This document shows, in pieces, positions 1 through 64,000 of a DNA stretch of 64,000 nt (position 1 is its first letter; every line of letters begins with the position of its first letter). The notes under the pieces were generated by a model that saw only the letters and a program-made list of their open reading frames with translations, made no database searches and had not been told where the DNA came from. The DNA lies in contig NZ_JH556659.1 of assembly GCF_000179595.2 (NCBI RefSeq), positions 99,456 to 163,455 on the forward strand. Reading direction: 5' to 3'. Made by a program: the position numbers and the translations under genes. Source of the stretch: Acetivibrio cellulolyticus CD2 (GTDB taxonomy: Bacteria; Bacillota; Clostridia; Acetivibrionales; Acetivibrionaceae).

Positions 1-495
1 GAGCATGAGCTTGAAGATGCGAGCCCAGACGAAAGATATGAAGGCAGACTCAAAAAAAGCAAGCCTATATTGGATGAGTTTTACAAATGGCTCAAGCAGC
101 AAAGACCTCGAATTACACCTAAGAGTGCCACTGGTAAAGCTGTTAATTATTGTTTGAACCAATGGGATAAGCTTAATAATTACTTACTTGATGGTAGACT
201 TTATTGCGATAATAACATTTCGGAACGGAGTATAAAAGGATTTGTTATATCACGTAAAAACTTCCTGTTTTGCAATACTCCAAGCGGAGCTACCTCAAGT
301 GCAATGATTTACAGTATTATTGAAACTTCCAGAGCAAATAATCTTAAGCCTTTTGAATATCTGACTTATTTGCTGGAAACGCTTCCAAATGTAGATGTCA
401 AAGATCAGAGTGTGCTGGATTCCTTAATGCCTTGGTCGGATGATTTGCCTGAATCCTGCAGACTTAATAATAAGATTTTACAACAGAAGGAGTAG
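1..495 (+). CDS. IS66 family transposase, C-terminal part (5' end outside window)
   Basis: The reading frame is open from base 1 to the TAG ending at 495, so this is the last ~164 residues of a larger protein of about 500 residues. It carries the typical IS66 C-terminal DDE region: [18 protein letters not shown], then [18 protein letters not shown], ending in a [13 protein letters not shown] segment. The E of the SERSIK motif is the expected third acidic residue of the catalytic triad. An internal TTG at 70 is not a real start. The protein would catalyse cut-and-paste transposition. Whether the whole element is intact cannot be judged here. Confidence 0.93.
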
Positions 496-526
496 TAATT
501 GTAGACGGGTTGTATTTTACGCTTAC
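1..526 (+). mobile_element. IS66-family insertion sequence, right-hand part
   Basis: The window opens inside an IS66-type element. The transposase frame ends at 495 and is followed by a likely terminal inverted repeat ending ACGCTTAC at 519-526. Read inwards this is GTAAGCGT, matching the GTAA start that is usual for IS66 family ends. The family normally makes an 8-bp target duplication, which would be 527-534 (gggaatat), but the left end lies outside the window. Placing the boundary at 526 is inference from the GTAA rule. Confidence 0.65.
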
Positions 527-845
527 GGGAATATAATGTGAATAAACCTAAAAATTGAGGATGTAGTTTTAAATATAGACTGAAATTAAAGGGTTTGAAG
601 CTGCGCATGTTGGAAGAAAAATGTGGACAAAAGTGTGAATTTGGCTGTGGATAGCTTGTGAATAAAGTTAAAAATTCACGAAAGAGATGTGCAAAAGTAT
701 GAAAAGTTTGCGCACGATATGACAAGCCAGAAGCACAACGTGAACTTATAGTTTAAGATAAAAATAGCCAGTCACAAATTTAATTAGGGACTGACTATTT
801 TTATTGAATATACTATCATCCAAAATGGTTTTTATTAAGAAGGTA
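527..845. other. Intergenic region between IS66 end and M28 peptidase gene
   Basis: No credible coding sequence. The stretch is AT-rich and holds the loosely similar blocks gtgaataaacctaaaaatt (about 538-556) and gtgaataaagttaaaaatt (about 658-676), suggesting an old short duplication. The hairpin at 762-800 is described separately. Confidence 0.5.
762..803. terminator. Bidirectional Rho-independent terminator
   Basis: A 12-bp stem (aaatagccagtc at 762-773 against gactgactattt at 789-800, one mismatch) is flanked by A-runs on the left and T-runs on the right, so it can work in both directions. It sits between the IS66 end and the stop codon of the minus-strand peptidase gene, whose transcript it probably ends. 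Confidence 0.75.
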
Positions 846-3041
846 TTAATACTTATATTCTTTAGTTACTGAAATTGAAGCGAAAAGGTTTTGAGTTGCG
901 TTGGGATTTACTTTCAATATTTTATTATAAATGCCATATCCACTAAGTTCATCAAATCCACTAATGTCATTGAAAACAGTAAAAAATACACTTTCTTTTT
1001 TTGGCAATGAGAGTGTAATTATCATATCATCTTCCTTTATGGCGGAGCTTTTTATAGTAATATCATCATTTAATGGTAATGAATATTTGCTGTTTAACAC
1101 AGCTTTATTAATATGATGATCCTTATTGCTGATATTTACGAAAACTTTAGAAGAAAATACTGGAGTTAATATCTTAAAAGTAACAATTCTATTATCTCCT
1201 TCATTTGTTTCATTAATGACTTTTGCTTCTATAATTGGGAGATCAGGGTTGTCTAAATTCTGTTTTAAAGGCTGGTAGTTGGTGCCTGAGATTGAATAAT
1301 AATCAATTTGTTTGTCCTCAACACCCTCAATATTTTTATAATAGTAATAGCTAACATCGTCCATATTATAATTCATACTTGAGGTATTATATTCGATTAT
1401 TGAAAGAGTGCCACAAATAACTAGGATACCAATTACAAACAACCATTTTCTTTTTATGACATTATGAAAATGAGGCATGGCTAAAATCAGAATTAAAAAC
1501 AAAATGATTGAAGAGAATTTAAACTGCAACAAAGAAAAAGTTTCAGTAAATAAGAAAACTAAAGGATATAAAATAATAATCTCAATCCAGAAAGGTATCA
1601 GATGAATTATATTGAACCAGCTTTTATGTGTTATTTCTTTATTTAAAACTGTAAAGAGTAAAACAAGTGAATTACATAATAAAACCCAATCAAAAATATA
1701 GCTTGCTCCTTTAAAGTAAAAAAGTGTTATCCCACAAAGAAATGTCCACCATATTAGACTAGAGAATAGTAACGAGTGAGTGTCTAATTTTTTAGTCAGA
1801 GGAATGTATACTATAAAAACTATTATAAAAACTATTAAACTCATCATAACAAACAAAGGGATACTGCTGTAATTTATCTTGGTAAGCCGTGAATAAATAT
1901 CTTTTCCAAGAATAATACTAACTTTCTGGATTAATGGAAGGGAGAAAAACAGTAGTATTCCAATAATAATCTGTGTTAAAAAACTAATTAATACATGTTT
2001 CAAATTAATTATTTTTTTAACTAAGGCTAATATAAAAGTAGTAAAAGTCAGGAGTAAAATCAAAATTTTTATTGCTATCATAAATTCCTGAGAATATATA
2101 ACAAATAGAAAATTTAAAATGTTAAAGAATACTCCATTTTTATTTGTATATAAAGAGTCTATGTCAGCATTCCCATAATATCTTATACAAGAAAGCATAT
2201 GGTGCCCCTGTTGTTGGAAAGTAGTCATATTAACATTGTCGAGATTGTCTCTAAGGGTGTGATAATTATACTTATTACATAAAAAAGCAAAATTTAATCC
2301 CTGAATTTTTTTGTTTTTTGCAATATTAAAATCTGTGTTATTAGGCAATGTATTGTAGATATCAGGCATTAGAGAAGAACTTGTTATATTAGAGGATGCT
2401 TTACGGAAAGCTTTAACTGTATTTAAATTGCCCTGAGTTGTTTCAAACATGAGTGAAGGTCCTGAGGTTCCTCTAGCCTCAAAGTTTATTACAAAGTCTA
2501 TATTTTGGGACAGTTTATGATTGGTCATAAAAGACTGCATTCCCAATAATCCAGGCTCCTCTCCATCTGTAAAGAGAAAAATGATATTATTGTCCAGTGG
2601 AGGTTCGTCCTTTATTATGTTTATACATTCTAACATTGAAGCAATACTTAAACCGGCGTCGCTAGCACCAGGTGCGTTAGGGACGGAGTCATAATGAGAA
2701 ACAACTGCCATGGTTTTTTGTGCTTTTTTGCCTGGAATTGAGACAATAATATTTTTAATGTTTGCCAGGGATTTACTCTTAGGTTCATAAAACAACTCTT
2801 CTTGTAATTCCCATTTTACTCCGAGAAGATCAAGCTGATCAGTTATGTAATTTCTAACAACATCATGATTTTTCATGCCAACAGAATGAGGTGATTTTCC
2901 AATTTGTTTTAAATGCTCCATGGCTCTTGAGGTCTGAAAATCACTTTTTGGACTTGTGTACAGAGAAAATATTGAACAGAAAGCTACTATTGTTGTTATT
3001 ATCAACGTAATAGCGGGCAAAGCATATTTTTTATAATTCAT
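846..3041 (-). CDS. M28-family membrane metallopeptidase
   Basis: 731 residues. An N-terminal membrane segment (about residues 8-30) is followed by an M28 aminopeptidase-type domain (about 40-290) and then a C-terminal half with about eight or nine hydrophobic helices (about 310-560) and an extracytoplasmic tail. Likely zinc-site residues are visible: H116 and D118 in SHYDS, D128 in GASDAG, E161/E162 in FTDGEEPG, E188 in NFEARG, and H261 in YHTLRD. This layout resembles the multi-pass M28 proteases of the Fxna/vacuolar-protease type, with the catalytic domain outside the cytoplasm. It is monocistronic. The ATG at 3041 has the RBS ctggaggta. The substrate cannot be told from sequence. Confidence 0.87.
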   Translation of the reverse strand: MNYKKYALPAITLIITTIVAFCSIFSLYTSPKSDFQTSRAMEHLKQIGKSPHSVGMKNHDVVRNYITDQLDLLGVKWELQEELFYEPKSKSLANIKNIIVSIPGKKAQKTMAVVSHYDSVPNAPGASDAGLSIASMLECINIIKDEPPLDNNIIFLFTDGEEPGLLGMQSFMTNHKLSQNIDFVINFEARGTSGPSLMFETTQGNLNTVKAFRKASSNITSSSLMPDIYNTLPNNTDFNIAKNKKIQGLNFAFLCNKYNYHTLRDNLDNVNMTTFQQQGHHMLSCIRYYGNADIDSLYTNKNGVFFNILNFLFVIYSQEFMIAIKILILLLTFTTFILALVKKIINLKHVLISFLTQIIIGILLFFSLPLIQKVSIILGKDIYSRLTKINYSSIPLFVMMSLIVFIIVFIVYIPLTKKLDTHSLLFSSLIWWTFLCGITLFYFKGASYIFDWVLLCNSLVLLFTVLNKEITHKSWFNIIHLIPFWIEIIILYPLVFLFTETFSLLQFKFSSIILFLILILAMPHFHNVIKRKWLFVIGILVICGTLSIIEYNTSSMNYNMDDVSYYYYKNIEGVEDKQIDYYSISGTNYQPLKQNLDNPDLPIIEAKVINETNEGDNRIVTFKILTPVFSSKVFVNISNKDHHINKAVLNSKYSLPLNDDITIKSSAIKEDDMIITLSLPKKESVFFTVFNDISGFDELSGYGIYNKILKVNPNATQNLFASISVTKEYKY

Positions 3042-3065
3042 AAATACCTCCAGTTTTTGTGTAAT

Positions 3066-3095
3066 ATTATACCATTACTTCTTTTTCCATGGCAA
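3066..3095 (-). promoter_or_regulatory. Sigma-A promoter of the M28 peptidase gene
   Basis: On the minus strand, TTGCCA (3095-3090) and TATAAT (3071-3066) are 18 bp apart, about 25 bp upstream of the start codon. The -10 is a perfect match and the spacer is acceptable. Confidence 0.6.
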
Positions 3096-3246
3096 GAATT
3101 CAGAACTATAGAATTCAGTATTCAGAATATTTGTTTTATCCTTATGAGGTTATTTTTGATAGGGTTGATAAGTGAGTATATGAAGCTGCCAATTGGAGGG
3201 GAAATGATCTCTAGTTGGTGGCTTATTATTTTTTAAGAAAATATTT

Positions 3247-3288
3247 TTGACAATGAAGTTATCCTGAATTATAATGAGTATACACTCA
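3247..3288 (+). promoter_or_regulatory. Consensus promoter with overlapping TetR operator
   Basis: TTGACA (3247-3252), a 17-bp spacer and TATAAT (3270-3275) make a perfect sigma-A promoter. Directly on its 3' edge lies the palindrome TGAGT-ATAC-ACTCA (3275-3288). A strong promoter capped by a palindrome just upstream of a tetR gene fits autorepression by that regulator. The operator assignment is inference. Confidence 0.7.
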
Positions 3289-3310
3289 ATGAGTAAGGAG
3301 TCAATATATT

Positions 3311-3910
3311 GTGAATAAGAGACAAGAACAAAAAGCCAAAACAAAGAAGATTATAATCGACATAGCATTAAATCAGTTTGCAAAGGATGGGTTGCTTACA
3401 ACGAAGACTTCTGATATTGCCGCTTCTGCAAATCTATCACACGGAAGCATATTTGCACATTTTCCAACAAGAGAAGCTTTGGTGGAAGCAGCTATTGAAG
3501 AATTCGGGATGAGAGTTACTAAAAAGTTACATGAGTTAGTTGAAGAAAAATGTGAAATGGAAGGGCTTCTTATAGCTCATTTAAAAGGCATACAAGAAAA
3601 TGAATTATTCTATTCAAGATTAATAGCCGAAGCGTCTTTACTTCCTGAAAGCGCGCGTAATACATTAATAGGGATTCAATCTGCGATATCATTTCATCTA
3701 ATTCAAGTAGCTGAACGTGAAATGAGTGCATCAAGAATATTAAAAATGCCGTTAAATCTTATGTTTAATACATGGATTGGTCTTATAAATTATTACTTAA
3801 TGAACAGAGAAATATTTGCACCAGGAGAATCTGTTATTTCAAGATATGGGCAGCAATTGATTAATCATTATATGAATTTGATTTCTTTCAGAGAGAAGGA
3901 GGTGAATTAG
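3311..3910 (+). CDS. TetR/AcrR family transcriptional regulator
   Basis: 199 residues, the usual size for the family. The N-terminal TetR helix-turn-helix covers about residues 12-58, with TSDIAASANLSHGSIFAHF as the core. The rest is the helical ligand-binding and dimer domain, which is too diverged to name a ligand. The start is GTG at 3311 with taaggag upstream. The next gene begins one base after the stop, so the two form an operon. It probably represses its own promoter through the palindrome at 3275-3288. Confidence 0.88.
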   Translation: MNKRQEQKAKTKKIIIDIALNQFAKDGLLTTKTSDIAASANLSHGSIFAHFPTREALVEAAIEEFGMRVTKKLHELVEEKCEMEGLLIAHLKGIQENELFYSRLIAEASLLPESARNTLIGIQSAISFHLIQVAEREMSASRILKMPLNLMFNTWIGLINYYLMNREIFAPGESVISRYGQQLINHYMNLISFREKEVN

Positions 3911-3911
3911 T

Positions 3912-4151
3912 TTGAAAATATGTATTGCATGCGGAATGCCTATAAAAAATAAAGAAGATTTTGCAATGGGAGATGAAAGCAAGGATTACTGTAAATACTG
4001 TTCGAGACCGGACGGTTCAATGCAAAACTATGAAGAAAAACTTGAGAGTTTGACTGGATTTATTATCAGAACACAAGGTTTAGATGCGGGTGCAGCAAGA
4101 AATGCAGCCAAGGGTATGATGACAAAGTTGCCAGCATGGAAGACTTGCTAG
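3912..4151 (+). CDS. Small zinc-ribbon protein
   Basis: 79 residues. The four cysteines C4, C7, C27 and C30 (CIAC ... CKYC) form a zinc ribbon of the type described in Pfam as a putative zinc-ribbon domain (Zn_ribbon_2). The C-terminal half is helical and ends KLPAW, as in relatives. The start is TTG at 3912, decided by an excellent aaggaggtg RBS inside the end of the tetR gene. Translational coupling to tetR suggests shared function, perhaps as effector or partner. No enzymatic role can be assigned. Confidence 0.8.
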   Translation: MKICIACGMPIKNKEDFAMGDESKDYCKYCSRPDGSMQNYEEKLESLTGFIIRTQGLDAGAARNAAKGMMTKLPAWKTC

Positions 4152-4319
4152 GCATTTTCAAAGGGTAGGTTTATTCATTATGGATAATAGGATGGTAAGC
4201 AATTCGTTTCAGATTTTTAAATGAATCTAAAAGTGCTATACTAATATGCCTTTCAGTAGTTGGAAATAGGGCGGTTAAATCCTTACCAATTGCATAGGAT
4301 GGTTTTGATGAGGTGTGAT

Positions 4320-4574
4320 ATGGGTAGTTTAAGTGAATTGCCTAATATAGGCAAGACTATGGAAAAACGGCTTGCTACAGTAGGAATAAAAGATACTGAA
4401 ACTTTAAAGAAAATCGGAAGTAAAGATGCCTTTATTAAGCTAAGATTGCATGAGGGAGATACCTGCTTAAGTTCTCTTTATGGGCTTGAAGGGGCAATCC
4501 AAGGAATTAGGTGGCATAATTTAAGTTGTGAATCGAAAGAGGATTTAAAAAAATTTTTTGACTCTTTTAAGTGA
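4320..4574 (+). CDS. TfoX C-terminal-domain protein
   Basis: 84 residues from the ATG at 4320, which is preceded by gatgaggtg. In-frame starts further upstream (TTG 4260, ATG 4299) lack a good RBS. The sequence ELPNIGKTMEKRLATVGI is the helix-hairpin-helix opening of the TfoX C-terminal domain, and the body LYGLEGAIQGIRWHNLS matches the family. Stand-alone TfoX-C proteins are common in Firmicutes and their role is not settled. The N-terminal TfoX domain is absent. Confidence 0.8.
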   Translation: MGSLSELPNIGKTMEKRLATVGIKDTETLKKIGSKDAFIKLRLHEGDTCLSSLYGLEGAIQGIRWHNLSCESKEDLKKFFDSFK

Positions 4575-4594
4575 AATTTACTATAATTAATGTA

Positions 4595-4743
4595 GAGAGA
4601 TGAAAACACAATCTGGGCTGTTCGCAAGCTGAGCTTGCTGCTCGCCCATGCGTTCTGGTTGGTAATCTGGATGCAGGATATCCTCTCAGTAACCTGCCCT
4701 CCTGGGGTTGTTCGTTCTATTGATAATAAATTTCAGGAGAAAG
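4595..4743 (+). ncRNA. yjdF-motif riboswitch (azaaromatic-sensing class)
   Basis: The ~150-nt leader directly before yjdF is unusually GC-rich and structured for this genome. It contains the perfect hairpin GCAAGC-TGA-GCTTGC at 4625-4639, the segment ggttggtaatctggatgcagg, and the run cctgccctcctgggg before the RBS. Position and composition match the yjdF motif RNA, reported to sense azaaromatic compounds and to control translation of YjdF. The call rests on the downstream gene, GC-rich structure and general resemblance; a covariance-model match was not computed. Boundaries are approximate. Confidence 0.72.
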
Positions 4744-4747
4744 TAAA

Positions 4748-5167
4748 ATGAATGCTAAATTGACGGTCTATTTTGATGACCCTTTTTGGGTTGAGGTATT
4801 TGAAAGGTTTGATGAAGGTTTACTTGAAACTTCAAGAGTTGTTTTTGGTGCAGAGCCAAAGGATTATGAGGTATATGCTTTTATTCTTGAAAACTATTAT
4901 AAGCTTAGGTTCAGCAGACCTATCAGAGTTGACTTTGAATCAGGAAAAAGGATAAACCCAAAGCGACTACAACGAAAAGTAAGAAAAGAAACTTCTGATT
5001 CAGGTATTGGCACTAAAGCACAGCAAGCAATAAAATTGGAGCATGAAGCTCGAAAACAGGAACAGAAAAAGACTTCTAAGGAAAAGCGTGAGGAGTTGGA
5101 GCAGCTTAAGTTTGAAAAAAGACAGGAAAAAAGAAGGAAAAGAAAAAGGGGCATTAATATAAATTAG
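4748..5167 (+). CDS. yjdF: YjdF family protein (DUF2992)
   Basis: 139 residues. The N-terminal ~90 residues match YjdF: KLTVYFDDPFWVEVFER, then VFGAEPKDYEVYAFILENYY, then FSRPIRVD. The C-terminal third is a highly charged Lys/Glu/Arg helix (about 92-137), as in relatives. Its biochemical activity is not established. Its usual regulation by the yjdF RNA suggests a role in coping with toxic aromatic heterocycles. The ATG at 4748 is preceded by tcaggagaaag, which the leader could mask. Confidence 0.9.
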   Translation: MNAKLTVYFDDPFWVEVFERFDEGLLETSRVVFGAEPKDYEVYAFILENYYKLRFSRPIRVDFESGKRINPKRLQRKVRKETSDSGIGTKAQQAIKLEHEARKQEQKKTSKEKREELEQLKFEKRQEKRRKRKRGININ

Positions 5168-5178
5168 GAGCTGGCAAG

Positions 5179-5331
5179 ATGGGTTATTCACTGGATTTAA
5201 AGATGATTTCAATAGATGAGTATAAGGAAATCTTAAAAAATCAATATTTGCTACCGAGTAGAAAAATACTGCATCAGGATTTTGAGTCCAGTTTTGGTCG
5301 ACAGCAATCACTTCAGGTTGCTTATATGTAG
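5179..5331 (+). pseudogene. Truncated helix-hairpin-helix-type gene, N-terminal stub
   Basis: An ATG at 5179 with the RBS ttaggagctgg starts a frame of only 50 codons. Its first ~34 residues (MGYSLDLKMISIDEYKEI then LPSRKIL) resemble from memory the N-terminus of clostridial DUF4332/HhH proteins of 200+ residues. After about 5283 the sequence becomes antisense to a different minus-strand remnant and the frame ends. I read this as a gene cut by a deletion or insertion. The family assignment is tentative. Confidence 0.4.
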
Positions 5332-5570
5332 CAATTGCCAGCTTTTTTGTTTTAGCATCAAACAAATGTGATTTGCAATAGATTTCACTACCTCTCTCGT
5401 CAAACAATACTATATCAACAAACTCATTAACTTTACCATCAAAAGAATCCCCTTTTCATCATAATAAGTCTTTTGTATATTTAGAATTAAAAGGAAAATA
5501 GTTAAAATCTTTTGTGCTTTCCACTTTTGTTACCCTTAAAAATAAAAGATGTTTCGCATACATTAATAAT
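5283..5570 (-). pseudogene. Unidentified decayed gene fragment on the minus strand
   Basis: Read on the minus strand, a plausible protein can be followed in two frames. One starts at the ATG near 5563 (MYAKHLLFLRVTKVEST) and reaches two stops near 5458. The second continues from about 5450 with DGKVNEFVDIVLFDERG and DAKTKKLAIATYKQPEV up to the junction near 5283. This pattern suggests a frameshifted, truncated gene. I do not recognise the family. Beyond the junction the frame merely runs antisense through yjdF. Confidence 0.3.
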
Positions 5571-5606
5571 AAATTATATTAATTATTCTTGAGGGGGAAT
5601 TAAACT

Positions 5607-8099
5607 ATGAAAGTCAAAGAAGTAAGATTTTTGGTTTATTTGATCATTGTTGCAATGTGTTCATCCTGTTTTACGTTTGTTGCACTTGCAGCTGATAAAC
5701 CTACAGTCTATATTGCAGGAGATTCAACAGTCCAGACTTATGGTTCCAGCCAAGCACCACAGCAGGGATGGGGGCAAAGGATTGCAGAATTTTTTACTAG
5801 TGATGTTGTTTTTGTTAACAAAGCAATTGGCGGAAGAAGTTCAAAGTCTTATATAGATGAAGGGCGTCTGAAAGAAATTCTAAATGTTATAAAATCTGGA
5901 GATTATTTATTTTTTCAATGGGGTATAAATGATAGATATAAAAATGACACATCCAGATATACAGATCCTAAAACCACATTTAGAACTTATCTGAAAATGT
6001 ACATAGATGGTGCAAAAAATAAAGGAGCTATCCCGGTAATAATAACACCTACTACCAGGTTTGATTATTCAAATGGCTCATTTCAGAATGACTTCAAGGA
6101 TTATTGTACAGCAGCAAAAGAAGTTGCAGCAGAGACAAATACTAAAATTATAGACTTGCAGACAGCAGCGTTAGATTATTTAAATAAAATAGGGTATAAC
6201 GAAGCTTTGAAGCTGTACATGCCAAATGATGTGCTTCATTTTAATGATAAGGGGGCATATCAAATGGCAAGACTTGTGTCGGAGGGAGTTAGTGGATTAG
6301 ATTTACCAATTTCAGCATATGTTAAAGGTGGAGCTACCAAAACTCCAATTGTAGTATCTACATCTACACCTGTAGCTACTCCTGTAATTAATTCGCCCAA
6401 GCCGTTAACAATCGCAATATATGGAGATTTAAATGGTGATACATTTGTAGACTCAATCGATTTTGCACTCATGAGAAGATATTTGCTTGGATTTATTAGT
6501 GTTTTTCCTTATTCTAATGGTCAGGTGGCAGGTGATGTGGATGGAAATGGTAACATAAACTCTATGGACTTTGCATTTATGCGGCAATTTCTGTTGGGAA
6601 TCATACATAAGTTTCCTGCAGAGGATAATACACTTGTAACACCCACACCTGGAAATAACACGTCTTTATACCAGGCAGAGGATGGAAAACTCTATAAAGC
6701 AGTTACAGAAACTACTAATTCAGGGTATACCGGAACAAGTTATGTCAATTATGATAATGAAATCGGGGGATATATTGAATGGAATGTTAATGTAAGCACA
6801 GCCGGAATATATACTATAACATTAAGATATGCACATGGTGGAGCTGACGATAGGCCTTTAGAACTAAGCATCAACTCTAAGTCCACCAGCGCCAGCCTAG
6901 ACCTGTTTGCAACTGGGAGCTGGTCTACATGGGCTGAAGAAAGCATGATTATTGAACTTAATAAGGGAAATAATGTAATCAGAGCTACAAGTATTAACGC
7001 TAGTGGAGGACCCAATTTAGACTATATTAAGATAGAACCGTCCAATATTACAACAACACCATCACAAACATCTGCAATATCAACACCTACAGCGACAACA
7101 CCTCCATCCAGTAATGACGGACCTGCTGTAGATCCTTCATTAATCAGCAAACTTACAGGAACAAACCCTATAAAATTTCATATGGATGTGCAACCAGGAA
7201 ATTATGATGTTACAGTAGTTTTTGGTGATGCTAATTCAGCGAGTTCTACAAATATAGAGGGTGAAACTCGCAGACCAATGCTAGGTACAATAACAACAAG
7301 TGCTGGAACTTTTTCAAGACAAACATTTACTATAAACGTCAGAAATCCTGAAGGACAACCAACCGGTCAGGGGGGCACAGGAACATCAGGACTTGATTTG
7401 GTATTCTCAGGCTCTAATCCAAAAGTAAATGGTATTGGAGTTGTCAAATCAGAAAATCCAAGTATGATTTATATAGCAGGAGATTCTACTGTATGTGATC
7501 AACCGAGTAGCCCTTTTACAGGGTGGGGTCAGGTGCTTCCTCAGTATTTCAAGCTCGGATTGTGTATTGCAAACTATGGTGACTCAGGAGAAAACTCAGG
7601 AAGTTTCCTGAGCAATAAAGTCCTCTTCCCAGCAATAGAACAACAACTGAAAAAAGGTGACTATGTATTTATTCAGCTTGGACATAATGATAAAACTACT
7701 TCAGCTAGTGCATTTAAGACAAATATAACTAGCCTTGTTACAAGAACCAAGGATAAAGGTGCTATCCCAGTATTGATTTCGCCACCTGTAAGAAGGTTAT
7801 TTAATTCTGATAACAAAACTCTATCCAATACAGCTATTCACATAAATGGTGCAGGTGCAAACCTTCCTGCTATTATGAAAGAGGTAGCAACTGCTAATAG
7901 TATAGATTATATTGATTTGACAGGTGAGAGTAAAAAGTTGGTTGAATCTCTTGGAGTCAACGATTCAAAGAAACTGTTCTTAACTAATGAATCTGGTGAC
8001 AACACACATTTTTCAAGCTATGGTGCAAATGAAATGGCTAAAATAGTTATTAATAATATGAAAACTCTAAAGATGCCTCAAGTATCGAAACTTAGATAA
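5607..8099 (+). CDS. Cellulosomal two-domain SGNH (CE12-type) esterase with internal dockerin
   Basis: 830 residues. Order: signal peptide (1-28, ending ALA); SGNH domain 1 (about 32-232) with GDS (Ser40), GGRSS, GIND and DVLHFND; type I dockerin with two calcium-loop repeats at about 273-295 and 309-331; a CBM6/CBM35-like domain (about 352-477); a Thr/Pro linker; a beta-rich domain (about 508-618); SGNH domain 2 (about 622-825) with GDSTV (Ser627), GDSGEN, GHND and DNTHFS. The family deacetylates pectin or xylan side chains (rhamnogalacturonan acetylesterase-like). The dockerin would plug it into scaffoldin cohesins outside the cell. Both active sites look complete. The RBS is gaggggg before the ATG. 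A mid-protein dockerin is less common than a C-terminal one. Confidence 0.9.
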   Translation: MKVKEVRFLVYLIIVAMCSSCFTFVALAADKPTVYIAGDSTVQTYGSSQAPQQGWGQRIAEFFTSDVVFVNKAIGGRSSKSYIDEGRLKEILNVIKSGDYLFFQWGINDRYKNDTSRYTDPKTTFRTYLKMYIDGAKNKGAIPVIITPTTRFDYSNGSFQNDFKDYCTAAKEVAAETNTKIIDLQTAALDYLNKIGYNEALKLYMPNDVLHFNDKGAYQMARLVSEGVSGLDLPISAYVKGGATKTPIVVSTSTPVATPVINSPKPLTIAIYGDLNGDTFVDSIDFALMRRYLLGFISVFPYSNGQVAGDVDGNGNINSMDFAFMRQFLLGIIHKFPAEDNTLVTPTPGNNTSLYQAEDGKLYKAVTETTNSGYTGTSYVNYDNEIGGYIEWNVNVSTAGIYTITLRYAHGGADDRPLELSINSKSTSASLDLFATGSWSTWAEESMIIELNKGNNVIRATSINASGGPNLDYIKIEPSNITTTPSQTSAISTPTATTPPSSNDGPAVDPSLISKLTGTNPIKFHMDVQPGNYDVTVVFGDANSASSTNIEGETRRPMLGTITTSAGTFSRQTFTINVRNPEGQPTGQGGTGTSGLDLVFSGSNPKVNGIGVVKSENPSMIYIAGDSTVCDQPSSPFTGWGQVLPQYFKLGLCIANYGDSGENSGSFLSNKVLFPAIEQQLKKGDYVFIQLGHNDKTTSASAFKTNITSLVTRTKDKGAIPVLISPPVRRLFNSDNKTLSNTAIHINGAGANLPAIMKEVATANSIDYIDLTGESKKLVESLGVNDSKKLFLTNESGDNTHFSSYGANEMAKIVINNMKTLKMPQVSKLR

Positions 8100-8209
8100 A
8101 AGTGTTTTATATAGTTACAACCAGAATTTATAATGTAAAATGTTTTTTATTATTTCCCTTATACTCACGGCTAACGCATGTATATAATTATATGGGATAT
8201 ATTATGAAA

Positions 8210-8251
8210 GAGCTAAAAAGCTTGAAATAAAAGCGTTTTAGCTCTTTTTTT
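8210..8251 (+). terminator. Rho-independent terminator of the esterase gene
   Basis: A perfect 9-bp stem (gagctaaaa 8210-8218 against ttttagctc 8236-8244) is followed by seven T residues, 110 bp after the esterase stop codon. Confidence 0.85.
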
Positions 8252-8314
8252 ATTCATGAAAATATGTTGTAATATATATAAACAATAAAAATACAACATA
8301 AAAGGGACAAATTT

Positions 8315-8775
8315 ATGAGACACACTTTTGATAAAAACAAAAGACCTCTTCATATTGTAAGTGCTTGGTTAAGGAAATAGGCATGGTTCTTGGACAAGTG
8401 AAAACAAGGGAAAAAAGCAATGAAATAAAAGCAATACCCGAATTGCTTGATATATTAGATATTAACAGATGCATTGTTACAATTGATGCCATGTGTACAC
8501 AAAAAGAAATTGCAGCAAAAATTAAAGAGAAAAAAGCTGATTATGTATTGTCACTCAAAGGAAATCATCCATTGCTTAATGAAGAGGTATCCAGTTATTT
8601 TGATACAACTCTTGATGATAAAATTGAAAAGCATAAGGTGAAGCACTGTAGGATCGCTAATAAAGGGCACGGAAGAATTGAATTTACATCCGTTAAAAAA
8701 AGCATGAAAACAAAAAGACGAAAAGCTGGTTGGAATTTAGATTTTTTGGAACAATTACTTACTTGTAACAAGTAA
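8315..8775 (+). pseudogene. ISAs1-family transposase remnant, frameshifted and truncated
   Basis: Starting MRHTFDKNKRPLHIVSAW at 8315, the homology moves to another frame near 8358 and continues as IGMVLGQVKTREKSNEI, then VTIDAMCTQKEIAAKI and KADYVLSLKGNHPLL. These are standard ISAs1/H-repeat transposase segments, including the D of TIDAM. It lacks the first ~150 residues and breaks off after SVKKSM, so it cannot encode a working transposase. No terminal repeats were recognised. Confidence 0.85.
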
Positions 8776-8980
8776 AAAAATTATTTGGTGTTATTTGGAG
8801 GGGCATATCCGTATAGGACTGCTTGGCTTGTTTGTGATAAAGCATTTTCATTTCTAATTATAGTCATATCCTATACTTGATGCTGAAATGGCATTTTTAA
8901 AAAACTTGATATAAGGTTTTAGTGTGAAATTCTATTTCATGCTTTTACCGTAAAAGACCCATAAAGACCCATGTAATAGT
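8776..8980. other. Intergenic DNA downstream of the ISAs1 remnant
   Basis: No gene seen. It holds a short tandem repeat, aaagacccat twice, at about 8954-8973. The promoter for the next gene follows. Confidence 0.4.
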
Positions 8981-8981
8981 A

Positions 8982-9010
8982 TTGAATTATTACATTATTT
9001 ATGATATAAT
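8982..9010 (+). promoter_or_regulatory. Promoter upstream of the sugar-binding lipoprotein gene
   Basis: TTGAAT (8982-8987), a 17-bp spacer and TATAAT (9005-9010). It leaves a leader of about 125 nt before the ATG at 9142. Confidence 0.65.
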
Positions 9011-9141
9011 TAGCTTATACAAATAGAAAGGTCGTTATTCTAAATCAGTTCTATTCTGTATTCGTCTTATCTTCTTTTATTCTGCTGTTCCAGTTTCAAT
9101 TTCCATGATGTAAGATTCTACAATAATCCAGGAGGGGTTTT

Positions 9142-10551
9142 ATGTTGAGAAAATGGATTTCAATGACGTTGGCAAGTTTTATGGTATTTTCTTTATTATC
9201 AGGCTGTGTAAAAAGCAGTGAAGCTAAAAACACCGATGCTACAAGCAAAGAAAATATACAGTCACAAAACACCCCAGAGTCAACCCAAATACCTGATTTA
9301 AATGGAGCTGTTATTAAGATTGTAACACAGGGGTATGATCTGATTCCAACTGGTGGAAATGAAACTGGGGATTTAAATGTAAGATGGTTTGAAGATATTC
9401 AAAAAAAATATAACTGTAAAATTGAAATTAGCAAAAATGAAGTAAGCGATGAATTCATTTTAGATTTGGAATCAGCAGTAGCAGCCAATCAAAAATATGC
9501 AGATTTTATATGTGTTCAGACAGATATATTTTTTGAAGCTGCACTTAGAGACCTCTTAGAATCTTGGGATGGGGTGGCGGACACTTCCAGCTCAAAGCTT
9601 ATACATAACTATAATAAGGATTATGCACAGTCAGGATTGTTTGATGGGAAATTATACCATATAGCAATAGCTGATACTGTAAAGGCTTCAGATGTTATCT
9701 ATTTTAATAAAACTATTTTCAAAAAGTATGGTATTGAATCGCCCTATGATCTGGTGAGGAAAAATCAATGGAATTGGGAAAACTTCCGCAAAATTGCAAA
9801 GCAAGCTACGATCGACACAGATAATGATGGAGTGACTGATATCTGGGGAATTTCAAACCTTGGACATGCTGACCGTGTAGCAGGTTTCTATTTTGCAAAC
9901 AGAGCTACTTTAGTCCAAACCACTGAAAGTGGTAAAATAGAAGTTACTATTGATGATCCTGCATATATTGAAACTATGGAGTTCTTGAGGGATCTGGCAC
10001 AGGTTGATAAGTCCATGCAGATGACAGAGAAGGGACCATCGTGGAATGAAGGTGCTAAGTTGTTTGCTTCCGGAAAATGTGCAATGACAGCTCACAATTC
10101 TATGAGCAAAGGAATTAAGGAAGGATTTCAGGACGAGCTGGGCTGTGTTCCGTTCCCAATGGGGCCAAAAGCAACAACTTACACAGGAGGCACTCCATTC
10201 ATGTATGGATTTATGATTCCAAAGAATGTTGATAATTTAGAGGATAAAGCTATTGTGTTGCTGGACTGGATTACCAATAATCCATACTTAACTAAAGAAG
10301 AGAATGACACACGTCGTTATAATGACGTTGCACTATATGGCAGTGACTTGGATATAGTTGATATGTTTAAGATTATTGACAATCAGGATATGCTTTTTGA
10401 GTTCTCCAGACCGTTAAGTAGCGTTGAAGGGTTTTATGACACCACATTTAATGTTATTTCCGGGAAACTGACTGTACAAGAAGCTATTAAGACACAAAAG
10501 GCTCGATATCAGTCAAAGATTAATGAATTGTATTCAAACAGAAATAAATAG
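9142..10551 (+). CDS. Orphan ABC-type extracellular solute-binding lipoprotein (family 1)
   Basis: 469 residues with a lipoprotein signal: basic N-terminus, hydrophobic core and lipobox LSGC with Cys22 as the lipid site. The mature part is a family 1 (maltose/oligosaccharide type) periplasmic-binding fold: YFNKTIFKKYGIESP, then NQWNWENFRKIAKQAT, later LFASGKCAMTAHN. It would sit on the outer face of the membrane and bind a sugar or oligosaccharide. There are no permease or ATPase genes on either side. The next gene is a chemoreceptor, so the protein may feed ligand to sensing rather than uptake. The RBS is aggagggg. Confidence 0.88.
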   Translation: MLRKWISMTLASFMVFSLLSGCVKSSEAKNTDATSKENIQSQNTPESTQIPDLNGAVIKIVTQGYDLIPTGGNETGDLNVRWFEDIQKKYNCKIEISKNEVSDEFILDLESAVAANQKYADFICVQTDIFFEAALRDLLESWDGVADTSSSKLIHNYNKDYAQSGLFDGKLYHIAIADTVKASDVIYFNKTIFKKYGIESPYDLVRKNQWNWENFRKIAKQATIDTDNDGVTDIWGISNLGHADRVAGFYFANRATLVQTTESGKIEVTIDDPAYIETMEFLRDLAQVDKSMQMTEKGPSWNEGAKLFASGKCAMTAHNSMSKGIKEGFQDELGCVPFPMGPKATTYTGGTPFMYGFMIPKNVDNLEDKAIVLLDWITNNPYLTKEENDTRRYNDVALYGSDLDIVDMFKIIDNQDMLFEFSRPLSSVEGFYDTTFNVISGKLTVQEAIKTQKARYQSKINELYSNRNK

Positions 10552-10597
10552 GTAAATTTAATTATAAATTAAGGGGTTATATTACTTTCGCAAAATG

Positions 10598-10708
10598 ACG
10601 ATAACTAGTATATGATTATCTGAGTTTTGTGCAGACACCGGAGTTATTTTATTTGTAGAATGACTATGGGTAGAGCACATTATTTGATGATATTTTACTA
10701 GTTATCGT
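10598..10708. repeat. 111-bp element bounded by 13-bp perfect inverted repeats
   Basis: ACGATAACTAGTA at 10598-10610 is exactly inverted as TACTAGTTATCGT at 10696-10708. Inside, TTGTGC (near 10626) and GCACA (near 10677) can pair, so the RNA would fold into a long stem with an internal loop containing gacaccggag. The element lies between the binding-protein gene and the chemoreceptor gene. It could be an untranslated structured RNA, a regulatory leader or a small MITE. No T-run follows, so it is not a plain terminator. Confidence 0.6.
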
Positions 10709-10867
10709 ACTTTTGTTGATAAGCATAGATGATGCATACATTAGTAATTTCGTATACAAAATATTTTGATATATAAGATTTACTTATGCGGAAACTGTTA
10801 TTTTTCTAAGTCAATATAAGAGGAGAATTATTTGTTTATAGTTTAATCAAAATGGGGGAAAATAAAC

Positions 10868-12949
10868 ATGAATAGTCCCATAGTATTGGCACATAAACTC
10901 CTTATAAAATTATTTACCGGATCATTGAAGCTGCTGAGAGCCACAAAGATACAGGTAAGGATAGTGGCATCACTGCTGCTGATATCTGTTTTGCCTCTTC
11001 TTTTGACAAGTGTAATTTCCTACACAAAATCAGTAAATGCTCTGGAAACCAAAATTAGTTCATCTACTGTTGAATTGGCTACTCAGCTGGGAAACAATAT
11101 TGGTAATGTAGTTAATAATTACGAAAACAATCTTACAGAATTTGCCTATAACCAAATGATTGCAAAGAGCTTAGAAAATTGGGATTATATAAGTGAAGAT
11201 GATCAAAAAGCCGTAATCCAGCAAATTGTTAGTATTACAACAGCTAAATTTGTACGGAATAAGGATATTAAATATATTTCAATTAGAAGTGGTACAAAAG
11301 AGCTGTGGAGTTATGGAAAATATCCTTTTAATCCGCAGGATGGATATATAGTGGATAAAGCAGTACCTGTAAGTGATGGCCTGACTGAATGGTTTATATA
11401 TGACCAACATATTATTATAAATCGGAACATTGGTTCGCAGTCAGTCCAGAAAATCGGAACAGATACAAAAACTTATGTAGGAAACGTATGGATGGCAGTT
11501 GAGGAAAAAGTATTGGTTGATATTTATAAAAATTCAATTGTTGAACCTGATTCGATCGGTTTAATTTTATCTTCTGATGGTTTGGTTGTTTCTAGTGGAA
11601 TTTCAGATCAAGTCGGAAAAAAATACTTTGAAGGAAAATTAATTGGACATATAAAAGATAGTGAGAAAGCAGGAAAAAGTTCTTTTGCTGCCGATATCGG
11701 ATCTAGGGCTTACTATGTGGTATTTTGTAAAGTTCCGGATACTAATTGGTATATAATTAATGCCCTGCCTCAATCCTATATCAAAGGTACGTCAATTGAA
11801 ATCAGGAATATGATACTGTTTTTATCTGTTATATGTTTATTCTTTGCATTTATAATTTCATACCTTATAGCTGAGAGCATATGGGTGCCTTTAAAAAAAT
11901 TAATTGCTGCTATGAAAGAGGTAAAGAGCGGCAACCTTGTTGTTGATTTATTTGATGCCGAAAAAGATGAAATCGGGCAGGTAACAAGATACTTCACAGA
12001 TATGATAACCGAAGTAAAGAGGGTGGTTTTAGATGTTTATTCTTCAGCGGGTAATGTGAACAACATTGCAGGAAATGTATCGCATTCTTCCAAGCAGCTA
12101 AACTCAACAATAGAGCAAATCTCACTATCGTCCAAACATTTGGCGTGTGGTGCTACAAATCAAGCTACTAATATATCACAGGGAGTAGACAATATGAATG
12201 GTTTGTCTGATTGTATCAGCAGAGTTGAAGAGAATATTGAATCTGTTATAAATGTGGTAGCGGATTCAAAGAATCTAAGTCAGAATGCTCTCGAGGTTGT
12301 TTATCATTTAAATAAGAGGACAGAAGAATCAGATAAGGCTTCACGGAAGATAGTAGAGGACATAAATAGTCTTATGCAGGACATGTCAGACATTAAGACT
12401 ATTATAAAAATTATTGCAACAATTGCAGAGAAGACAAACTTGTTGTCGTTAAATGCGAGCATTGAGGCGGCAAAAGCAGGCGAAGCGGGTAAGGGTTTTG
12501 GAGTTGTCGCACAGGAGGTTAAAAAACTAGCTTATCAGTCAAAAGAGGCTTCGAAAAAAATAAATAATATTCTTAGCGTAATCCAGGAAAAAACACAGCA
12601 GACAGTTTATACAGCAAATATTGTAGGAGAAGCAATAAAACAGCAAAAGTTTGCAGTAAATGAAACTGACAAGTCTTTTAAAACAATTTATATGTGCATG
12701 GATGGAATAAAGCAGCGCATGGATGGAATTGAAACTGCAGCTGAAGAAATGCTGGTATTTAGGGATAGCTCAATTAACACCATGCAGATGATATCATCAG
12801 TATCGGAAGATACAGTAGCAATGTCCGAAGAGTTAGCAGCAAGTGCCTATGATCAGATGTCAGGTAGTGAGGAACTCGCGAAGCTGTCAAAGGAAATGTA
12901 TATAATGGCACAAAGGCTTAGCGATGCCGTAGCAATATTTAAAGTGTGA
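10868..12949 (+). CDS. Methyl-accepting chemotaxis protein
   Basis: 693 residues. TM1 is at about 32-51, an extracytoplasmic sensor of the dCache type spans about 55-312, TM2 is at about 314-337, HAMP at about 338-390, and a long signalling coiled coil fills the rest. The hairpin tip is at about 521-552 (EKTNLLSLNASIEAAKAGE, then GKGFGVVAQEVKKLA), the CheA/CheW contact region. Located directly after an orphan sugar-binding lipoprotein, it could sense sugar either directly or through that protein. The RBS is tggggg before the ATG at 10868. No CheW-binding pentapeptide is seen at the C-terminus. Confidence 0.92.
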   Translation: MNSPIVLAHKLLIKLFTGSLKLLRATKIQVRIVASLLLISVLPLLLTSVISYTKSVNALETKISSSTVELATQLGNNIGNVVNNYENNLTEFAYNQMIAKSLENWDYISEDDQKAVIQQIVSITTAKFVRNKDIKYISIRSGTKELWSYGKYPFNPQDGYIVDKAVPVSDGLTEWFIYDQHIIINRNIGSQSVQKIGTDTKTYVGNVWMAVEEKVLVDIYKNSIVEPDSIGLILSSDGLVVSSGISDQVGKKYFEGKLIGHIKDSEKAGKSSFAADIGSRAYYVVFCKVPDTNWYIINALPQSYIKGTSIEIRNMILFLSVICLFFAFIISYLIAESIWVPLKKLIAAMKEVKSGNLVVDLFDAEKDEIGQVTRYFTDMITEVKRVVLDVYSSAGNVNNIAGNVSHSSKQLNSTIEQISLSSKHLACGATNQATNISQGVDNMNGLSDCISRVEENIESVINVVADSKNLSQNALEVVYHLNKRTEESDKASRKIVEDINSLMQDMSDIKTIIKIIATIAEKTNLLSLNASIEAAKAGEAGKGFGVVAQEVKKLAYQSKEASKKINNILSVIQEKTQQTVYTANIVGEAIKQQKFAVNETDKSFKTIYMCMDGIKQRMDGIETAAEEMLVFRDSSINTMQMISSVSEDTVAMSEELAASAYDQMSGSEELAKLSKEMYIMAQRLSDAVAIFKV

Positions 12950-13019
12950 AAATTCTCTTTTTCAAAACCAAGTACACCCCTTTGTTTTAATCTTTCAAAG
13001 CCCTACTATAACCCCCGCA

Positions 13020-13930
13020 TAGGAATAGGTAAGGTTTTGACGTAATAGCCACCTTTTCCCCTCCTCCAAACCGGACAGGAAACTTTCACTTCATCCGGCT
13101 TTCCAAGAAACCAACCTACTTGCCTTCCCCGGCTTTCGACTTCCTTCTACCTCACGATAGTTGGATGCTTCAGTTTAAAACTTTAAGCTTTTTCTGGTAT
13201 TTTAGAATCTTCAATTTCATTTTTGAGTTTATTCCTTGTGGTATCTCTCCACTTTGTACTATCTTTAGACAATTATAACAAAACCCCATGCTGAATTTGG
13301 AACCTTGTTTATTTTATCAAGGGGTAATGCTAGCAGTTCATAGCCGAGAAATTTAACTCTGTTTTCTTCAAGGCTTGTTATCAATGTCTTTTCTTTGGAA
13401 AGGTTTAATTTCAACCTATATTTGTAGTACTTTTGCAAGTATTTCAATATTCGAGTTGCTTCATTTATCATCGTGGTCATTATTAACCAATCATCACAAT
13501 ACCGTATCAAACACTTTGGAACTATACCTTTTCTTTTCAGGGCTCTTCTGGAATAGTCTTCTTTCTTATGTTTTGATTTTGGATGATGATACATCCTTCC
13601 AAGCATCCAGTCAAAATCATTAAGGTATACATTGGCAAGTAATGGGGATATGCATCCACCTTGGACTGTTCCCTTTTCTGTTTGGAACTTCTCTTTATCG
13701 TATACATAACCGGCAATTAGCATTTTCTTAATCATTTCGATTATTCTTTTATCCTTTACACCTATCCTATATAGCTTTCTTAGAAGTATCCTGTGATTGA
13801 TGTTGTAAAATATCCTTCAATGCCTCCTTCTATATCTATTATCGGCTTTTGTGGTGTCTTGAGGTTTATGAGTGTTTTTGCAAATGTCATTGCATGGAAT
13901 GAGAGACAAACTTCGTTTACTAACAAACAG
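13020..13930 (-). mobile_element. Group II intron remnant, minus strand (3' part)
   Basis: Read on the minus strand, the order is: 5'-truncated reverse transcriptase (13930-13265), a degenerate stretch, then a domain V/VI-like RNA end. The domain V part reads aaagccggatgaagtgaaag with tcctgtccggttt closing the hairpin (about 13070-13106), followed by a domain VI-like stem ending near 13020. The 5' half of the intron and the start of the RT are missing. It therefore cannot splice or retrohome alone. Confidence 0.75.
13265..13930 (-). pseudogene. Group II intron reverse transcriptase fragment
   Basis: The main open part (13735-13265) holds RT core motifs: GTVQGGCISPLLANVYLND, then LIRYCDDWLI with the catalytic YxDD box, then LSKEKTLI and KFLGYELL. 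Upstream, a frameshift near 13800 separates it from the preceding piece, which continues in another frame as NINHRILLRKLYRIGVKDK. The finger region before it and the C-terminal maturase domain are absent. Non-functional. Confidence 0.88.
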
Positions 13931-13939
13931 AAATAATGG

Positions 13940-14281
13940 TTGGGGAATGATTACCGAATACAAAAACTTAAGGAGTTTGTTAGAGGATGGATTAACTACT
14001 TTAGTGAGGCGGAGATGAAGAAATTAGTAGGAGAAACTGACGAATGGCTACGAAGAAGAATTAGGGCTATCTATTGGAAACAATGGAAGAAGGTTAAAAC
14101 GAGGTATCGCATGCTGAAAGCGTTGAAACTACCAGAAGGTAAGGTGCACGAAATGGCAAACTGTCGCAAGGGTTGTTGGAGAGCGGCGAAGATGCTAAAC
14201 GGTGCACTAACAAATAAAATAATAGCCAGATTGGGGTATATCACCATGTCTGACTATTATCTGAAAATCTGTGAAAACTGA
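13940..14281 (+). pseudogene. Group II intron maturase domain fragment (plus strand)
   Basis: 113 residues of the group II intron maturase-specific (GIIM) domain: QKLKEFVRGWINYF, DEWLRRRIRAIYWKQWKK, then ANCRKGCWRAA, ending IARLGYITMSDYYLK. This is the C-terminal ~110 residues of an intron-encoded protein of about 450-600 residues. The RT domain that should precede it is missing; instead the sequence meets the opposite-strand RT remnant at about 13930. The ATG at 13940 is probably fortuitous. Confidence 0.88.
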
Positions 14282-14357
14282 AGAACCGCCGTATACCGAA
14301 CGGTACGTGCGGTGTGGGAGGTCGGCTAATCAATTAATGGTTAGCCTCCTACCCGAT
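14282..14357 (+). ncRNA. Group II intron domain V/VI, plus-strand remnant
   Basis: Directly after the maturase fragment comes agaaccgccgtataccgaac followed by ggtacgtgcggt, a domain V-type hairpin, then a stem (tcggctaatcaa against ttggttagcc-like sequence) fitting domain VI. This places the intron 3' end near 14357. It belongs to the same truncated intron as the maturase fragment. Confidence 0.7.
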
Positions 14358-14624
14358 CAAATAATTCATACTTGCCAATATATATAATAATTTAATATAA
14401 ATCTGTAATTTTTGCTGTTAGTCTAAGATTATTCCACTATTTAAATACAAATGTTATGATATATAATATAAATGATTTTAATCAATCTTATCTATATAAA
14501 CCATCTTAAAGCTCTACTATGAACTAATAATCGCCATAATTAATATAAATCACATAACCTAATCAATACTAATATAAAAAAAGGTTTTAGCCAAAAAAAA
14601 TTATTATTTAAGGAGGGAAAGATC
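14358..14624. other. AT-rich upstream region of the dockerin protein gene
   Basis: Strongly AT-rich (runs such as gatatataatataaatg near 14457) with no coding sequence. It must carry the promoter of the gene at 14625, but no -35/-10 pair stands out clearly enough to name. Confidence 0.4.
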
Positions 14625-15968
14625 ATGAAGAAAACTGCTTTAATTCTTGTCTGTGTTTTATTGATCCAAATAGCGGGCTTAAGTGCTTACGCAGAGGTAC
14701 TTGAAAAGCCTATAAATGAATGGAATGTGTACGTATCTGCATTGCATAATGTACCTGAAGGCTCTCACTATATGGCCTATATCGAAAATACCTCAATAAC
14801 ACCCGGAGGTCTTTATGAGCCGCAAACTTTGCAGCTCCGCTATTTCTTTACCTTGGATGAAGCTAATGCTAATGACCTAGTAATGCTGCCTCATAACAGA
14901 ACTGATAATGGAGAGATAACCGGAAGTGGTCCTGATGTTTGGGATAAGGAGAATAAAGTATATTATTATACTTTTGAGGTTACGTCTGCATGGAAGGATC
15001 CCGAACCTAAAGAAAATAAGTATTGTCATATCGATGCAATGTTTAATATTATGTGTGGAACCGCCACCTGGAATCCAATGAATGATTGGTCATTGCAGGA
15101 TATTAGTGAAGACAATACTAAAGTAATAAATGTTAATCAACCTTTATTGGCATATTATGCACCAAACTTTGTATTGTACGATACAAGCGGTAATAAGTTA
15201 TTTGGAAATGAACCTCCAAAGCCATCTGTTAAAGGGGAGTGGAGAGTATATACAGTGCCGCTTCATATGATACCTGAAGGATCTTCATTCATGACATACA
15301 TAGAAAACACATCTAAATTGGCAGGAGGGGTTTATGAGCCCCAATCCTTGAAACTCCGCTACTTTTTTACTCTCGATGAAGAAAACGCAAATAACTTGAT
15401 TATGCGTGCACACGAAAGACTGGATTGTGGAGAGATTGTCGGAAGTGGTCCTGATGTTTGGGATGAAGAAAATAAGGTTTATTATTATACATTCGATTTA
15501 ACTTCCGATTGGAAACAGCCTTATTTACCTGAAAATAAATATTGCCATATTGATGCTTTATTTTCTATTATAGGTGGAACAGCGACTTGGAATCCAATGA
15601 ATGACTGGTCATGCAAGAGTATTGATGAGAGCAACAAAATAAAAATGGATGAGTATGGCCCAGAGGCATACTACGCACCTGATTTTGTGCTTTACGATAG
15701 TAACGGTAAGAAGCTTTACGGAAATGAACCTCCCAAGGAAGAAGCGAGCAATGCTCTATGTGGTGATATTTCTGCAGATGGTAAAATAGATGTAATAGAC
15801 TTGGCTCTAATTAAAAAGCATTTGCTTGGATTGATCATATTAAAACCTTCTGAATGCAATGCAGGGGACTTAAACGAAGATGGTAAGGTAGACTCAATAG
15901 ACTTCGGTCTGATGAAAGAATATTTGCTGGGAAAGTTAAGTGCACTTCCAGTTGTAAATCAGATTTAA
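14625..15968 (+). CDS. Secreted dockerin protein with two CBM3-like modules
   Basis: 447 residues. Signal peptide 1-23 (ending AYA). Two homologous ~165-residue modules (about 33-197 and 205-372) each read W-N/R-VY, then PEG, YIENTS, LRYFFTLDE, SGPDVWD, TATWNPMNDWS and finish YAPxFVLYD...LxGNEPP. The LRYFFTLDE strand, NDWS motif and closing LYD...GNEP resemble CBM3 (LRYYYT, NDYS, VWGxEP), but the modules are diverged. A type I dockerin follows (about 379-440, repeats DISADGKIDVIDLALIKKHL and DLNEDGKVDSIDFGLMKEYL). No catalytic domain is present, so it is probably a cellulosome-bound binding or accessory subunit. The RBS is aaggaggg. Module identity is inference. Confidence 0.85.
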   Translation: MKKTALILVCVLLIQIAGLSAYAEVLEKPINEWNVYVSALHNVPEGSHYMAYIENTSITPGGLYEPQTLQLRYFFTLDEANANDLVMLPHNRTDNGEITGSGPDVWDKENKVYYYTFEVTSAWKDPEPKENKYCHIDAMFNIMCGTATWNPMNDWSLQDISEDNTKVINVNQPLLAYYAPNFVLYDTSGNKLFGNEPPKPSVKGEWRVYTVPLHMIPEGSSFMTYIENTSKLAGGVYEPQSLKLRYFFTLDEENANNLIMRAHERLDCGEIVGSGPDVWDEENKVYYYTFDLTSDWKQPYLPENKYCHIDALFSIIGGTATWNPMNDWSCKSIDESNKIKMDEYGPEAYYAPDFVLYDSNGKKLYGNEPPKEEASNALCGDISADGKIDVIDLALIKKHLLGLIILKPSECNAGDLNEDGKVDSIDFGLMKEYLLGKLSALPVVNQI

Positions 15969-15999
15969 ATAAATGATTTGAGAAGCAGAACAATTAAAG

Positions 16000-16034
16000 A
16001 CTGTCTGATCAATTAAAATGGTCAGGCAGTTTTT
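16000..16034 (+). terminator. Rho-independent terminator after the dockerin gene
   Basis: actgtctgatc (16000-16010) pairs with ggtcaggcagt (16020-16030) with one G-U pair, followed by a short T-run (16030-16034). Confidence 0.75.
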
Positions 16035-16075
16035 AATTGTTTTCAGCATAAAAGTTTGCTAGAAAGACAAATTTT

Positions 16076-16104
16076 TTGACAAGTGCGCTAAGCATTGATA
16101 AAAT
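16076..16104 (+). promoter_or_regulatory. Promoter of the MFS pump leader
   Basis: TTGACA (16076-16081), a 17-bp spacer and TAAAAT (16099-16104). Transcription would start near 16111, giving a leader of about 265 nt before the pump gene. The leader contains two early hairpins (GTATC-aatag-GATAC near 16107-16121, and CATACC-gtcttat-GGTATG at 16160-16178) and the attenuator described next. Confidence 0.7.
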
Positions 16105-16246
16105 TAGTATCAATAGGATACGCATGAGGGAGTATCAAGCGTATAACATAGCAAATCAACATACCGTCTTATGGTATGACTTGTTTTAAATTGCGAGACT
16201 GTCATTTTTAAATGCAGAGTAAAAAATGAAATTAGGAGGTAAAAGT

Positions 16247-16285
16247 ATGATTTTGACTATTGCAAAAGCTCCATGCAAGGTTTGA
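16247..16285 (+). CDS. 12-residue leader peptide of the MFS pump attenuator
   Basis: ATG ATT TTG ... GTT TGA encodes MILTIAKAPCKV. It is preceded at ideal distance by a near-perfect RBS (aggaggt, 16234-16240). Its stop codon lies in the first arm of the downstream terminator. This is the arrangement of leader peptides that control antibiotic-resistance genes by ribosome stalling. Too short for homology evidence; the call rests on RBS quality and position. Confidence 0.7.
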   Translation: MILTIAKAPCKV

Positions 16286-16338
16286 GGACGATGCATGGGA
16301 AGTAGGGACTTAATCCCGAGTCCTCAGACTTTGCTTTT
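16271..16338 (+). promoter_or_regulatory. Transcription attenuator (competing hairpins) before the MFS pump
   Basis: Hairpin A pairs CCATGCA (16271-16277, within the leader peptide codons) with TGCATGG (16293-16299). Hairpin B pairs GAGGAC (16284-16289) with GTCCTC (16320-16325), enclosing a smaller ggga/tccc hairpin, and is followed by cagactttgcttttttg, a T-rich tail. The first arm of B lies in the loop of A, so the two compete. A ribosome held on the leader peptide would change which one forms and so allow read-through into the pump gene. The mechanism is inference from the layout. Confidence 0.68.
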
Positions 16339-16374
16339 TTGATTGAATAATTACAAAAAGGAGCAAAGTCATTA

Positions 16375-17697
16375 ATGAATAATTATATTAAAGGATTAAA
16401 AACATTTTTTATTTTATGGAGCACTCAGGCGCTGTCACATCTAGGAAGTGCTATGACAAATTTTGCGCTTGTAATCTGGCTGTATGAGAAGACCGGATCT
16501 GCGATTCAGACGGCACTTCTGTCAATATGTTCATATGCACCCTATGTTTTGATGAGTATTTTTGCCGGTGCGCTCACTGACAGGTGGGATAAGAAAAAGG
16601 TGATGCTGACCTGTGATACAATGGCAGCTGTTTGTACTGTTGTTGTGCTCATATTGCTGAAGGCTGATTTGCTTATGCCTTGGCATATGTATATGTTAAA
16701 TGCCATAAACGGTTTAATGAATACCGTTCAGCAGCCTGCAAGCGATGTGGCAATGACGCTTGTTACACCGAAAGAGCATTATCAGAAAACAAGCGGAATG
16801 CGGTCGTTTTCTAATTCAGTAGTCACGATTTTGACACCTGTGTTTGCAACTATGATTCTTTCCTTTGCGGGAATTGATGCGGTGATATGTGTAGATTTTA
16901 TAACGTTTTTAGTGGCGTTCTTAACGCTATTGCTATTTGTCCAAATTCCGGACATGAAAGAAGCTGATGAGGGTGCGGTAGATAATAAGGAGAGTCTTTT
17001 GAAATCAGTGGCAAGTGGGCTTCACTACCTGAATGAGAACAGGCTTATTCTATACCTCATCTTATTTTTAGCGGGTGTGAATCTGGTTGCATCTGCATTC
17101 GATGCTGTTTTACCGGCTATGATTCTTTCGAAGGAAAACGGCGGAAAGATGGTTTTAGGAGTGGTTAACGCCTTCGCAGGGATAGCGACTCTTATCGGGA
17201 GTATCATTGTTACATTTATACCTGCGCCGAAAAACAGGGTGCGCGTGATATACATTACAATGCTTATCTCCCTAAGTACAGAAAACTTTCTTTTGGCGTT
17301 TGGTCATTCGCCCTTAATTTGGTGCATTGGTCAGATTATCGGTTGGATTCTTGTGCCCTTGATGAGCGCGAATCTGGATGTGATTCTCCGAACTACTATC
17401 CCAACTAATTTGCAGGGGCGCGTGTTTTCCTGCAGGAATACGTTGCAGTTTTTCACTATACCCGTAGGTTTCCTTTTAGGAGGAATTTTGGTGGACAGTA
17501 TTTTCGAGCCATTGATGGAAAGAGAAGCGGAGGGGAGTTTTCTCACAGCACTCTTCGGTAGCGGGAAAGGCTCTGGTGCTGCATTTGTTTTCTTTATTCT
17601 GGGTATCGCTGGAACGGCAATCTGTTTGTTTTTCTGGCAGATACTGAAAAACAGACAGAACGAAGCGCCAGAAGAATCATTGAGCGAATTGAAGTAA
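16375..17697 (+). CDS. MFS drug efflux transporter (MefA-like MFS_3 type)
   Basis: 440 residues with 12 predicted membrane helices. The N-terminal half has the MFS loop motif GALTDRWDKKKVML (about 61-74), and the start FFILWSTQALSHLGSAM is typical of MefA/MFS_3 exporters. The second half has NLQGRVFSCRN, also family-typical. It probably exports a hydrophobic antibiotic, possibly a ribosome-targeting one, given the attenuator ahead of it. The substrate is not determinable. The start ATG has aaaggag upstream. Codon use is more GC-rich than its neighbours, which hints at acquisition. Confidence 0.88.
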   Translation: MNNYIKGLKTFFILWSTQALSHLGSAMTNFALVIWLYEKTGSAIQTALLSICSYAPYVLMSIFAGALTDRWDKKKVMLTCDTMAAVCTVVVLILLKADLLMPWHMYMLNAINGLMNTVQQPASDVAMTLVTPKEHYQKTSGMRSFSNSVVTILTPVFATMILSFAGIDAVICVDFITFLVAFLTLLLFVQIPDMKEADEGAVDNKESLLKSVASGLHYLNENRLILYLILFLAGVNLVASAFDAVLPAMILSKENGGKMVLGVVNAFAGIATLIGSIIVTFIPAPKNRVRVIYITMLISLSTENFLLAFGHSPLIWCIGQIIGWILVPLMSANLDVILRTTIPTNLQGRVFSCRNTLQFFTIPVGFLLGGILVDSIFEPLMEREAEGSFLTALFGSGKGSGAAFVFFILGIAGTAICLFFWQILKNRQNEAPEESLSELK

Positions 17698-17794
17698 ACC
17701 ACTGATACTAAAGAAAGTTGTAGAGGATTAAAAACACTGAGACATTACATATTAATGAAATAATTTACATAAGGCAAACTGATCCTATTTCTTT

Positions 17795-17818
17795 GTCCCT
17801 AAGGGGACTATTTTTTTT
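17795..17818 (+). terminator. Rho-independent terminator after the MFS gene
   Basis: GTCCC (17795-17799) pairs with GGGAC (17804-17808), followed by an eight-T run at 17811-17818. The stem is short but the T-run is strong. Confidence 0.65.
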
Positions 17819-17914
17819 ACTAAAATGTGGTTTTTGATATATAATATAAACTAAGTTAAGTATAAGTTTTACATGAGAGCAAATTTGAATTTGTGTTAGA
17901 AAAGGAGAAAAATA

Positions 17915-18871
17915 ATGCAAGAATTATTTGATGTTTTCCCAAATTTAAAAAATAATAAAATTATCATAAGAAAAATGGAAGACAACGATACATTAGCATT
18001 ATCTGAAATCAGCAATAATGAAAATGTTTATAAATATATATCCCCTTTTTTGTATAAGAAAAATATGAAATTCTTGTCAACGGCAATAAAAAATCTTGGT
18101 GGTAGAGATTTTGAAAAAAAGAAATTGATTATAGCAGGAGTATATCTGCATGATAATCCCGATAAACTTGTTGGACTCGCAGAGATGTTTGACTATAACA
18201 AAAGGGAAAATAAGATTAAGATTGGTTATCGAATAAATGAGACATATTGGAATAAAGGTATTGCAACAAGTATCATTGAGTTATTACTTGAATATTTAAC
18301 ACAAGAAATTAAAATTGACTGCATTGAAGCGTTTGTAATGCCAGAAAATATATATTCTTCTAAGGCACTTTTGAAAAATGGATTTAGAAAGGAAGATTAT
18401 CTTTTGCAAGAGAAAAACTGGGGTGGAAAAGAAGTTGCAGATGTAGAAGTATATACTTATATGAGAGAAAATAAGGTTGTATTTAATTCGATTGATGAAT
18501 ATATTATGCAATTTCCAGAGGCTGTTCAGAGAATCCTTCATGAGCTAAGGCAGGTAATAAAAGAGGCTGCACCTGAGGCAAGCGAAAAAATAAGTTATCA
18601 GATGCCGACATTCTATTTGCATGGTAATCTTGTGCATTTTGCCGCTTTCAAAAATCATATTGGTTTTTATCCAACGCCATCCGGAATTGAAGCGTTTAAT
18701 GATGAGCTGGCCCAATATAAAGGAGCAAAAGGTTCGGTGCAGTTCCCTATCAATGCACCCATGCCGCTTGAATTAATAAAAAAGATAGTTGAGTTTAGGG
18801 TTGACGAAAATAAAAAGAAAGCTGATGAAAAATCAAAATTTTTTAGGGGACGAAAGCGACACAAATCATAA
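17915..18871 (+). CDS. GNAT acetyltransferase fused to a DUF1801 domain
   Basis: 318 residues. The N-terminal ~185 residues are a RimJ/RimL-type GNAT acetyltransferase: IIIRKMEDNDTLALSEI, KIKIGYRINETYWNKGIATS (acetyl-CoA site), then NIYSSKALLKNGF. The C-terminal part (about 189-305) is DUF1801, a frataxin-like fold related to YdhG: FNSIDEYIMQFPEAVQ, EKISYQMPTFYLHGN, and HIGFYPTPSGIEAF. The two usually occur as separate proteins. The acceptor is unknown; such enzymes modify proteins or small molecules including antibiotics. Start ATG with aaaaggagaaa. Confidence 0.85.
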   Translation: MQELFDVFPNLKNNKIIIRKMEDNDTLALSEISNNENVYKYISPFLYKKNMKFLSTAIKNLGGRDFEKKKLIIAGVYLHDNPDKLVGLAEMFDYNKRENKIKIGYRINETYWNKGIATSIIELLLEYLTQEIKIDCIEAFVMPENIYSSKALLKNGFRKEDYLLQEKNWGGKEVADVEVYTYMRENKVVFNSIDEYIMQFPEAVQRILHELRQVIKEAAPEASEKISYQMPTFYLHGNLVHFAAFKNHIGFYPTPSGIEAFNDELAQYKGAKGSVQFPINAPMPLELIKKIVEFRVDENKKKADEKSKFFRGRKRHKS

Positions 18872-18884
18872 TATAATCAGCAGT

Positions 18885-19418
18885 ATGAGTATGCCAAAAG
18901 TACGAAAAATGCTAAGCGACTGGGAGGCACCGCATATTCAATCGCTTATGAAATTAATTGAAACCCAGAGTAAGCTAACGCTTGTGCATTGGGTGGTTGA
19001 TTATTCCGAGCGGGTTATATTGCCCCTCTGGAGCAAGAATTACCCATGCGATCAACGTCCGAGAAATGCGCTGAATTCCGCTCGGGAGTGGATATCGGGA
19101 GCAATAAAATTGCCACAGGCGAAGATAGCAATCCTTGAGTGTCATGCTGCTGCAAGGGAGGCAGAAGGGAATCCAATTGCCCAAGCTGCCGCGAGGGCAA
19201 TTGGTCAATGTGCATCGACAATCCATTCCGCACGGCACTGTATAGGGCTTGCCTTTTATGGTGCGATTGCGGTCGCCTATGACCAACTCGGAACGGATGT
19301 GTTGTGGAGTCAAATAGAGCAATGCGCTGCAGAGGAGTGCAAACGTATGGAAGCTGATCTACATGCTATTGCAGTGGAGAACGAGCCAAACCGGGCAAAA
19401 ATTGATTGGAAATGCTGA
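18885..19418 (+). CDS. Imm5-like putative immunity protein
   Basis: 177 residues from the ATG at 18885, 13 bases after the previous stop. The frame is open further upstream but that part overlaps the DUF1801 domain. The sequence (PRNALNSAREWISGAIKL, AILECHAAAREAEGN, AARAIGQCASTIHSARHC) resembles Imm5-type putative immunity proteins, which are predicted to neutralise polymorphic toxins. No toxin gene is adjacent. Base composition is close to 50% GC, clearly higher than the surroundings, suggesting recent transfer. There is no strong RBS, so translation may be coupled to the gene before. Confidence 0.65.
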   Translation: MSMPKVRKMLSDWEAPHIQSLMKLIETQSKLTLVHWVVDYSERVILPLWSKNYPCDQRPRNALNSAREWISGAIKLPQAKIAILECHAAAREAEGNPIAQAAARAIGQCASTIHSARHCIGLAFYGAIAVAYDQLGTDVLWSQIEQCAAEECKRMEADLHAIAVENEPNRAKIDWKC

Positions 19419-19938
19419 CCATGAACCACTTGGGATCAGGACATTTTGTGTGAAAAAACACAGCCTAAATTTGTGGAGGGTAGCTCTCAGCACACACTCC
19501 TTAAGAATAGGATAAAAACACTGCATATCTAAAAAAGTTTGATAGTAGATGAAATTATCTAAAGAGGTTAAATTTCAGGTTGCCGGTAATATTACGACAT
19601 AACATCACCTGGAAAATTCTGGTTCAACATAATAAAGCATGGCATCTTACGTTATTATTTTATAGAGTGCTATGCATTATTTATATTATGGATTCACATC
19701 TATCGTTACGACCGATTTGGATCCCACGGTGAACGAGTCCTCGTCGACTGATACTATTCCTATGTAAAACACAGCATATACCGAGTATTGTCTCGTAATT
19801 AAAATAAAATGGTCGCATAAATAAATAGACAGTAAGAGAGATATATAGGTTCATAAATATATACCTATAGACAACCAGACTATTGCGTATTACTATATAC
19901 TAGTAATAAGTAATACGTAGTAGTGAGGAGGGGTTACA
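19419..19938. other. 520-bp region before the PadR/DUF1048 operon
   Basis: No intact gene. On the minus strand a frame at about 19687-19815 reads GIVSVDEDSFTVGSKSVV then TIDVNP-stop, which looks like the tail of a beta-rich surface protein, so it may be a gene scrap. The right end holds the padR promoter region and a palindrome. Confidence 0.4.
19886..19917. promoter_or_regulatory. Palindrome at the PadR operon promoter
   Basis: CGTATTACT (19886-19894) is exactly inverted as AGTAATACG (19909-19917), with a central actagt and an extra half-site agtaat between. It lies about 10 bp upstream of the padR RBS, so it is a candidate autoregulatory operator for PadR. Confidence 0.55.
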
Positions 19939-20265
19939 TTGGAAAACCTTACAGAAATGCTCAAAGGCGTGCTGGAGGGATGTATTCTTGAAATCATAAG
20001 CCACGAGGAAATCTACGGATACGAGATCACACGTAGGTTGAATGCCCTCGGTTTTTCGGACGTTGTGGATGGGACAGTATATACCATCTTGGTGCGGCTT
20101 GAGAAAAACAAGTTGGTGGAAATTACGAAAAAGCCGTCCGATATGGGGCCGCCGCGAAAGTTTTTCGCGCTCAACAATGCGGGGTGTGAGGAACTGCAGA
20201 AGTTCTGGGAAAAATGGGAGTTTATATCATCAAAAATTAGCGAGTTGAAGGAGAATAAACAATGA
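19939..20265 (+). CDS. PadR family transcriptional regulator
   Basis: 108 residues with the PadR winged helix: VLEGCILEIISHEEIYGYEI, then DGTVYTILVRLEKNKLV, then GPPRKFFALNNAG. PadR proteins usually sense phenolics or drugs and repress neighbouring genes. The start is TTG at 19939 after gaggagggg. Its stop overlaps the next start by four bases (ATGA), so the trio with two DUF1048 genes forms one operon. Confidence 0.92.
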   Translation: MENLTEMLKGVLEGCILEIISHEEIYGYEITRRLNALGFSDVVDGTVYTILVRLEKNKLVEITKKPSDMGPPRKFFALNNAGCEELQKFWEKWEFISSKISELKENKQ

Positions 20266-20609
20266 ATTTATGGGAGAAAATCACAGGCGGTGACATGACT
20301 ATAGAATTTAAAACTTTTGAATCGAGAGCTAAAAAGCTGCCGGCTGATTATCAACTGGCATGGGAAAAAATTAAAACCAATTTTTGGTCGCACTCAGATT
20401 TCACCGGTCGTAACCTCATGCCAATTCTTGACGGTGTGCTTGGTCTGCTTGAAGAAGCGGCGGCGGACGGTCAGAGTGTCCAAGAGGTTTTGGGTGACGA
20501 TATCAAAGGTTTTTGTTCAGCGCTGGCCGGAGAAGAAGGGGCAAAGTCTTTTCGTGACAAGTGGCGCAAGCAACTTAACGATAATATCGCTAAAAAATTA
20601 GGTAAATAG
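20262..20609 (+). CDS. DUF1048 family protein (first copy)
   Basis: 115 residues, all helical, matching DUF1048 (LPADYQLAWEKIKTNFW, then DGVLGLLEEAAADGQSV, then GDDIKGFCSAL). DUF1048 genes are regularly found next to PadR regulators in Firmicutes; their function is unknown. Start ATG overlaps the padR stop. GC content is above that of the surrounding genes. Confidence 0.88.
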   Translation: MNLWEKITGGDMTIEFKTFESRAKKLPADYQLAWEKIKTNFWSHSDFTGRNLMPILDGVLGLLEEAAADGQSVQEVLGDDIKGFCSALAGEEGAKSFRDKWRKQLNDNIAKKLGK

Positions 20610-20618
20610 GAGGATAGC

Positions 20619-20948
20619 ATGAAAATGAGAATACAAGATATCATTGAAGGCAAAAAAGAGTGGCTAGCACACATGGCACGTGTCAAAGCGCTCCCGCAAG
20701 ATTATCAGATTGTTTATAAAGAAATTCAAAAATATCTCTTTAAGGTCGGCCCTGTTGAGCTAACCGACGGGATAGGTTTGCTCTCGGGGATTGTCGATCT
20801 TTTTGAAGAGGGTGCGGCCTTGGGAAAAGGCGTGCTCGAAGTGACAAGCAGTAATGTAGCAGCTTTCTGTGACGATCTCATTAAAGATTCAAAAACTTAT
20901 GCTGACATTTATCAAGATCAGTTGACCAAGAAGTTTACAAGTCCATAA
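20619..20948 (+). CDS. DUF1048 family protein (second copy)
   Basis: 109 residues, paralogous to the protein encoded just upstream: LPQDYQIVYKEIQKYLF, DGIGLLSGIVDLFEEGAALG, then SSNVAAFCDDLI. The RBS is aggagg before the ATG. Two adjacent but diverged copies may form a hetero-oligomer; that is inference. Confidence 0.88.
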   Translation: MKMRIQDIIEGKKEWLAHMARVKALPQDYQIVYKEIQKYLFKVGPVELTDGIGLLSGIVDLFEEGAALGKGVLEVTSSNVAAFCDDLIKDSKTYADIYQDQLTKKFTSP

Positions 20949-21003
20949 AAAAGGTTAGGGATAAAACAAAGTAAAAATATGGGTAAAACAGTATATAAAA
21001 GTA

Positions 21004-21025
21004 ATATGACATATTGTTGTCATAT
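21004..21025. promoter_or_regulatory. YafY operator, copy 1
   Basis: Perfect inverted repeat ATATGACA-tattgt-TGTCATAT, 33 bp upstream of the yafY-type start. The same TGACA-N6-TGTCA core recurs at 21960-21981 before the next gene. Confidence 0.7.
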
Positions 21026-21057
21026 ATTTGTGCTAAAATGATTATGGGTGATGAAGT

Positions 21058-21960
21058 ATGCAGATTAATAGGCTGCTTGAAATTGTATATATTCTTTTTG
21101 AGAAAAAGATAGTAACAGCGAAGGAATTATCCGAGCATTTTGAAGTATCACAAAGGACAATTTATAGGGATGTAGATGCATTGAGTGCAGCGGGTATACC
21201 CATATATGCAAACAAAGGAAAAGGAGGAGGAATTAGTCTCCTTGATAATTATGTGATAAAAAAATCAATACTTTCTGAAAAAGAACAAATTGATATTCTA
21301 GCTTCTTTACATGGGATGAAAGCTTTAAATGTTCCTGATGTAGAGCCAGTACTTAAAAAATTAGCAACTCTGTTTGATAAAAACGATGCCAATTGGATAG
21401 ATGTGGATTTTTCTAATTGGGGCAGTAATTCAGATGAAAAAGAAAAATTCAATTTGCTTAAAACAGCTATATTAAATAAAAATCGTATAGAATTTGACTA
21501 CTATAGTTCTTATGGAGAAAAGACAGAAAGAAGCATTGAGCCTTTGAAACTATTGTTTAAAGGTCAGGCTTGGTATGTTTATGGCTTTTGTACTGTTAAG
21601 AGTGACTATAGAACGTTCAGGGTAACCCGGATAAAAAATCTTGCACTCTTAAATGAAAAATTTGCAAGAATTACACCTAAAGATATCTTGACGGAATCTC
21701 ATGAAACAACTACTAAAATTATAAAGCTTGTAATGAAAATTTCATCAAGTATGGCTTATCGAGTGTATGATGAATTTGAACAGAATTCTATAACGAAAAC
21801 TGCAGATGGAAGCTTTATAGCAACAGCAAATTTGCCTGAGAGCGAGTGGGTATATGGCTATGTTCTATCATTTGGTGATTATGGAGAGGTTATAGAGCCA
21901 GAGTATGTCAGGGAAATGATAAAAAGTAAACTTGAAAACAGTTTGAAAAAATATCTATAA
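21058..21960 (+). CDS. YafY-type HTH_11/WYL-domain transcriptional regulator
   Basis: 300 residues. The N-terminal DeoR-like winged helix (1-60) has QINRLLEIVYILFEKK, LSEHFEVSQRTIYRDVD and GIPIYANKGKGGGISL. A WYL domain (about 140-225) includes KLLFKGQAWYVYGFCTVKS and YRTFRVTRIKNL, with WYVYGFC as the WYL core, followed by the WCX region. These one-component regulators bind small ligands or nucleic acids. Palindromes before it and before the GyrI-like gene suggest it controls both. Confidence 0.9.
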   Translation: MQINRLLEIVYILFEKKIVTAKELSEHFEVSQRTIYRDVDALSAAGIPIYANKGKGGGISLLDNYVIKKSILSEKEQIDILASLHGMKALNVPDVEPVLKKLATLFDKNDANWIDVDFSNWGSNSDEKEKFNLLKTAILNKNRIEFDYYSSYGEKTERSIEPLKLLFKGQAWYVYGFCTVKSDYRTFRVTRIKNLALLNEKFARITPKDILTESHETTTKIIKLVMKISSSMAYRVYDEFEQNSITKTADGSFIATANLPESEWVYGYVLSFGDYGEVIEPEYVREMIKSKLENSLKKYL

Positions 21961-21981
21961 TATGACATGCTGTTGTCAAAT
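21960..21981. promoter_or_regulatory. YafY operator, copy 2
   Basis: ATATGACA-tgctgt-TGTCAAAT, near-identical to the site at 21004-21025 (one arm base differs). It begins at the last base of the yafY stop codon and lies 44 bp before the GyrI-like start. Confidence 0.7.
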
Positions 21982-22024
21982 TAAGAATAATATACTGATT
22001 TCATTACAATATGAAAAGAGGTAT

Positions 22025-22489
22025 ATGAAAATGAATTATGAATTAGTACAACTGGAAGAAAAAAAGGTGGCAGGAATTAGAGTAAGAACCAGCAACAGTG
22101 ATCCAAACATGAGCAGCAGTATCGGTATGGCTTGGCAGAGGTTTTTCGAAGAGGGTATATATCAATCCATGCCTGATAAGAAAAATGATAAGAGCATAGG
22201 TCTTTATACGAATTATGAAAATGGTGTAAGCGGAGCATATGATGTAATGGTTTGCTGTGAAGTTGAAGATACGGTAATCCTGCCCGAGAATGTACAATCA
22301 GAAATTATTACCTCGGGGAAATACGCAAAATTTATTATTCATGGACATGTACAAAAAGCAGTAGCGGAGTTTTGGATGAAGCTTTGGTCTATGGACTTAG
22401 ACAGAAAATACTGCTGTGATTTTGAAGAATATCAAGCTGGCGGCGATATAGAGAATGCCGAAATACACATATATATTTCATTAAAATAG
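22025..22489 (+). CDS. GyrI-like small-molecule-binding protein
   Basis: 154 residues from the ATG at 22025 (RBS aaaagagg). The frame is open to 21962, but that part is the operator. It is a stand-alone effector-binding domain of the GyrI/AraC type: YELVQLEEKKVAGIRVR, then SIGMAWQRFFEEGIY, IGLYTNYENGVSGAYDVMV and a C-terminal AEIHIYISLK strand. Such proteins bind hydrophobic drugs; some stand-alone members are reported to hydrolyse cyclopropanoid antibiotics. The adjacent YafY regulator and matching operator suggest ligand-inducible expression. Confidence 0.82.
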   Translation: MKMNYELVQLEEKKVAGIRVRTSNSDPNMSSSIGMAWQRFFEEGIYQSMPDKKNDKSIGLYTNYENGVSGAYDVMVCCEVEDTVILPENVQSEIITSGKYAKFIIHGHVQKAVAEFWMKLWSMDLDRKYCCDFEEYQAGGDIENAEIHIYISLK

Positions 22490-22655
22490 ATATGAAAGAA
22501 GCTCCCACAAACAGCGAGGAATATATCTATCAGCCCCTCGCAAGACCGAAGTTAACAATCTAAAAACGGTTTTGGGATTTAATGTTAGGCAAAAATATTA
22601 GAAATGCTTGTTGAAAACGTTTCAAAAAGTATTTGTAGAGGATGGTGAAAAAGGC

Positions 22656-23414
22656 ATGAATATTATCAGTGTTGATAGCAGTAATATTGACAAAGAACAT
22701 ATATGCTGTGCTATTTCAGATAAAAAGGGTGAAACTTGTGTATCATCCAAGAAAACATGGATGAAAAGTCAATTTGAAAAGGGACTGGTTTTTAAAAGGC
22801 TCGATGCAAGGGGAAAGGTTTTTATTGAGTATATTCCCGCTGAAAAAGCATGGTGTCCTATTGAAGCTGAGGGCTACCTTTTCATAAACTGTTTTTGGGT
22901 TTCCGGGCAGTTTAAAGGTCAGGGGTACGCAAATAGGTTGCTGGAAGAATGCATTGGTGATGCAAAGGCACAGAATAAAAAAGGACTTGTAATTCTTTCA
23001 TCAGTAAAGAAGATGCCATTTTTGTCAGACCCTAAGCATTTAAAGTATAAAGGTTTCAAAGTCTGTGATACGGCGAAGCCTTACTTTGAACTTTTGTATC
23101 TCCCATTTGAAGAAAATGCAGTAGAGCCAAAATTCAAGGCTTGCTGTAAGAATGCTTCTATTGATGAAAAGGGGATGGTTTTATACTACACCAATCAATG
23201 TCCTCATACCGATAAGTATGCTCCGTTAATAGCTGATATAGCCAAATCAAAAGGACAAAGCATTAAACTCAAAAAGATAGAATCAATGGAACAGGCACAA
23301 AATGCCCCGGCTCCGTTTACAACATACAGCTTTTTTTATGATGGTAAATTTGTAACAAACGAAATATTCTCAGAAAGTAAGTTCGTGAAATTTCTTGAGG
23401 AAAAGGGGTTGTAG
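22656..23414 (+). CDS. GNAT-family protein with YoaP domain
   Basis: 252 residues from the ATG at 22656 (MNIISVDSSNIDKEHICC), which matches the usual start of relatives. The GNAT part includes FWVSGQFKGQGYANRLLEEC. The C-terminal YoaP-like domain (about 205-250) contains PAPFTTYSFFYDGKF. Near-identical architecture is widespread in clostridia; the substrate is unknown. The stop codon directly abuts the next ATG, so it is an operon with the radical SAM gene. The RBS is weak for this start, and a TTG at 22608 is the alternative. Confidence 0.82.
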   Translation: MNIISVDSSNIDKEHICCAISDKKGETCVSSKKTWMKSQFEKGLVFKRLDARGKVFIEYIPAEKAWCPIEAEGYLFINCFWVSGQFKGQGYANRLLEECIGDAKAQNKKGLVILSSVKKMPFLSDPKHLKYKGFKVCDTAKPYFELLYLPFEENAVEPKFKACCKNASIDEKGMVLYYTNQCPHTDKYAPLIADIAKSKGQSIKLKKIESMEQAQNAPAPFTTYSFFYDGKFVTNEIFSESKFVKFLEEKGL

Positions 23415-24302
23415 ATGGAATTCATAACAGCAAAAACAATTGTTTCGGGGTATTCGGAGAACAACTCCTGGTTTGGCATAAACTATAATATGAATATATA
23501 TAAAGGCTGTAGTCATGGTTGTATTTATTGTGATAGTAGAAGTGAATGCTACAGAGTTGATAATTTTGATAGGGTGAGAGCGAAGGAAAATGCTCTTGCC
23601 CTAATTGAACGTGAGCTTAAATCAAAGCGCAAAAAGGGTGTTGTCGGAACAGGAGCTATGAGTGATCCATACAATCGATTTGAAGAAGAGTATATGCTCA
23701 CAAGGGGAGCAATGGAGCTAATAAATCGATTTGGGTTTGGTGCAGCTATCGCCACAAAAAGTGATTTGATAGTGCGGGATATTGACATTCTAAAGGAGAT
23801 ATCAAAGCATTCTCCCATGTTGGTAAAAATAACAGTTACAACTGCTGATGATGTATTGTGCAGTAAAGTTGAACCAAACGTATCAGTTTCATCTTGTAGA
23901 TTCAAAGCAATAAACAAACTGTCTCAAGAAGGAATCTTTGTGGGTGTATTATTGATGCCTGTTCTTCCTTTTATTGAGGACACTGAGGATAATATAAAAG
24001 AGATTATAGAACTTGCTTACCAAAATGGGGCAAAGTTTATCTATCCTGCATTCGGCGTAACTTTAAGGCAGAATCAAAGGGATTGGTATTATAATAAACT
24101 GGATGAATTATTTCCTTCAATCAAAGAGAAATATATAAAAAATTATGGGAACTCATATGAATGCCGTTCACTCAAGGCAAAGGAATTGTGGAGTTTGTTT
24201 AAGAATAAATGTAATGAATATGGGATTCTTTATAAAATGGATGATATAATAAGAGGATACAAGAATTCTTTTCAACCGGTACAAATTTCACTGTTTGAAT
24301 AA
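23415..24302 (+). CDS. SPL-family radical SAM protein
   Basis: 295 residues. The radical SAM cluster motif C32-x3-C36-x2-C39 (GCSHGCIYCD) is near the N-terminus. GTGAMSDPYNRFEEEY and the C-terminal ...YKNSFQPVQISLFE match the spore photoproduct lyase-related radical SAM group (Rv2578c-like), which is predicted to repair nucleic acid or act on related substrates. It would bind a [4Fe-4S] cluster and cleave S-adenosylmethionine. Pairing with the GNAT-YoaP gene, without a gap, suggests a common substrate. The exact reaction is not known. Confidence 0.88.
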   Translation: MEFITAKTIVSGYSENNSWFGINYNMNIYKGCSHGCIYCDSRSECYRVDNFDRVRAKENALALIERELKSKRKKGVVGTGAMSDPYNRFEEEYMLTRGAMELINRFGFGAAIATKSDLIVRDIDILKEISKHSPMLVKITVTTADDVLCSKVEPNVSVSSCRFKAINKLSQEGIFVGVLLMPVLPFIEDTEDNIKEIIELAYQNGAKFIYPAFGVTLRQNQRDWYYNKLDELFPSIKEKYIKNYGNSYECRSLKAKELWSLFKNKCNEYGILYKMDDIIRGYKNSFQPVQISLFE

Positions 24303-24356
24303 CGTAAGTAAATCTAGAAGTCTGGGGATATTTTACATGTGACTGATATATAAACT

Positions 24357-25139
24357 ATGTTTTTGAAAGTTGGTGATATCATAGAAAAGATATATACAAC
24401 AAGTCAAATTGCAAAGATAATCGGTATTCATCCAAATACAGTACGAATGTATGAGGAACTTGAACTGATTCCGAAGCCTTTGCGCAAATTAAATGGCTAT
24501 AGAATTTTCACCGATCTTCACATCGAGCAATTCAGATTAGCTCGCACCGCATTTCAGATTGAGGTATTGCAAAACGGACTTAGAAAAAATATTATAGAGG
24601 TCGTAAAATTATCTGCAAACAAGCAATATGATAAAGCAATTAAATTGACACATCTATATATTCAAACCGTCAGAGAAGAAATTGCAAATACGAATGAAGC
24701 GGTGGAAATTACTAAGGCATTGCTGCATGGATATTCGCAAACAAACACAGCTTTCTTGAAACGCAAAGAAGTCTCGGATGCCACTGGTATCACCATGGAC
24801 ACGCTTCGCAATTGGGAAATGAATGGACTTCTTAATGTTAAGCGTAAAGAAAATGGTTATCGTGTTTATAGCAATGAGGATATACAAAAATTGAAGATCA
24901 TCAGATCTCTGAGGTGTGCAAATTTCTCTCTTTCTGCAATTTTGCGAATGATGAATGCTTTTAACCAAAATTCTGAAACCAGCATTGAACAATTGTTGAA
25001 TACACCAGGAAAAAGCGAGGATATTGTCTCTGTTTGTGACAAGTTGATCTTATCCTTACACGCAGCAGAAGAGAATGCAAAACAGATTATTATTATGTTG
25101 AACGAAATGCAAAGCAAATATTCAAACCCTCCACTTTAA
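24357..25139 (+). CDS. MerR-type regulator with two HTH domains
   Basis: 260 residues with two MerR winged helices. The first is at about 14-80 (TTSQIAKIIGIHPNTVRMYE, then NGYRIFTDLHIEQF) and the second at about 134-205 (RKEVSDATGITMDTLRNWE, then NGYRVYSNEDIQKL). A helical linker joins them and a coiled coil closes the protein. Usual MerR proteins have one HTH and dimerise, so a double-headed chain may bind DNA alone. It lies just before a two-gene ABC exporter that it probably regulates. The start at 24357 has no clear RBS. Confidence 0.85.
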   Translation: MFLKVGDIIEKIYTTSQIAKIIGIHPNTVRMYEELELIPKPLRKLNGYRIFTDLHIEQFRLARTAFQIEVLQNGLRKNIIEVVKLSANKQYDKAIKLTHLYIQTVREEIANTNEAVEITKALLHGYSQTNTAFLKRKEVSDATGITMDTLRNWEMNGLLNVKRKENGYRVYSNEDIQKLKIIRSLRCANFSLSAILRMMNAFNQNSETSIEQLLNTPGKSEDIVSVCDKLILSLHAAEENAKQIIIMLNEMQSKYSNPPL

Positions 25140-25169
25140 CACCAGACTTTTGTTTGGTGTTATTCTTTT
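25138..25169 (+). terminator. Terminator or attenuator between merR and the ABC exporter
   Basis: AACACCA (25138-25144) pairs with TGGTGTT (25155-25161), followed by attcttttt. The stem begins at the merR stop codon. Because the ABC genes follow 25 bp later, it may be a partial terminator that lowers exporter expression. Confidence 0.65.
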
Positions 25170-25193
25170 TATATCAAATAAAAGGAGGAGCAG

Positions 25194-25931
25194 ATGATGG
25201 AGGATATAATCAAGGTAAAGAATCTGTCAAAGGCTTACGGTAATCTGAAAGCTGTTGATGATTTCAGCTTTTCGGTAAAGAAAGGCACAGTATTTGGCTT
25301 GCTTGGTGCAAATGGCGCAGGAAAGAGTACAACCATTGAATGTGTTTTGGGTACAAAAAAGGCTGACAGCGGTCTTGTTTCTGTATTAGGAATGAACCCA
25401 ACTATCAATCGTAAGGAACTTTTTGAGCAGGTGGGTGTACAGTTCCAGGAGGCGCATTACCAGGAAAATATTAAAGTCGGTGAATTATGTGAGGTAACCG
25501 CTTCGCTTTATAAAAGCCCTGCAGAATACAACCAACTGCTTACGGATTTTGGGATCGCGAATAAAAGAGGCATACTTGTAAAAGAGCTTTCCGGTGGGGA
25601 AAAACAGCGCCTGTTTATTGTGCTTGCCTTAATACCAAAGCCCAAAGTGGTGTTTTTAGATGAACTTACCACGGGTCTTGATGCAAGAGCCAGACGAGAT
25701 GTTTGGCAGATACTAACAAGACTTAAGGCTGATGGACTTACAATTCTGCTGACTTCACATTTTATGGACGAGGTAGAAACCTTGTGCGATGAGATTTGCA
25801 TTTTGAAAGCAGGTAAACCAGCGTTTTGCGGAACGGTTACTGAAGCAATTAATCAGAGTCCTCACGACAAATTTGAGGACGCTTACCTTTGGTTTACAGA
25901 TGAAAGGAGTGCAGGTAATGAAAGCCTATAA
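25194..25931 (+). CDS. ABC exporter ATP-binding protein (DrrA type)
   Basis: 245 residues. Walker A GANGAGKST (38-46), signature LSGGEKQR (about 135), Walker B VVFLDELTTGLD (about 157) and the switch H in LTSHFMDE are all present. The sequence fits the drug or lantibiotic exporter class that pairs with ABC-2 permeases. The RBS is aaaggaggag before ATGATG at 25194. It overlaps the permease gene by 14 bp. Confidence 0.92.
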   Translation: MMEDIIKVKNLSKAYGNLKAVDDFSFSVKKGTVFGLLGANGAGKSTTIECVLGTKKADSGLVSVLGMNPTINRKELFEQVGVQFQEAHYQENIKVGELCEVTASLYKSPAEYNQLLTDFGIANKRGILVKELSGGEKQRLFIVLALIPKPKVVFLDELTTGLDARARRDVWQILTRLKADGLTILLTSHFMDEVETLCDEICILKAGKPAFCGTVTEAINQSPHDKFEDAYLWFTDERSAGNESL

Positions 25932-26661
25932 AACTATACTCAAAACCGAGTTGAAGTTGTCCCTGCGTGGCATGGATATGTTGATTTTTGCAGTTATAAT
26001 GCCTGTCATTGTACTTATCATATTTGGCATTATTTATGGGAACAAGCCTGCATTTGATGGGGCAAGCTATACATTTATCCAACAATCCTTCGGTGCTTTG
26101 GCAAGTATTTCGATTTGTGCCGGTGGAGTTATGGGATTGCCCCTGGTCGTATCCGACTACAGAAGCAAACAAATTCTGAAAAGATTTAAGGTTACCCCTA
26201 TAAGCCCTGTTACAATTCTGCTTGCAGAGGTTACTATATATTTCTTGTATTCCCTAATATCTTTGCTTACACTGCTTGCTGTGGCTAAGGTATTCTTCGG
26301 TTTCGAAATGCAAGGAAGCATATTGCAATTTATTCTTGGTTGGATATTGGTAATGGTTTCAATGTTTAGTATTGGCATGATGGTGGGTGGCATTGCCAAG
26401 AATTCTAAAGTCGCAAGCATTATCGCAAGCATATTATATTTTCCAATGCTGATTTTTTCGGGAGCAACACTTCCTTACGAAGTAATGCCAATAACAATGC
26501 AGAGGGTTGTGGATATTTTACCATTAACGCAAGGAATCAAAATACTGAAATCCGCAACACTGGACTTACCTATGAATAATGTTCTATTGCCGATTGTCGT
26601 AATGGCGGCAATTGCGTTCATTTGTTCTTTTGTAGCAATTAGATTTTTCAGGTGGGAATAA
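25918..26661 (+). CDS. ABC-2 type permease (DrrB-like)
   Basis: 247 residues with six hydrophobic segments and the ABC-2 signature region ending ILPLTQGIKILKSATLDLP. The ATG at 25918 (MKAYKTILKTELKLSLRG) is preceded by gaaaggagtgcagg inside the ATPase gene; a longer frame to 25873 is unlikely. Together with the ATPase it would form a homodimeric drug or peptide exporter in the membrane. Confidence 0.9.
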   Translation: MKAYKTILKTELKLSLRGMDMLIFAVIMPVIVLIIFGIIYGNKPAFDGASYTFIQQSFGALASISICAGGVMGLPLVVSDYRSKQILKRFKVTPISPVTILLAEVTIYFLYSLISLLTLLAVAKVFFGFEMQGSILQFILGWILVMVSMFSIGMMVGGIAKNSKVASIIASILYFPMLIFSGATLPYEVMPITMQRVVDILPLTQGIKILKSATLDLPMNNVLLPIVVMAAIAFICSFVAIRFFRWE

Positions 26662-26724
26662 GGTTTGCTTTCAAGGAACAATAGATTACAGTAGATTATG
26701 CCGCCACTAGATATGTAAATTATC

Positions 26725-26774
26725 TTGACAACTATATTACTCAGATATAGAATTATGGCGAATTCACCATAATT
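26725..26774 (+). promoter_or_regulatory. Promoter and palindrome upstream of the AraC-type gene
   Basis: TTGACA (26725-26730), 17 bp, TAGAAT (26748-26753). The spacer holds TATATTACTCAGATATA, close to the PadR-type operator in the glycosyltransferase promoter at 29302. Just downstream is a second palindrome ATTATGG-cgaattca-CCATAAT (26753-26774). Confidence 0.65.
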
Positions 26775-26840
26775 AAAAGTCAAGAGGGATTAAATAGTTA
26801 CAAATTAGTGTAAAAGAGTCGTTGGGAGTGAGGATATATT

Positions 26841-27674
26841 GTGATCAAAAAGGAATTAGTAAACCAAAGCATTGACTATATCATACAGCATATTGATGAC
26901 AATCTTACAATAAAAGATGTTGCAGATCATTTTCATTTCTCAAAGTATTATTTTTGCAGGTCCTTCAAGGAGGCAACCGGTGAAAGTGTATATGAATTCA
27001 TAAAACGACTGAAACTGGATCAGAGTGCCATTAATATTAAGTTGGAAAAAAACAAATCTATAACAGATATTGGCCTGAATTATGGATACAGCTCATCAAA
27101 TTACAGCTCCGCATTCAGAAAGCATCATAAAGTTTCTCCGGTCGAATTTCGTAATTCTACAAATGTAACGAGCATGTCAAATCCCTTCTATCCCCAAGAG
27201 TTTTCCAGTTTTGACGCGTTTGAAGCTTATAACCGTAAAATAGAAATAAAGGAACTCTGTAACTACTTGGTTATCTATGAACGAATGATTGGAAATTATA
27301 TCGAGTTGAAAGAAAAATGGTATGCTTTTTTGGATAAATACAAAGCTTATATCAAAGCGGATACACTATTGATAGAAAGGTTTTATGATGATCCTGCAAT
27401 TACCTCCCTGAACGGCTGTCTATGTGATATTTGTATAACAACGGATGAATATTGCAGACTGGATAATGTGACAATGGTTAAAGGTGGCAAATTTGCAACG
27501 TATCGCTTTGAGGGGAAAATACTGGATATTTTTTGTGCTTTACAGGGGATATTCAGCGTTTGGCTGCCGGCAACCGGTTATGAAATGGATAAAAGATACG
27601 GGTTGAATATTTATAGGGAAATTGACAGAGAAAATGAATGTGTAATTATGGATTTGTGCATCCCGGTAAAATAG
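26841..27674 (+). CDS. AraC-family regulator with GyrI-like effector domain
   Basis: 277 residues. The N-terminal double HTH of AraC/XylS type (about 8-105) has VADHFHFSKYYFCRSFKEAT and ITDIGLNYGYSSSNYSSAFR. The C-terminal ~150 residues are a GyrI-like effector-binding domain (KGGKFATYRFEGKILDI, then GLNIYREI), as in Rob/SoxS-type or BltR-like multidrug sensors. Start GTG at 26841. It probably activates efflux or detoxification genes, perhaps the ABC exporter upstream or the gene downstream. Confidence 0.9.
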   Translation: MIKKELVNQSIDYIIQHIDDNLTIKDVADHFHFSKYYFCRSFKEATGESVYEFIKRLKLDQSAINIKLEKNKSITDIGLNYGYSSSNYSSAFRKHHKVSPVEFRNSTNVTSMSNPFYPQEFSSFDAFEAYNRKIEIKELCNYLVIYERMIGNYIELKEKWYAFLDKYKAYIKADTLLIERFYDDPAITSLNGCLCDICITTDEYCRLDNVTMVKGGKFATYRFEGKILDIFCALQGIFSVWLPATGYEMDKRYGLNIYREIDRENECVIMDLCIPVK

Positions 27675-27788
27675 AGCAAGGATTCAGAAGTCATCAAACA
27701 GACTTTATTCTATAATAAAAATTACTAAGATATAGTAAATTCTATTTTAGAAAAGAGTCTTTTTTTATAAAAATATGGAGGTATAGAA

Positions 27789-28337
27789 ATGTTCGATGTA
27801 AGAAAAATTCAAGAACAAGTTATTTTTGAGGCCATTAGAAATAGAAGCGATACGGAAACGGGGAAAGAAATTATTAATGGCCATGATGGGTTGGCAAAAA
27901 GTGAAAATAATGCCGATTGGGTAAAATCGACAATGCGTAGATTGGAAAACAAATTTGATAAGGAAACAACGAAACAGATTCGTATGAGTTGCCAGTGCGG
28001 TTATGGAATGGATGAAAAGTTGGCATTCTTAAAAGAGTTGATAGCTGATGCGTCAAATATGGAGGAATTTGCAAATTCCGATAAGGCAAAGGGAGGTGGG
28101 CTGTTTTGTAAAGACGGTGTACTTTATCTGCAGTTTTTATTTTGCCCTTGTCCTATGCTCGCAGACGTGGATAAATTGGAGACAAAAACATGGTGCCAGT
28201 GTACTACGGGATACAGCAAAGTTCTTTTTGAAAAAGCCTTTGGATGTGGAGTTGATGTCGATTTGTTAAAAAGCATAAAGGCAGGGGATGATATTTGTCT
28301 TATGAAAATTGTTCCTCATGGTTTGATTTGGAAATAA
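27789..28337 (+). CDS. Cysteine-rich protein, DUF6144-like
   Basis: 182 residues with eight cysteines in three clusters: C68/C70 (SCQCGYG), C107, C119/C121 (CPCPML) and C136/C138 with C153 (WCQCTTGYS ... GCG). The pattern suggests a metal site or a redox role. I associate it with clostridial DUF6144 proteins from memory. The last strand ICLMKIVPHGLIWK recalls V4R-like heme or hydrocarbon-binding folds, but this is weak. The RBS is atggaggt. No function is assigned. Confidence 0.65.
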   Translation: MFDVRKIQEQVIFEAIRNRSDTETGKEIINGHDGLAKSENNADWVKSTMRRLENKFDKETTKQIRMSCQCGYGMDEKLAFLKELIADASNMEEFANSDKAKGGGLFCKDGVLYLQFLFCPCPMLADVDKLETKTWCQCTTGYSKVLFEKAFGCGVDVDLLKSIKAGDDICLMKIVPHGLIWK

Positions 28338-28444
28338 GGTATTAAAATTAAGGATGTTCTTTCGTATTTTTTGCAAAAGCATGACAGATATGATAAATTA
28401 TAAACGAGAAAACTTCTATTAAGAATTTTTGAAGGAATTGAGAA

Positions 28445-28612
28445 GGCAATGCCAATAATAGTTTGTCCAAGTGGGTGGCAAGAATAACATATTGCAGAAA
28501 GACATACTATAAGAGAAGATTTGATAGGGATATTGAAGAAGCTTTAGCTTACGATAATATGGCATTTGAGTTTCATGGAGAGAACGCAAGGTTTAATTTT
28601 CCTAGAGGATGA
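28445..28612 (+). pseudogene. AP2-domain (homing-endonuclease-type) remnant
   Basis: An open frame without a proper start ends at the TGA at 28610-28612. It reads SLSKWVARITYCRKTYYKRR then DIEEALAYDNMAFEFHG and ARFNFP. This matches the AP2 DNA-binding domain seen in HNH homing endonucleases, whose consensus has the form W-x-ARI ... EAAxAYD ... GxxAxxNFP. No HNH nuclease part and no RBS are present, so it is a leftover C-terminal fragment. Confidence 0.7.
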
Positions 28613-28701
28613 ATTTGATATAAATATGAGATGTGAAGTGCTGTTTGTTGATAGAGCAGAACAGATGCAAATTAAGAATAAATTTGAAAGGTGGGAATGC
28701 A

Positions 28702-28860
28702 ATGTCATTTAAAAACCCGGATAGGTTAAAGAAAAAGAAGAATAAAGTTTGGAGAGATACTCGGGCCCCTAAGATTTCTCCTAAAACTATTAATAGTAAA
28801 AAAGGCAAAGAAGAAATCATGATAAAAGACGGCCTATTCAAGGATTCAGGAGATAAATAA
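28702..28860 (+). CDS. Small basic hypothetical protein
   Basis: 52 residues from the ATG at 28702 with the RBS aaaggtggg. It is rich in Lys and Arg (MSFKNPDRLKKKKNKVWRD), hence a probable nucleic-acid binder. Its stop overlaps the ywbE-type start (TAATG), so the two are coupled. No family recognised. Confidence 0.6.
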   Translation: MSFKNPDRLKKKKNKVWRDTRAPKISPKTINSKKGKEEIMIKDGLFKDSGDK

Positions 28861-29057
28861 TGGATGGAAATAAACGTGAGAATATAAAACAAGGGTCCCA
28901 TGTTATGATTGTACAAAAACATGATCAATTTAGCGGAAAGTTAACTGAAGGAACGGTAGAGAGTATTCTTACAAATTCTTCAACTCATCCACATGGAATT
29001 AAGGTTCGAATTGTTGGTGGAATAGTAGGTCGTGTAAAACAAATACTTCCTTTTTAA
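28860..29057 (+). CDS. ywbE: YwbE family protein (DUF2196)
   Basis: 65 residues, full length for the family: IKQGSHVMIVQKHDQFSGKL, TEGTVESILTNS, HPHGIKVRI and GRVKQIL. YwbE is a small conserved Firmicutes protein of unknown function with a KOW/SH3-like beta barrel predicted. It overlaps the previous stop by one base. Confidence 0.92.
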   Translation: MDGNKRENIKQGSHVMIVQKHDQFSGKLTEGTVESILTNSSTHPHGIKVRIVGGIVGRVKQILPF

Positions 29058-29301
29058 ATCTGATAAAAATTTAGAGACATTTCTGTATAAATGTTAAGCA
29101 TTTTAGGTTTTGGGTTTTCAGGTACTGGACTTTTCGGATTAGTAGTTGAGCGGAAGGTGCTGATGCCAGGAAACCCTTATTTTTATTGTTTGGGAGACCC
29201 TATCCACTTCATAAAAATGGATAGGGTTGAGTTGACAGATTAGATATGTCAATTATACACGTGGAATTGATCATATTAATTTAGTTACTGTTGAAATTAC
29301 C
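29058..29301. other. Intergenic region before the glycosyltransferase operon
   Basis: No gene. It contains a perfect 10-bp hairpin, ACCCTATCCA (29197-29206) against TGGATAGGGT (29218-29227), without a T-run on either side, so it may be an RNA processing or protein-binding element or a weak terminator. Confidence 0.5.
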
Positions 29302-29351
29302 TTGACAACTATATCACTCTGATATAACATATACTATATCAGAGTGATATA
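29302..29351 (+). promoter_or_regulatory. Promoter with tandem PadR operators
   Basis: TTGACA (29302-29307), 17 bp, TAACAT (29325-29330). Two palindromes overlap and follow it: TATATCA-ctc-TGATATA (29310-29326) and TATATCA-gag-TGATATA (29335-29351). They are also inverted copies of each other, giving 16-bp arms. The placement is ideal for repression by the PadR protein encoded in the same operon. The RBS is aaggggga before the ATG at 29364. Confidence 0.75.
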
Positions 29352-29363
29352 AGGGGGAGAGTT

Positions 29364-30572
29364 ATGAATATTTTGTTTATAAATGCAAATTTGCATGGGC
29401 ATATTAACCCTACGCTTGGATTGGTTAAGAAACTTACAGAGAGGGGAAACCAGGTCAGCTATTTTTGTTCAGAACCATTTTCGGAACAGGTAACAAAGAT
29501 GGGGGCAAAATGGATTGGATTTAGTGACAAGTTGGATCTGTTTTTGAAAGAATACCGTCCGACAGACAGGCATCCGTTTTTCATGTTGATGGAATGCATG
29601 CTTTTGTACGATGAAGTAGTGCTGCCGGAGATATTGGATATTGCAAAAGAAGATCAGTATGACATGATTATTTGTGATTCTTATTTCGGAGGAGCCTGTT
29701 TCTTAAAACAGATTACTAAAATTCCGGTTGTGTGTTCCCACTCCTCTTTTGCTATGAGTAAAACACCGGTACCAGAACGGATGCTTGTGTCAGGATTTCA
29801 TCCTCAATTGGATCATTGCTATCAGATATTAAAACGGATTTGTGAAAGCTATAAAATTGAGGAGCCTTCATTAGAACAGGTTTTTACAAGCAAAGGAGAT
29901 TTGAATATCGTATACACCACTCGTAATTTCAACGGAGATGATGGGGTACACGAGCCAGACTATTTATTTGCGGGTCCGTCCATTGACCGGCTACAGGAAG
30001 CACATGATTTGGATTTTTCCGTGATAGGAGACAGAAAGCTTATATATATATCGCTTGGAAGTCTGAATACAGATTTTGTAGATTTTTATAAGACATGTAT
30101 CTCGGCATTTCGCAATACGGATTATTATGTATGCATGTCCATTGGAAAGAAGTGTGAAGTTTCACAATTAGGTGAAATTCCACTAAATTTCTTGGTAAAG
30201 AGTTTTCTTCCGCAACTAGAGATTTTAATGCGGGCTGATGTGTTTATCACTCATGCAGGTTTTAACAGCGTGAACGAAGCTTTATTCTTTGGAGTTCCGA
30301 TGCTTGCATTACCTCAGGTCAATGACCAACATATGGTGGCCAAGCGCCTTGTTTCTATGCAACTGGGGATGACAGAAAGCATAAAGGAATTGTCTCCGGA
30401 AATACTGAGATCTAAAACGGAAACACTCATAATGGAGGAGAAAATCAAGGAAAACTGCATGCAAATATCTCAGGAAATGAGGAATTTTGCTAAGCTTGAG
30501 CAGACAGTATGGAAACTTGAAAAATATGTTGATGCTTGGAAAGAGAGGAATAGGAATGGCATTAAAGAATAA
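29364..30572 (+). CDS. MGT-family (macrolide-type) glycosyltransferase
   Basis: 402 residues, GT1 fold. N-terminal INANLHGHINPTLGLVKKL fits the acceptor domain with the catalytic His of the GHINP motif. The C-terminal nucleotide-sugar site FITHAGFNSVNEALFFGVP then LPQVNDQHMVAKRL matches the UGT signature. MGT enzymes inactivate macrolides or glycosylate other lipophilic compounds with UDP-glucose. The gene is co-transcribed with a PadR regulator whose start lies inside its 3' end. The acceptor is unknown. Confidence 0.9.
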   Translation: MNILFINANLHGHINPTLGLVKKLTERGNQVSYFCSEPFSEQVTKMGAKWIGFSDKLDLFLKEYRPTDRHPFFMLMECMLLYDEVVLPEILDIAKEDQYDMIICDSYFGGACFLKQITKIPVVCSHSSFAMSKTPVPERMLVSGFHPQLDHCYQILKRICESYKIEEPSLEQVFTSKGDLNIVYTTRNFNGDDGVHEPDYLFAGPSIDRLQEAHDLDFSVIGDRKLIYISLGSLNTDFVDFYKTCISAFRNTDYYVCMSIGKKCEVSQLGEIPLNFLVKSFLPQLEILMRADVFITHAGFNSVNEALFFGVPMLALPQVNDQHMVAKRLVSMQLGMTESIKELSPEILRSKTETLIMEEKIKENCMQISQEMRNFAKLEQTVWKLEKYVDAWKERNRNGIKE

Positions 30573-31101
30573 ATCCATGTATGCTATTTTGGGTATTTTG
30601 AATCAGTCACCAAGTACCGGCTATGACATAAAAAAGTACAGTGACAAGGTACTCTCTGGATTTTGGAATGAAAATTTCGGACATATCTATCCAACATTGA
30701 AGAAGATGTTGGAGGAGGGGATGATTGAAATTGTTTTCAGAGAAAAAAATGAAAAGAAAGTCCGGTATGGAATAACCGAAAAGGGAAAGCAGGAACTTGA
30801 GACATGGCTTTTAGAAGAGACTATGCAACAGCCAGTACGCTCTGAATTTATGCTTAAATTATTGTTTTCAAGCAGCCAGCCAAGGGAAAATGTAATTGGG
30901 ATGCTAGAAAATTATAAAGAAATCCATGAAAAGAATATAGAGAAATATCTTGGAATGCAAAAGGATTTGGAACAGGGCATCCAGGAAATATCAAAGGAGC
31001 GAACTTGCTTTATCAAGGCGGTGCTTAGAAGGGGTATAATATCCAGTGAGGCTGTTATCCATTGGTGTGATGAAACAATAGAAGAAATGCAACATTCCTA
31101 A
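30556..31101 (+). CDS. PadR family regulator with C-terminal dimer domain
   Basis: 181 residues from the ATG at 30556 (MALKNKSMYAILGILNQSP), RBS gaggaatagga, overlapping the glycosyltransferase stop by 17 bp. N-terminal winged helix (TGYDIKKYSDKVLSGFWNE, then HIYPTLKKMLEEGMI) and a C-terminal helical VirR/AphA-like domain. It is expected to bind the paired TATATCA-N3-TGATATA sites at 29310-29351 and to be relieved by the toxic compound handled by the glycosyltransferase. Confidence 0.92.
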   Translation: MALKNKSMYAILGILNQSPSTGYDIKKYSDKVLSGFWNENFGHIYPTLKKMLEEGMIEIVFREKNEKKVRYGITEKGKQELETWLLEETMQQPVRSEFMLKLLFSSSQPRENVIGMLENYKEIHEKNIEKYLGMQKDLEQGIQEISKERTCFIKAVLRRGIISSEAVIHWCDETIEEMQHS

Positions 31102-31267
31102 GTACAAACCAAATTTCGGACAGCTGTTTCATCCACTTTGTGATGTCAAGGGAAAAACTTCTATAAAAATAAAAGTGATCCATTCAATGTGCAATAATTC
31201 CATATATAGTTTTAAACAAAGTTATGCTGGTATTTGCAAAAGCTGAAGTGATAGGAGAGGATAAAAC

Positions 31268-32416
31268 TTGAAAGCTATAATAAACGGAAGAATTATTACT
31301 GAAAATGAAGTTTTAGAAAATAAAGTTCTACTATACAATGATAAGATTCTCGAATTTAGAGAACAGCAAACTCCCGAACTGTTGCTTAAAACGTGTGAAG
31401 AAGTGATTGATGTAAAAGGAAACTATGTATCCCCTGGATTTATTGATATGCACATACATGGAGCTGGTGGGCATGATGTAATGGATGGAACAGTGGAAAG
31501 TTTAGCTGCAATAAGCAGCACGGTTGCTAAAAACGGAGTTACAGGATTTCTTCCTACAACCATGACAATGAGTAAGAAAAAGATATATGCTGCACTTGAT
31601 AATATTAGCTGTCTTATGGGAAAAGAAACACAAGGTGCAAAAATTTTAGGTGCACATGTAGAAGGACCCTTTATAAATAAGAAATATAAAGGAGCACAGC
31701 CTGAGGAGTGCATAATAGAGCCTAATTTCAGTTTTATAGAAAAGTATATTAATATTATAAAAATAATTACTTTAGCTCCTGAAATGGATGAAAACTTTAA
31801 TTTTATAAAAGAAGTAAAGGAAAAAACAAATATTATCTTATCAATAGGACATTCAAATGCAGAATATGAGCAAGCAATGGAGGCAATAGAAAAAGGTGTA
31901 AGTCATGCAACTCATACCTTTAATGCAATGACTCCTTTGAACCATAGAAAACCAGGGATTATCGGAGCTATTTTTAATTCCGATATATATTGTGAATTGA
32001 TTGCAGATAAGATACATGTACATCCAGCAATATTTAAAATATTAGAGGAAATAAAGGGAATGGACAAGATTATATTAATAACAGATTCAGTGAGAGCAGG
32101 ATGCCTTCACGATGGTATTTCTGAACTTGCAGGTCAAAAGGTAATAATTAAGGACAATACTGTCAGACTTGAAGATGGTACACTGGCAGGAAGTATGTTA
32201 AAGCTCAATCAGGCAATAAAAAACTATATGGATTGTACTGGGAAGGGAATTTGTGAGGCCGTAAAATTGGCTTCCTTAAATCCTTCAAATGAGCTGGGTA
32301 TTGAAAAACAAAGAGGTAGTCTGGAGGTTGGAAAGTATTCAGATATAGCCATTTTAGATGAAGCACTTAATGTCCAGCAAACTATTGTAGAAGGAAAAAC
32401 AGTATTCAGAATTTAA
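31268..32416 (+). CDS. nagA: N-acetylglucosamine-6-phosphate deacetylase
   Basis: 382 residues. Metal and catalytic motifs: H62-x-H64 in MHIHGAGGHD, E in GAHVEGPFIN, H in SIGHSNAEY, HTFNAMTPL, and the catalytic Asp in LITDSVRAG. It removes acetate from GlcNAc-6-phosphate in the cytoplasm, in cell-wall or chitin sugar recycling. It stands alone, without nagB. Start TTG at 31268 with gataggagagg. Confidence 0.93.
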   Translation: MKAIINGRIITENEVLENKVLLYNDKILEFREQQTPELLLKTCEEVIDVKGNYVSPGFIDMHIHGAGGHDVMDGTVESLAAISSTVAKNGVTGFLPTTMTMSKKKIYAALDNISCLMGKETQGAKILGAHVEGPFINKKYKGAQPEECIIEPNFSFIEKYINIIKIITLAPEMDENFNFIKEVKEKTNIILSIGHSNAEYEQAMEAIEKGVSHATHTFNAMTPLNHRKPGIIGAIFNSDIYCELIADKIHVHPAIFKILEEIKGMDKIILITDSVRAGCLHDGISELAGQKVIIKDNTVRLEDGTLAGSMLKLNQAIKNYMDCTGKGICEAVKLASLNPSNELGIEKQRGSLEVGKYSDIAILDEALNVQQTIVEGKTVFRI

Positions 32417-32557
32417 ACTATACTTCAGCTTTATCAGGATGTTACAGTAATTGTAGATGAGGCAGCCGCAATGTTAGGTGGAGAAAGAAGTGGCCAATAT
32501 GCAACTAAAGTTAACAGAAATCTCACTTTTGTGACAGCTTTGGTTGGTAGACTCTGA
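32417..32557 (+). other. 46-codon open frame directly after nagA
   Basis: In frame with nagA and immediately behind its stop codon lies an open stretch reading LYQDVTVIVDEAAAMLGGER, then YATKVNRNLTFVTALVGRL and a TGA. It has no start codon with RBS. NagA proteins normally end where this one does, so it is not a natural extension. It looks like the C-terminal scrap of another gene, which I cannot identify. Confidence 0.35.
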
Positions 32558-32614
32558 TGCAATCAGACTATACAATAATAAGAAGAATCATACAAACTGA
32601 GGAGTTGTTTCGCC

Positions 32615-33691
32615 ATGAAAAAAGCCCTGCGTATTATTGGAATTAGCGTTCTGCTGATTATAATTATTGCAATTGTTGTTTTTGCTGTTTACTCTTACAG
32701 GAATCTTCATTGGTATGACAAATACGAAAAGAGCATTGAGAAAGCAGGAGCCGTGGAGACACAAGTTACATTGCCAAATGGAAATGCAATCAATTATGGT
32801 GAAGTAAAAAATGATAAACCGGCGCTTCTTCTGATTCACGGTCAGATGGGTGCGTGGGAGGATTATGCATTACTTTTGCCGGAATTATCCGAGAACTGGC
32901 ACGTCTATGCTATAGATGTGTATGGCCACGGGCAGTCCAGTCATAATGAGAGCCTTTACTATCTGGATGTAAACGGAGATGACCTGATTTGGTTTATCGA
33001 CAATGTGATTGGAGAAAAGACGGTGGTATCCGGGCATTCTAATGGAGCCTTGACTGCGGCATATATAGCGGCATATGGTGGAGATAATATTGTCGGTGTC
33101 ATTTTGGAAGACCCGCCGGTGTTTTCTACGGAAGGAGAAGGATGGAAAACCAGTTTTGCATATCTGGATACATACAAGCCGCTCCATGACTACAATTCGT
33201 CAGAACAGACAGAATGCTGGGAAGCGTATTATCTGCGCAACTGCTACTGGGGACAGCTGTACATGGCAGACTCAATGGATGGAATTGCGAATTATGCACA
33301 AAAATATCATGAGAAGCATCCGGATGAAGAAGTGAAGATATTCTTCATGCCATCGTCGGCAGTCAGTATATTCCATTATGTGGTAGATTACGATTTTGCT
33401 TATGGTGAACATTTTTATGACCTCAGCTGGAATAACGGATATACGCACAAAGAAATCTTCGAAAATATCGATGTGCCCTGCATATATCTTCATGCAAAAG
33501 AGAATGCGGCGGACACGGGAGTATATCTGTGTGCAGCTTCCCGTGAACAGGCAGAAAGAGCTGTGGAGTATATAGGGCCAAACTGTGAACTGAGAGAAAC
33601 ATCAGACAGCAGCCATGTTATCCATTCCGTGCATAGGGATATTTATCTGGAAGCCGTAAACAGTATGGTGGAATTGTTCCCGACCGAATGA
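32615..33691 (+). CDS. Membrane-anchored alpha/beta hydrolase
   Basis: 358 residues. TM anchor at about 6-27, then an alpha/beta-hydrolase fold: oxyanion region LLIHGQMGAWED, nucleophile elbow GHSNG (about 140-144), catalytic Asp candidates near YLHAKENAAD, and His in SSHVIHS. Probable extracytoplasmic esterase or lipase; substrate unknown. A start at 32615 follows gaggagttg. GC is higher than in the flanking genes. The XRE-AbrB gene follows 23 bp later in the same transcript. Confidence 0.85.
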   Translation: MKKALRIIGISVLLIIIIAIVVFAVYSYRNLHWYDKYEKSIEKAGAVETQVTLPNGNAINYGEVKNDKPALLLIHGQMGAWEDYALLLPELSENWHVYAIDVYGHGQSSHNESLYYLDVNGDDLIWFIDNVIGEKTVVSGHSNGALTAAYIAAYGGDNIVGVILEDPPVFSTEGEGWKTSFAYLDTYKPLHDYNSSEQTECWEAYYLRNCYWGQLYMADSMDGIANYAQKYHEKHPDEEVKIFFMPSSAVSIFHYVVDYDFAYGEHFYDLSWNNGYTHKEIFENIDVPCIYLHAKENAADTGVYLCAASREQAERAVEYIGPNCELRETSDSSHVIHSVHRDIYLEAVNSMVELFPTE

Positions 33692-33714
33692 TGGAATTAA
33701 GGAGATGAGAAGCC

Positions 33715-34158
33715 GTGCTTAAAGACAATCTGATTATGCTTCGGACAATGAATGGTCTGTCACAGGAGCAGATTGCAGAAAAAATAGATATATCAAGACA
33801 GGCCTATGGCAAATGGGAAAAAGGAGAAACCATTCCGGATGTCGAAAAGTGTGCCTTGTTGGCAGAATTCTATGGAACCACCGTAGATTCTTTGCTTCAT
33901 TTTGATACAAATCAGGATGGCATAGTTGTACCTCCTGCTCCGAAGGGGAAGCATATATTCGGCACTGTAACGATGAGTGAACGTGGCCAGATTGTAATTC
34001 CGAAGGCTGCCCGTGATACGATGGATATGAAGCCGGGAGAGCGGCTCATCGTTTTGGGCGATGAAAATGAAGGGATTGCACTGATGAAGGCATCTCTCTT
34101 TGAAGAAAGATTAGCGGAAGTCATGAAACAGGCACAACAGTCATCCGAAGAAGTATAG
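33715..34158 (+). CDS. XRE helix-turn-helix fused to an AbrB/SpoVT domain
   Basis: 147 residues. The N-terminal HTH_3 (about 4-60) reads LRTMNGLSQEQIAEKI then SRQAYGKWEKG. The C-terminal SpoVT-AbrB swapped-hairpin DNA-binding domain (about 82-125) reads GTVTMSERGQIVIPKAAR then MKPGERLIVLGD. Two DNA-binding domains in one chain are typical of a class of Firmicutes regulators. It probably controls its own operon with the hydrolase. Start GTG at 33715 after aaggagatg. Confidence 0.9.
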   Translation: MLKDNLIMLRTMNGLSQEQIAEKIDISRQAYGKWEKGETIPDVEKCALLAEFYGTTVDSLLHFDTNQDGIVVPPAPKGKHIFGTVTMSERGQIVIPKAARDTMDMKPGERLIVLGDENEGIALMKASLFEERLAEVMKQAQQSSEEV

Positions 34159-34168
34159 CTGAAACAAG

Positions 34169-34218
34169 AGAGCAAGCCACCTTGGGCACATTTGATCATC
34201 AGGGCGACTTGCTCTTTA
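34169..34218 (+). terminator. Terminator after the XRE-AbrB gene
   Basis: AGAGCAAG (34169-34176) pairs with CTTGCTCT (34208-34215), with inner pairing between ccttgggc and agggcg, followed by tttact. The remaining 34219-34483 holds no gene. Confidence 0.7.
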
Positions 34219-34483
34219 CTTGTTGGAACCGGAGATTGGAAAGCTCTTTTTTATTTGTTAGCGGGCATATGTTCAGGTCGGTGGATTTTAAGGTTTAGTG
34301 GTCAGATTGGAATTGGGAAATTAACGGCCGAATTTTGTATTTATTAAAGTGATTTGAATTAATAGTATTTTGTGTAAATGGCTATTATAATGAGGATAGG
34401 TCGTAGTTGTAGGATATGCCCATGTAATCAGTATTTAGCAGATAAATCCCAATATGAATAGGTGATAGAGAGGGTGTGTAAAT

Positions 34484-35038
34484 ATGGATGGAATTAATTT
34501 AATGGTAGATGAGCACATAGTAATAAAAAGAATGCTTGCTGTCATCAGAAACGCTTGCATTGGTATAATGAACGGCAATAATATAGATTACGACGATTTT
34601 GACAAAATGATTGATTTTGTTAGAAACTACGCTGATAATCATCATCACGGAAAAGAAGAAAAAATCCTCTTTAGCAAGATGATTGATGAAATCGGAGGAG
34701 CAGCAGAAAAATTAGTTAGGTTCGGGATGCTGGTTGAGCATGATCTTGGCAGACTTTTTATGAAAGATTTTGAAGAAGCACTATTAGCAGTTAAAAATGG
34801 AGATAACGATGCAAAGGTTGATGTTGTTGCCAATGCAGTATCCTATACTCATCTGTTAAACAGACATATTGATAAAGAAGATACTGTGGCATATCCTTTT
34901 GCAAAAAGGGGATTATCATCTGAAACACTACAAAAGATTGACAATGAGTGTGGTGATTTTGAAAAAGAGATGGGAAAATCCGGTGTTCAGGATAAATATA
35001 TAAAATTGCTTGAATTCCTTGAAAGAAAGTACAAATAA
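34484..35038 (+). CDS. Hemerythrin-like domain protein
   Basis: 184 residues, four-helix hemerythrin/HHE fold. Iron-ligand candidates appear in the expected order: H in DEHIVIKRM, H/E in NHHHGKEEKILF, H in VEHDLGR, and H...HxxxE/D in THLLNRHIDKEDTVAYP. It would bind a di-iron centre and O2 or nitric oxide, a common oxidative-stress aid in anaerobes. Start ATG 34484 after gagagggtg. Monocistronic. Confidence 0.9.
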   Translation: MDGINLMVDEHIVIKRMLAVIRNACIGIMNGNNIDYDDFDKMIDFVRNYADNHHHGKEEKILFSKMIDEIGGAAEKLVRFGMLVEHDLGRLFMKDFEEALLAVKNGDNDAKVDVVANAVSYTHLLNRHIDKEDTVAYPFAKRGLSSETLQKIDNECGDFEKEMGKSGVQDKYIKLLEFLERKYK

Positions 35039-35176
35039 GAGTTGTGGCTTTGGTGCAAAAATAGATTCTGTGATATTACAATGGTAAAATTCGGGGAATA
35101 GAAATATTTGCACCAGAATCTGAGTCTTTTATATGTAAAATTTATCATTTCAATAGAATTTTGTTATTATTGTATC

Positions 35177-35222
35177 AAGGCCTAATTCCTGTAATTTGAT
35201 GGTGTTAGGCCTTTTAGATTTT
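35177..35222 (+). terminator. Rho-independent terminator
   Basis: AAGGCCTAA (35177-35185) pairs perfectly with TTAGGCCTT (35205-35213), then tttagattttttt. It ends the hemerythrin transcript. Confidence 0.8.
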
Positions 35223-35302
35223 TTTAGAGCTAATGTTGCATGAACTGCTCAATTATAGTAAGGTGTATAAATAAGAATATTCAAATAATGGAGTGATAAG
35301 TA

Positions 35303-35689
35303 ATGATATTTAAGGGCATATCAAAACGTTTTGTGACAATTGATAATCAGCAATATGAGGAGATTGGTGATTATTGGGATTATTTTGCCAAACTATTTGG
35401 CAGAGAAAACTTGCTTGGTCTTGGACTCAATTGGAAAGAAGACAGTCTTGAATATGTGATTGGAACAGTTGATGACTCGCTTAAATTTGATATTGAGCAG
35501 GTTAAAGATGTATATCCGGATTGTAAATATAAGGAGATTGATTTGCCGGAAGATGAGTGGAAAACCTATGACGGAAGAACAGAGGAATTATCCAAGCTGT
35601 ATGATGCGATTTATAAAGAAGGTGTCCTGCTTTATGAAATAGAGTCTTTTCGGGATGATGGTAATTGTAGAATAAGAATACGAAGATAA
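35303..35689 (+). CDS. Probable effector-binding (GyrI-like) domain protein
   Basis: 128 residues. The pattern FKGISKRFVTIDNQQYEEIG, then LGLGLNWKEDSLEYVIGT, then IDLPEDEWKTYDGR and a final FRDDGNCRIRIRR resembles a single bacterial transcription-activator effector-binding domain without DNA-binding part. It would be the third GyrI-like protein in the window. Homology is judged by eye only. RBS ggagtgataag before ATG. Confidence 0.55.
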   Translation: MIFKGISKRFVTIDNQQYEEIGDYWDYFAKLFGRENLLGLGLNWKEDSLEYVIGTVDDSLKFDIEQVKDVYPDCKYKEIDLPEDEWKTYDGRTEELSKLYDAIYKEGVLLYEIESFRDDGNCRIRIRR

Positions 35690-35934
35690 ATTTAAACTTA
35701 TGTGGCTATGTTCTCACACAGAAATTGTTATGGCAAAACATATCCACTGAAAAAAATGTGATAAGGTTACAATTCAGATATATCAATTCAGACAACTCAT
35801 ATGAAGACATTTCTGTATCATTTATAAAGCAATAAACATATATAGATTATATAAGCCTTTGCTCTTGATATGACGTGATTTAATTATATGTCAAATAGCT
35901 AATGGTTTTATATAAATAAGAAAGGAGGATTTCA

Positions 35935-36939
35935 ATGGCTTTAAATGATACTTCCACAAAAATACTAAATATGCGTGCTGCGAAATTTAAAAATAACAGT
36001 CCATTCACGTTAGGTTTATTAGGAGACAGTCATATAGGTCAGAGTAATTGTACAACTAATCCTACCTGGTATCGTGAATTGTTAAAAAAGATTGTTTCTA
36101 AAAATGTTTATACAATCATACATGGTGGAGATGCATCAGATCATGGAGGGGCTTCACTGAAACAATTTGTAAATATTACTGAAAATCAATTAAAATACGG
36201 AACTATAAACGCATCGAGGACACCAATTTTTGTTAATATCGGTAATCATGATTATTTAAGAGGAAAAACAACTAAAGCTGTAAGCCGTAATGACTATACA
36301 AAAGATATAGGGCAGCACAATAATATAATTAAACTTTTTGATAGCAATAAAGGACCGAGAGTGGCAGTAGTACTTCTGGATACCGGTTTTACAATTTCAG
36401 GTAAACTTCCTTCCGGCGAGGATTACAGCAAAGTCCTGAAAAGTATTGAAGATAAAATGATAGATTTAATAAAGAAGCACAACACTATCAGATTTATTAT
36501 TGACATGCATGTTCCACCACAAATATTGGCAACAACAAAAAATGATAAAAAATTTAATTCAAGTCATGTGTTATCAACTCAATTTAATAGCAAATTTAGA
36601 AAGTTTATAAAGGATTTTACAAGTAGGTACCCTGGCAGAATAATAGCCATAACAGCCCACCATAAGCATGGCTGGGTTCAGAAAAATGCTTATTACTTTT
36701 CATATAAAACCTATGATATGAAAACTCATAAAATACCAATATATCTTACTGCTCAGGGAGGACACTGTGACGGAAATGTTCAAAATGCACAATACAGCTT
36801 TTATATAATAAGCTTTGCAACATTTAAAAAGAATAAGAAAAGATACTATAAAATAACCAATGTTAACAGATTTAATGTAACTTATAATGTTGCTAACAAT
36901 GTATATAAATTAAGTAATCCGATTCCAATAGGAAAATAA
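35935..36939 (+). CDS. Calcineurin-like metallophosphoesterase
   Basis: 334 residues. The full dimetal set is visible: D31/H33 (GDSHIG), D66 (HGGDASDH), N104/H105/D106 (GNHDYL), H in IDMHVPP (about 190) and HxxH in AHHKHGW (about 241). No signal peptide, so a cytoplasmic phosphoesterase is likely, substrate unknown. RBS aaaggagg. The next gene, 13 bp downstream, encodes a very acidic small protein and is probably its partner. Confidence 0.9.
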   Translation: MALNDTSTKILNMRAAKFKNNSPFTLGLLGDSHIGQSNCTTNPTWYRELLKKIVSKNVYTIIHGGDASDHGGASLKQFVNITENQLKYGTINASRTPIFVNIGNHDYLRGKTTKAVSRNDYTKDIGQHNNIIKLFDSNKGPRVAVVLLDTGFTISGKLPSGEDYSKVLKSIEDKMIDLIKKHNTIRFIIDMHVPPQILATTKNDKKFNSSHVLSTQFNSKFRKFIKDFTSRYPGRIIAITAHHKHGWVQKNAYYFSYKTYDMKTHKIPIYLTAQGGHCDGNVQNAQYSFYIISFATFKKNKKRYYKITNVNRFNVTYNVANNVYKLSNPIPIGK

Positions 36940-36952
36940 GGAGGGATGAGAG

Positions 36953-37348
36953 ATGAGTGAAGCCACCTTTAAAAAGCATTTAGCAGAATTGGATGGAGTT
37001 TTGAGTTTACTGCAGGGGGATATTGAATCCGGTCCTGATGATGTAGTGCAAGACTGGTATGATCAGACGCTGGATGTTATATATAAATATGAAGATGAGA
37101 TTGATAGCAACCTGTACGTGCGTTTAGGTATGGACGAAGATTCCATTGAAGATGGGGAAATATTAGAAGATGAGAATGCGGAGGAACTGGAGACTGAAGA
37201 ATATGAAGAGGAAATAGTTGATAGTTCTGATGAGCTTGACGAGGCAGCAGAAGAGGATGCTGCTGATGGCACAGCAGTTTTTCAAATTGAAGATATAGAG
37301 AATGCTAAAGCTATCACAATAAATATAAAACTTCCTAATCCTTGGTAA
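36953..37348 (+). CDS. Acidic hypothetical protein
   Basis: 131 residues, extremely rich in Asp and Glu from about 55 to 112 (for example EDGEILEDENAEELETEEYE). The N-terminal 45 residues look like a short helical domain and the last ~20 (AKAITINIKLPNPW) like a beta-strand tail. RBS ggagggatgagag. Same operon as the metallophosphoesterase. Could be an inhibitor, a nucleic-acid mimic or a metal buffer; no family recognised. Confidence 0.75.
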   Translation: MSEATFKKHLAELDGVLSLLQGDIESGPDDVVQDWYDQTLDVIYKYEDEIDSNLYVRLGMDEDSIEDGEILEDENAEELETEEYEEEIVDSSDELDEAAEEDAADGTAVFQIEDIENAKAITINIKLPNPW

Positions 37349-37736
37349 ATATTTATTATAGATGACAAAGGGTAATTGGAGAGACGCGAACAATTTCATA
37401 CATGAAAAAGCAAAGGCATCAGGTCAGCAACCCGGTGCCTTTGTTGTAAATGTATAGTTTAGGCTAAAAGAATATATAAAAAGCTATTTTTAGGTAAAAG
37501 TTAAAATCTCATGCTGGTGAAAGAAAATGTAATAAAAGATATTGCAAACCAGATATCGGTGAGCTAAGATATGTATTATAGTGGTAAATTTAATGAAATT
37601 TTGGATAAGAAAAGGGTTATTGAATCGCATCGGTAAGTTCGTTCAAAATCCTAAGAGTTATACGAAATTTCCCTTGCGGTTACTCAAAGAAGTTTTGATT
37701 TTTTATACATTTTGAAAGTTTAGAGGAGATGAAATT
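37349..37736. other. 388-bp intergenic region with one strong hairpin
   Basis: CAAAGGCA (37411-37418) pairs with TGCCTTTG (37436-37443) around a loop containing caggtcagcaacccgg, then ttgtaaatg. It probably ends the phosphoesterase operon despite a poor T-run. A 21-codon frame at 37571-37636 after cggtgag is noted but not supported as a gene. Nothing else seen. Confidence 0.5.
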
Positions 37737-38294
37737 ATGAAAGTAGCTAAAATTGGTGTTTTGTTCATTGTGAGTGCTATTCTATTTTTATGTTCGTGTT
37801 CATCAAATCAACATGATAGCTTAAATAATTTGGGGACTAAATACAACATTGAAAATAATAAAACCAAATTTGGAGTTTATTTATATGATTCAGTTGAAAC
37901 ATTAAGTAATGATGGGAAAGAAAGCAAGCTTAATGAGATACCTGTAATTTCAGAAAATAATATTAAAAGTTATAACTGGAAGACTCATGAAATAATTCTG
38001 AGTAATATTGAGAAACGTGATATTGATTTTCAAAATCAACTTGATGGAGGATGCAAGACTGTTGGTGGCAAGCCAAATGGAAGGTTTGCAGTTTTGGTCA
38101 ATGGAGTAAAAAAATACGAGGGTGTTTTTCCGGCAGCAGCAGAAATGAGTTTTCAAGCTGAAGGGGAAACAGTTATGAGAGATACTGCTGAAGGCGTTAA
38201 AATTGAACTTTTTGGAATGGATAGAAAGGTTGATCCGCGCACGCAAAAGGATATTTATGATGTTTTAAAAAGCTTAGGCAAATTATCGGAATAA
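37737..38294 (+). CDS. Putative lipoprotein of unknown function
   Basis: 185 residues. Signal MKVAKIGVLFIVSAILFL ends in a lipobox-like LCSC with Cys21 (or Cys19) as the lipid site. The mature part has a conserved-looking segment DGGCKTVGGKPNGRFAVLVN. It would be anchored outside the membrane. RBS gaggagatg. No family recognised. It appears monocistronic. Confidence 0.78.
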   Translation: MKVAKIGVLFIVSAILFLCSCSSNQHDSLNNLGTKYNIENNKTKFGVYLYDSVETLSNDGKESKLNEIPVISENNIKSYNWKTHEIILSNIEKRDIDFQNQLDGGCKTVGGKPNGRFAVLVNGVKKYEGVFPAAAEMSFQAEGETVMRDTAEGVKIELFGMDRKVDPRTQKDIYDVLKSLGKLSE

Positions 38295-38369
38295 TATTTT
38301 TGAGTTTGGCTTTGGAGAGAGGGAAACGTGCTCTGTAGCAATCTATTGATAGCTAATAAAGTTTCATTC

Positions 38370-38423
38370 TTGACAAAAAATAGAAATCATAATATAATTA
38401 TAATATGATTAAATAGTCAGTCA
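38370..38423 (+). promoter_or_regulatory. Consensus promoter with TetR operator
   Basis: TTGACA (38370-38375), 17 bp, TATAAT (38393-38398): a perfect sigma-A promoter. Downstream lies TGATTAAATAGTCAGTCA (38406-38423), matching 13 of 18 bases of the perfect palindrome before the SDR gene (39071-39088). Confidence 0.75.
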
Positions 38424-38439
38424 ATTAGGTGATGTGTTC

Positions 38440-39051
38440 ATGGGACGAAATCTAGAAAAGAATATTCAAATAAAAGAAGAAAAAACTGAATTGATATTGA
38501 ATGCAGCAGTTAAAACTTTTGCAGAGAAAGGATATGGTAGTACCAAAATAAGTGACATTGCAAAAGAAGCAGGAATAAGCCACGGCTTAGTTTATCAATA
38601 CTTCACTTCAAAAGAAGAGATATTTAAAATACTCATCCAACGTTCTTTAGAAATTACCAAAAATACAGCGGAACAAAATTTCAGTATAAAAGGTACTCCA
38701 ATAGAAAAAATTGAAGCTCATGTAGGTATGTATATCAATTTTTTAAGAGATCAAAGAGATAAGAATGAAAAACCATACTATTTTATGGTAATGCACCAAG
38801 CTATAAATTTTGAAGTTGTATCTGATGAAGTTAAAAAAATTGTAAATGATAATCCAAACCCATTATATAATCTTATAAGGCCATTAATAGTTGAAGGGCA
38901 GGAAATAGGTGAAATAGTTGAAGGGGATCCCGATATGCTAACGGAATTCCTTATGCAAATCATGCTTGGAATAGGTATTTCAAATAATACAGGCCAATAT
39001 AGGGCACCTCTTCCCGATAAAAATCTGATAATGAGGATGTTAAGAAAATAA
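38440..39051 (+). CDS. TetR/AcrR family regulator
   Basis: 203 residues from the ATG at 38440 (MGRNLEKN), RBS ttaggtgat. The HTH (about 12-58) includes ILNAAVKTFAEKGYGSTKIS then GISHGLVYQYFTSKEEI. The C-terminal domain resembles the YfiR/TetR_C-type ligand pocket. It is followed by an SDR gene with a copy of the same operator, so it likely represses both itself and the SDR. Confidence 0.9.
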   Translation: MGRNLEKNIQIKEEKTELILNAAVKTFAEKGYGSTKISDIAKEAGISHGLVYQYFTSKEEIFKILIQRSLEITKNTAEQNFSIKGTPIEKIEAHVGMYINFLRDQRDKNEKPYYFMVMHQAINFEVVSDEVKKIVNDNPNPLYNLIRPLIVEGQEIGEIVEGDPDMLTEFLMQIMLGIGISNNTGQYRAPLPDKNLIMRMLRK

Positions 39052-39070
39052 GTTTTTTTAAAACAAAAAA

Positions 39071-39088
39071 TGACTGAAAAATCAGTCA
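39071..39088. promoter_or_regulatory. TetR operator before the SDR gene
   Basis: Perfect palindrome TGACTGA-aaaa-TCAGTCA between the tetR stop and the SDR RBS. This is a classic TetR-type site and resembles 38406-38423. Confidence 0.72.
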
Positions 39089-39108
39089 ATGTAGAGAGGA
39101 GAAATATT

Positions 39109-39990
39109 ATGAAAGAATTGGTAGGTAAAATAGCTGTAGTTACAGGTGGAGCATCGGGAATAGGTAAAGGAATAGCAAAAAAACTTCTGGAAAATGGAGC
39201 GGAAGTTGTTATTGCTGATATTAACAAGGATAAACTAGAATATGCTAAGAAAGAGTTAGAGCAGAATGGAAAAAAAGTAATATGTAAGTTAGTTGATGTT
39301 ACAAAAGAAGATGACCTAAAAAAATTGGCCGATGACACAATTGGACTTTATGGACAGGTTAACATTCTCTGCAATAATGCAGGAGTGGGTTATAGTTCGG
39401 GTTTTAGTTGGGAGAATACTGATGATGAATGGAACTGGATAATAAATACCAATCTGAAGAGTGTAATATATGGAATACGGACTTTTATTCCTATTATGCT
39501 GAAACAGGATAACGAGTGCCATATAATTAACACATCTTCGAATGCTGGAATCACAATTGGTGGTACAATGGCTATGTACAGTGTGACAAAACACGGAGTG
39601 GTTGCGTTATCGGAATCGTTATATAATGAGCTCAAATTAATAAATTCAAAAATAAATGTGAGTGTTTTATGTCCTGGTTTTGTGAGTTCGGATATATTAA
39701 ACCCATTTATACCAGAGACGGTTGAAGCTAAATCAAGTCCTGTAATTAATGAGAATTCAGAACTTTTCTTCAAAGCTTTTTACAATGCTATAAATAATGG
39801 AGTAACAACCGATGAAATCGGAGAAAGTGTAGTTAATGCAATAAGAAACCAAATATTTTACATTTTATCAAGTGAGACTGACAAAAATCTTATAAGAGCA
39901 CGCTTGAACAACATAATTGAAATCAAGAATCCTGATATTGTTGTTCCAGAAGAACTTTTACGTGAAATAGAAAAACTCACGCAGTTATAA
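39109..39990 (+). CDS. Short-chain dehydrogenase/reductase (SDR)
   Basis: 293 residues from the ATG at 39109 (RBS gagaggag). Classical SDR: cofactor motif TGGASGIG (12-19), NNAG, catalytic Ser in NTSSNAG, and YSVTK with the catalytic Tyr and Lys; CPGFVSSDI follows. It reduces or oxidises an alcohol/ketone with NAD(P)H. The substrate is unknown. It is regulated with the upstream tetR gene. Confidence 0.9.
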   Translation: MKELVGKIAVVTGGASGIGKGIAKKLLENGAEVVIADINKDKLEYAKKELEQNGKKVICKLVDVTKEDDLKKLADDTIGLYGQVNILCNNAGVGYSSGFSWENTDDEWNWIINTNLKSVIYGIRTFIPIMLKQDNECHIINTSSNAGITIGGTMAMYSVTKHGVVALSESLYNELKLINSKINVSVLCPGFVSSDILNPFIPETVEAKSSPVINENSELFFKAFYNAINNGVTTDEIGESVVNAIRNQIFYILSSETDKNLIRARLNNIIEIKNPDIVVPEELLREIEKLTQL

Positions 39991-40125
39991 ATTGTAAAAT
40001 GATGAGGGGTAAAGATAAAAAAGTAATAATTTAAAAATGTGGAGATTTATTATATGCTAGATGGTGGAACAAGTCTTATAAGATGAGGGTTCTGCGATGA
40101 GTGATGCGAATATGGGAGTGGGTTT

Positions 40126-40881
40126 ATGAATACAAAAAAGAAAATGAAAATTGGAAAGAAAATCGTAATAAGTTTTGTTTCATTTCTGCTGATTATTATC
40201 TGTACATTTTTAATATACACCTCCAACTATTATCATGCTGATGATATTGCAATCAAGGAAGCAAGCATTGACGGAGATATAGATATATCGAATATAAAAG
40301 GAGCACTCATGTTTGATCCGGGTAACGCCGACACTGCAATGGTCTTTTATCCGGGCGGCAAGGTTGAATATACGGCTTACGAGCCACTGATGGTCAAAAT
40401 TGCGCAGAAGGGCATCCTTTGTATCCTGCCCAAAATGCCGTTCAATTTGGCTGTATTTGACATAAATGCAGCTGATAAATATATTTCCGGAAATGCCAAA
40501 ATACTGCATTGGTATATAGGTGGGCACTCGCTTGGAGGAAGTATGGCCGCAAGCTATGTCTCGAAAAACAGCGGAAAGGTTGAAGGATTGATTCTTATGG
40601 CGTCATACTCGACAGCTGATATTTCGTCCAGCAGCATGAGGGTGCTGAGTATGTACGGCAGTAAAGACGGGGTGCTGAATAAGGAAGCTTACCAGAAGAA
40701 TAAAAGAAATCTGCCTTTGAATTTTACCGAGATAGTTGTTGAGGGTGGTAATCATGCAGGTTTTGGATGCTATGGACCACAACAAGGCGACGGGAAAGCA
40801 GACATTTCATATGAAAAGCAGCAAACGTATACCGCTCAAGTCGTTGCTGAATTTTGCCACACAGCAAATTTTAAAAGATAA
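40126..40881 (+). CDS. Membrane-anchored alpha/beta hydrolase (dienelactone/lipase-like)
   Basis: 251 residues. TM anchor at about 12-32. The hydrolase core has the nucleophile elbow GGHSLGGSMA (Ser135), an Asp candidate in SMYGSKDGVLN, and the His in GGNHAGFGCYG. The last motif is typical of the Abhydrolase_5 group. Predicted extracytoplasmic esterase. Start ATG at 40126 with gggagtggg upstream. It lies downstream of the SDR gene but 135 bp away, so separate transcription is possible. Confidence 0.85.
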   Translation: MNTKKKMKIGKKIVISFVSFLLIIICTFLIYTSNYYHADDIAIKEASIDGDIDISNIKGALMFDPGNADTAMVFYPGGKVEYTAYEPLMVKIAQKGILCILPKMPFNLAVFDINAADKYISGNAKILHWYIGGHSLGGSMAASYVSKNSGKVEGLILMASYSTADISSSSMRVLSMYGSKDGVLNKEAYQKNKRNLPLNFTEIVVEGGNHAGFGCYGPQQGDGKADISYEKQQTYTAQVVAEFCHTANFKR

Positions 40882-40938
40882 TATACTAAGTTGTTTTTAT
40901 AATATACAAATGTGATATTATGGGAGAGTAGAGTGTGA

Positions 40939-41208
40939 AACAAAGCAGAAGAGATTATAAATGCAATTGAACAATACCAAAGAGATGAGGGGGCATATCC
41001 TGAAGATTTAACAAAATTGCAACCTAAATATATTTATGAACTAAAAACATTTATGCTTGATATGGTTGATGCAAATATTGAGTATGTTTTATATGATAAT
41101 TGTGAGAACGAAACGTATCGTTTATTTTATTCTGCCCCATTTTTATTTTTTGAAAATAAAACAATGTATGACAGCCTAAGTAAAGAATGGAGTACACGAA
41201 TGGATTAG
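40939..41208 (+). pseudogene. Type II secretion protein G-like (pseudopilin-type) fragment
   Basis: An open frame follows a TGA at 40936 without start or RBS: EIINAIEQYQRDEGAYPEDL then KLQPKYIYEL. This matches the region just after the N-terminal helix of GspG-like proteins (IxxYxxdxGxYPxxLxxL). The hydrophobic N-terminal pilin helix is absent, so the gene is 5'-truncated. Confidence 0.55.
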
Positions 41209-41554
41209 TAATTCAATGAAATGTTAAATGAGTCAATTGAAAAGAGCAGAGAAATATCTGATAATATAAATAGTAACTTTGAGTAATTTTGGTGCAGCAT
41301 CCATGCTACTCTGGCTTTGCTATATCTGATACTGTTAAGTTTATAAATTGTGATGTATCTACTATAGCTATGAATAAAACTTGTGGAATGGCTGCATTTT
41401 TATTGTCATCAGGTAATTAAGTATTGTGAAGATTGAATTATCCCATATCTGAATTAATACGTGAGCGCATTTATATATGAGAAGTTGCTAAAGTAATTGA
41501 AGATGACGATATAATTATTGAGTATATATTATTAAAAGTTTGAGGGTTAAGATT
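41209..41554. other. 346-bp region before the sugar operon
   Basis: No coding sequence is convincing on either strand. It is probably decayed DNA plus the promoter region of the operon at 41555; no clear promoter was found. Confidence 0.4.
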
Positions 41555-42688
41555 ATGATAGAAAAGTACGACAAAATAATTATAGGCGCAGGTTTGTATG
41601 GGTTATATTCTGCCCTTTTTTGCGGACAAAAAGGACAACATGTGCTTGTGCTAGAATGCGACCCTACACCTTTTCGAAGAGCGACTTACATTAACCAGGC
41701 AAGGGTGCATCAGGGATATCATTATCCAAGATCAATATCTACTGCGATGAAGTCAGCTGGATATTTTGAAAGATTTAGTGAAGACTATGGATTTTGTATT
41801 AACAGAGAATTTAACAAAGTTTACGCCACATCAAGACAATATTCATGGTCGAATGGCGAACAATTTAAGAACTTTTGTAAAGCAGCAAAAATTCAATGTG
41901 AGGAATTGCATCCGAAAAGATTTTTTAAGAAGGGTATGTGTGATGGTGCGTTTCTTACTAAAGAATATACATATGATGCGACGATTTTGAAGGATTACTT
42001 CATAGGCAAATTATCTAGTATGAGTAATGTGAAAATCCAGTATGGAATCAATATACAAAGAGTAGAACAACAACCAAATTGCTACGTGATTCTAACAGAT
42101 GATGGTAAAAATTATCAGACAGAATTCCTTTTGAATGCTACATATGCAGCGACTAATCAGATATTAGAAATGGTGGGTTTTGAAAAATTCAAAATAAAGT
42201 ATGAACTATGTGAAATTATTTTATGTGATGTTAATGACAGATTGAAACAATATGGTTTTACCATAATGGACGGTCCTTTCTTTTCAATTATACCTTTTGG
42301 AAAAACGGGCTTACATTCTCTTACGTCTGTTACGTTTACGCCGCATACTACCAGCTCTGACGAACTCCCAACATTTGCATGTCAAAAAGAAAGCAATGGA
42401 AATTGTTCTACAAAACGCTTAGGAAACTGCAATGACTGTCCTGCAAAACCAGAAACTGCATTTCCCTATATGGCAAATCTAGCAAGAAAATATCTTAAAG
42501 ATGAATATGGCTTTGAATATAGAAATTCTCTGTTTTCAATGAAGCCAATATTGATAAGCTCTGAAATAGATGATTCTAGACCTACAGTAATAAGAACATA
42601 TTCTAAGAATCCTACTTTTGTAGGTGTTCTGTCGGGAAAAATTAATACAGTTTACGACTTAGACGAGGTGCTAGGTGATGAAAAATAA
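41555..42688 (+). CDS. FAD-dependent oxidoreductase (DAO-like)
   Basis: 377 residues from the ATG at 41555. N-terminal dinucleotide site IIIGAGLYGLYSA (GxGxxG at 11-16), then INQARVHQGYHYPRS, which is the flavin-loop region of the DAO family. A Cys cluster (CQKESNGNCSTKRLGNC then DCPAK, about 280-300) may bind metal, which is unusual for DAO proteins. It begins a tight four-gene operon with a polyprenyl-type glycosyltransferase, a Rossmann reductase and a TIM-barrel isomerase. It probably oxidises or tailors a sugar or its lipid-linked form. Confidence 0.8.
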   Translation: MIEKYDKIIIGAGLYGLYSALFCGQKGQHVLVLECDPTPFRRATYINQARVHQGYHYPRSISTAMKSAGYFERFSEDYGFCINREFNKVYATSRQYSWSNGEQFKNFCKAAKIQCEELHPKRFFKKGMCDGAFLTKEYTYDATILKDYFIGKLSSMSNVKIQYGINIQRVEQQPNCYVILTDDGKNYQTEFLLNATYAATNQILEMVGFEKFKIKYELCEIILCDVNDRLKQYGFTIMDGPFFSIIPFGKTGLHSLTSVTFTPHTTSSDELPTFACQKESNGNCSTKRLGNCNDCPAKPETAFPYMANLARKYLKDEYGFEYRNSLFSMKPILISSEIDDSRPTVIRTYSKNPTFVGVLSGKINTVYDLDEVLGDEK

Positions 42689-43613
42689 AGAGAAAAATTT
42701 TGTATCCGCTATTATATATGTACATAATAAAGAGAATAGAATCGAAAGATTTTTAAAAACTATCGTTTCTGTTTTAGAAGATAATTTCGAAAACTCTGAG
42801 ATTATCTGTGTTAATGACAATTCTAATGATGAAAGCATACAGAAAATCAAAGCGGTGAGCGCACAGGCAAAGAGCACAAGTATATCAGTACTCAATATGA
42901 GTTATTTCCATGGCCTTGAAATGTCTATGAATGCAGGAATGGACTTAGCAATAGGGGATTTTGTGTTCGAGTTTGATTCCACAACAATGGACTATGATGT
43001 GGAAGAGATTATGAAAATATATAGACGTTCTCTTGAAGGCTATGACATTGTAAGTGCATCTCCAAATAAGAAAAAGAAAATTTCTTCTAGTATCTTTTAT
43101 TTTGTATTTGATAAATTTACTGATCTTTCATATAAGATGACTACAGAAAGTTTTCGCATTTTAAGCCGCCGGGTGATCAATCGCATTAGCAGTATGAATA
43201 AGACAGTTCCATATAGGAAAGCAATTTATGCAAATTGTGGTTTAAAAACAGATAGTATTATTTATGAAGTAAAGAAGACCGATTCAACAGCTGATAAAAA
43301 AGAACATAAGTATAGAAGAGGATTGGCGACAGATTCATTAATTCTTTTTACGGATGTGGGATATAGATTTTCCACATTAATGACCTTTTTTATGATGCTT
43401 ATGACAGTCTTTATGGTCATATATTCCCTGGTTATCTATTGCACAGGCACTCCGGTAGAAGGTTGGACAACTACAATTCTTTTCCTCTCAGTTGCATTCT
43501 TTGGTTTGTTTGCTATTTTGACTATTGTTATTAAATACCTGCAGCTTCTAATTGAACTGGTATTCAAGAGAAAAAGATATAGTTTTGAAAGCATTGAAAA
43601 ATTAACGAAGTAG
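42678..43613 (+). CDS. GtrB-like family 2 glycosyltransferase
   Basis: 311 residues. GT2 domain (about 8-225) with SAIIYVHNKENRIERFLKTI, VNDNSNDES and a metal-site-like EFDSTTMDYD. Two C-terminal TM helices (about 233-254 and 265-292) resemble GtrB/DPM1 enzymes that load a sugar onto polyprenyl phosphate. Overlaps the FAD gene by 11 bp (ATG 42678, RBS ctaggtg). No GtrA flippase or GtrC transferase is nearby. The donor sugar is unknown. Confidence 0.85.
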   Translation: MKNKEKNFVSAIIYVHNKENRIERFLKTIVSVLEDNFENSEIICVNDNSNDESIQKIKAVSAQAKSTSISVLNMSYFHGLEMSMNAGMDLAIGDFVFEFDSTTMDYDVEEIMKIYRRSLEGYDIVSASPNKKKKISSSIFYFVFDKFTDLSYKMTTESFRILSRRVINRISSMNKTVPYRKAIYANCGLKTDSIIYEVKKTDSTADKKEHKYRRGLATDSLILFTDVGYRFSTLMTFFMMLMTVFMVIYSLVIYCTGTPVEGWTTTILFLSVAFFGLFAILTIVIKYLQLLIELVFKRKRYSFESIEKLTK

Positions 43614-43626
43614 AGGAGAAAAAAGC

Positions 43627-44541
43627 ATGAAGGCTTTAGTAGGATATACCGGCTTTGTGGGAAGCAATATATATGCAGAAGGAACATTTGACGTAGCATA
43701 TAATTCAAAAAACATCGAAGAAGCTTATGGAACAAATCCGGACCTTTTAATATATGCAGGACTGCGGGCAGAAAAGTATCTAGCAAATAATGCACCCGAA
43801 AAAGATATGGAGTTAATTTTTCAGGCCGAAAAAAATATTGCTGCCATCAAGCCTAAGAAACTTGTGCTGATTTCAACAATAGATGTATTCAAATCTCCCA
43901 AAAATGTAGATGAAAATGCGGGTATTGATACAGAAAATTTGCATGCATATGGATACAACAGATATCAGTTAGAATGCTGGGTAAGGGAGAATTTCCCTGA
44001 CGCATTGATTATTCGCTTACCAGGTCTTTTTGGAGCAAATCTAAAAAAGAATTTTATTTATGATTTTATCAATTTGATTCCTTTTATGTTGAAGAAGGAA
44101 AAGATGGATGAACTTTCTTTGAAAGATCCGGACTTGAAGCAATATTATCAATTGCAGGATAATGGCTTTTATAAAGTAAGAAATCTAGAGGATACGGATA
44201 AAGGAATGCTTAAAGAAAAGTTCAGACGCCTTGGGTTTAGTGCCTTGAATTTCACAGATAGTAGGAGCATTTATCAATTTTATCCGCTGAAACGTTTATG
44301 GAGCGACATTCATATTGCTATTGACCACGATATCAAATTATGGCATCCTGCTACAGAACCTATTTCGGCAGGAGAACTTTATAAGTATCTTACAGGTGAA
44401 GAATTTATAAATGAACTTCCAGGAATGCCTGCAGATTATGATTTCAGGACGGTATATGATGCGATATTTGGCGGGGGTAGTGGATATATCTGTAATAAGA
44501 AAGAGGTTCTAAGAAGAGTCAAGGAGTATGTGGAACAATGA
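43627..44541 (+). CDS. NAD(P)-dependent sugar epimerase/reductase-like protein
   Basis: 304 residues with a short Rossmann start GYTGFVGSNI (6-15). The SDR-type STIDVF strand and YGYNR at 108-112 stand where YxxxK is expected, so the usual catalytic Lys is Arg. A C-terminal ~90-residue extension follows. The RBS is gaggag. It may be a sugar dehydratase/epimerase relative with altered or lost chemistry. Third gene of the operon. Confidence 0.75.
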   Translation: MKALVGYTGFVGSNIYAEGTFDVAYNSKNIEEAYGTNPDLLIYAGLRAEKYLANNAPEKDMELIFQAEKNIAAIKPKKLVLISTIDVFKSPKNVDENAGIDTENLHAYGYNRYQLECWVRENFPDALIIRLPGLFGANLKKNFIYDFINLIPFMLKKEKMDELSLKDPDLKQYYQLQDNGFYKVRNLEDTDKGMLKEKFRRLGFSALNFTDSRSIYQFYPLKRLWSDIHIAIDHDIKLWHPATEPISAGELYKYLTGEEFINELPGMPADYDFRTVYDAIFGGGSGYICNKKEVLRRVKEYVEQ

Positions 44542-44610
44542 CTACTAATATGTTGAAAAAAATCAAAGAAAATGATTTTTCAAGGGGAATTTTTGAAGGA
44601 GATTAGTTGG

Positions 44611-45402
44611 ATGAATTTATCAATATCTAATATTGCTTGGGAGTCGAAAGATGACTTACAGGTATATGATCTTATGAAGAAATATAAATATATTGGCCTT
44701 GAAATTGCTCCGACCAGAATATTTTCAGATGCACCTTACGAGAAGATTGCTGATGCTGTGACATGGAGTGAAAAGCTGAGGAAGGAATATGATTTTGTGA
44801 TTTCTTCTATGCAGTCAATCTGGTATGGCCGTCACGAAAAACTGTTCGGCTCAGACGAAGAAAGAAAGACGCTTTTAGATTATACAAAGATGTCCATAGA
44901 TTTTGCGGCGGCTGTAGGCTGTAAAAACCTTGTATTTGGATGCCCAAGAAATCGCAATTTACCGGAAGGGGCAAGTCAGGATATTGCTGTAGAGTTTTTT
45001 AAGGAATTAGGTGATTACGCGGCCCGCGTTGGAAACATCATAGGAATGGAGGCCAATCCCCCTATTTACAATACAAATTATATCAATGATACAACAGCTG
45101 CATTGGAGCTGATTCCACGTGTCAATTCAAAAGGTTTTCTGCTGAATTTAGATGTTGGAACTATGCTGCATAATAGAGAAAATGTATGCGAGCTTGTTGG
45201 ACAAGTAAAGTATATCAATCATGTTCATATCAGTGAACCTGGGCTTAAGACTATTATAAAACATGATTTACATCAAAAACTAAAAGATATTTTATTGGGT
45301 GAAGACTATCAAGGCTTTATTTCAATTGAAATGAGCAGGACAGAAGATTTGAAAGCTTTGGAAGAAGTTATGAAGTATGTCCAGGAGGTTTTTGCAGGAT
45401 GA
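44611..45402 (+). CDS. Sugar phosphate isomerase/epimerase (xylose-isomerase-like TIM barrel)
   Basis: 263 residues from the ATG at 44611 (aaggag upstream). TIM-barrel family AP_endonuc_2: GLEIAPTRIF, NLVFGCPRNRN, GMEANPPIYNTNYIND, LNLDVGTMLHN, HVHISEPGL and a closing FISIEMSR. The Glu, Asp and His residues fit the divalent metal site. It probably isomerises a sugar or inositol derivative. Last gene of the four-gene operon. Confidence 0.85.
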   Translation: MNLSISNIAWESKDDLQVYDLMKKYKYIGLEIAPTRIFSDAPYEKIADAVTWSEKLRKEYDFVISSMQSIWYGRHEKLFGSDEERKTLLDYTKMSIDFAAAVGCKNLVFGCPRNRNLPEGASQDIAVEFFKELGDYAARVGNIIGMEANPPIYNTNYINDTTAALELIPRVNSKGFLLNLDVGTMLHNRENVCELVGQVKYINHVHISEPGLKTIIKHDLHQKLKDILLGEDYQGFISIEMSRTEDLKALEEVMKYVQEVFAG

Positions 45403-45520
45403 TTTATGAGAAACAACCGAAGCAAGGAAGGTAAATATGCAATGAGAGAGTCACTTCGGAAAAATATGGAGTACAAACAGATGGCCTGCTCTTGACCTAA
45501 AAGACTATCCTATTCTTATA

Positions 45521-46726
45521 TTAATTTAATGTGTCCTGTTTATGCGCACTATTTTCATTCGTTACTTTTTTACCGTGCAGTAAATAATACAGTAAGATGC
45601 ATACAAGAGCAATGGCTGATACAATAGTATACATCCCCCTATAACCGGTGTATGGAATAATAAATCCCACAGCCAAGGGGCCTATTCCCATCCCAATGTC
45701 ACAAAGCATGTAATATGTCGAATTTGCCAACCCTAAACGATGGGGGGGAGTTACTTTTACCGCGATTGTCTGTGTGCTTGATGCAATGGCGCCGAATCCA
45801 AGGCCGACTAAAACTGCCGATAATAAAAGCATAAAGCCGTAATAGCTATGGCTGAACACGAACACACCTACTGAAAATACTATAATTGCAGGGTACATGA
45901 TTGTATTTTCACCTTTGGAATCTATAAGCTTGCCAACCATTGGCCTCGAAATTAAAACGACAACAGCATAAACGATAAAAAAGAATCTGGCCGCATCCGC
46001 CAAATTGATTTCTTTAGCGTATACAGCAAGAAAAGACACAATGTTTGAATAACACATATATATCAGCAAACAAACGATTGAAATTGAGATAGCTTTTGGT
46101 TCGACAAAATTACTTATCCTGCCTCCAGGCATTCCGCTCTGTTGCACATGTTTGAATTCTTTTTTGCGCAGAGATAGAAATGGTACTATTAAAAGATTGA
46201 TTACTGAAGCAATTGTACATGTGGCAAAAATCACGCTGTAACTTCCAAGCTGGCTTAAAAAAATGCCTAAAAAGGGGCCGATCGCCGTGGCAAGAATTTG
46301 GCTTAATGAGTAATACCCAATGCCTTCGCCTCTTCTTTCCTCCGGTATAATATCCGATACGATTGTAGCTGTTGACGTAGAGGTAATACCGAACGCTACG
46401 CCATGAAAAAATCGGATAATAAGCAGGCGCATAATGCTGTTAATTCCATAATAAGCGAGCGACATAACTAAACCTGCTATAACACCGATAAAAAGCATAT
46501 TTTTATAACCGGTCCGTGCTATAAATCTCCCTGTGAACACACGCGAAATCAGAGCGCCGATTATAAATATGCTGGCGGCAAAACCAGCCGTGTTCGGCGA
46601 TGAGTTAAATTTACTTATTGAATATTCAGAAGTAATTATCATTAACAAGTAAAAGTTCAACGCAACAAAGAAATTAACGCAGGCGCTTATTATAAATTCT
46701 TTCGTCCATAATTTTTGTTTGTCCAT
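45521..46726 (-). CDS. MFS transporter
   Basis: 401 residues from the ATG at 46726 (RBS gatgagg). A longer frame reaches 46786 inside the preceding gene. Twelve helices; MFS loop motifs ISRVFTGRFIARTGYKN and SRPMVGKLIDSKGENT. Similar to Firmicutes sugar or drug exporters of the MFS_1 family; the substrate is unknown. It begins 25 bp after the alcohol dehydrogenase stop, so the two form an operon. Confidence 0.87.
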   Translation of the reverse strand: MDKQKLWTKEFIISACVNFFVALNFYLLMIITSEYSISKFNSSPNTAGFAASIFIIGALISRVFTGRFIARTGYKNMLFIGVIAGLVMSLAYYGINSIMRLLIIRFFHGVAFGITSTSTATIVSDIIPEERRGEGIGYYSLSQILATAIGPFLGIFLSQLGSYSVIFATCTIASVINLLIVPFLSLRKKEFKHVQQSGMPGGRISNFVEPKAISISIVCLLIYMCYSNIVSFLAVYAKEINLADAARFFFIVYAVVVLISRPMVGKLIDSKGENTIMYPAIIVFSVGVFVFSHSYYGFMLLLSAVLVGLGFGAIASSTQTIAVKVTPPHRLGLANSTYYMLCDIGMGIGPLAVGFIIPYTGYRGMYTIVSAIALVCILLYYLLHGKKVTNENSAHKQDTLN

Positions 46727-46751
46727 TATTGTAACCTCATCTGCAACTTGC

Positions 46752-47921
46752 CTATACCGCCAACTCATAAATAGCTGTAACTGCATTTTTATCTAAAGGC
46801 ACATATCCACCTGTAGTTCCATCACCAATACCAAATTTATCCACGAGTGTGGGAATATCTTCTTTTCTTGCTCCTAGCTCTTTGAAATTAACAGGCATTC
46901 CTATGGAAGACAAAAAACTCTTAAAGGCATTAATTCCTTCCAATGCTGTTGCCTTTGGGTTCTCAAAGTCCATTTCGCAGCCGAATACTCTCACTGCCAT
47001 CTGTGCAAACCGCATACAATCATGATGTTCCACTACATACGACATCCATGCGGGCATGATAACAGCAAGACCGGCACCATGTGCACAGTCGTATAAAGCA
47101 GACAATTCATGCTCAATACCATGGCTGTTCCAATCCTGCTCTCTTCCTACACCAACAATATTATTATGCGCAACCATTCCTGCCCACATAATGTTAGCAC
47201 GTGCTCCATAATCATTTGGATCTTTTATTGCCTTTGGAGTTTCTTTTATCATTGTCATTAACACCGCTTCACATAAACGATCCGTAATCTCTACATCCTT
47301 TGTATTTGTAAAATAGCGCTCAAATACATGAGCCATAATATCGGTTGCACCACAAGCTGTCTGATAAGCTGGAAGAGTCATAGTAAGTTCGGGATTAAGA
47401 ATTGAAAATTTAGGACGGAGACAATCTCCACCGGCACCTCTTTTTAGCATTCCATCCTCTTTTGTAATAACAGTATTCTCAGAACCTTCACTACCCGCTG
47501 CTGAAATAGTCAAAACTGTTCCTATTGGAAGTGCTTTCACAGGGCTTTTTCCACTAAAAAAGTCCCAAAAGTCTCCATCGTATACTATTCCCATAGCAAT
47601 AGCCTTTGCAGAATCAATAACGCTTCCTCCGCCTACTGCCAAAATAAAATCTACCTGTTCCTTTTTGCACAGTGATATGCCTTCATACACCAATTCACTT
47701 CTCGGATTTGGTTTTACTCCACCCAACTCTACATATAGGATTCCTTCTTCGTCCAATGACTTTTTAACACGTTCAAGAAGCCCTGATTTTATTGCCGATT
47801 GACCGCCATAATGAATTAAAACTTTCTTTCCCCCGAATTTTGCAACGTATTTTCCCGTTTCCGTCTCTCTGCTTTTACCGAATACAAAATAAGTCGGACT
47901 ACAAAAATCGAAATTATTCAT
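46752..47921 (-). CDS. Iron-containing alcohol dehydrogenase (butanol dehydrogenase-like)
   Basis: 389 residues, group III ADH. Motifs GGGSVIDSAKAIAMG (NAD(P) site, about 97-111), CGATDIMAHVFERYF with metal Asp and His, and YDCAHGAGLAVIMPAW with the further His ligands. It reduces aldehydes, for example butyraldehyde, to alcohols with NAD(P)H in the cytoplasm. Its start ATG has aaaggag upstream. Operon with the MFS gene suggests export or tolerance of the product, which is inference. Confidence 0.92.
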   Translation of the reverse strand: MNNFDFCSPTYFVFGKSRETETGKYVAKFGGKKVLIHYGGQSAIKSGLLERVKKSLDEEGILYVELGGVKPNPRSELVYEGISLCKKEQVDFILAVGGGSVIDSAKAIAMGIVYDGDFWDFFSGKSPVKALPIGTVLTISAAGSEGSENTVITKEDGMLKRGAGGDCLRPKFSILNPELTMTLPAYQTACGATDIMAHVFERYFTNTKDVEITDRLCEAVLMTMIKETPKAIKDPNDYGARANIMWAGMVAHNNIVGVGREQDWNSHGIEHELSALYDCAHGAGLAVIMPAWMSYVVEHHDCMRFAQMAVRVFGCEMDFENPKATALEGINAFKSFLSSIGMPVNFKELGARKEDIPTLVDKFGIGDGTTGGYVPLDKNAVTAIYELAV

Positions 47922-48220
47922 GTCTTAATTCTCCTTTAATTTATTTTTATTTTCAACGATGATATATTTTGTTAAACTCTCTATTTATATATACACTTAT
48001 TTTGATCGTAAACTTTTCTTAATATTATGCGATATTACCCATTATATAATATCTCAGCTAAGCTGCAAAGCTTGGAAGTGTGAAAATTGCTGTGATAAAG
48101 ATGGATCTTGCTTAGTTTACAAAATTAAATAATGTTCCAAATGCATAAAGACTTATAGTTTTACAGAACATAGATTATCGCTAGAAATAGGAATTGGATT
48201 GGGAGGTGCTTTTTGAAAAC

Positions 48221-48796
48221 ATGGAAAAATGCTTTTCACCAACAATATGGACGGAAGATCAGCTCCCAGAATGTGCTAAGGGTTGCACTCGTTGTGAATT
48301 GTATAAACAGAGGACAAGGATTGTATGGGGGGAAGGCAACCCGAAGGCTGATATAGTTGTAATTTTAGACAATCCTGGTTGTAGGGAAGATAAAAATGGA
48401 AATGAACTTATTTGCGGTACGAGGCAGACCCTTCAGTTTGCTGCTAATTCTGTGGGTCTAAATGAGAAGGATTTATACATTACTTATATTTTAAAGTGCA
48501 GACCTGTACGAAAATATAATAAGGAAAATGCTCGAGAGACTTGCCTGGGGTATCTGTATCAACAATTACAAACAAACAACTTTAAAATTGCATTTTGTTT
48601 AGGGGATGTGGCAGTAAAAGCATTCTTTTCTGACCCTGAAAGGGACGTGAAAAGCACCAGAGGAATGTGGCATTATGTAAGAAATATACCCACCTATGTG
48701 AGTTACCACCCGCTCGCAATTAGAAGAAGGCCTAACCTTTATGGCATTTTTATTAATGATTGGGAGCAGGTTAATAAATTCTATATATTCCGATGA
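48221..48796 (+). CDS. Uracil-DNA glycosylase family 4-like protein
   Basis: 191 residues from the ATG at 48221 (GGGAGG lies 14 bases upstream; TTG at 48194 is an alternative). Four cysteines fit the family-4 iron-sulfur cluster: CAKGCTRCELYKQR, then KCRPVRKYN and ETCLGYL. The GxGxPxAD segment is GEGNPKADIV. The next motif, usually GEAPGxxED, is here LDNPGCRED, so the catalytic loop differs. The HP motif YVSYHPLA is kept. It may be a divergent DNA repair glycosylase or a related enzyme. Confidence 0.8.
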   Translation: MEKCFSPTIWTEDQLPECAKGCTRCELYKQRTRIVWGEGNPKADIVVILDNPGCREDKNGNELICGTRQTLQFAANSVGLNEKDLYITYILKCRPVRKYNKENARETCLGYLYQQLQTNNFKIAFCLGDVAVKAFFSDPERDVKSTRGMWHYVRNIPTYVSYHPLAIRRRPNLYGIFINDWEQVNKFYIFR

Positions 48797-48906
48797 CAGT
48801 GTAGCATGTATTAACACAAACGATAGAAGATTTACTCTTTTCAAAATCAGCGATAGTTTTACCTCCTAATGCTAAGACCTATTTTTATGGAGTATTTAAA
48901 TACATG

Positions 48907-48935
48907 TTGACTTATTACGGTTTAGGTGCTAAACT
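48907..48935 (+). promoter_or_regulatory. Promoter with MarR operator
   Basis: TTGACT (48907-48912), 17 bp, TAAACT (48930-48935). The palindrome GTTTAG-GTG-CTAAAC (48920-48934) covers the spacer and -10. The start codon at 48942 lies about where transcription would begin, so the mRNA may be leaderless. Confidence 0.7.
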
Positions 48936-48941
48936 GAAAAT

Positions 48942-49424
48942 ATGAATAATAATGAATATTTAATTGTTTTAGAACTTAGAAACCAAATTGCGAAGTTGGT
49001 TAATCAATACAACAAACTCGAAAAGATGCCTTTTGACACAGGATTGGGCGATTTCTTGTATCCCTCAGAGCTTAATATGATCGAAGCTATCCAATCTGGA
49101 AAGGGAAAAACCGTTACTGAGTTGTGTGAACACTTTGGAATAACTAAAGGAGCTGTATCCCAGACTATTTCAAAACTAATCAAAAGAGGTTATGTTAGTA
49201 AGGAAAGGAGTATACATAACAGGAAAGAAGTTTTGATAGAGTTGACTGAGAAGGGGAAAACTGCTTTCGATAGACATGAGGAGTTTCACAGGCAAATGGA
49301 TGAGTCTATGACACAATTACTGCAAGGAATCCAAAAAGAAAAAATCGACAATTTCAAGCAGATGCTGGATTTAGTTATTAACCATATAGATAAGTATAGT
49401 AATCTCAAAGATAAACGTATTTAA
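48942..49424 (+). CDS. MarR family transcriptional regulator
   Basis: 160 residues with a winged helix: YPSELNMIEAIQSGKGKTV, LCEHFGITKGAVSQTISKL and IKRGYVSKERS. No Shine-Dalgarno sequence is seen before the ATG at 48942. MarR proteins repress until a ligand or oxidant releases them. The same palindrome stands before this gene and before the desulfidase gene, so it should control both. Confidence 0.92.
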   Translation: MNNNEYLIVLELRNQIAKLVNQYNKLEKMPFDTGLGDFLYPSELNMIEAIQSGKGKTVTELCEHFGITKGAVSQTISKLIKRGYVSKERSIHNRKEVLIELTEKGKTAFDRHEEFHRQMDESMTQLLQGIQKEKIDNFKQMLDLVINHIDKYSNLKDKRI

Positions 49425-49439
49425 ATTTTTTTGTGCAAT

Positions 49440-49456
49440 GGTTTAGGTGCTAAACC
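49440..49456. promoter_or_regulatory. Second MarR operator, before the TudS-like gene
   Basis: GGTTTAG-GTG-CTAAACC, the same core as at 48920-48934 with one more base pair, 12 bp before the ATG at 49469. The RBS (tggaggt) lies just downstream. Confidence 0.72.
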
Positions 49457-49468
49457 GATGGAGGTAAT

Positions 49469-50149
49469 ATGAAAAAAATTGATATGTTAGCTGATACACT
49501 AAAGGATCAAAGAAGTAAGAAGGTTGTTTTTGTGTCTCATTGCCTATTAAATGAAAACACAAGGTATTTGGGAGGTGCTTTTAGAAAGGGAGTAGTTACG
49601 GAGATAATAGAAAAACTCATAGAGGAAGAGGTGGGGATAATTCAAATGAAATGCCCAGAACAATGGGCATGGGGTGGTGTGCTAAAAAAGCTTTTATGGC
49701 TTTCATATTCTTCAGAGGGAACAATGCTTTATTCATTCAAACCAGTAGTTTTGAAGTTATTTATGATCTACACAAAAATAGTATATAAAAAGTTGGCACG
49801 TGAGGTTTTTGTAATGATTACTGATTATTTGAAATCAGGCTATAAAGTAGTAGGTATAATAGGGGTTGATGGCTCACCTACTTGTGGAGTGAATACAAAA
49901 TTAGAAATGAAGAAATCCTTTGAGTATTTTGCACGACAAAAGATAGCTACTGGCAGGGATGAATTCAATGCTGGTTTATATAACGAATGTGCTGTTGATG
50001 GAAAGGGTATTTTCTTTGAAGAGCTTCAAAGAAGATTGGATTCGAAGGGCATCGTTTTACCAATCATTGCACATAGTCTAATAGTGGAAATGAAGGGTGA
50101 AAAAACTGTTATTAGGCATTTGCAAAATGACTTAAAAAATCAGATGTAA
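49469..50149 (+). CDS. TudS-related putative desulfidase (CD3072 type)
   Basis: 226 residues. Three conserved cysteines likely hold a [4Fe-4S] cluster: C25 (SHCLLNENTR), C62 (MKCPEQ) and C139 (GSPTCG). This set matches the TudS/DUF523 group that removes sulfur from thiouracil-type bases, and the longer CD3072 subgroup of clostridia. The cluster with one free iron would take up the released sulfide. Substrate of this subgroup is not proven. Paired with MarR by a shared operator. Confidence 0.85.
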   Translation: MKKIDMLADTLKDQRSKKVVFVSHCLLNENTRYLGGAFRKGVVTEIIEKLIEEEVGIIQMKCPEQWAWGGVLKKLLWLSYSSEGTMLYSFKPVVLKLFMIYTKIVYKKLAREVFVMITDYLKSGYKVVGIIGVDGSPTCGVNTKLEMKKSFEYFARQKIATGRDEFNAGLYNECAVDGKGIFFEELQRRLDSKGIVLPIIAHSLIVEMKGEKTVIRHLQNDLKNQM

Positions 50150-50296
50150 AAAGTTAGAAGAGATGTAAAATGGACTTTGATAACTTAAGAGGGATATATG
50201 TTAGTGATTTGACTGAAAAACCAGAACCTTGTTGATGAAATTACAGCACAAATAAGCTTATGTATAAGACATAAGTTTCAAGAGTAAGTTAGTAAA

Positions 50297-51730
50297 TCAA
50301 GCGATTAAAGGTTTTAAACTACGTATATACTTGTGCTCATGAATTTTATCTGCAAGTATTACAGTAATTAGTTGTGTGATACCTGCGAGATATAAATCTG
50401 CTTTAATAGTTAGGTTGTCTCTTGTTTTAAGATTACCACAGGCCATAGGCTCCTTAAGGTATTGAATGTTTTTTTCTACTACAGTCCTAATTTTGTAGTC
50501 AGAAATCCATTCGTCAGAGCCTCTAATCACACCTGGATACATGCGTTTATCCATGGCAGGAGATGTGAAGGTTACACGACCGCAAGGCTTGCCATTACAG
50601 GGGTTATCACAAGAAGTAACCCATTTACCTTTAATTAGTTTTGCCTGTGGGCACCGCCATTTGAATCTTTCGATTCTTCCTTCTTCTCGGCTCCAGCCAT
50701 TTGGTTTCATTGGTACAGAAGAATCTTTAGAGCAAAGTGGCCAACCATCATCATTGTATTTAATAGGCGGAAGATTAGGGTTTGAATTTCTGGAATTCAA
50801 AGGTATTAGAGCCCTTTGAAACTTGAGTTCATCTAAGAGCAATGTGTAGGTATCGCACGTATCAAAAATAGAATCACCAAGGAAAGTGCTTGGTTTAAAA
50901 TCCGGGTGAAGAGTAAAGAAGTCTGCAAATACTGGTTTAAGGGATTTGGAATCACTAATAGATTTATCTTCGTCTGGAGAATCCGATTTTTTCTCAATGT
51001 GCATTTCAGGATGTTTCTTTTTGAAGTCACTATCCAAAAAGGCAATATGTCTTGGAATGCCGAGGCCGTTGGTGATAATGCCAAACTTGTAGACATAGCA
51101 GAAGTAGCCGTTTATGTAGAGTTGCTTGATTTCTTTGTTTGCAGAGGCTGAAGAAGGCATAAGGCTATAAGCCATTTTATATACATCGACATCAGGCTTG
51201 TCCTTGTAGAAAGCCTTGAGTTTTTTTATGATAGAATTTATGAACTTTGGGTTATTCTCAGTTACAAAGGTTTCAATACCTGAAGTATCATAAGCGATAG
51301 TGGATGCAAGAGTAGTGTTAATTTCCTGGCAAATAGGTTCTGTAATATCTACAAGGTGGTTAAAGAAGTTTTCCAGGTAAATAACGAAATCTTGTTTGAA
51401 CCGTGTAAACTGAGAGTTATGAGGGACGTCTGGAAGGCCACAGAATTCACGGGCTTCATGGCATAAATTAAGAAAAATAATGAGTAGCGAAACTGTAGGA
51501 ATGCCAAGAATTTTCTGCAGAACTAATGCTGAAAGCATTGAAGAGAGTGAATATTTACGGTCTCTCCCTAGAGTTTTGTGGTAAGACCAATAAAAATCCT
51601 GTGGTATAAGCGAAGATAAATCAAGATGTTGTGAGAGTAGCTTAAGAAATTTTGGCTTATTATTTTGAAAAACATCTTTACATTCTTCGAATGTGTCAGC
51701 AAAAGAAATTTGTTTATAAAGTTTTACCAT
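50297..51730 (-). CDS. DDE transposase, apparently intact
   Basis: 477 residues. An N-terminal helical domain with PHNSQFTRFKQDF is followed by the DDE core: TIAYDTSGIET (first Asp), FLGDSIFDTCDTY (second Asp) and a late YKIRTVVEKNIQYLKEP (Glu). A Cys-rich insert (SCDNPCNGKPCGR) sits before the last part. The architecture fits IS1182/ISNCY-like transposases; I do not assign a family firmly. Start ATG 51730 with gggg upstream. Terminal inverted repeats were not found by eye. Confidence 0.85.
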   Translation of the reverse strand: MVKLYKQISFADTFEECKDVFQNNKPKFLKLLSQHLDLSSLIPQDFYWSYHKTLGRDRKYSLSSMLSALVLQKILGIPTVSLLIIFLNLCHEAREFCGLPDVPHNSQFTRFKQDFVIYLENFFNHLVDITEPICQEINTTLASTIAYDTSGIETFVTENNPKFINSIIKKLKAFYKDKPDVDVYKMAYSLMPSSASANKEIKQLYINGYFCYVYKFGIITNGLGIPRHIAFLDSDFKKKHPEMHIEKKSDSPDEDKSISDSKSLKPVFADFFTLHPDFKPSTFLGDSIFDTCDTYTLLLDELKFQRALIPLNSRNSNPNLPPIKYNDDGWPLCSKDSSVPMKPNGWSREEGRIERFKWRCPQAKLIKGKWVTSCDNPCNGKPCGRVTFTSPAMDKRMYPGVIRGSDEWISDYKIRTVVEKNIQYLKEPMACGNLKTRDNLTIKADLYLAGITQLITVILADKIHEHKYIRSLKPLIA

Positions 51731-51889
51731 TTGTTTTCCCCTTCTCTTGTTTAAAATTGGATTAGATACCTATATTTTACTAGAAGCAGAGGGGGAAAAC
51801 AATAAAAATATCAATTTGAAATGCAGTAAATTCAAGCGTTATAGCATTTCGCAAATAACTAAAAACTGTTATTGAATGGGGGAAAGAAA

Positions 51890-53044
51890 ATGGCTTTTAA
51901 GTTTGTAAAAGGTACTTATAAGTTCCATGATGAGCCGAATTTTAATTATCAAATAAACAGATGGGTTTCTTTTGGAGATTTACCGGTTGAAGATGTAAAA
52001 TGTGCTGCTGGAAGGATAAAAGATTTAAACGATTGGAAAAGAGAATTCATGGCTCTGGCTGATAAGGCAGGAATAAGCGGTGATGTCCATAAACAGGCAA
52101 TATATTATAGGGCGGTAGATTTCTTTTTGCCATATTCAGATCCGCAAAAGCTGACTATTTATAATAAATTAGTGGGGCTCTTAAGGGAGAGTTATAAGGA
52201 GTATTTCGAAAATGGAAGTATTATTGAAAAAGAGGTAGATTATGATGGGATAAAGCTTCCGGTATACTGTGTGCCAAACTTGAACAAAATGGCATCCAAA
52301 GGGACAATAGTATTGACAGGAGGTTTTGACTGTTATAAAGAAGAATTGATTCCAGTCATGATTTACTTTGCTCAGAAAGGGTTTGATTTTTACTATTTTG
52401 AAGGACCAGGGCAAGGTGAGGTTCTTCAAAAATACCGTTACCCTATGACTTATCAGTGGGAACTTCCTGTAAAGGCTGTTTTGGATGCACTTGGGTTGAA
52501 TGGTATTACACTTATTGGTCTTTCTTTAGGAGGATATCTTGCTCCAAGAGCTGCAGTGAATGAACCGAGAATAAAAAGGGTCATTGCTTGGGGGACTATG
52601 TATGATTTCTATAAAGTAGTTTCTTCGAGAAGAGGATTGGGTCTGGAACTATTTATAAATGTAATGACAGCACTCAGGATGTCAACGGTGTTTAATTTTA
52701 TTGTGGGAATGAAAATGAAAAAAGATGCTTATACATATTGGGGGATAGACCATGGTATGCATGTTATGGGGGTAAACAGTCCATATAAATATTTTAGAAA
52801 ATTGAGACTGTTTAATACTAAAAAAATATCACACGAAATTAAGCAGGACTTTTTATTGCTTGCTGGTTCTCAAGATCATTTCTGTGATATAAAACATTTT
52901 TACAAACAATCAGAGAAATTGACGAATGTCAGAACCTTTACCGGAAGAATATTTACAGCCTCCGAACATGCTGAAAATCATTGTCAGTTTGGAAATTTGC
53001 AATTGGTATTAGATGTGATGATAAGATGGATTGAAGGAATATGA
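51890..53044 (+). CDS. FrsA-like alpha/beta hydrolase
   Basis: 384 residues from the ATG at 51890 (gggggaaag upstream). An N-terminal helical cap precedes the hydrolase core: VLTGGFDCYKEELIP, FEGPGQGEVLQ, nucleophile elbow LIGLSLGGYLAP (Ser about 211), Asp in LLAGSQDHFCD and His in SEHAENHCQFG. This order matches the FrsA/2,6-dihydroxypseudooxynicotine hydrolase-type group. Substrate unknown; cytoplasmic. Confidence 0.85.
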   Translation: MAFKFVKGTYKFHDEPNFNYQINRWVSFGDLPVEDVKCAAGRIKDLNDWKREFMALADKAGISGDVHKQAIYYRAVDFFLPYSDPQKLTIYNKLVGLLRESYKEYFENGSIIEKEVDYDGIKLPVYCVPNLNKMASKGTIVLTGGFDCYKEELIPVMIYFAQKGFDFYYFEGPGQGEVLQKYRYPMTYQWELPVKAVLDALGLNGITLIGLSLGGYLAPRAAVNEPRIKRVIAWGTMYDFYKVVSSRRGLGLELFINVMTALRMSTVFNFIVGMKMKKDAYTYWGIDHGMHVMGVNSPYKYFRKLRLFNTKKISHEIKQDFLLLAGSQDHFCDIKHFYKQSEKLTNVRTFTGRIFTASEHAENHCQFGNLQLVLDVMIRWIEGI

Positions 53045-53149
53045 TATAAAAGAGTTCTCTGAATATGCGACGAGACAGGAATGTTGCATCTTTATGATAA
53101 TTGCAAATTGACTTCATTTAATTGGAATATTATAATATATTTAAATGTA

Positions 53150-53247
53150 ATCTGCGTAACTGGCGGAAGTGGAATTAACCACGGGGAGCGCAGTAGGATT
53201 GTAAGCCGACCGTCTGGGCAACCGTTTGAGGTTCCAGACGGTTTTTT
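53150..53247 (+). ncRNA. ZTP riboswitch (pfl motif) with intrinsic terminator
   Basis: The leader has the conserved pfl layout: tgcgtaactggcgga, the pairs gtgg/ccac, acggggagcg, then gtaagccgaccgtctgggca, the highly conserved 3' part of the ZTP aptamer. CCGTCTGG (53210-53217) pairs exactly with CCAGACGG (53234-53241), followed by six Ts, so the aptamer 3' hairpin competes with a terminator. ZTP or ZMP binding should prevent termination and turn on the AICAR transformylase gene. Confidence 0.93.
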
Positions 53248-53278
53248 GATTTTTATTTCTATTTAGGGAGGCAGTTTT

Positions 53279-54454
53279 ATGAAAGAATATGAATTAAAGT
53301 ACGGATGTAATCCAAACCAAAAACCTGCTAAGGTTTTTACTCAAGAAGGTGAACTTCCAATTAAAATCTTAAATGGAAGACCAGGATATATCAATTTGCT
53401 CGATGCATTGAATGCCTGGCAGTTGGTAAAGGAATTAAAACAAGCAACAGGACTTCCAGCCGCAACATCATTTAAGCATGTTTCGCCCGCTGGTGCTGCC
53501 GTTGGGATTCCTCTATCTGATGTAGAACGACAAATTTACTGGATAGCTGATGATATGAAATTATCGCCACTGGCAAATGCATATGCTCGTGCAAGAGGTG
53601 CGGACAGAATGTCTTCCTATGGAGATTTTATTGCACTGTCTGATGTCTGTGATATTGCTACAGCTAAAATAATTCAAAATGAATTTTCTGATGGTATTAT
53701 TGCACCTTCTTACGATCCGGAAGCACTTGAAATTTTAACTGCAAAGAAAAAAGGAGCATACTGCATTATTCAAATTGAAACGGATTATATTCCGACTCCT
53801 GTTGAGAGAAAAAATGTGTTTGGTATAACCTTTGAGCAGGGAAGAAATGAAGTTGTTATCAATGATGAATTATTTGAAAATATTGTTACATACAACAAAA
53901 ACCTATCAGAACAAGCGAAATTGGATCTTACAATTGCTATGGTAACCTTGAAATATACTCAGTCAAACTCTGTTTGTTATGCAAAAGGTGGGCAGGCAAT
54001 TGGAATTGGTGCAGGACAGCAGTCTAGAATCCATTGTACAAGACTGGCAGGACAGAAAGCGGATAACTGGTTTTTACGTCAGCATCCCAAAGTATTAAAT
54101 CTTTCTTTTAAAGAACAAATCAAAAGAGCTGACAGGGATAATAGTATAGACATATATATTAGCGATGATTACATGGATATATTAGCTGATGGCATTTGGG
54201 AGAGCGTATTTACAACAAAGCCGGAGATATTTACAAGGGAAGAAAGAAAAGTATGGTTAGAGCATATGACAGATGTTTCATTAGCTTCGGATGCCTACTT
54301 CCCTTTTGGCGATAATATCATACGTGCACATAAAAGTGGTGTAAAATATATCGCACAACCGGGCGGGTCGATCAGAGATGATAACGTTATTGAGACCTGT
54401 GACAAATATAATATGGTAATGTGTTTTACAGGAATTCGGTTATTCCATCATTGA
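53279..54454 (+). CDS. Stand-alone AICAR transformylase
   Basis: 391 residues. It is only the formyltransferase half of Pur[51 protein letters not shown] and [10 protein letters not shown]. The N-terminal IMP cyclohydrolase domain is absent, so a separate enzyme must close the ring. Reaction: AICAR (ZMP) + 10-formyl-THF to FAICAR in purine synthesis. The ZTP riboswitch upstream senses its substrate, which fits. RBS aggaggc before ATG. Confidence 0.93.
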
Positions 54455-54490
54455 TAAATAAATTGAAGTAGAAAGGGAGATATAACGTTT

Positions 54491-54727
54491 ATGTATATTG
54501 ATGGTTTTGGCGAAATAGATGAAGATTTATCAGAAGAAGAGATTATTGAAATAAAAGGGCTAATAGCAGAAAATGAACGCCTTGAGAAAGAATCGGAGGA
54601 GTTAGTAAAAAAGATTAATGAATTAAAACCCCAGATACATGCATTAGCTAAAGAATTGAATATTGGAAGAAATGATCCATGTCTCTGCGGAAGTGGCAAG
54701 AAATATAAGAAGTGCTGTGGCAAATAA
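54491..54727 (+). CDS. SEC-C motif protein
   Basis: 78 residues. A helical coiled segment (about 15-56) precedes the SEC-C zinc motif [15 protein letters not shown] (about 64-78), the same metal-binding tail as in SecA. Stand-alone SEC-C proteins have unknown roles. RBS aaagggagat. It follows the AICAR transformylase by 36 bp and may share its transcript. Confidence 0.88.
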
Positions 54728-54852
54728 AAATGAAAAGTTGTTAATAATGATATTTAGTAACGATAAGAGAAGGGTACTTATGGATGTTTTGATTTTTGAG
54801 TGAAACTGTATATCGAACAAAGTAAAATATTATTTGAAAGGTAGAATAAAAC

Positions 54853-55575
54853 GTGGATAGTGCAAGAATTTGTTTTAATTGTAACTACTTTTTGTCAGAT
54901 AAAAGGGATTTTGATAATGGTTTTGGGGTGTGCATGTTTAATATTGATAAATTCGAACCTTTTGTTGATGAGATTTATGAGAGCAATGATTTTTCGGTGT
55001 GCATAGAAGTATATTACGAGAATCGTATTGATGGTGATAGTGATGCCTGTGAAAACTATGAGCAGGTGGAAATTATAGAGATTGATAATGATAATGATCT
55101 GAGTTCGGATGAAATTCTTGGGTTCATTTTAGAGAATAAGAGTATTGAAGAATATGAGAAAATTCTTGCGTCAAATAATTTCGAAGAAAGTAGATATGCA
55201 ATAAATGAACTCATAAATTTATTGTATATAGGTAATAAGATGGCATATGATGCTTTAATGAATTACTTCAAAACATCCGAGCCGGCAAGAAATATTGAAC
55301 AAGTGCACTTGAGAGTAAAAATTATTGAGGCGTTACAGTATAAAGCAAGTGAGAAAGAATTGATTGAACATTTTATTAATGAACTTTTAAAAACTCCGTC
55401 AAATAATACTACAAGGAAAATTTATCAACAGATTTTTAAATACTTTGAAAGACGCTCTCTTGAAATTGTAAGAGAACCGCTTATCAATTATTTGGAGAGA
55501 AGTAAATGCGGACCAAAAATGAAATCAAGGGTTATGGAGATAATTGAAAGAAAAGAAATTCAGTTCCCATTTTGA
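54853..55575 (+). CDS. Hypothetical protein with Cys N-terminus and HEAT-like helices
   Basis: 240 residues from GTG at 54853 (RBS gaaagg). N-terminal cysteines C7, C10, C27 and C49 (ICFNCNYF, FGVCMF) suggest a zinc site. A mostly helical body (about 85-238) with repeated ELINLL / EALQYK-like helices suggests HEAT or armadillo repeats. No family recognised. Its 3' end runs into an HsdR remnant. Confidence 0.72.
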   Translation: MDSARICFNCNYFLSDKRDFDNGFGVCMFNIDKFEPFVDEIYESNDFSVCIEVYYENRIDGDSDACENYEQVEIIEIDNDNDLSSDEILGFILENKSIEEYEKILASNNFEESRYAINELINLLYIGNKMAYDALMNYFKTSEPARNIEQVHLRVKIIEALQYKASEKELIEHFINELLKTPSNNTTRKIYQQIFKYFERRSLEIVREPLINYLERSKCGPKMKSRVMEIIERKEIQFPF

Positions 55576-55747
55576 TCTGGATACTAATGCCGAGGTAATA
55601 GAGGAACTTATTCGAATGGCAAAAAATATAAAAAAGATGCACGAAGAGGAGCAGGAACTGGGACTTAATAAGGATGAAATAGCCTTCTATTATGCCTTGT
55701 CAAAGTATGAGGTCGCAAGGGAATTTTTAATAATCTCCAACCAGTAG
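55544..55747 (+). pseudogene. HsdR (type I restriction) C-terminal remnant
   Basis: 67 codons. NAEVIEELIRMAKNIKKMHE then ELGLNKDEIAFYYALSKYE matches the C-terminal region of type I restriction endonuclease R subunits (NAEAIEELIxLAK ... ELGLTEEELAFYDAL). Those proteins exceed 900 residues, so only the tail is left. The apparent TTG start at 55544 overlaps the previous gene and is fortuitous. Confidence 0.72.
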
Positions 55748-56913
55748 AGCTTTTTACTGAATCCAATGGAATTAAAATGGAGGTAGTTGCGGCAATGAAT
55801 GATGATGAAATATCAGTTGTGTATCTTACGATGCAGGATCTAATTTCTAACCGAATCAATGAAAACATTGATTTGTACAATTATAATATTACAGGTGCAA
55901 ATGGATTTACACATAAAATAGTAGATTATAATGCAACAACCAAAACTGCAACAATCAGAATGATGGCAACGGGAGGCCAAGACCTCAATAACAAAGAAAT
56001 AAATTTAAGTATAAGTTCTTTTCTGACTGGGAGCAATAAGTTTGGTAAGTTTGATGCTAATGTAAATCTTGCAGAAGTGTCGTCTGATGTAAATACTATC
56101 CACCTAAACATGTTGCAAATACCTGGTGGGGGTGGAGATAACTTTGATAACTTAAAAGAAAAAAGAATTGTAGATATTTTAAAACCAGATGAAACGAATA
56201 TTAAATTACCTAACATTAGCTTTGCTTATATCTCCAATATCGGCTTTATAGATGATAAGCTTCATGTTCAGGTTAAGTGGACTAAAAAAGAAACTGAAAA
56301 GGCTAATATTGATGATCATGGTACATTCTTACTTATTTCTGATAAGAAAACCATTTATCCTACTAATATTGAATTTGGTATTGATGAAGATGGTAATAGT
56401 AAATACGGTAATGGATATTCAGAATATATCTTTGATGTAAATAAACAAATGGTTTCATGTTATTCGCTTGTTGCAGAGAACTTTGCAACAAATAGTAATT
56501 ATATTGAGGGGAATTGGCAGGTTAGTTTTAGTGTTAAAGCAGTAAATTCCTCTAAAAAGGTTGATTGTGATATAAATATTGATGGTATAAAAATAAAAAG
56601 CGTATGTTTGTCTCCACTAGGGATAACACTTTTTATTGAAGGCAAAAAAGCGGATGATACAGATATTGAAGTTACAGTACCATCAATAAAAAATAGAAAT
56701 CAAAATTTTAGTAAATTTTTTGATTCCAATCATAATAATCAGCATATAATTAAATGCGTTCCAATAGAACCATTTGATATTGAAAATATAGATGTAATTT
56801 ATGTCAATGGTTTCCCTGTTAATTTATTTAATGAGCTTATCCTATCTTCTGTGGAGGTAATTGGGCTTTTATTCAAACTAACATTAGAAATATTGACAGG
56901 AAAGGTAATATAA
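55720..56913 (+). pseudogene. 5'-truncated DUF4179-type (anti-sigma-like) protein gene
   Basis: The frame is continuous from about 55720 (FNNLQPVELFTESNGIKMEV) to 56913. An ATG at 55795 has ggaggtag upstream, so a shorter protein of 372 residues could still be made. VVYLTMQDL, then IDLYNYNITGA, and the later LPNISFAYISNIGFIDDKLH resemble the extracytoplasmic DUF4179/DUF5643 region of membrane anti-sigma-like proteins. The cytoplasmic segment, TM anchor and first part of DUF4179 are missing. The break coincides with the HsdR remnant. Confidence 0.55.
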
Positions 56914-57084
56914 TCGAAATACATTAAAGTTTTGTTGGGTACCTAAATACAATAATCCGTGTGTCGTTTTACCTTCAGGCGGAAGGAAATGGGCTTCTGG
57001 AGGTTTAGCTTATTTAATTGGTATAGTATAAAAGGCTACTCCCTAGTCCTCCTCCCCGTTTTTGATATAGCGTGACTGGTCCAA

Positions 57085-57654
57085 TTACTTTTTTACCATA
57101 TCATTTTTATTTACCATATCAAAATATTTTAGTTCTAAATCCAATGTACCGAAAAGAGAATTTGAATTATTAATAACTTCTCCGGGCTTTAATACAGAAC
57201 TCTTTTTGTTAAGGGTGACTTTCAATCTATCGTTTGTTAATGCCTGCAACTCTATAGGAATACTAGAGGATGAAGAGTTTCCATTTAAATATTCGATGGT
57301 TTCTTTCATAATGTTATCAGTTGACTTATAGATAAATCTCGTATAGCCTAAATTCACAGCACATAATATCTTATCTTTACTAGTAGGCATTAATTGCATG
57401 TCGTTAATAACTATTTTGTTATTAGCATCAATTGAAAAATCACTTCTTGGTCGAAGCTGAATCCCCTCTAGTTTATTATCGCTTTTAACGTTCAACAAAC
57501 AAAGAATTATTTTTTCTTCTGGAATATTTACAATATAATCATCACTTTTCAGTTGAAGGTCATTATTCATCTGATTTGAATTATTGTAGAATAAAACAAC
57601 AATGGTCACTGATAACAACAATGCTATTATTAGTATAACTGCTTTTTTGTTCAT
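57085..57654 (-). CDS. Membrane-anchored hypothetical protein
   Basis: 189 residues from the ATG at 57654 (RBS aaggag; longer frame to 57696 rejected). One N-terminal TM (about 4-24), then an extracytoplasmic beta-rich domain. No known motif. The 280 bp upstream on the same strand contain a partly open frame (about 57841-57660) that may be a decayed gene. Possibly linked to the sigma/anti-sigma pair by orientation. Confidence 0.65.
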   Translation of the reverse strand: MNKKAVILIIALLLSVTIVVLFYNNSNQMNNDLQLKSDDYIVNIPEEKIILCLLNVKSDNKLEGIQLRPRSDFSIDANNKIVINDMQLMPTSKDKILCAVNLGYTRFIYKSTDNIMKETIEYLNGNSSSSSIPIELQALTNDRLKVTLNKKSSVLKPGEVINNSNSLFGTLDLELKYFDMVNKNDMVKK

Positions 57655-57937
57655 AGGTTTTATCTCCTTAGAAACAGGGCCAATGGAATTAAACACATAT
57701 CACTATATGTCAGTCCAAACCACGAGCAAACTAGTGTAGCTCTATTTGTAGTTCCATTAGTAAGAATCTCCGTTACATCACAGTTTCCAGTATTTCTTAG
57801 CTTTCGTTGAATTTTAAAACCCTATGTAAGGTTATCACATCCATCAACTGTGATCAACAAATTTTTATTTACAGTTGATGTGTTTGGATAATGATTATAA
57901 GCATAATATGAAGATGTTTTGCTTCATAATCTTTATA

Positions 57938-58795
57938 TTAATTGATATATTTTTTAATCATACTTTCAATTTGTTTAAATGTGGCATTAGAGTTTTGCAA
58001 TGACTCAAAACTGCTGGAGTAAATATACTTATCACCCTGCCTAAGGATAACAGATTCTTCCCCCCATGATGTTGAATATCTGCATATATCGTTAAATTCC
58101 GGGTCTATTACATTATCACCAATATATGCTTTGGGACTTTTATTATCGTTAATAAAGAAAAATGCTGTAGAGTGTTTTTTTATTTTACTCACGATGCTAT
58201 TATCTTCTATAAATAAATAGTCATCACCTTCACCTTTACCAGGGATTGCGACTGGTAACATTATTTCTAGTGTTTCGCCTTTCTTAGCGTCACCTTTGTA
58301 AACCTTTGTAAGCTTTAAGGTAAGTATTGTACGGCATCGTAGCATGGATTCTAACGATAATGGTTTTGAATTATCGACTAAATCTATGTTTTTCTTTCGG
58401 ATCCATTTTATGTTCTCTACTTGAGCATAGACAATAATATCCGCAACCTTAACTACTGATACTTCTGAGAGCGGAGAATAATCTCGAAAAATAGAAGATA
58501 TGTTCTCAGGAGGATTTTCAAGTATTTCAAACTTGTCACTTTGCAATATCGGGCTATTTGCCTGGGCATGAGAACTGTTTATCTCAATTTGTGATGAATT
58601 TATCTGTGTGAAGACAAATACTCCAACTATGGCAACTACAACAAAACATGCTGGTAAAGCAATTCTTAACCAATTTGGAGCATGTTTGTTTATAGGCTGA
58701 TTATTATCTTCCTTTACACGCTTCAAAATATTCTGCTTTAAAGCTTCGTCAACTTTCAAATTGTCCATTCCAGACAGCAATTCATTCTTCTTCAT
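57938..58795 (-). CDS. Membrane anti-sigma factor-like protein
   Basis: 285 residues from the ATG at 58795. A short cytoplasmic part (1-42), one TM (about 43-63, LRIALPACFVVVAIVGVFVF) and an extracytoplasmic domain (about 85-285). It starts inside the sigma gene (14-bp overlap), the classic arrangement of a cognate anti-sigma. It should hold the ECF sigma factor inactive at the membrane until an outside signal. No zinc (ZAS) motif is seen in the cytoplasmic part. Confidence 0.8.
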   Translation of the reverse strand: MKKNELLSGMDNLKVDEALKQNILKRVKEDNNQPINKHAPNWLRIALPACFVVVAIVGVFVFTQINSSQIEINSSHAQANSPILQSDKFEILENPPENISSIFRDYSPLSEVSVVKVADIIVYAQVENIKWIRKKNIDLVDNSKPLSLESMLRCRTILTLKLTKVYKGDAKKGETLEIMLPVAIPGKGEGDDYLFIEDNSIVSKIKKHSTAFFFINDNKSPKAYIGDNVIDPEFNDICRYSTSWGEESVILRQGDKYIYSSSFESLQNSNATFKQIESMIKKYIN

Positions 58796-59282
58796 CGTCA
58801 AAGCCCCCTGTCAATTTTGTTTTAAGAATTTCCCGCCCACGCTTCAGTCGTATTCTAATTGTAGGTTCCTTCTCTGAAAGTAAAGCAGCAATCTCCGATG
58901 AAGAATAACCTTCATAGTAATACAGGTAAATAACATTTCTGTACTTTACAGGAAGGCTTAAAACCTGGTTTACTACTTCCCGCTTGTAATCATCCTGTAT
59001 TGGCAGAGATATTTCATCAAGCAGTGAAACCTTTTTACGCCAAATACTTTTTAACATATCTTTACAATGATTTGAAGTTACAGTAATTAACCATGATTTA
59101 ATGTGATTATCACTACTAAAAGAGGGATTTATCCTAAAAAGCTTTATAAATATCTCTTGAGTTGCATCTTCAGCATCAGGCCGGTTCTTTAGATACATAA
59201 ATGCGGTCCTAAATACAATGTCAGAATATTTATCAAGAATGTCTAAAATATACTTATCTGTAAAAACCAATTTACAATCCAT
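58782..59282 (-). CDS. ECF-type RNA polymerase sigma factor
   Basis: 166 residues from the ATG at 59282 (aaaggag upstream). Region 2: AFMYLKNRPDAEDATQEIFI then SWLITVTSNHCKDML. Region 4: LSLPVKYRNVIYLYYYEGYS then SSEIAALLSEKEPTIRIRLKRG. It is group IV (ECF), likely responding to envelope stress. The promoter just upstream matches ECF consensus, so it probably drives its own operon. Confidence 0.93.
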   Translation of the reverse strand: MDCKLVFTDKYILDILDKYSDIVFRTAFMYLKNRPDAEDATQEIFIKLFRINPSFSSDNHIKSWLITVTSNHCKDMLKSIWRKKVSLLDEISLPIQDDYKREVVNQVLSLPVKYRNVIYLYYYEGYSSSEIAALLSEKEPTIRIRLKRGREILKTKLTGGFDDEEE

Positions 59283-59303
59283 CCTTAATCTCCTTTCACT
59301 AAC

Positions 59304-59332
59304 TATACGATTCAGATGAGGAAAATGTTTCA
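59304..59332 (-). promoter_or_regulatory. ECF-type promoter of the sigma/anti-sigma operon
   Basis: On the minus strand, TGAAAC (59332-59327), 17 bp, CGTATA (59309-59304). This is close to the usual ECF consensus (TGAAAC-N16/17-CGTA) and lies about 20 bp before the sigma start. Confidence 0.78.
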
Positions 59333-59504
59333 TTTGTACAAAATAATTTACTGAACTACCCTGTTTCATCAATGGAGGAAAATGATTACTCAAGAGCTGC
59401 TTAGGGGAAAAGGTGTTATGTAAATTGACATTGACTTTAATGCTAAATGCCCAGAAATTTTGTAAAAAGAAAGTGGATTAAGTTACAATGAACTATTTTT
59501 CCTG

Positions 59505-59532
59505 TTGATTTTTCCACCCAAAATTGTATAAT
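59505..59532 (+). promoter_or_regulatory. Sigma-A promoter of the MacB-type exporter operon
   Basis: TTGATT (59505-59510), 16 bp, TATAAT (59527-59532), then a ~35-nt leader to the ATG at 59573. Confidence 0.65.
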
Positions 59533-59572
59533 CAATTATAGTGGGTCATTTTATGTCAAGGAAGAATAAAAT

Positions 59573-60277
59573 ATGGGATTAGCGATTGAAATAAATGATA
59601 TGGTTCGCCAATATATAATGGGTGAAACAAAAATTACAGCTGTTGACCACATCAGTTTCAGTATTCCGCAAAGTGCTTACACAATAATACTCGGAGCAAG
59701 CGGTGCCGGGAAATCAACTGTTCTTAATATTCTTGGAGGAATGGATTCTCCTTCTTCCGGAAATGTAAAAGTCATGGGTAAAGAAATATCATCATATAAC
59801 AAAAATCAGTTGGCTAAATACAGGCGTGATATGATAGGCTTTGTATTTCAGTTTTATAATCTGATGCCTAATCTGTCGGTACTTGAAAATGTAGAGCTTG
59901 CAAGCCAGATATGTAAAAATCCATTAGATGCCAAAGAGGTCCTCTCTATGGTAGGTCTTTCGGAACGTCTTAATAATTTTCCGTCTCAGCTGTCGGGAGG
60001 CGAGCAGCAGAGAGTTGCAATTGCAAGGGCTTTGGCAAAAAATCCGGATGTTCTTTTATGTGATGAACCTACAGGTGCTCTTGATTATAAAACGGGCAAA
60101 TCAGTTCTGGCACTTCTTTATGAGATTTGTAAAACAAGCGGAAAGAATGTAATTGTTGTAACACATAACGGGGCGCTGGCTCCAACAGCAGATGTGCTTA
60201 TTCATATGAAGAATGGCCAGATTGAGGATTATCGGACAAACGATCATCCGGTTCCCGTACAGGAACTGGAGTGGTAA
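59573..60277 (+). CDS. ABC transporter ATP-binding protein (MacB/LolD type)
   Basis: 234 residues. Walker A GASGAGKST (41-49), Q-loop FQFYNLMPNLSV, signature LSGGEQQRVAIARAL (about 139) and Walker B LLCDEPTGALD (about 160), the last two being MacB/LolD hallmarks. It energises the FtsX-type permease encoded next. Its stop lies two bases before the permease start. Confidence 0.93.
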   Translation: MGLAIEINDMVRQYIMGETKITAVDHISFSIPQSAYTIILGASGAGKSTVLNILGGMDSPSSGNVKVMGKEISSYNKNQLAKYRRDMIGFVFQFYNLMPNLSVLENVELASQICKNPLDAKEVLSMVGLSERLNNFPSQLSGGEQQRVAIARALAKNPDVLLCDEPTGALDYKTGKSVLALLYEICKTSGKNVIVVTHNGALAPTADVLIHMKNGQIEDYRTNDHPVPVQELEW

Positions 60278-60279
60278 AT

Positions 60280-62595
60280 ATGCTTTGGAAAAATTTTTTA
60301 CGAGAACTTATATCAACCACATCGAGACTCATCTCTGTAATTATAATTACTGCCGTTGCGGTACTGATGTTGGTAGGCCTTAACAGTCTCACCTACAACC
60401 TAACCAATACTCTTAAAGATTATTATGATAACCAGAATGTTGCTGATTTCTGGATTACCGGAATGGGCCTTAACAAAACTGACTGTCAGAAAATTTGTAA
60501 GCTTGATGGCGTTGATGACATTCAACCGAGAATTGTTTTAGATGCCGAAAGTAGATATAACAGTGATATTACACTTCAGATATTTGCAGTGCCTGATGAA
60601 ATAAACATAAATATACCTTATATTGTTAAAGGAACTTTCCCAAAAGACAACAGAAGCATTATGATAAGCTCTGAATTTGCAAAAAAGCAGGGGCTTAAAA
60701 TCGGCGATAATTATGAATTCAGAATAACAGGTACTAATTGTACATACAAAATGACAATTTGCGCACTGATAAAAGACCCTGAATGCACATTTCATATCAA
60801 CAGCTCAACACTTATACCTGACTATAGCAAATACGGATTCGCATATATCAATGAAGAATGTGTAAACGCCATATATGGTAATAACATATATAATCAGATT
60901 TGCATTACACTCAAAAGTAATGCAGACGAATCAAGTGTTAAAAACAACATAAACAAAATATTAGGCACACGTGTTATAAATATGCTGTCACTCAATGATA
61001 ATATCAACGCTTACAGACTTTACAAACTTATTGAAAGCCTAAAATTAATTCTTATGGTATTTCCGTTTATGTTTTTTCTTATTGCAGCACTTATTATGTT
61101 TAGTACAATGAGCCGCCTTATAGAAAATGCAAGGAATTCCATTGGTACCTTTAAAGCACTTGGATACTACGATCGGACAATTCTCATGTATTATCTGTCA
61201 TATGCAATCATAGTTGTTGCACTTGGATACATGATTGGCATTCTGCCGTCAAAATGGCCCTTTACGGATTTTCTTGTAAAGTTTTTTGTATTAACTATTG
61301 ATATGCCTGCATATACTTTGTCATTGTCACCGATAGCTTTGGTTGCCTCGCTTCTAATAACTGCTGTTGCATGCCTTGGTACTGCTTATTACATAACTTC
61401 AAAAGTTCTGGCAGAATCTCCTTCACAATGTATGAGGCCAAAGCCTCCGAAAAAAGTTAAAAAAATTCTGCCGGAAAGAATTCCTTTTCTTTGGAAGCGG
61501 ATAGGCTTCAATGCAAAATATATTCTTCGAAATATGTTCCGCAATAAAGGAAGAATGGCAATCTGTATTGTAGGTATCTCAGGCTGTATGACGCTGATTC
61601 TCACTGCCTTTATTATTTTCGGCTCTATACAAAATTATGTTTTTCTAATGGAGGAAAAACAACATAAATACGATATGGTTGTATATCTTAAAAATGATAT
61701 TACTCCAACACAATATAAAAGATTCTCTGCTCTAAAGAATGTTACTGATACCCAATATGAAATGAAGACCGGTGTTAAAATTTATTCATCAGAAAATGTT
61801 GAAATCTCTTATCTTACAGTAACAGAGGATATACTATCACTTAAAAATATTGACGTCTATGATTACGTCAATATCAATATGCCTCAGGAAGGCATTATTA
61901 TAGACAAAACAATTGCCGATAAGCTTAATGTGATTAAAGGGGAAAACGTAAAAATAAAGTTTGTCGGAGATAATAAATATTATGATGTTCCGATAGCAAA
62001 AATTAAAAATGGAATTGACGGTGCTTATATTTCAAAGACAGCATGGAGAAATATAGGCAAGAATTACACTCCTACATCTGTTTACCTGAATACATCAGAT
62101 AAAAAAGCACTGGGTGAATTGTTTGATAATTATGAATTTGTTTCATCCTACTCAGAAAAGGAAGAGGTTACACAAGCTATCAGTGATCAGATGTCCTCGA
62201 TGGTATCAATTGTTTTCGTACTTATACTATTTGGGGGGCTGTTGGCGGTTGTTGTGCTTTATAATCTTGGCACAATGAGCTTTTTTGAACAGATAAGAAA
62301 CCTTGCAACCCTTATGGTTCTGGGTTTTTATGATAACGAAACAAAAAAGCTGCTGTTAACTGAAAACATTGTATTCTCATTTGCAGGATCAATATTCGGT
62401 ATTCCGCTGGGTATAAAGCTTTCAGATGTAATTATTTCGTCGATTAATTCACCCCATATCGAATTGAAAGTTAAATTTGTATACATTATAATATCAGTAT
62501 TGTTTACTCTTTTGTTTGCAGTTTTGGTAAATAAGATACTTGCTAAAAAGATGAAAACGATTGATATGCTTGGGGCATTAAAAAGCATTGAATAA
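60280..62595 (+). CDS. FtsX-family ABC permease
   Basis: 771 residues from the ATG at 60280 (ggagtgg upstream). One N-terminal TM (about 17-37) precedes a large extracytoplasmic MacB_PCD domain, and three TMs follow (about 255-380). A second such unit occupies the second half (TM about 425-445, extracytoplasmic domain, final three TMs about 640-760). This duplicated layout matches MacB/YknZ-like or bacteriocin-type exporters that act from the outside of the membrane. Confidence 0.9.
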   Translation: MLWKNFLRELISTTSRLISVIIITAVAVLMLVGLNSLTYNLTNTLKDYYDNQNVADFWITGMGLNKTDCQKICKLDGVDDIQPRIVLDAESRYNSDITLQIFAVPDEININIPYIVKGTFPKDNRSIMISSEFAKKQGLKIGDNYEFRITGTNCTYKMTICALIKDPECTFHINSSTLIPDYSKYGFAYINEECVNAIYGNNIYNQICITLKSNADESSVKNNINKILGTRVINMLSLNDNINAYRLYKLIESLKLILMVFPFMFFLIAALIMFSTMSRLIENARNSIGTFKALGYYDRTILMYYLSYAIIVVALGYMIGILPSKWPFTDFLVKFFVLTIDMPAYTLSLSPIALVASLLITAVACLGTAYYITSKVLAESPSQCMRPKPPKKVKKILPERIPFLWKRIGFNAKYILRNMFRNKGRMAICIVGISGCMTLILTAFIIFGSIQNYVFLMEEKQHKYDMVVYLKNDITPTQYKRFSALKNVTDTQYEMKTGVKIYSSENVEISYLTVTEDILSLKNIDVYDYVNINMPQEGIIIDKTIADKLNVIKGENVKIKFVGDNKYYDVPIAKIKNGIDGAYISKTAWRNIGKNYTPTSVYLNTSDKKALGELFDNYEFVSSYSEKEEVTQAISDQMSSMVSIVFVLILFGGLLAVVVLYNLGTMSFFEQIRNLATLMVLGFYDNETKKLLLTENIVFSFAGSIFGIPLGIKLSDVIISSINSPHIELKVKFVYIIISVLFTLLFAVLVNKILAKKMKTIDMLGALKSIE

Positions 62596-62613
62596 GGAAG
62601 GGATTTGATCATT

Positions 62614-64000
62614 TTGAAAAAAACTCATATTTTTATGTGCATAATATTGGCAATGACTTTAATGTTGTCTGGATGCGGAAGTACAGCTTCAACGCTGTCA
62701 GTATCCAAAAATACGGAAGAAACCGTTACAATAAAGAAAGGTGAAATGCAAAATACAATTGATGAAATCGGTACCGTAGTGTTTGATGATGTGTATAACA
62801 TAACTTCGCTTACATCTGGCAGAATCCTTTCCGCTGATTTTAAAGAAGGAGATAAGGTGTCTGAAGGACAGGTTCTTTATACAATTGATAGCACAGAAAT
62901 TACAAACCAGATACAGGCAACAAAAATAAGTCTTGAAAAAGCAAGTGAATCTCTCCGGCAGTATAAAAATGCTGCTGCCGATCTCGGGCTCTTTGCAAAA
63001 GCATCCGGAATGGTTACAAAAGTGTATATCAATAAGGGCGATTTCGTGAATCCAGGAACTCCTATCGCGGATATTGTTGACAGTAATATGTTAAAGCTTA
63101 CAGTTCCGTTCAACCTGCCTGCAAATTCCGGTATTCATGAAGGAACTAGTGCAGAGGTTATTCTTGCAGATTCAGGTTTAACTGTTTATGGAACTGTAAG
63201 TAAAGTTTATGAATCTTCACAGGCATTTGATGATGGAACAAGCGGTGTCAATGTAGAGATACATATCTCCAATCCAGGAGCTGTAAAAGAAGGAAACCAA
63301 GCTTCTGCCAAAATTGGAGCATTTTTATCATTAACCAGCGAACCACTTAAAAATCGTACAAACCAGTCTATTGTTTCAACACAGTCCGGTGAAGTAGAAA
63401 ACATTTATATCAGAGAAGGCAGTAGAGTTTCAGTTGGAACTAAAATTGTGCAGCTCAAAAATTCAGCAGTAACAAATGCCATCAATACTGCCGCCATTTC
63501 TGTCAAGGAAATAAGCAACAGCCTTTCCCAGCTTGAATCTAAGCTTGGTGATTATGTAATTAAGTCCCCTATAAAAGGTATTGTAGTAAATAAATATTCA
63601 AAGACAGGTGATATAGCTTCGGCATTATCACCTCTTTCAACCATTGCAGACACCGGCAGGTTATATGTAGATGTTGATATTGATGAGCTTTATATAAAGC
63701 AGATAAGTAAAGGACAGAAAACAAAGGTTTTACTGGAGTATGGTGATACCGAATATTCAGGCAAGGTTTACAGGATAAATGATAGTGGCACAGAGAAAAA
63801 CGGTGTTACTTATTATACTGTGCGTATAGCACTGGACAACCCTGAAGGTCTTATTGACGGAATGAACGTAAATGTAAGAATTATCACGGGAGTAAAGGCA
63901 AATGCGGCATATCTTCCGTTAAAAGCTGTAGATAACAATACAGTAAAAGTAAAAGAGGGTAATAAGACTGTAGAAAGAGATGTAAAAACAGGTATAAAAA
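62614..64000 (+). CDS. Membrane-fusion (HlyD/RND adaptor-like) lipoprotein, 3' end outside window
   Basis: At least 462 residues, open at the window end. TTG start at 62614 with aaggaaggg upstream. Signal with lipobox MLSGC (Cys21). Then barrel-sandwich (lipoyl-like) segments: GRILSADFKEGDKVSEGQVL, a second half GEVENIYIREGSRVSVGTKI and a third SPIKGIVVNKYSKTGD. A beta-barrel part follows. It is the adaptor of the MacB-like ABC exporter, as in YknXYZ systems. The lipid anchor replaces the more usual TM anchor of Gram-positive adaptors. Confidence 0.9.
   Translation, partial: MKKTHIFMCIILAMTLMLSGCGSTASTLSVSKNTEETVTIKKGEMQNTIDEIGTVVFDDVYNITSLTSGRILSADFKEGDKVSEGQVLYTIDSTEITNQIQATKISLEKASESLRQYKNAAADLGLFAKASGMVTKVYINKGDFVNPGTPIADIVDSNMLKLTVPFNLPANSGIHEGTSAEVILADSGLTVYGTVSKVYESSQAFDDGTSGVNVEIHISNPGAVKEGNQASAKIGAFLSLTSEPLKNRTNQSIVSTQSGEVENIYIREGSRVSVGTKIVQLKNSAVTNAINTAAISVKEISNSLSQLESKLGDYVIKSPIKGIVVNKYSKTGDIASALSPLSTIADTGRLYVDVDIDELYIKQISKGQKTKVLLEYGDTEYSGKVYRINDSGTEKNGVTYYTVRIALDNPEGLIDGMNVNVRIITGVKANAAYLPLKAVDNNTVKVKEGNKTVERDVKTGIK

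Follow-up and report, generated by a model that had tools for sequence, protein, structure and literature searches.

Several described systems resemble parts of the gene set reported here. Three-component glycosylation systems have a polyprenyl-phosphate sugar synthase, a flippase and a polytopic transferase-like protein, for all of which its complete form has candidates. According to the available portion of Kelly et al. (2024; PMC11127046), such systems include those for pentofuranoses and have auxiliary epimerases acting on the lipid-linked sugar, and its authors state that, apart from their own examples and the DprE1/DprE2 type, they were aware of none in the glycosylation of O-polysaccharide side chains. 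The loading enzyme there is PPPRS, whereas a DPMS-like GT2 protein occurs here, and the trio of an FAD oxidoreductase, a TIM barrel and an RmlD-like protein is not described in that portion of PMC11127046. In the DprE1/DprE2 conversion of decaprenyl-phosphoryl ribose to arabinose, as the same portion presents it, an FAD oxidase and a Rossmann reductase work in tandem on a polyprenyl-linked sugar (PMC11127046). A similar pair is predicted to act on a lipid-linked sugar here, with the difference that a separate TIM-barrel protein is the candidate for epimerization. DprE1 is a VAO-type flavoprotein, whereas the FAD protein here has a DAO/GlpD-type fold (PF01266).

Escherichia coli YcjQ-YcjR-YcjS converts a D-guloside to a D-glucoside via a 3-keto sugar and C4 epimerization, as far as the available part of the literature describes it. 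The likeness lies in the succession of oxidation, epimerization by a TIM barrel and reduction that is proposed here. YcjQ and YcjS are annotated as sugar dehydrogenases and are soluble, catabolic members of the Gfo/Idh/MocA family; here, in contrast, a DAO-type FAD protein and an RmlD_sub_bind protein lie in a glycan-assembly cluster. The latter resembles RmlD (dTDP-4-dehydrorhamnose reductase) in fold and weakly in sequence, but it scores 25.2 bits against a TIGR01214 cut-off of 224.05 and has YxxxR instead of YxxxK. The glycosyltransferase is like the polyprenyl-phosphate glucosyltransferase GtrB/sll0501 (profile E = 5.5e-31) in its GT2 domain and in a pair of TM helices at the C-terminus, but its DxD metal motif is eroded. 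A first-pass annotation of this DNA could name no known pathway with precisely these genes, and we can confirm this for open-access full text, in which no characterized pathway matched and no paper on this gene set was found.

Gene set of the window and of its relatives

The window is a 64-kb stretch of DNA from Acetivibrio cellulolyticus CD2 (NZ_JH556659.1), numbered from its first letter, and its features are listed in Table 1. The four ORFs lie where the first-pass annotation had placed them, save for small corrections. GT starts with ATG and overlaps FAD by 11 nt, ROS begins 13 nt past the end of GT, and TIM, whose start is the ATG at 44611 preceded by AAGGAG, is separated from ROS by 69 nt. 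All four frames are intact with conserved residues kept, and the genes are real and grouped beyond chance. Remnants of lost genes sit in the ROS-TIM gap and at the 3' end of the set.

Table 1. Features of the four-gene set and of the adjoining remnants in the window.
Feature	Position	Strand	Match or remark
FAD: DAO-type FAD oxidoreductase, 377 aa	41555..42688	+	PF01266, 3.5e-10
FAD four-Cys cluster region (C276, C284, C292, C295)	42378..42440	+	conservation in close family
GT: GtrB/sll0501-like GT2, 311 aa	42678..43613	+	PF00535, 2.4e-12; 5ekp, 5.5e-31
ROS: RmlD-like Rossmann protein, 304 aa	43627..44541	+	RmlD_sub_bind PF04321, 2.2e-7
22-codon ORF MTTNMLKKIKENDFSRGIFEGD	44538..44606	+	probable remnant of large membrane-protein gene
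TIM: AP_endonuc_2 TIM barrel, 263 aa	44611..45402	+	PF01261, 7.7e-16
F4 remnant MIYEKQPKQGR*	45399..45434	+	F4-like part 45399-45419

In relatives, the core consists of FAD, GT, ROS, TIM and a second DPMS-like GT2 protein, which we call F4. All five genes are found together in 67 of 80 ROS-anchored loci and in 51 of the 54 loci with long flanks, the full set being absent beside ROS in L024, L043 and L065; in genome G036 the other four are present and F4 was not found at E<=1e-30. The four genes are conserved together, as the reading in the first-pass annotation required, but they are not a natural unit, and the stubs and the five-gene core rule out a four-gene operon as complete. As a natural unit, the set comprises five core genes, as a rule accompanied by a large membrane protein and in some cases also by a flippase. 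This gene set is widely shared yet uncharacterized, and the window looks like an odd four-gene set because it holds a truncated copy. In each of the ten pairings of core genes, the pairwise distances are correlated (Mantel r 0.72-0.84, with 0 of 200 permutations as high), a pattern that shared species history can produce by itself. Among 398 random genomes FAD was detected in four, ROS in three and F4 in two, and co-occurrence across them is weak evidence because the gene set is rare. Genome G310 has FAD without ROS, and its contig ends inside TIM.

The start of the 22-codon ORF overlaps the ROS stop. In many relatives a large membrane-protein gene occupies the ROS-TIM gap, and an [EKS]GD ending is found in 10 of 38 large ORFs in this gap versus 2 of 252 other ORFs of at least 400 aa; the short ORF is probably a remnant of such a gene. 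The start of the F4 stub overlaps the TIM stop at 45399. MIYEKQ opens 14 of 70 F4 proteins but no other ORF of the loci (0 of 1210), and DNA at the same junction matches the stub in L016, L018 and L033. F4 survives at this locus as a stub only. Elsewhere in the genome, an F4 homologue 71% identical to F4 of L025 (Pseudobutyrivibrio ruminis DSM 9787, which has the complete core) adjoins a BacA/UppP-like gene, and a decayed second FAD fragment with stops (G000:C3:316832-317008) lies beside a GT-C-like gene. A second complete cassette copy was not found in this genome, where ROS has a single match and FAD one extra match, the fragment. Unlike the three-component systems, the window has no flippase, transferase or F4: no flippase-type ORF was found among ORFs of at least 90 aa around the set, and of a polytopic (GT-C) transferase gene the set has the 22-codon stub only.

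Predicted activities of the core proteins

For the AlphaFold2 model of FAD (pLDDT 88.9), the best structural alignment is with GlpD of E. coli (2r45; Z 31.7, rmsd 3.0, 341 aligned), a secondary-alcohol dehydrogenase, with sequence matching that spans the FAD motif only. Amine and amino-acid oxidases fit the fold almost equally, D-arginine dehydrogenase being first in one structural ranking, and no DprE1-type flavoprotein was among the 50 structural matches listed, which by itself excludes nothing. All of 13 further homologues retain the motif R-x-H-x-G-[YF]-H-Y-P-R, and we propose that FAD oxidizes a secondary hydroxyl of a sugar. The extra Cys cluster pointed out by the first-pass annotation is present, and its conservation across an alignment of 68 family members is at least 97%, but it is missing from 10 of the 13 further homologues (present in L133, L134 and L135). 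Being clade-specific, it is probably dispensable for the chemistry, and a catalytic role is disfavored; in the anaerobe clade it is possibly an electron relay or a structural metal site.

In TIM, the metal ligands E147, D181, H206 and E240 correspond to those of sugar epimerases, align with the E, D, H and E of YcjR and are retained by all of 12 further homologues. The profile match to 6wn6 (6.2e-7) is tied with D-tagatose 3-epimerases, and a direct hhalign comparison with E. coli YcjR gave a probability of 97.0 (E = 1.1e-10, 219 columns), versus 0.3 for YcjQ as a control. A His of the D-tagatose 3-epimerase family is replaced in the TIM family by Thr, Ala, Gly or Asn. These alignments point to homology with YcjR, a 3-keto-glucoside epimerase, and we propose TIM as a keto-sugar epimerase.

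The ROS model (pLDDT 95.5) aligns to UDP-GlcNAc 4-epimerase 6dnt (Z 23.0) and RmlD 3sc6 (Z 22.3), which are tied. The first-pass annotation was right about the presence of YxxxR (Y108/R112) in place of YxxxK, but this is a family signature and no peculiarity of the window copy; its conservation of at least 97% in 79 aligned members and its presence in 11 of 11 further homologues rule out a local oddity. ROS is proposed to be a ketone reductase. In L133 the place of ROS, for which no match was found in that genome, is taken by an aldo/keto reductase (PF00248, 4.2e-59) encoded between GT2 genes and TIM, and in L137 ROS and TIM are fused (ROS 9-243, TIM 252-476).

The metal motif of GT, whose two C-terminal helices are predicted, reads EFDST...D, the second Asp of DxD being lost. 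Distant relatives do not keep the motif of this region, and the canonical DAD was seen only in a separate GtrB of L133. F4 resembles DPMS 5mlz (1.3e-9), with similarity to PpgS/AglJ below the cut-off. Because GT has lost the second Asp while DGNxKD is retained in 8 of 8 F4 proteins, GT is probably not the loader, and its assignment as polyprenyl loading enzyme in the first-pass annotation is disfavored. Compared with the gene that separates TIM from FAD in L141 and L145, GT gave weak matches only (probability 37-38), and it was recognized by HMM in 3 of 7 plasmid loci scanned on both sides of FAD.

Genomic context, proposed pathway and alternatives

On Pseudomonadota plasmids, distant versions of the cassette occur as operons, and several of these also encode a polytopic membrane protein together with a flippase of the GtrA or SMR type. 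In a sample of 8 of the 12 plasmid matches, HMMs recognized FAD and ROS in all eight loci and TIM and F4 in seven, and a flippase was annotated in six (GtrA in five, SMR in one). Their make-up suggests a three-component system for surface glycosylation to which a trio of oxidase, epimerase and reductase has been added. Near the core, a protein of at least 400 aa with at least seven predicted TM helices is found in 65 of 77 loci, and large polytopic membrane proteins are enriched there, with 87 among the 365 genes that lie close to the core or within it versus 7 of 253 far genes. Most of those tested have no Pfam match, their GT-C nature being suggested by topology and a few matches. Matches to DUF374 and Presenilin were dismissed as noise. 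An ArnE/F-like pair, below the NCBIfam cut-offs, is present in 13 of 77 close loci, and no more than 13 of these loci show a flippase.

In support of the earlier view, the gene set and its context suggest a cassette for surface sugars in which a sugar is edited and a polyprenyl carrier takes part. We give about an even chance to the reading that the window holds the sugar-editing genes and the GtrB-like partner from a cassette for extracytoplasmic glycosylation of the three-component (Gtr/Arn) type. From this context we infer a reaction order, a lipid stage, a kind of sugar, an acceptor and a role for GT, as follows. In a complete cassette, F4 would load a hexose onto polyprenyl phosphate, FAD would turn one ring hydroxyl of the lipid-linked sugar into a ketone, TIM would invert the adjacent carbon via an enediolate bound to the metal, and reduction of the ketone by ROS would give a polyprenyl-linked rare sugar. 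The "oxidized or rearranged" sugar suggested previously would thus be narrowed to one that is oxidized, epimerized and reduced. A flippase of the GtrA or ArnE/F/SMR type would then flip the product outward, for transfer to a surface polymer by the large membrane protein. GT, with its eroded metal motif, may anchor FAD and the lipid-linked substrate at the membrane, the least supported step. In A. cellulolyticus CD2 itself, the orphan F4 may supply loading from elsewhere in the genome after loss of the membrane gene and F4 at the locus. The more specific proposal of a new branch of three-component glycosylation, in which the oxidase, the YcjR-like metal epimerase and the YxxxR reductase turn a common hexose into a rare one on polyprenyl phosphate and the GtrB-like protein is a non-catalytic scaffold, is put forward tentatively, as less likely than not.

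FAD, TIM and ROS may instead act in the cytosol, editing an NDP-sugar (or a sugar phosphate), the rare NDP-sugar then being used by the two GT2 proteins. This would fit the fold of ROS, for whose model NDP-sugar epimerases and RmlD are the closest structural matches, and a lipid-binding feature was not identified in FAD, ROS or TIM. We regard it as rather unlikely, because the nearest characterized relative of TIM acts on glycosides or free ketoses and not on NDP-sugars, according to annotation and the available part of the literature, and because the Pseudomonadota operons, in the loci that were read, pack the trio with a flippase and F4 and not with nucleotidyltransferases, although L133 and L143 have such genes nearby. 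It is quite improbable that TIM is a beta-eliminase or isomerase and that the final sugar remains oxidized or is cleaved: DgpB-type 'D-tagatose 3-epimerase' chains are among the TIM profile matches, but elimination would free the lipid carrier, and in the loci that were read a reductase accompanies TIM (fused in L137, substituted in L133), as if the ketone were transient.

For this genome alone, the view of the four genes as a functionless relic, left behind when F4 and the membrane-protein gene were lost, has to be taken seriously, at somewhat below even odds. The stubs of two genes, the decayed FAD fragment and a transposase gene nearby at 50297-51730 (recognized by eye) all speak for decay, whereas the intact frames with their conserved residues, the intact F4 homologue and the GT-C-like gene beside the FAD fragment speak for function.

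If editing at the lipid stage is correct, the cassette offers genetic access to the rare sugars on the surface of gut and rumen Lachnospiraceae and marine Rhodobacterales, and it would be a hexose counterpart of the mycobacterial DprE1/DprE2 logic. FAD, TIM, a YxxxR reductase and a DGNxKD GT2 together would provide a search signature for such editing. The exopolysaccharide of Butyrivibrio fibrisolvens contains L-altrose, according to the available portions of PMC4392319 and PMC10794557. That the cassette might account for rare hexoses such as this one in Lachnospiraceae is speculation, and we dropped the link, since nothing ties the cassette to that sugar.

As part of the lipid-stage reading, we suggest with some reserve that the cassette is mobile, travelling on plasmids and crossing from phylum to phylum. 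FAD, ROS and TIM are found together in 3 of 3 contigs from a viral collection. On a 10.8-kb Psychrobacter plasmid, the cassette is the main cargo.

Conservation of the five-gene core

The four open reading frames reported by the first-pass annotation were confirmed, with corrected starts for GT and TIM (see table); FAD and GT overlap by 11 nt, and the GT-ROS and ROS-TIM spacings are 13 and 69 nt, respectively. None of the four proteins matched an NCBIfam model at the model cut-off.

In a ROS scan of the genome collection, 141 stretches were matched, 102 of which were relatives, and the best 80 loci, chiefly from Lachnospiraceae and other Clostridia, were retained. ORF families around ROS in these best 80 of 102 relatives gave a fifth partner, F4 (a second, DPMS-like GT2), in 70 loci; by tblastn, all five core genes were found in 67 of the 80 loci and in 51 of 54 long-flank loci (exceptions: L024, L043 and L065). 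The order FAD-GT-ROS-TIM-F4 was found in 50 of the 81 rows with ROS called, which include the window and three loci from a separate genome search. The locus sample is ROS-anchored, and the frequency of ROS-free sets lies outside its scope. This gene set is very probably a conserved unit; the finding is real and, as a family, is more interesting than the four-gene surface-sugar operon first described.

Among 398 genomes of the phylum (E<=1e-30), FAD, ROS and F4 were found in 4, 3 and 2 genomes, respectively. FAD was present in all three ROS genomes, and F4 was not found in one genome, G036, at this threshold; in another, G310, FAD was found but ROS was not, on a contig that breaks off within TIM. 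ROS and strong F4 matches coincide in three of 14 genomes of the window's own family, both relatives there (L129 and L130) carrying the full core, and the family of genome G124 (45 genomes) has FAD in two, ROS in one and F4 in one.

When 72,556 plasmids were searched with FAD by tblastn, 12 records were matched (25-33% identity), eight of which were examined. By HMM, FAD, ROS, TIM, F4 and GT were detected in 8, 8, 7, 7 and 3 of these, and a GtrA gene and an SMR gene are annotated in five and one, respectively. An unnamed polytopic protein follows F4 or is fused to it in five (L139-L142 and L145), its place being taken by an exosortase gene in L143. L139 (NZ_MN657058.1) is a 10.8-kb Psychrobacter plasmid, whose other annotated genes serve mobilisation and replication. 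FAD, ROS and TIM also occur together in three contigs of the viral collection.

Features located in the window (bare positions), in contig C3 of the same genome and in compared loci (L numbers)
Feature	Location	Remark
FAD, DAO-type FAD oxidoreductase		PF01266
GT, GtrB-like GT2	ATG 42678 (start)	PF00535
ROS, RmlD-like Rossmann protein		PF04321
TIM, AP_endonuc_2 TIM barrel	ATG 44611 (start)	PF01261
Short frame after TIM	from 45399	MIYEKQPKQGR, then stop
Intact F4 homologue	C3:564698-565483 (L092:9193-9984)	71% identity to L025 F4
FAD C-terminal fragment	C3:316832-317008 (L103:8833-8997)	decayed, with stops
Membrane protein	L103:7151-8803	550 aa, weak PMT_2 match
Frame matching GT, Psychrobacter plasmid	L139:5407-6402	no gene annotated there in record
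F4 fusion, Cereibacter plasmid	L142:9675-12146	823 aa, about ten predicted TM helices
ROS-TIM fusion, IMG/VR contig	L137:6473-7987	single 505-aa ORF
Divergent locus	L133:7393-12147	canonical GtrB replaces F4
Secreted protein (by eye)	5607-8099	830 aa, two SGNH/esterase-like parts, dockerin-like repeats
Group II intron reverse-transcriptase-like fragments (by eye)	13265-14281	opposite strands
Transposase-like ORF (by eye)	50297-51730	
Transposase-like fragment (by eye)	70-495	near window start

Possible chemistry and membrane partners

The chances are about even that FAD, TIM and ROS oxidise, epimerise and reduce a sugar, respectively. This reading is based on the trio staying together at 25-46% identity, on the ROS-TIM fusion, on an aldo/keto reductase filling the reductase place in L133, in whose genome no ROS match was found, on the homology of TIM to YcjR (annotated as 3-dehydro-D-guloside 4-epimerase; the control comparison, with YcjQ, gave prob 0.3), with metal residues E147, D181, H206 and E240 kept in 12/12 further homologues, and on the best structural alignment of FAD being with GlpD (Z 31.7), although D-arginine dehydrogenase and sarcosine oxidase rank equally high in Foldseek.

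Large polytopic proteins are concentrated at the core, where they account for 87 of the 365 genes close to it or within it, versus 7 of 253 far genes (Fisher p 1e-14). Where polytopic representatives had a family match, it was to GtrII (F20, five loci), DUF6311 or DUF6020; most of those tested had none. Of 77 loci, 13 have an ArnE/F-like small membrane pair close to the core, with scores below NCBIfam cut-offs. From the packing of the trio with F4 and flippases, and from the parallel with DprE1/E2 and ORF13 (PMC11127046), we infer that editing may take place on a lipid carrier.

YxxxR, noted earlier as an oddity of the window's ROS, is instead a signature of the ROS family. Being restricted to the close family plus L133, L134 and L135, the Cys cluster may have a role in electron transfer or stability in anaerobes. 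In GT, the DxD motif (EFDST in the window) is not retained in distant relatives, while F4 keeps DGNxKD in 8/8, which suggests, from motifs, that GT could be a scaffold or an unusual transferase.

Truncation of the window copy

The window copy is a truncated family member. There is strong evidence that the short frame after TIM is an F4 remnant: it overlaps the TIM stop, as F4 does in relatives, and MIYEKQ starts 14 of 70 F4 proteins versus 0 of the 1210 remaining ORFs of these loci. A 22-codon ORF between ROS and TIM, with its start overlapping the stop of ROS and FEGD as its last residues, is probably the stub of a large membrane-protein gene; many relatives have such a gene at this position, and an [EKS]GD ending is found in 10 of their 38 large ROS-TIM ORFs versus 2 of 252 other long ORFs.

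The decayed FAD fragment lies directly upstream of the 550-aa membrane protein, and together they mark a second site of the cassette in this genome. The orphan F4 is flanked by genes recognised by eye as LonB-like ATPase and BacA/UppP-like. Within the window, the transposase-like ORF and fragment suggest a mobile region.
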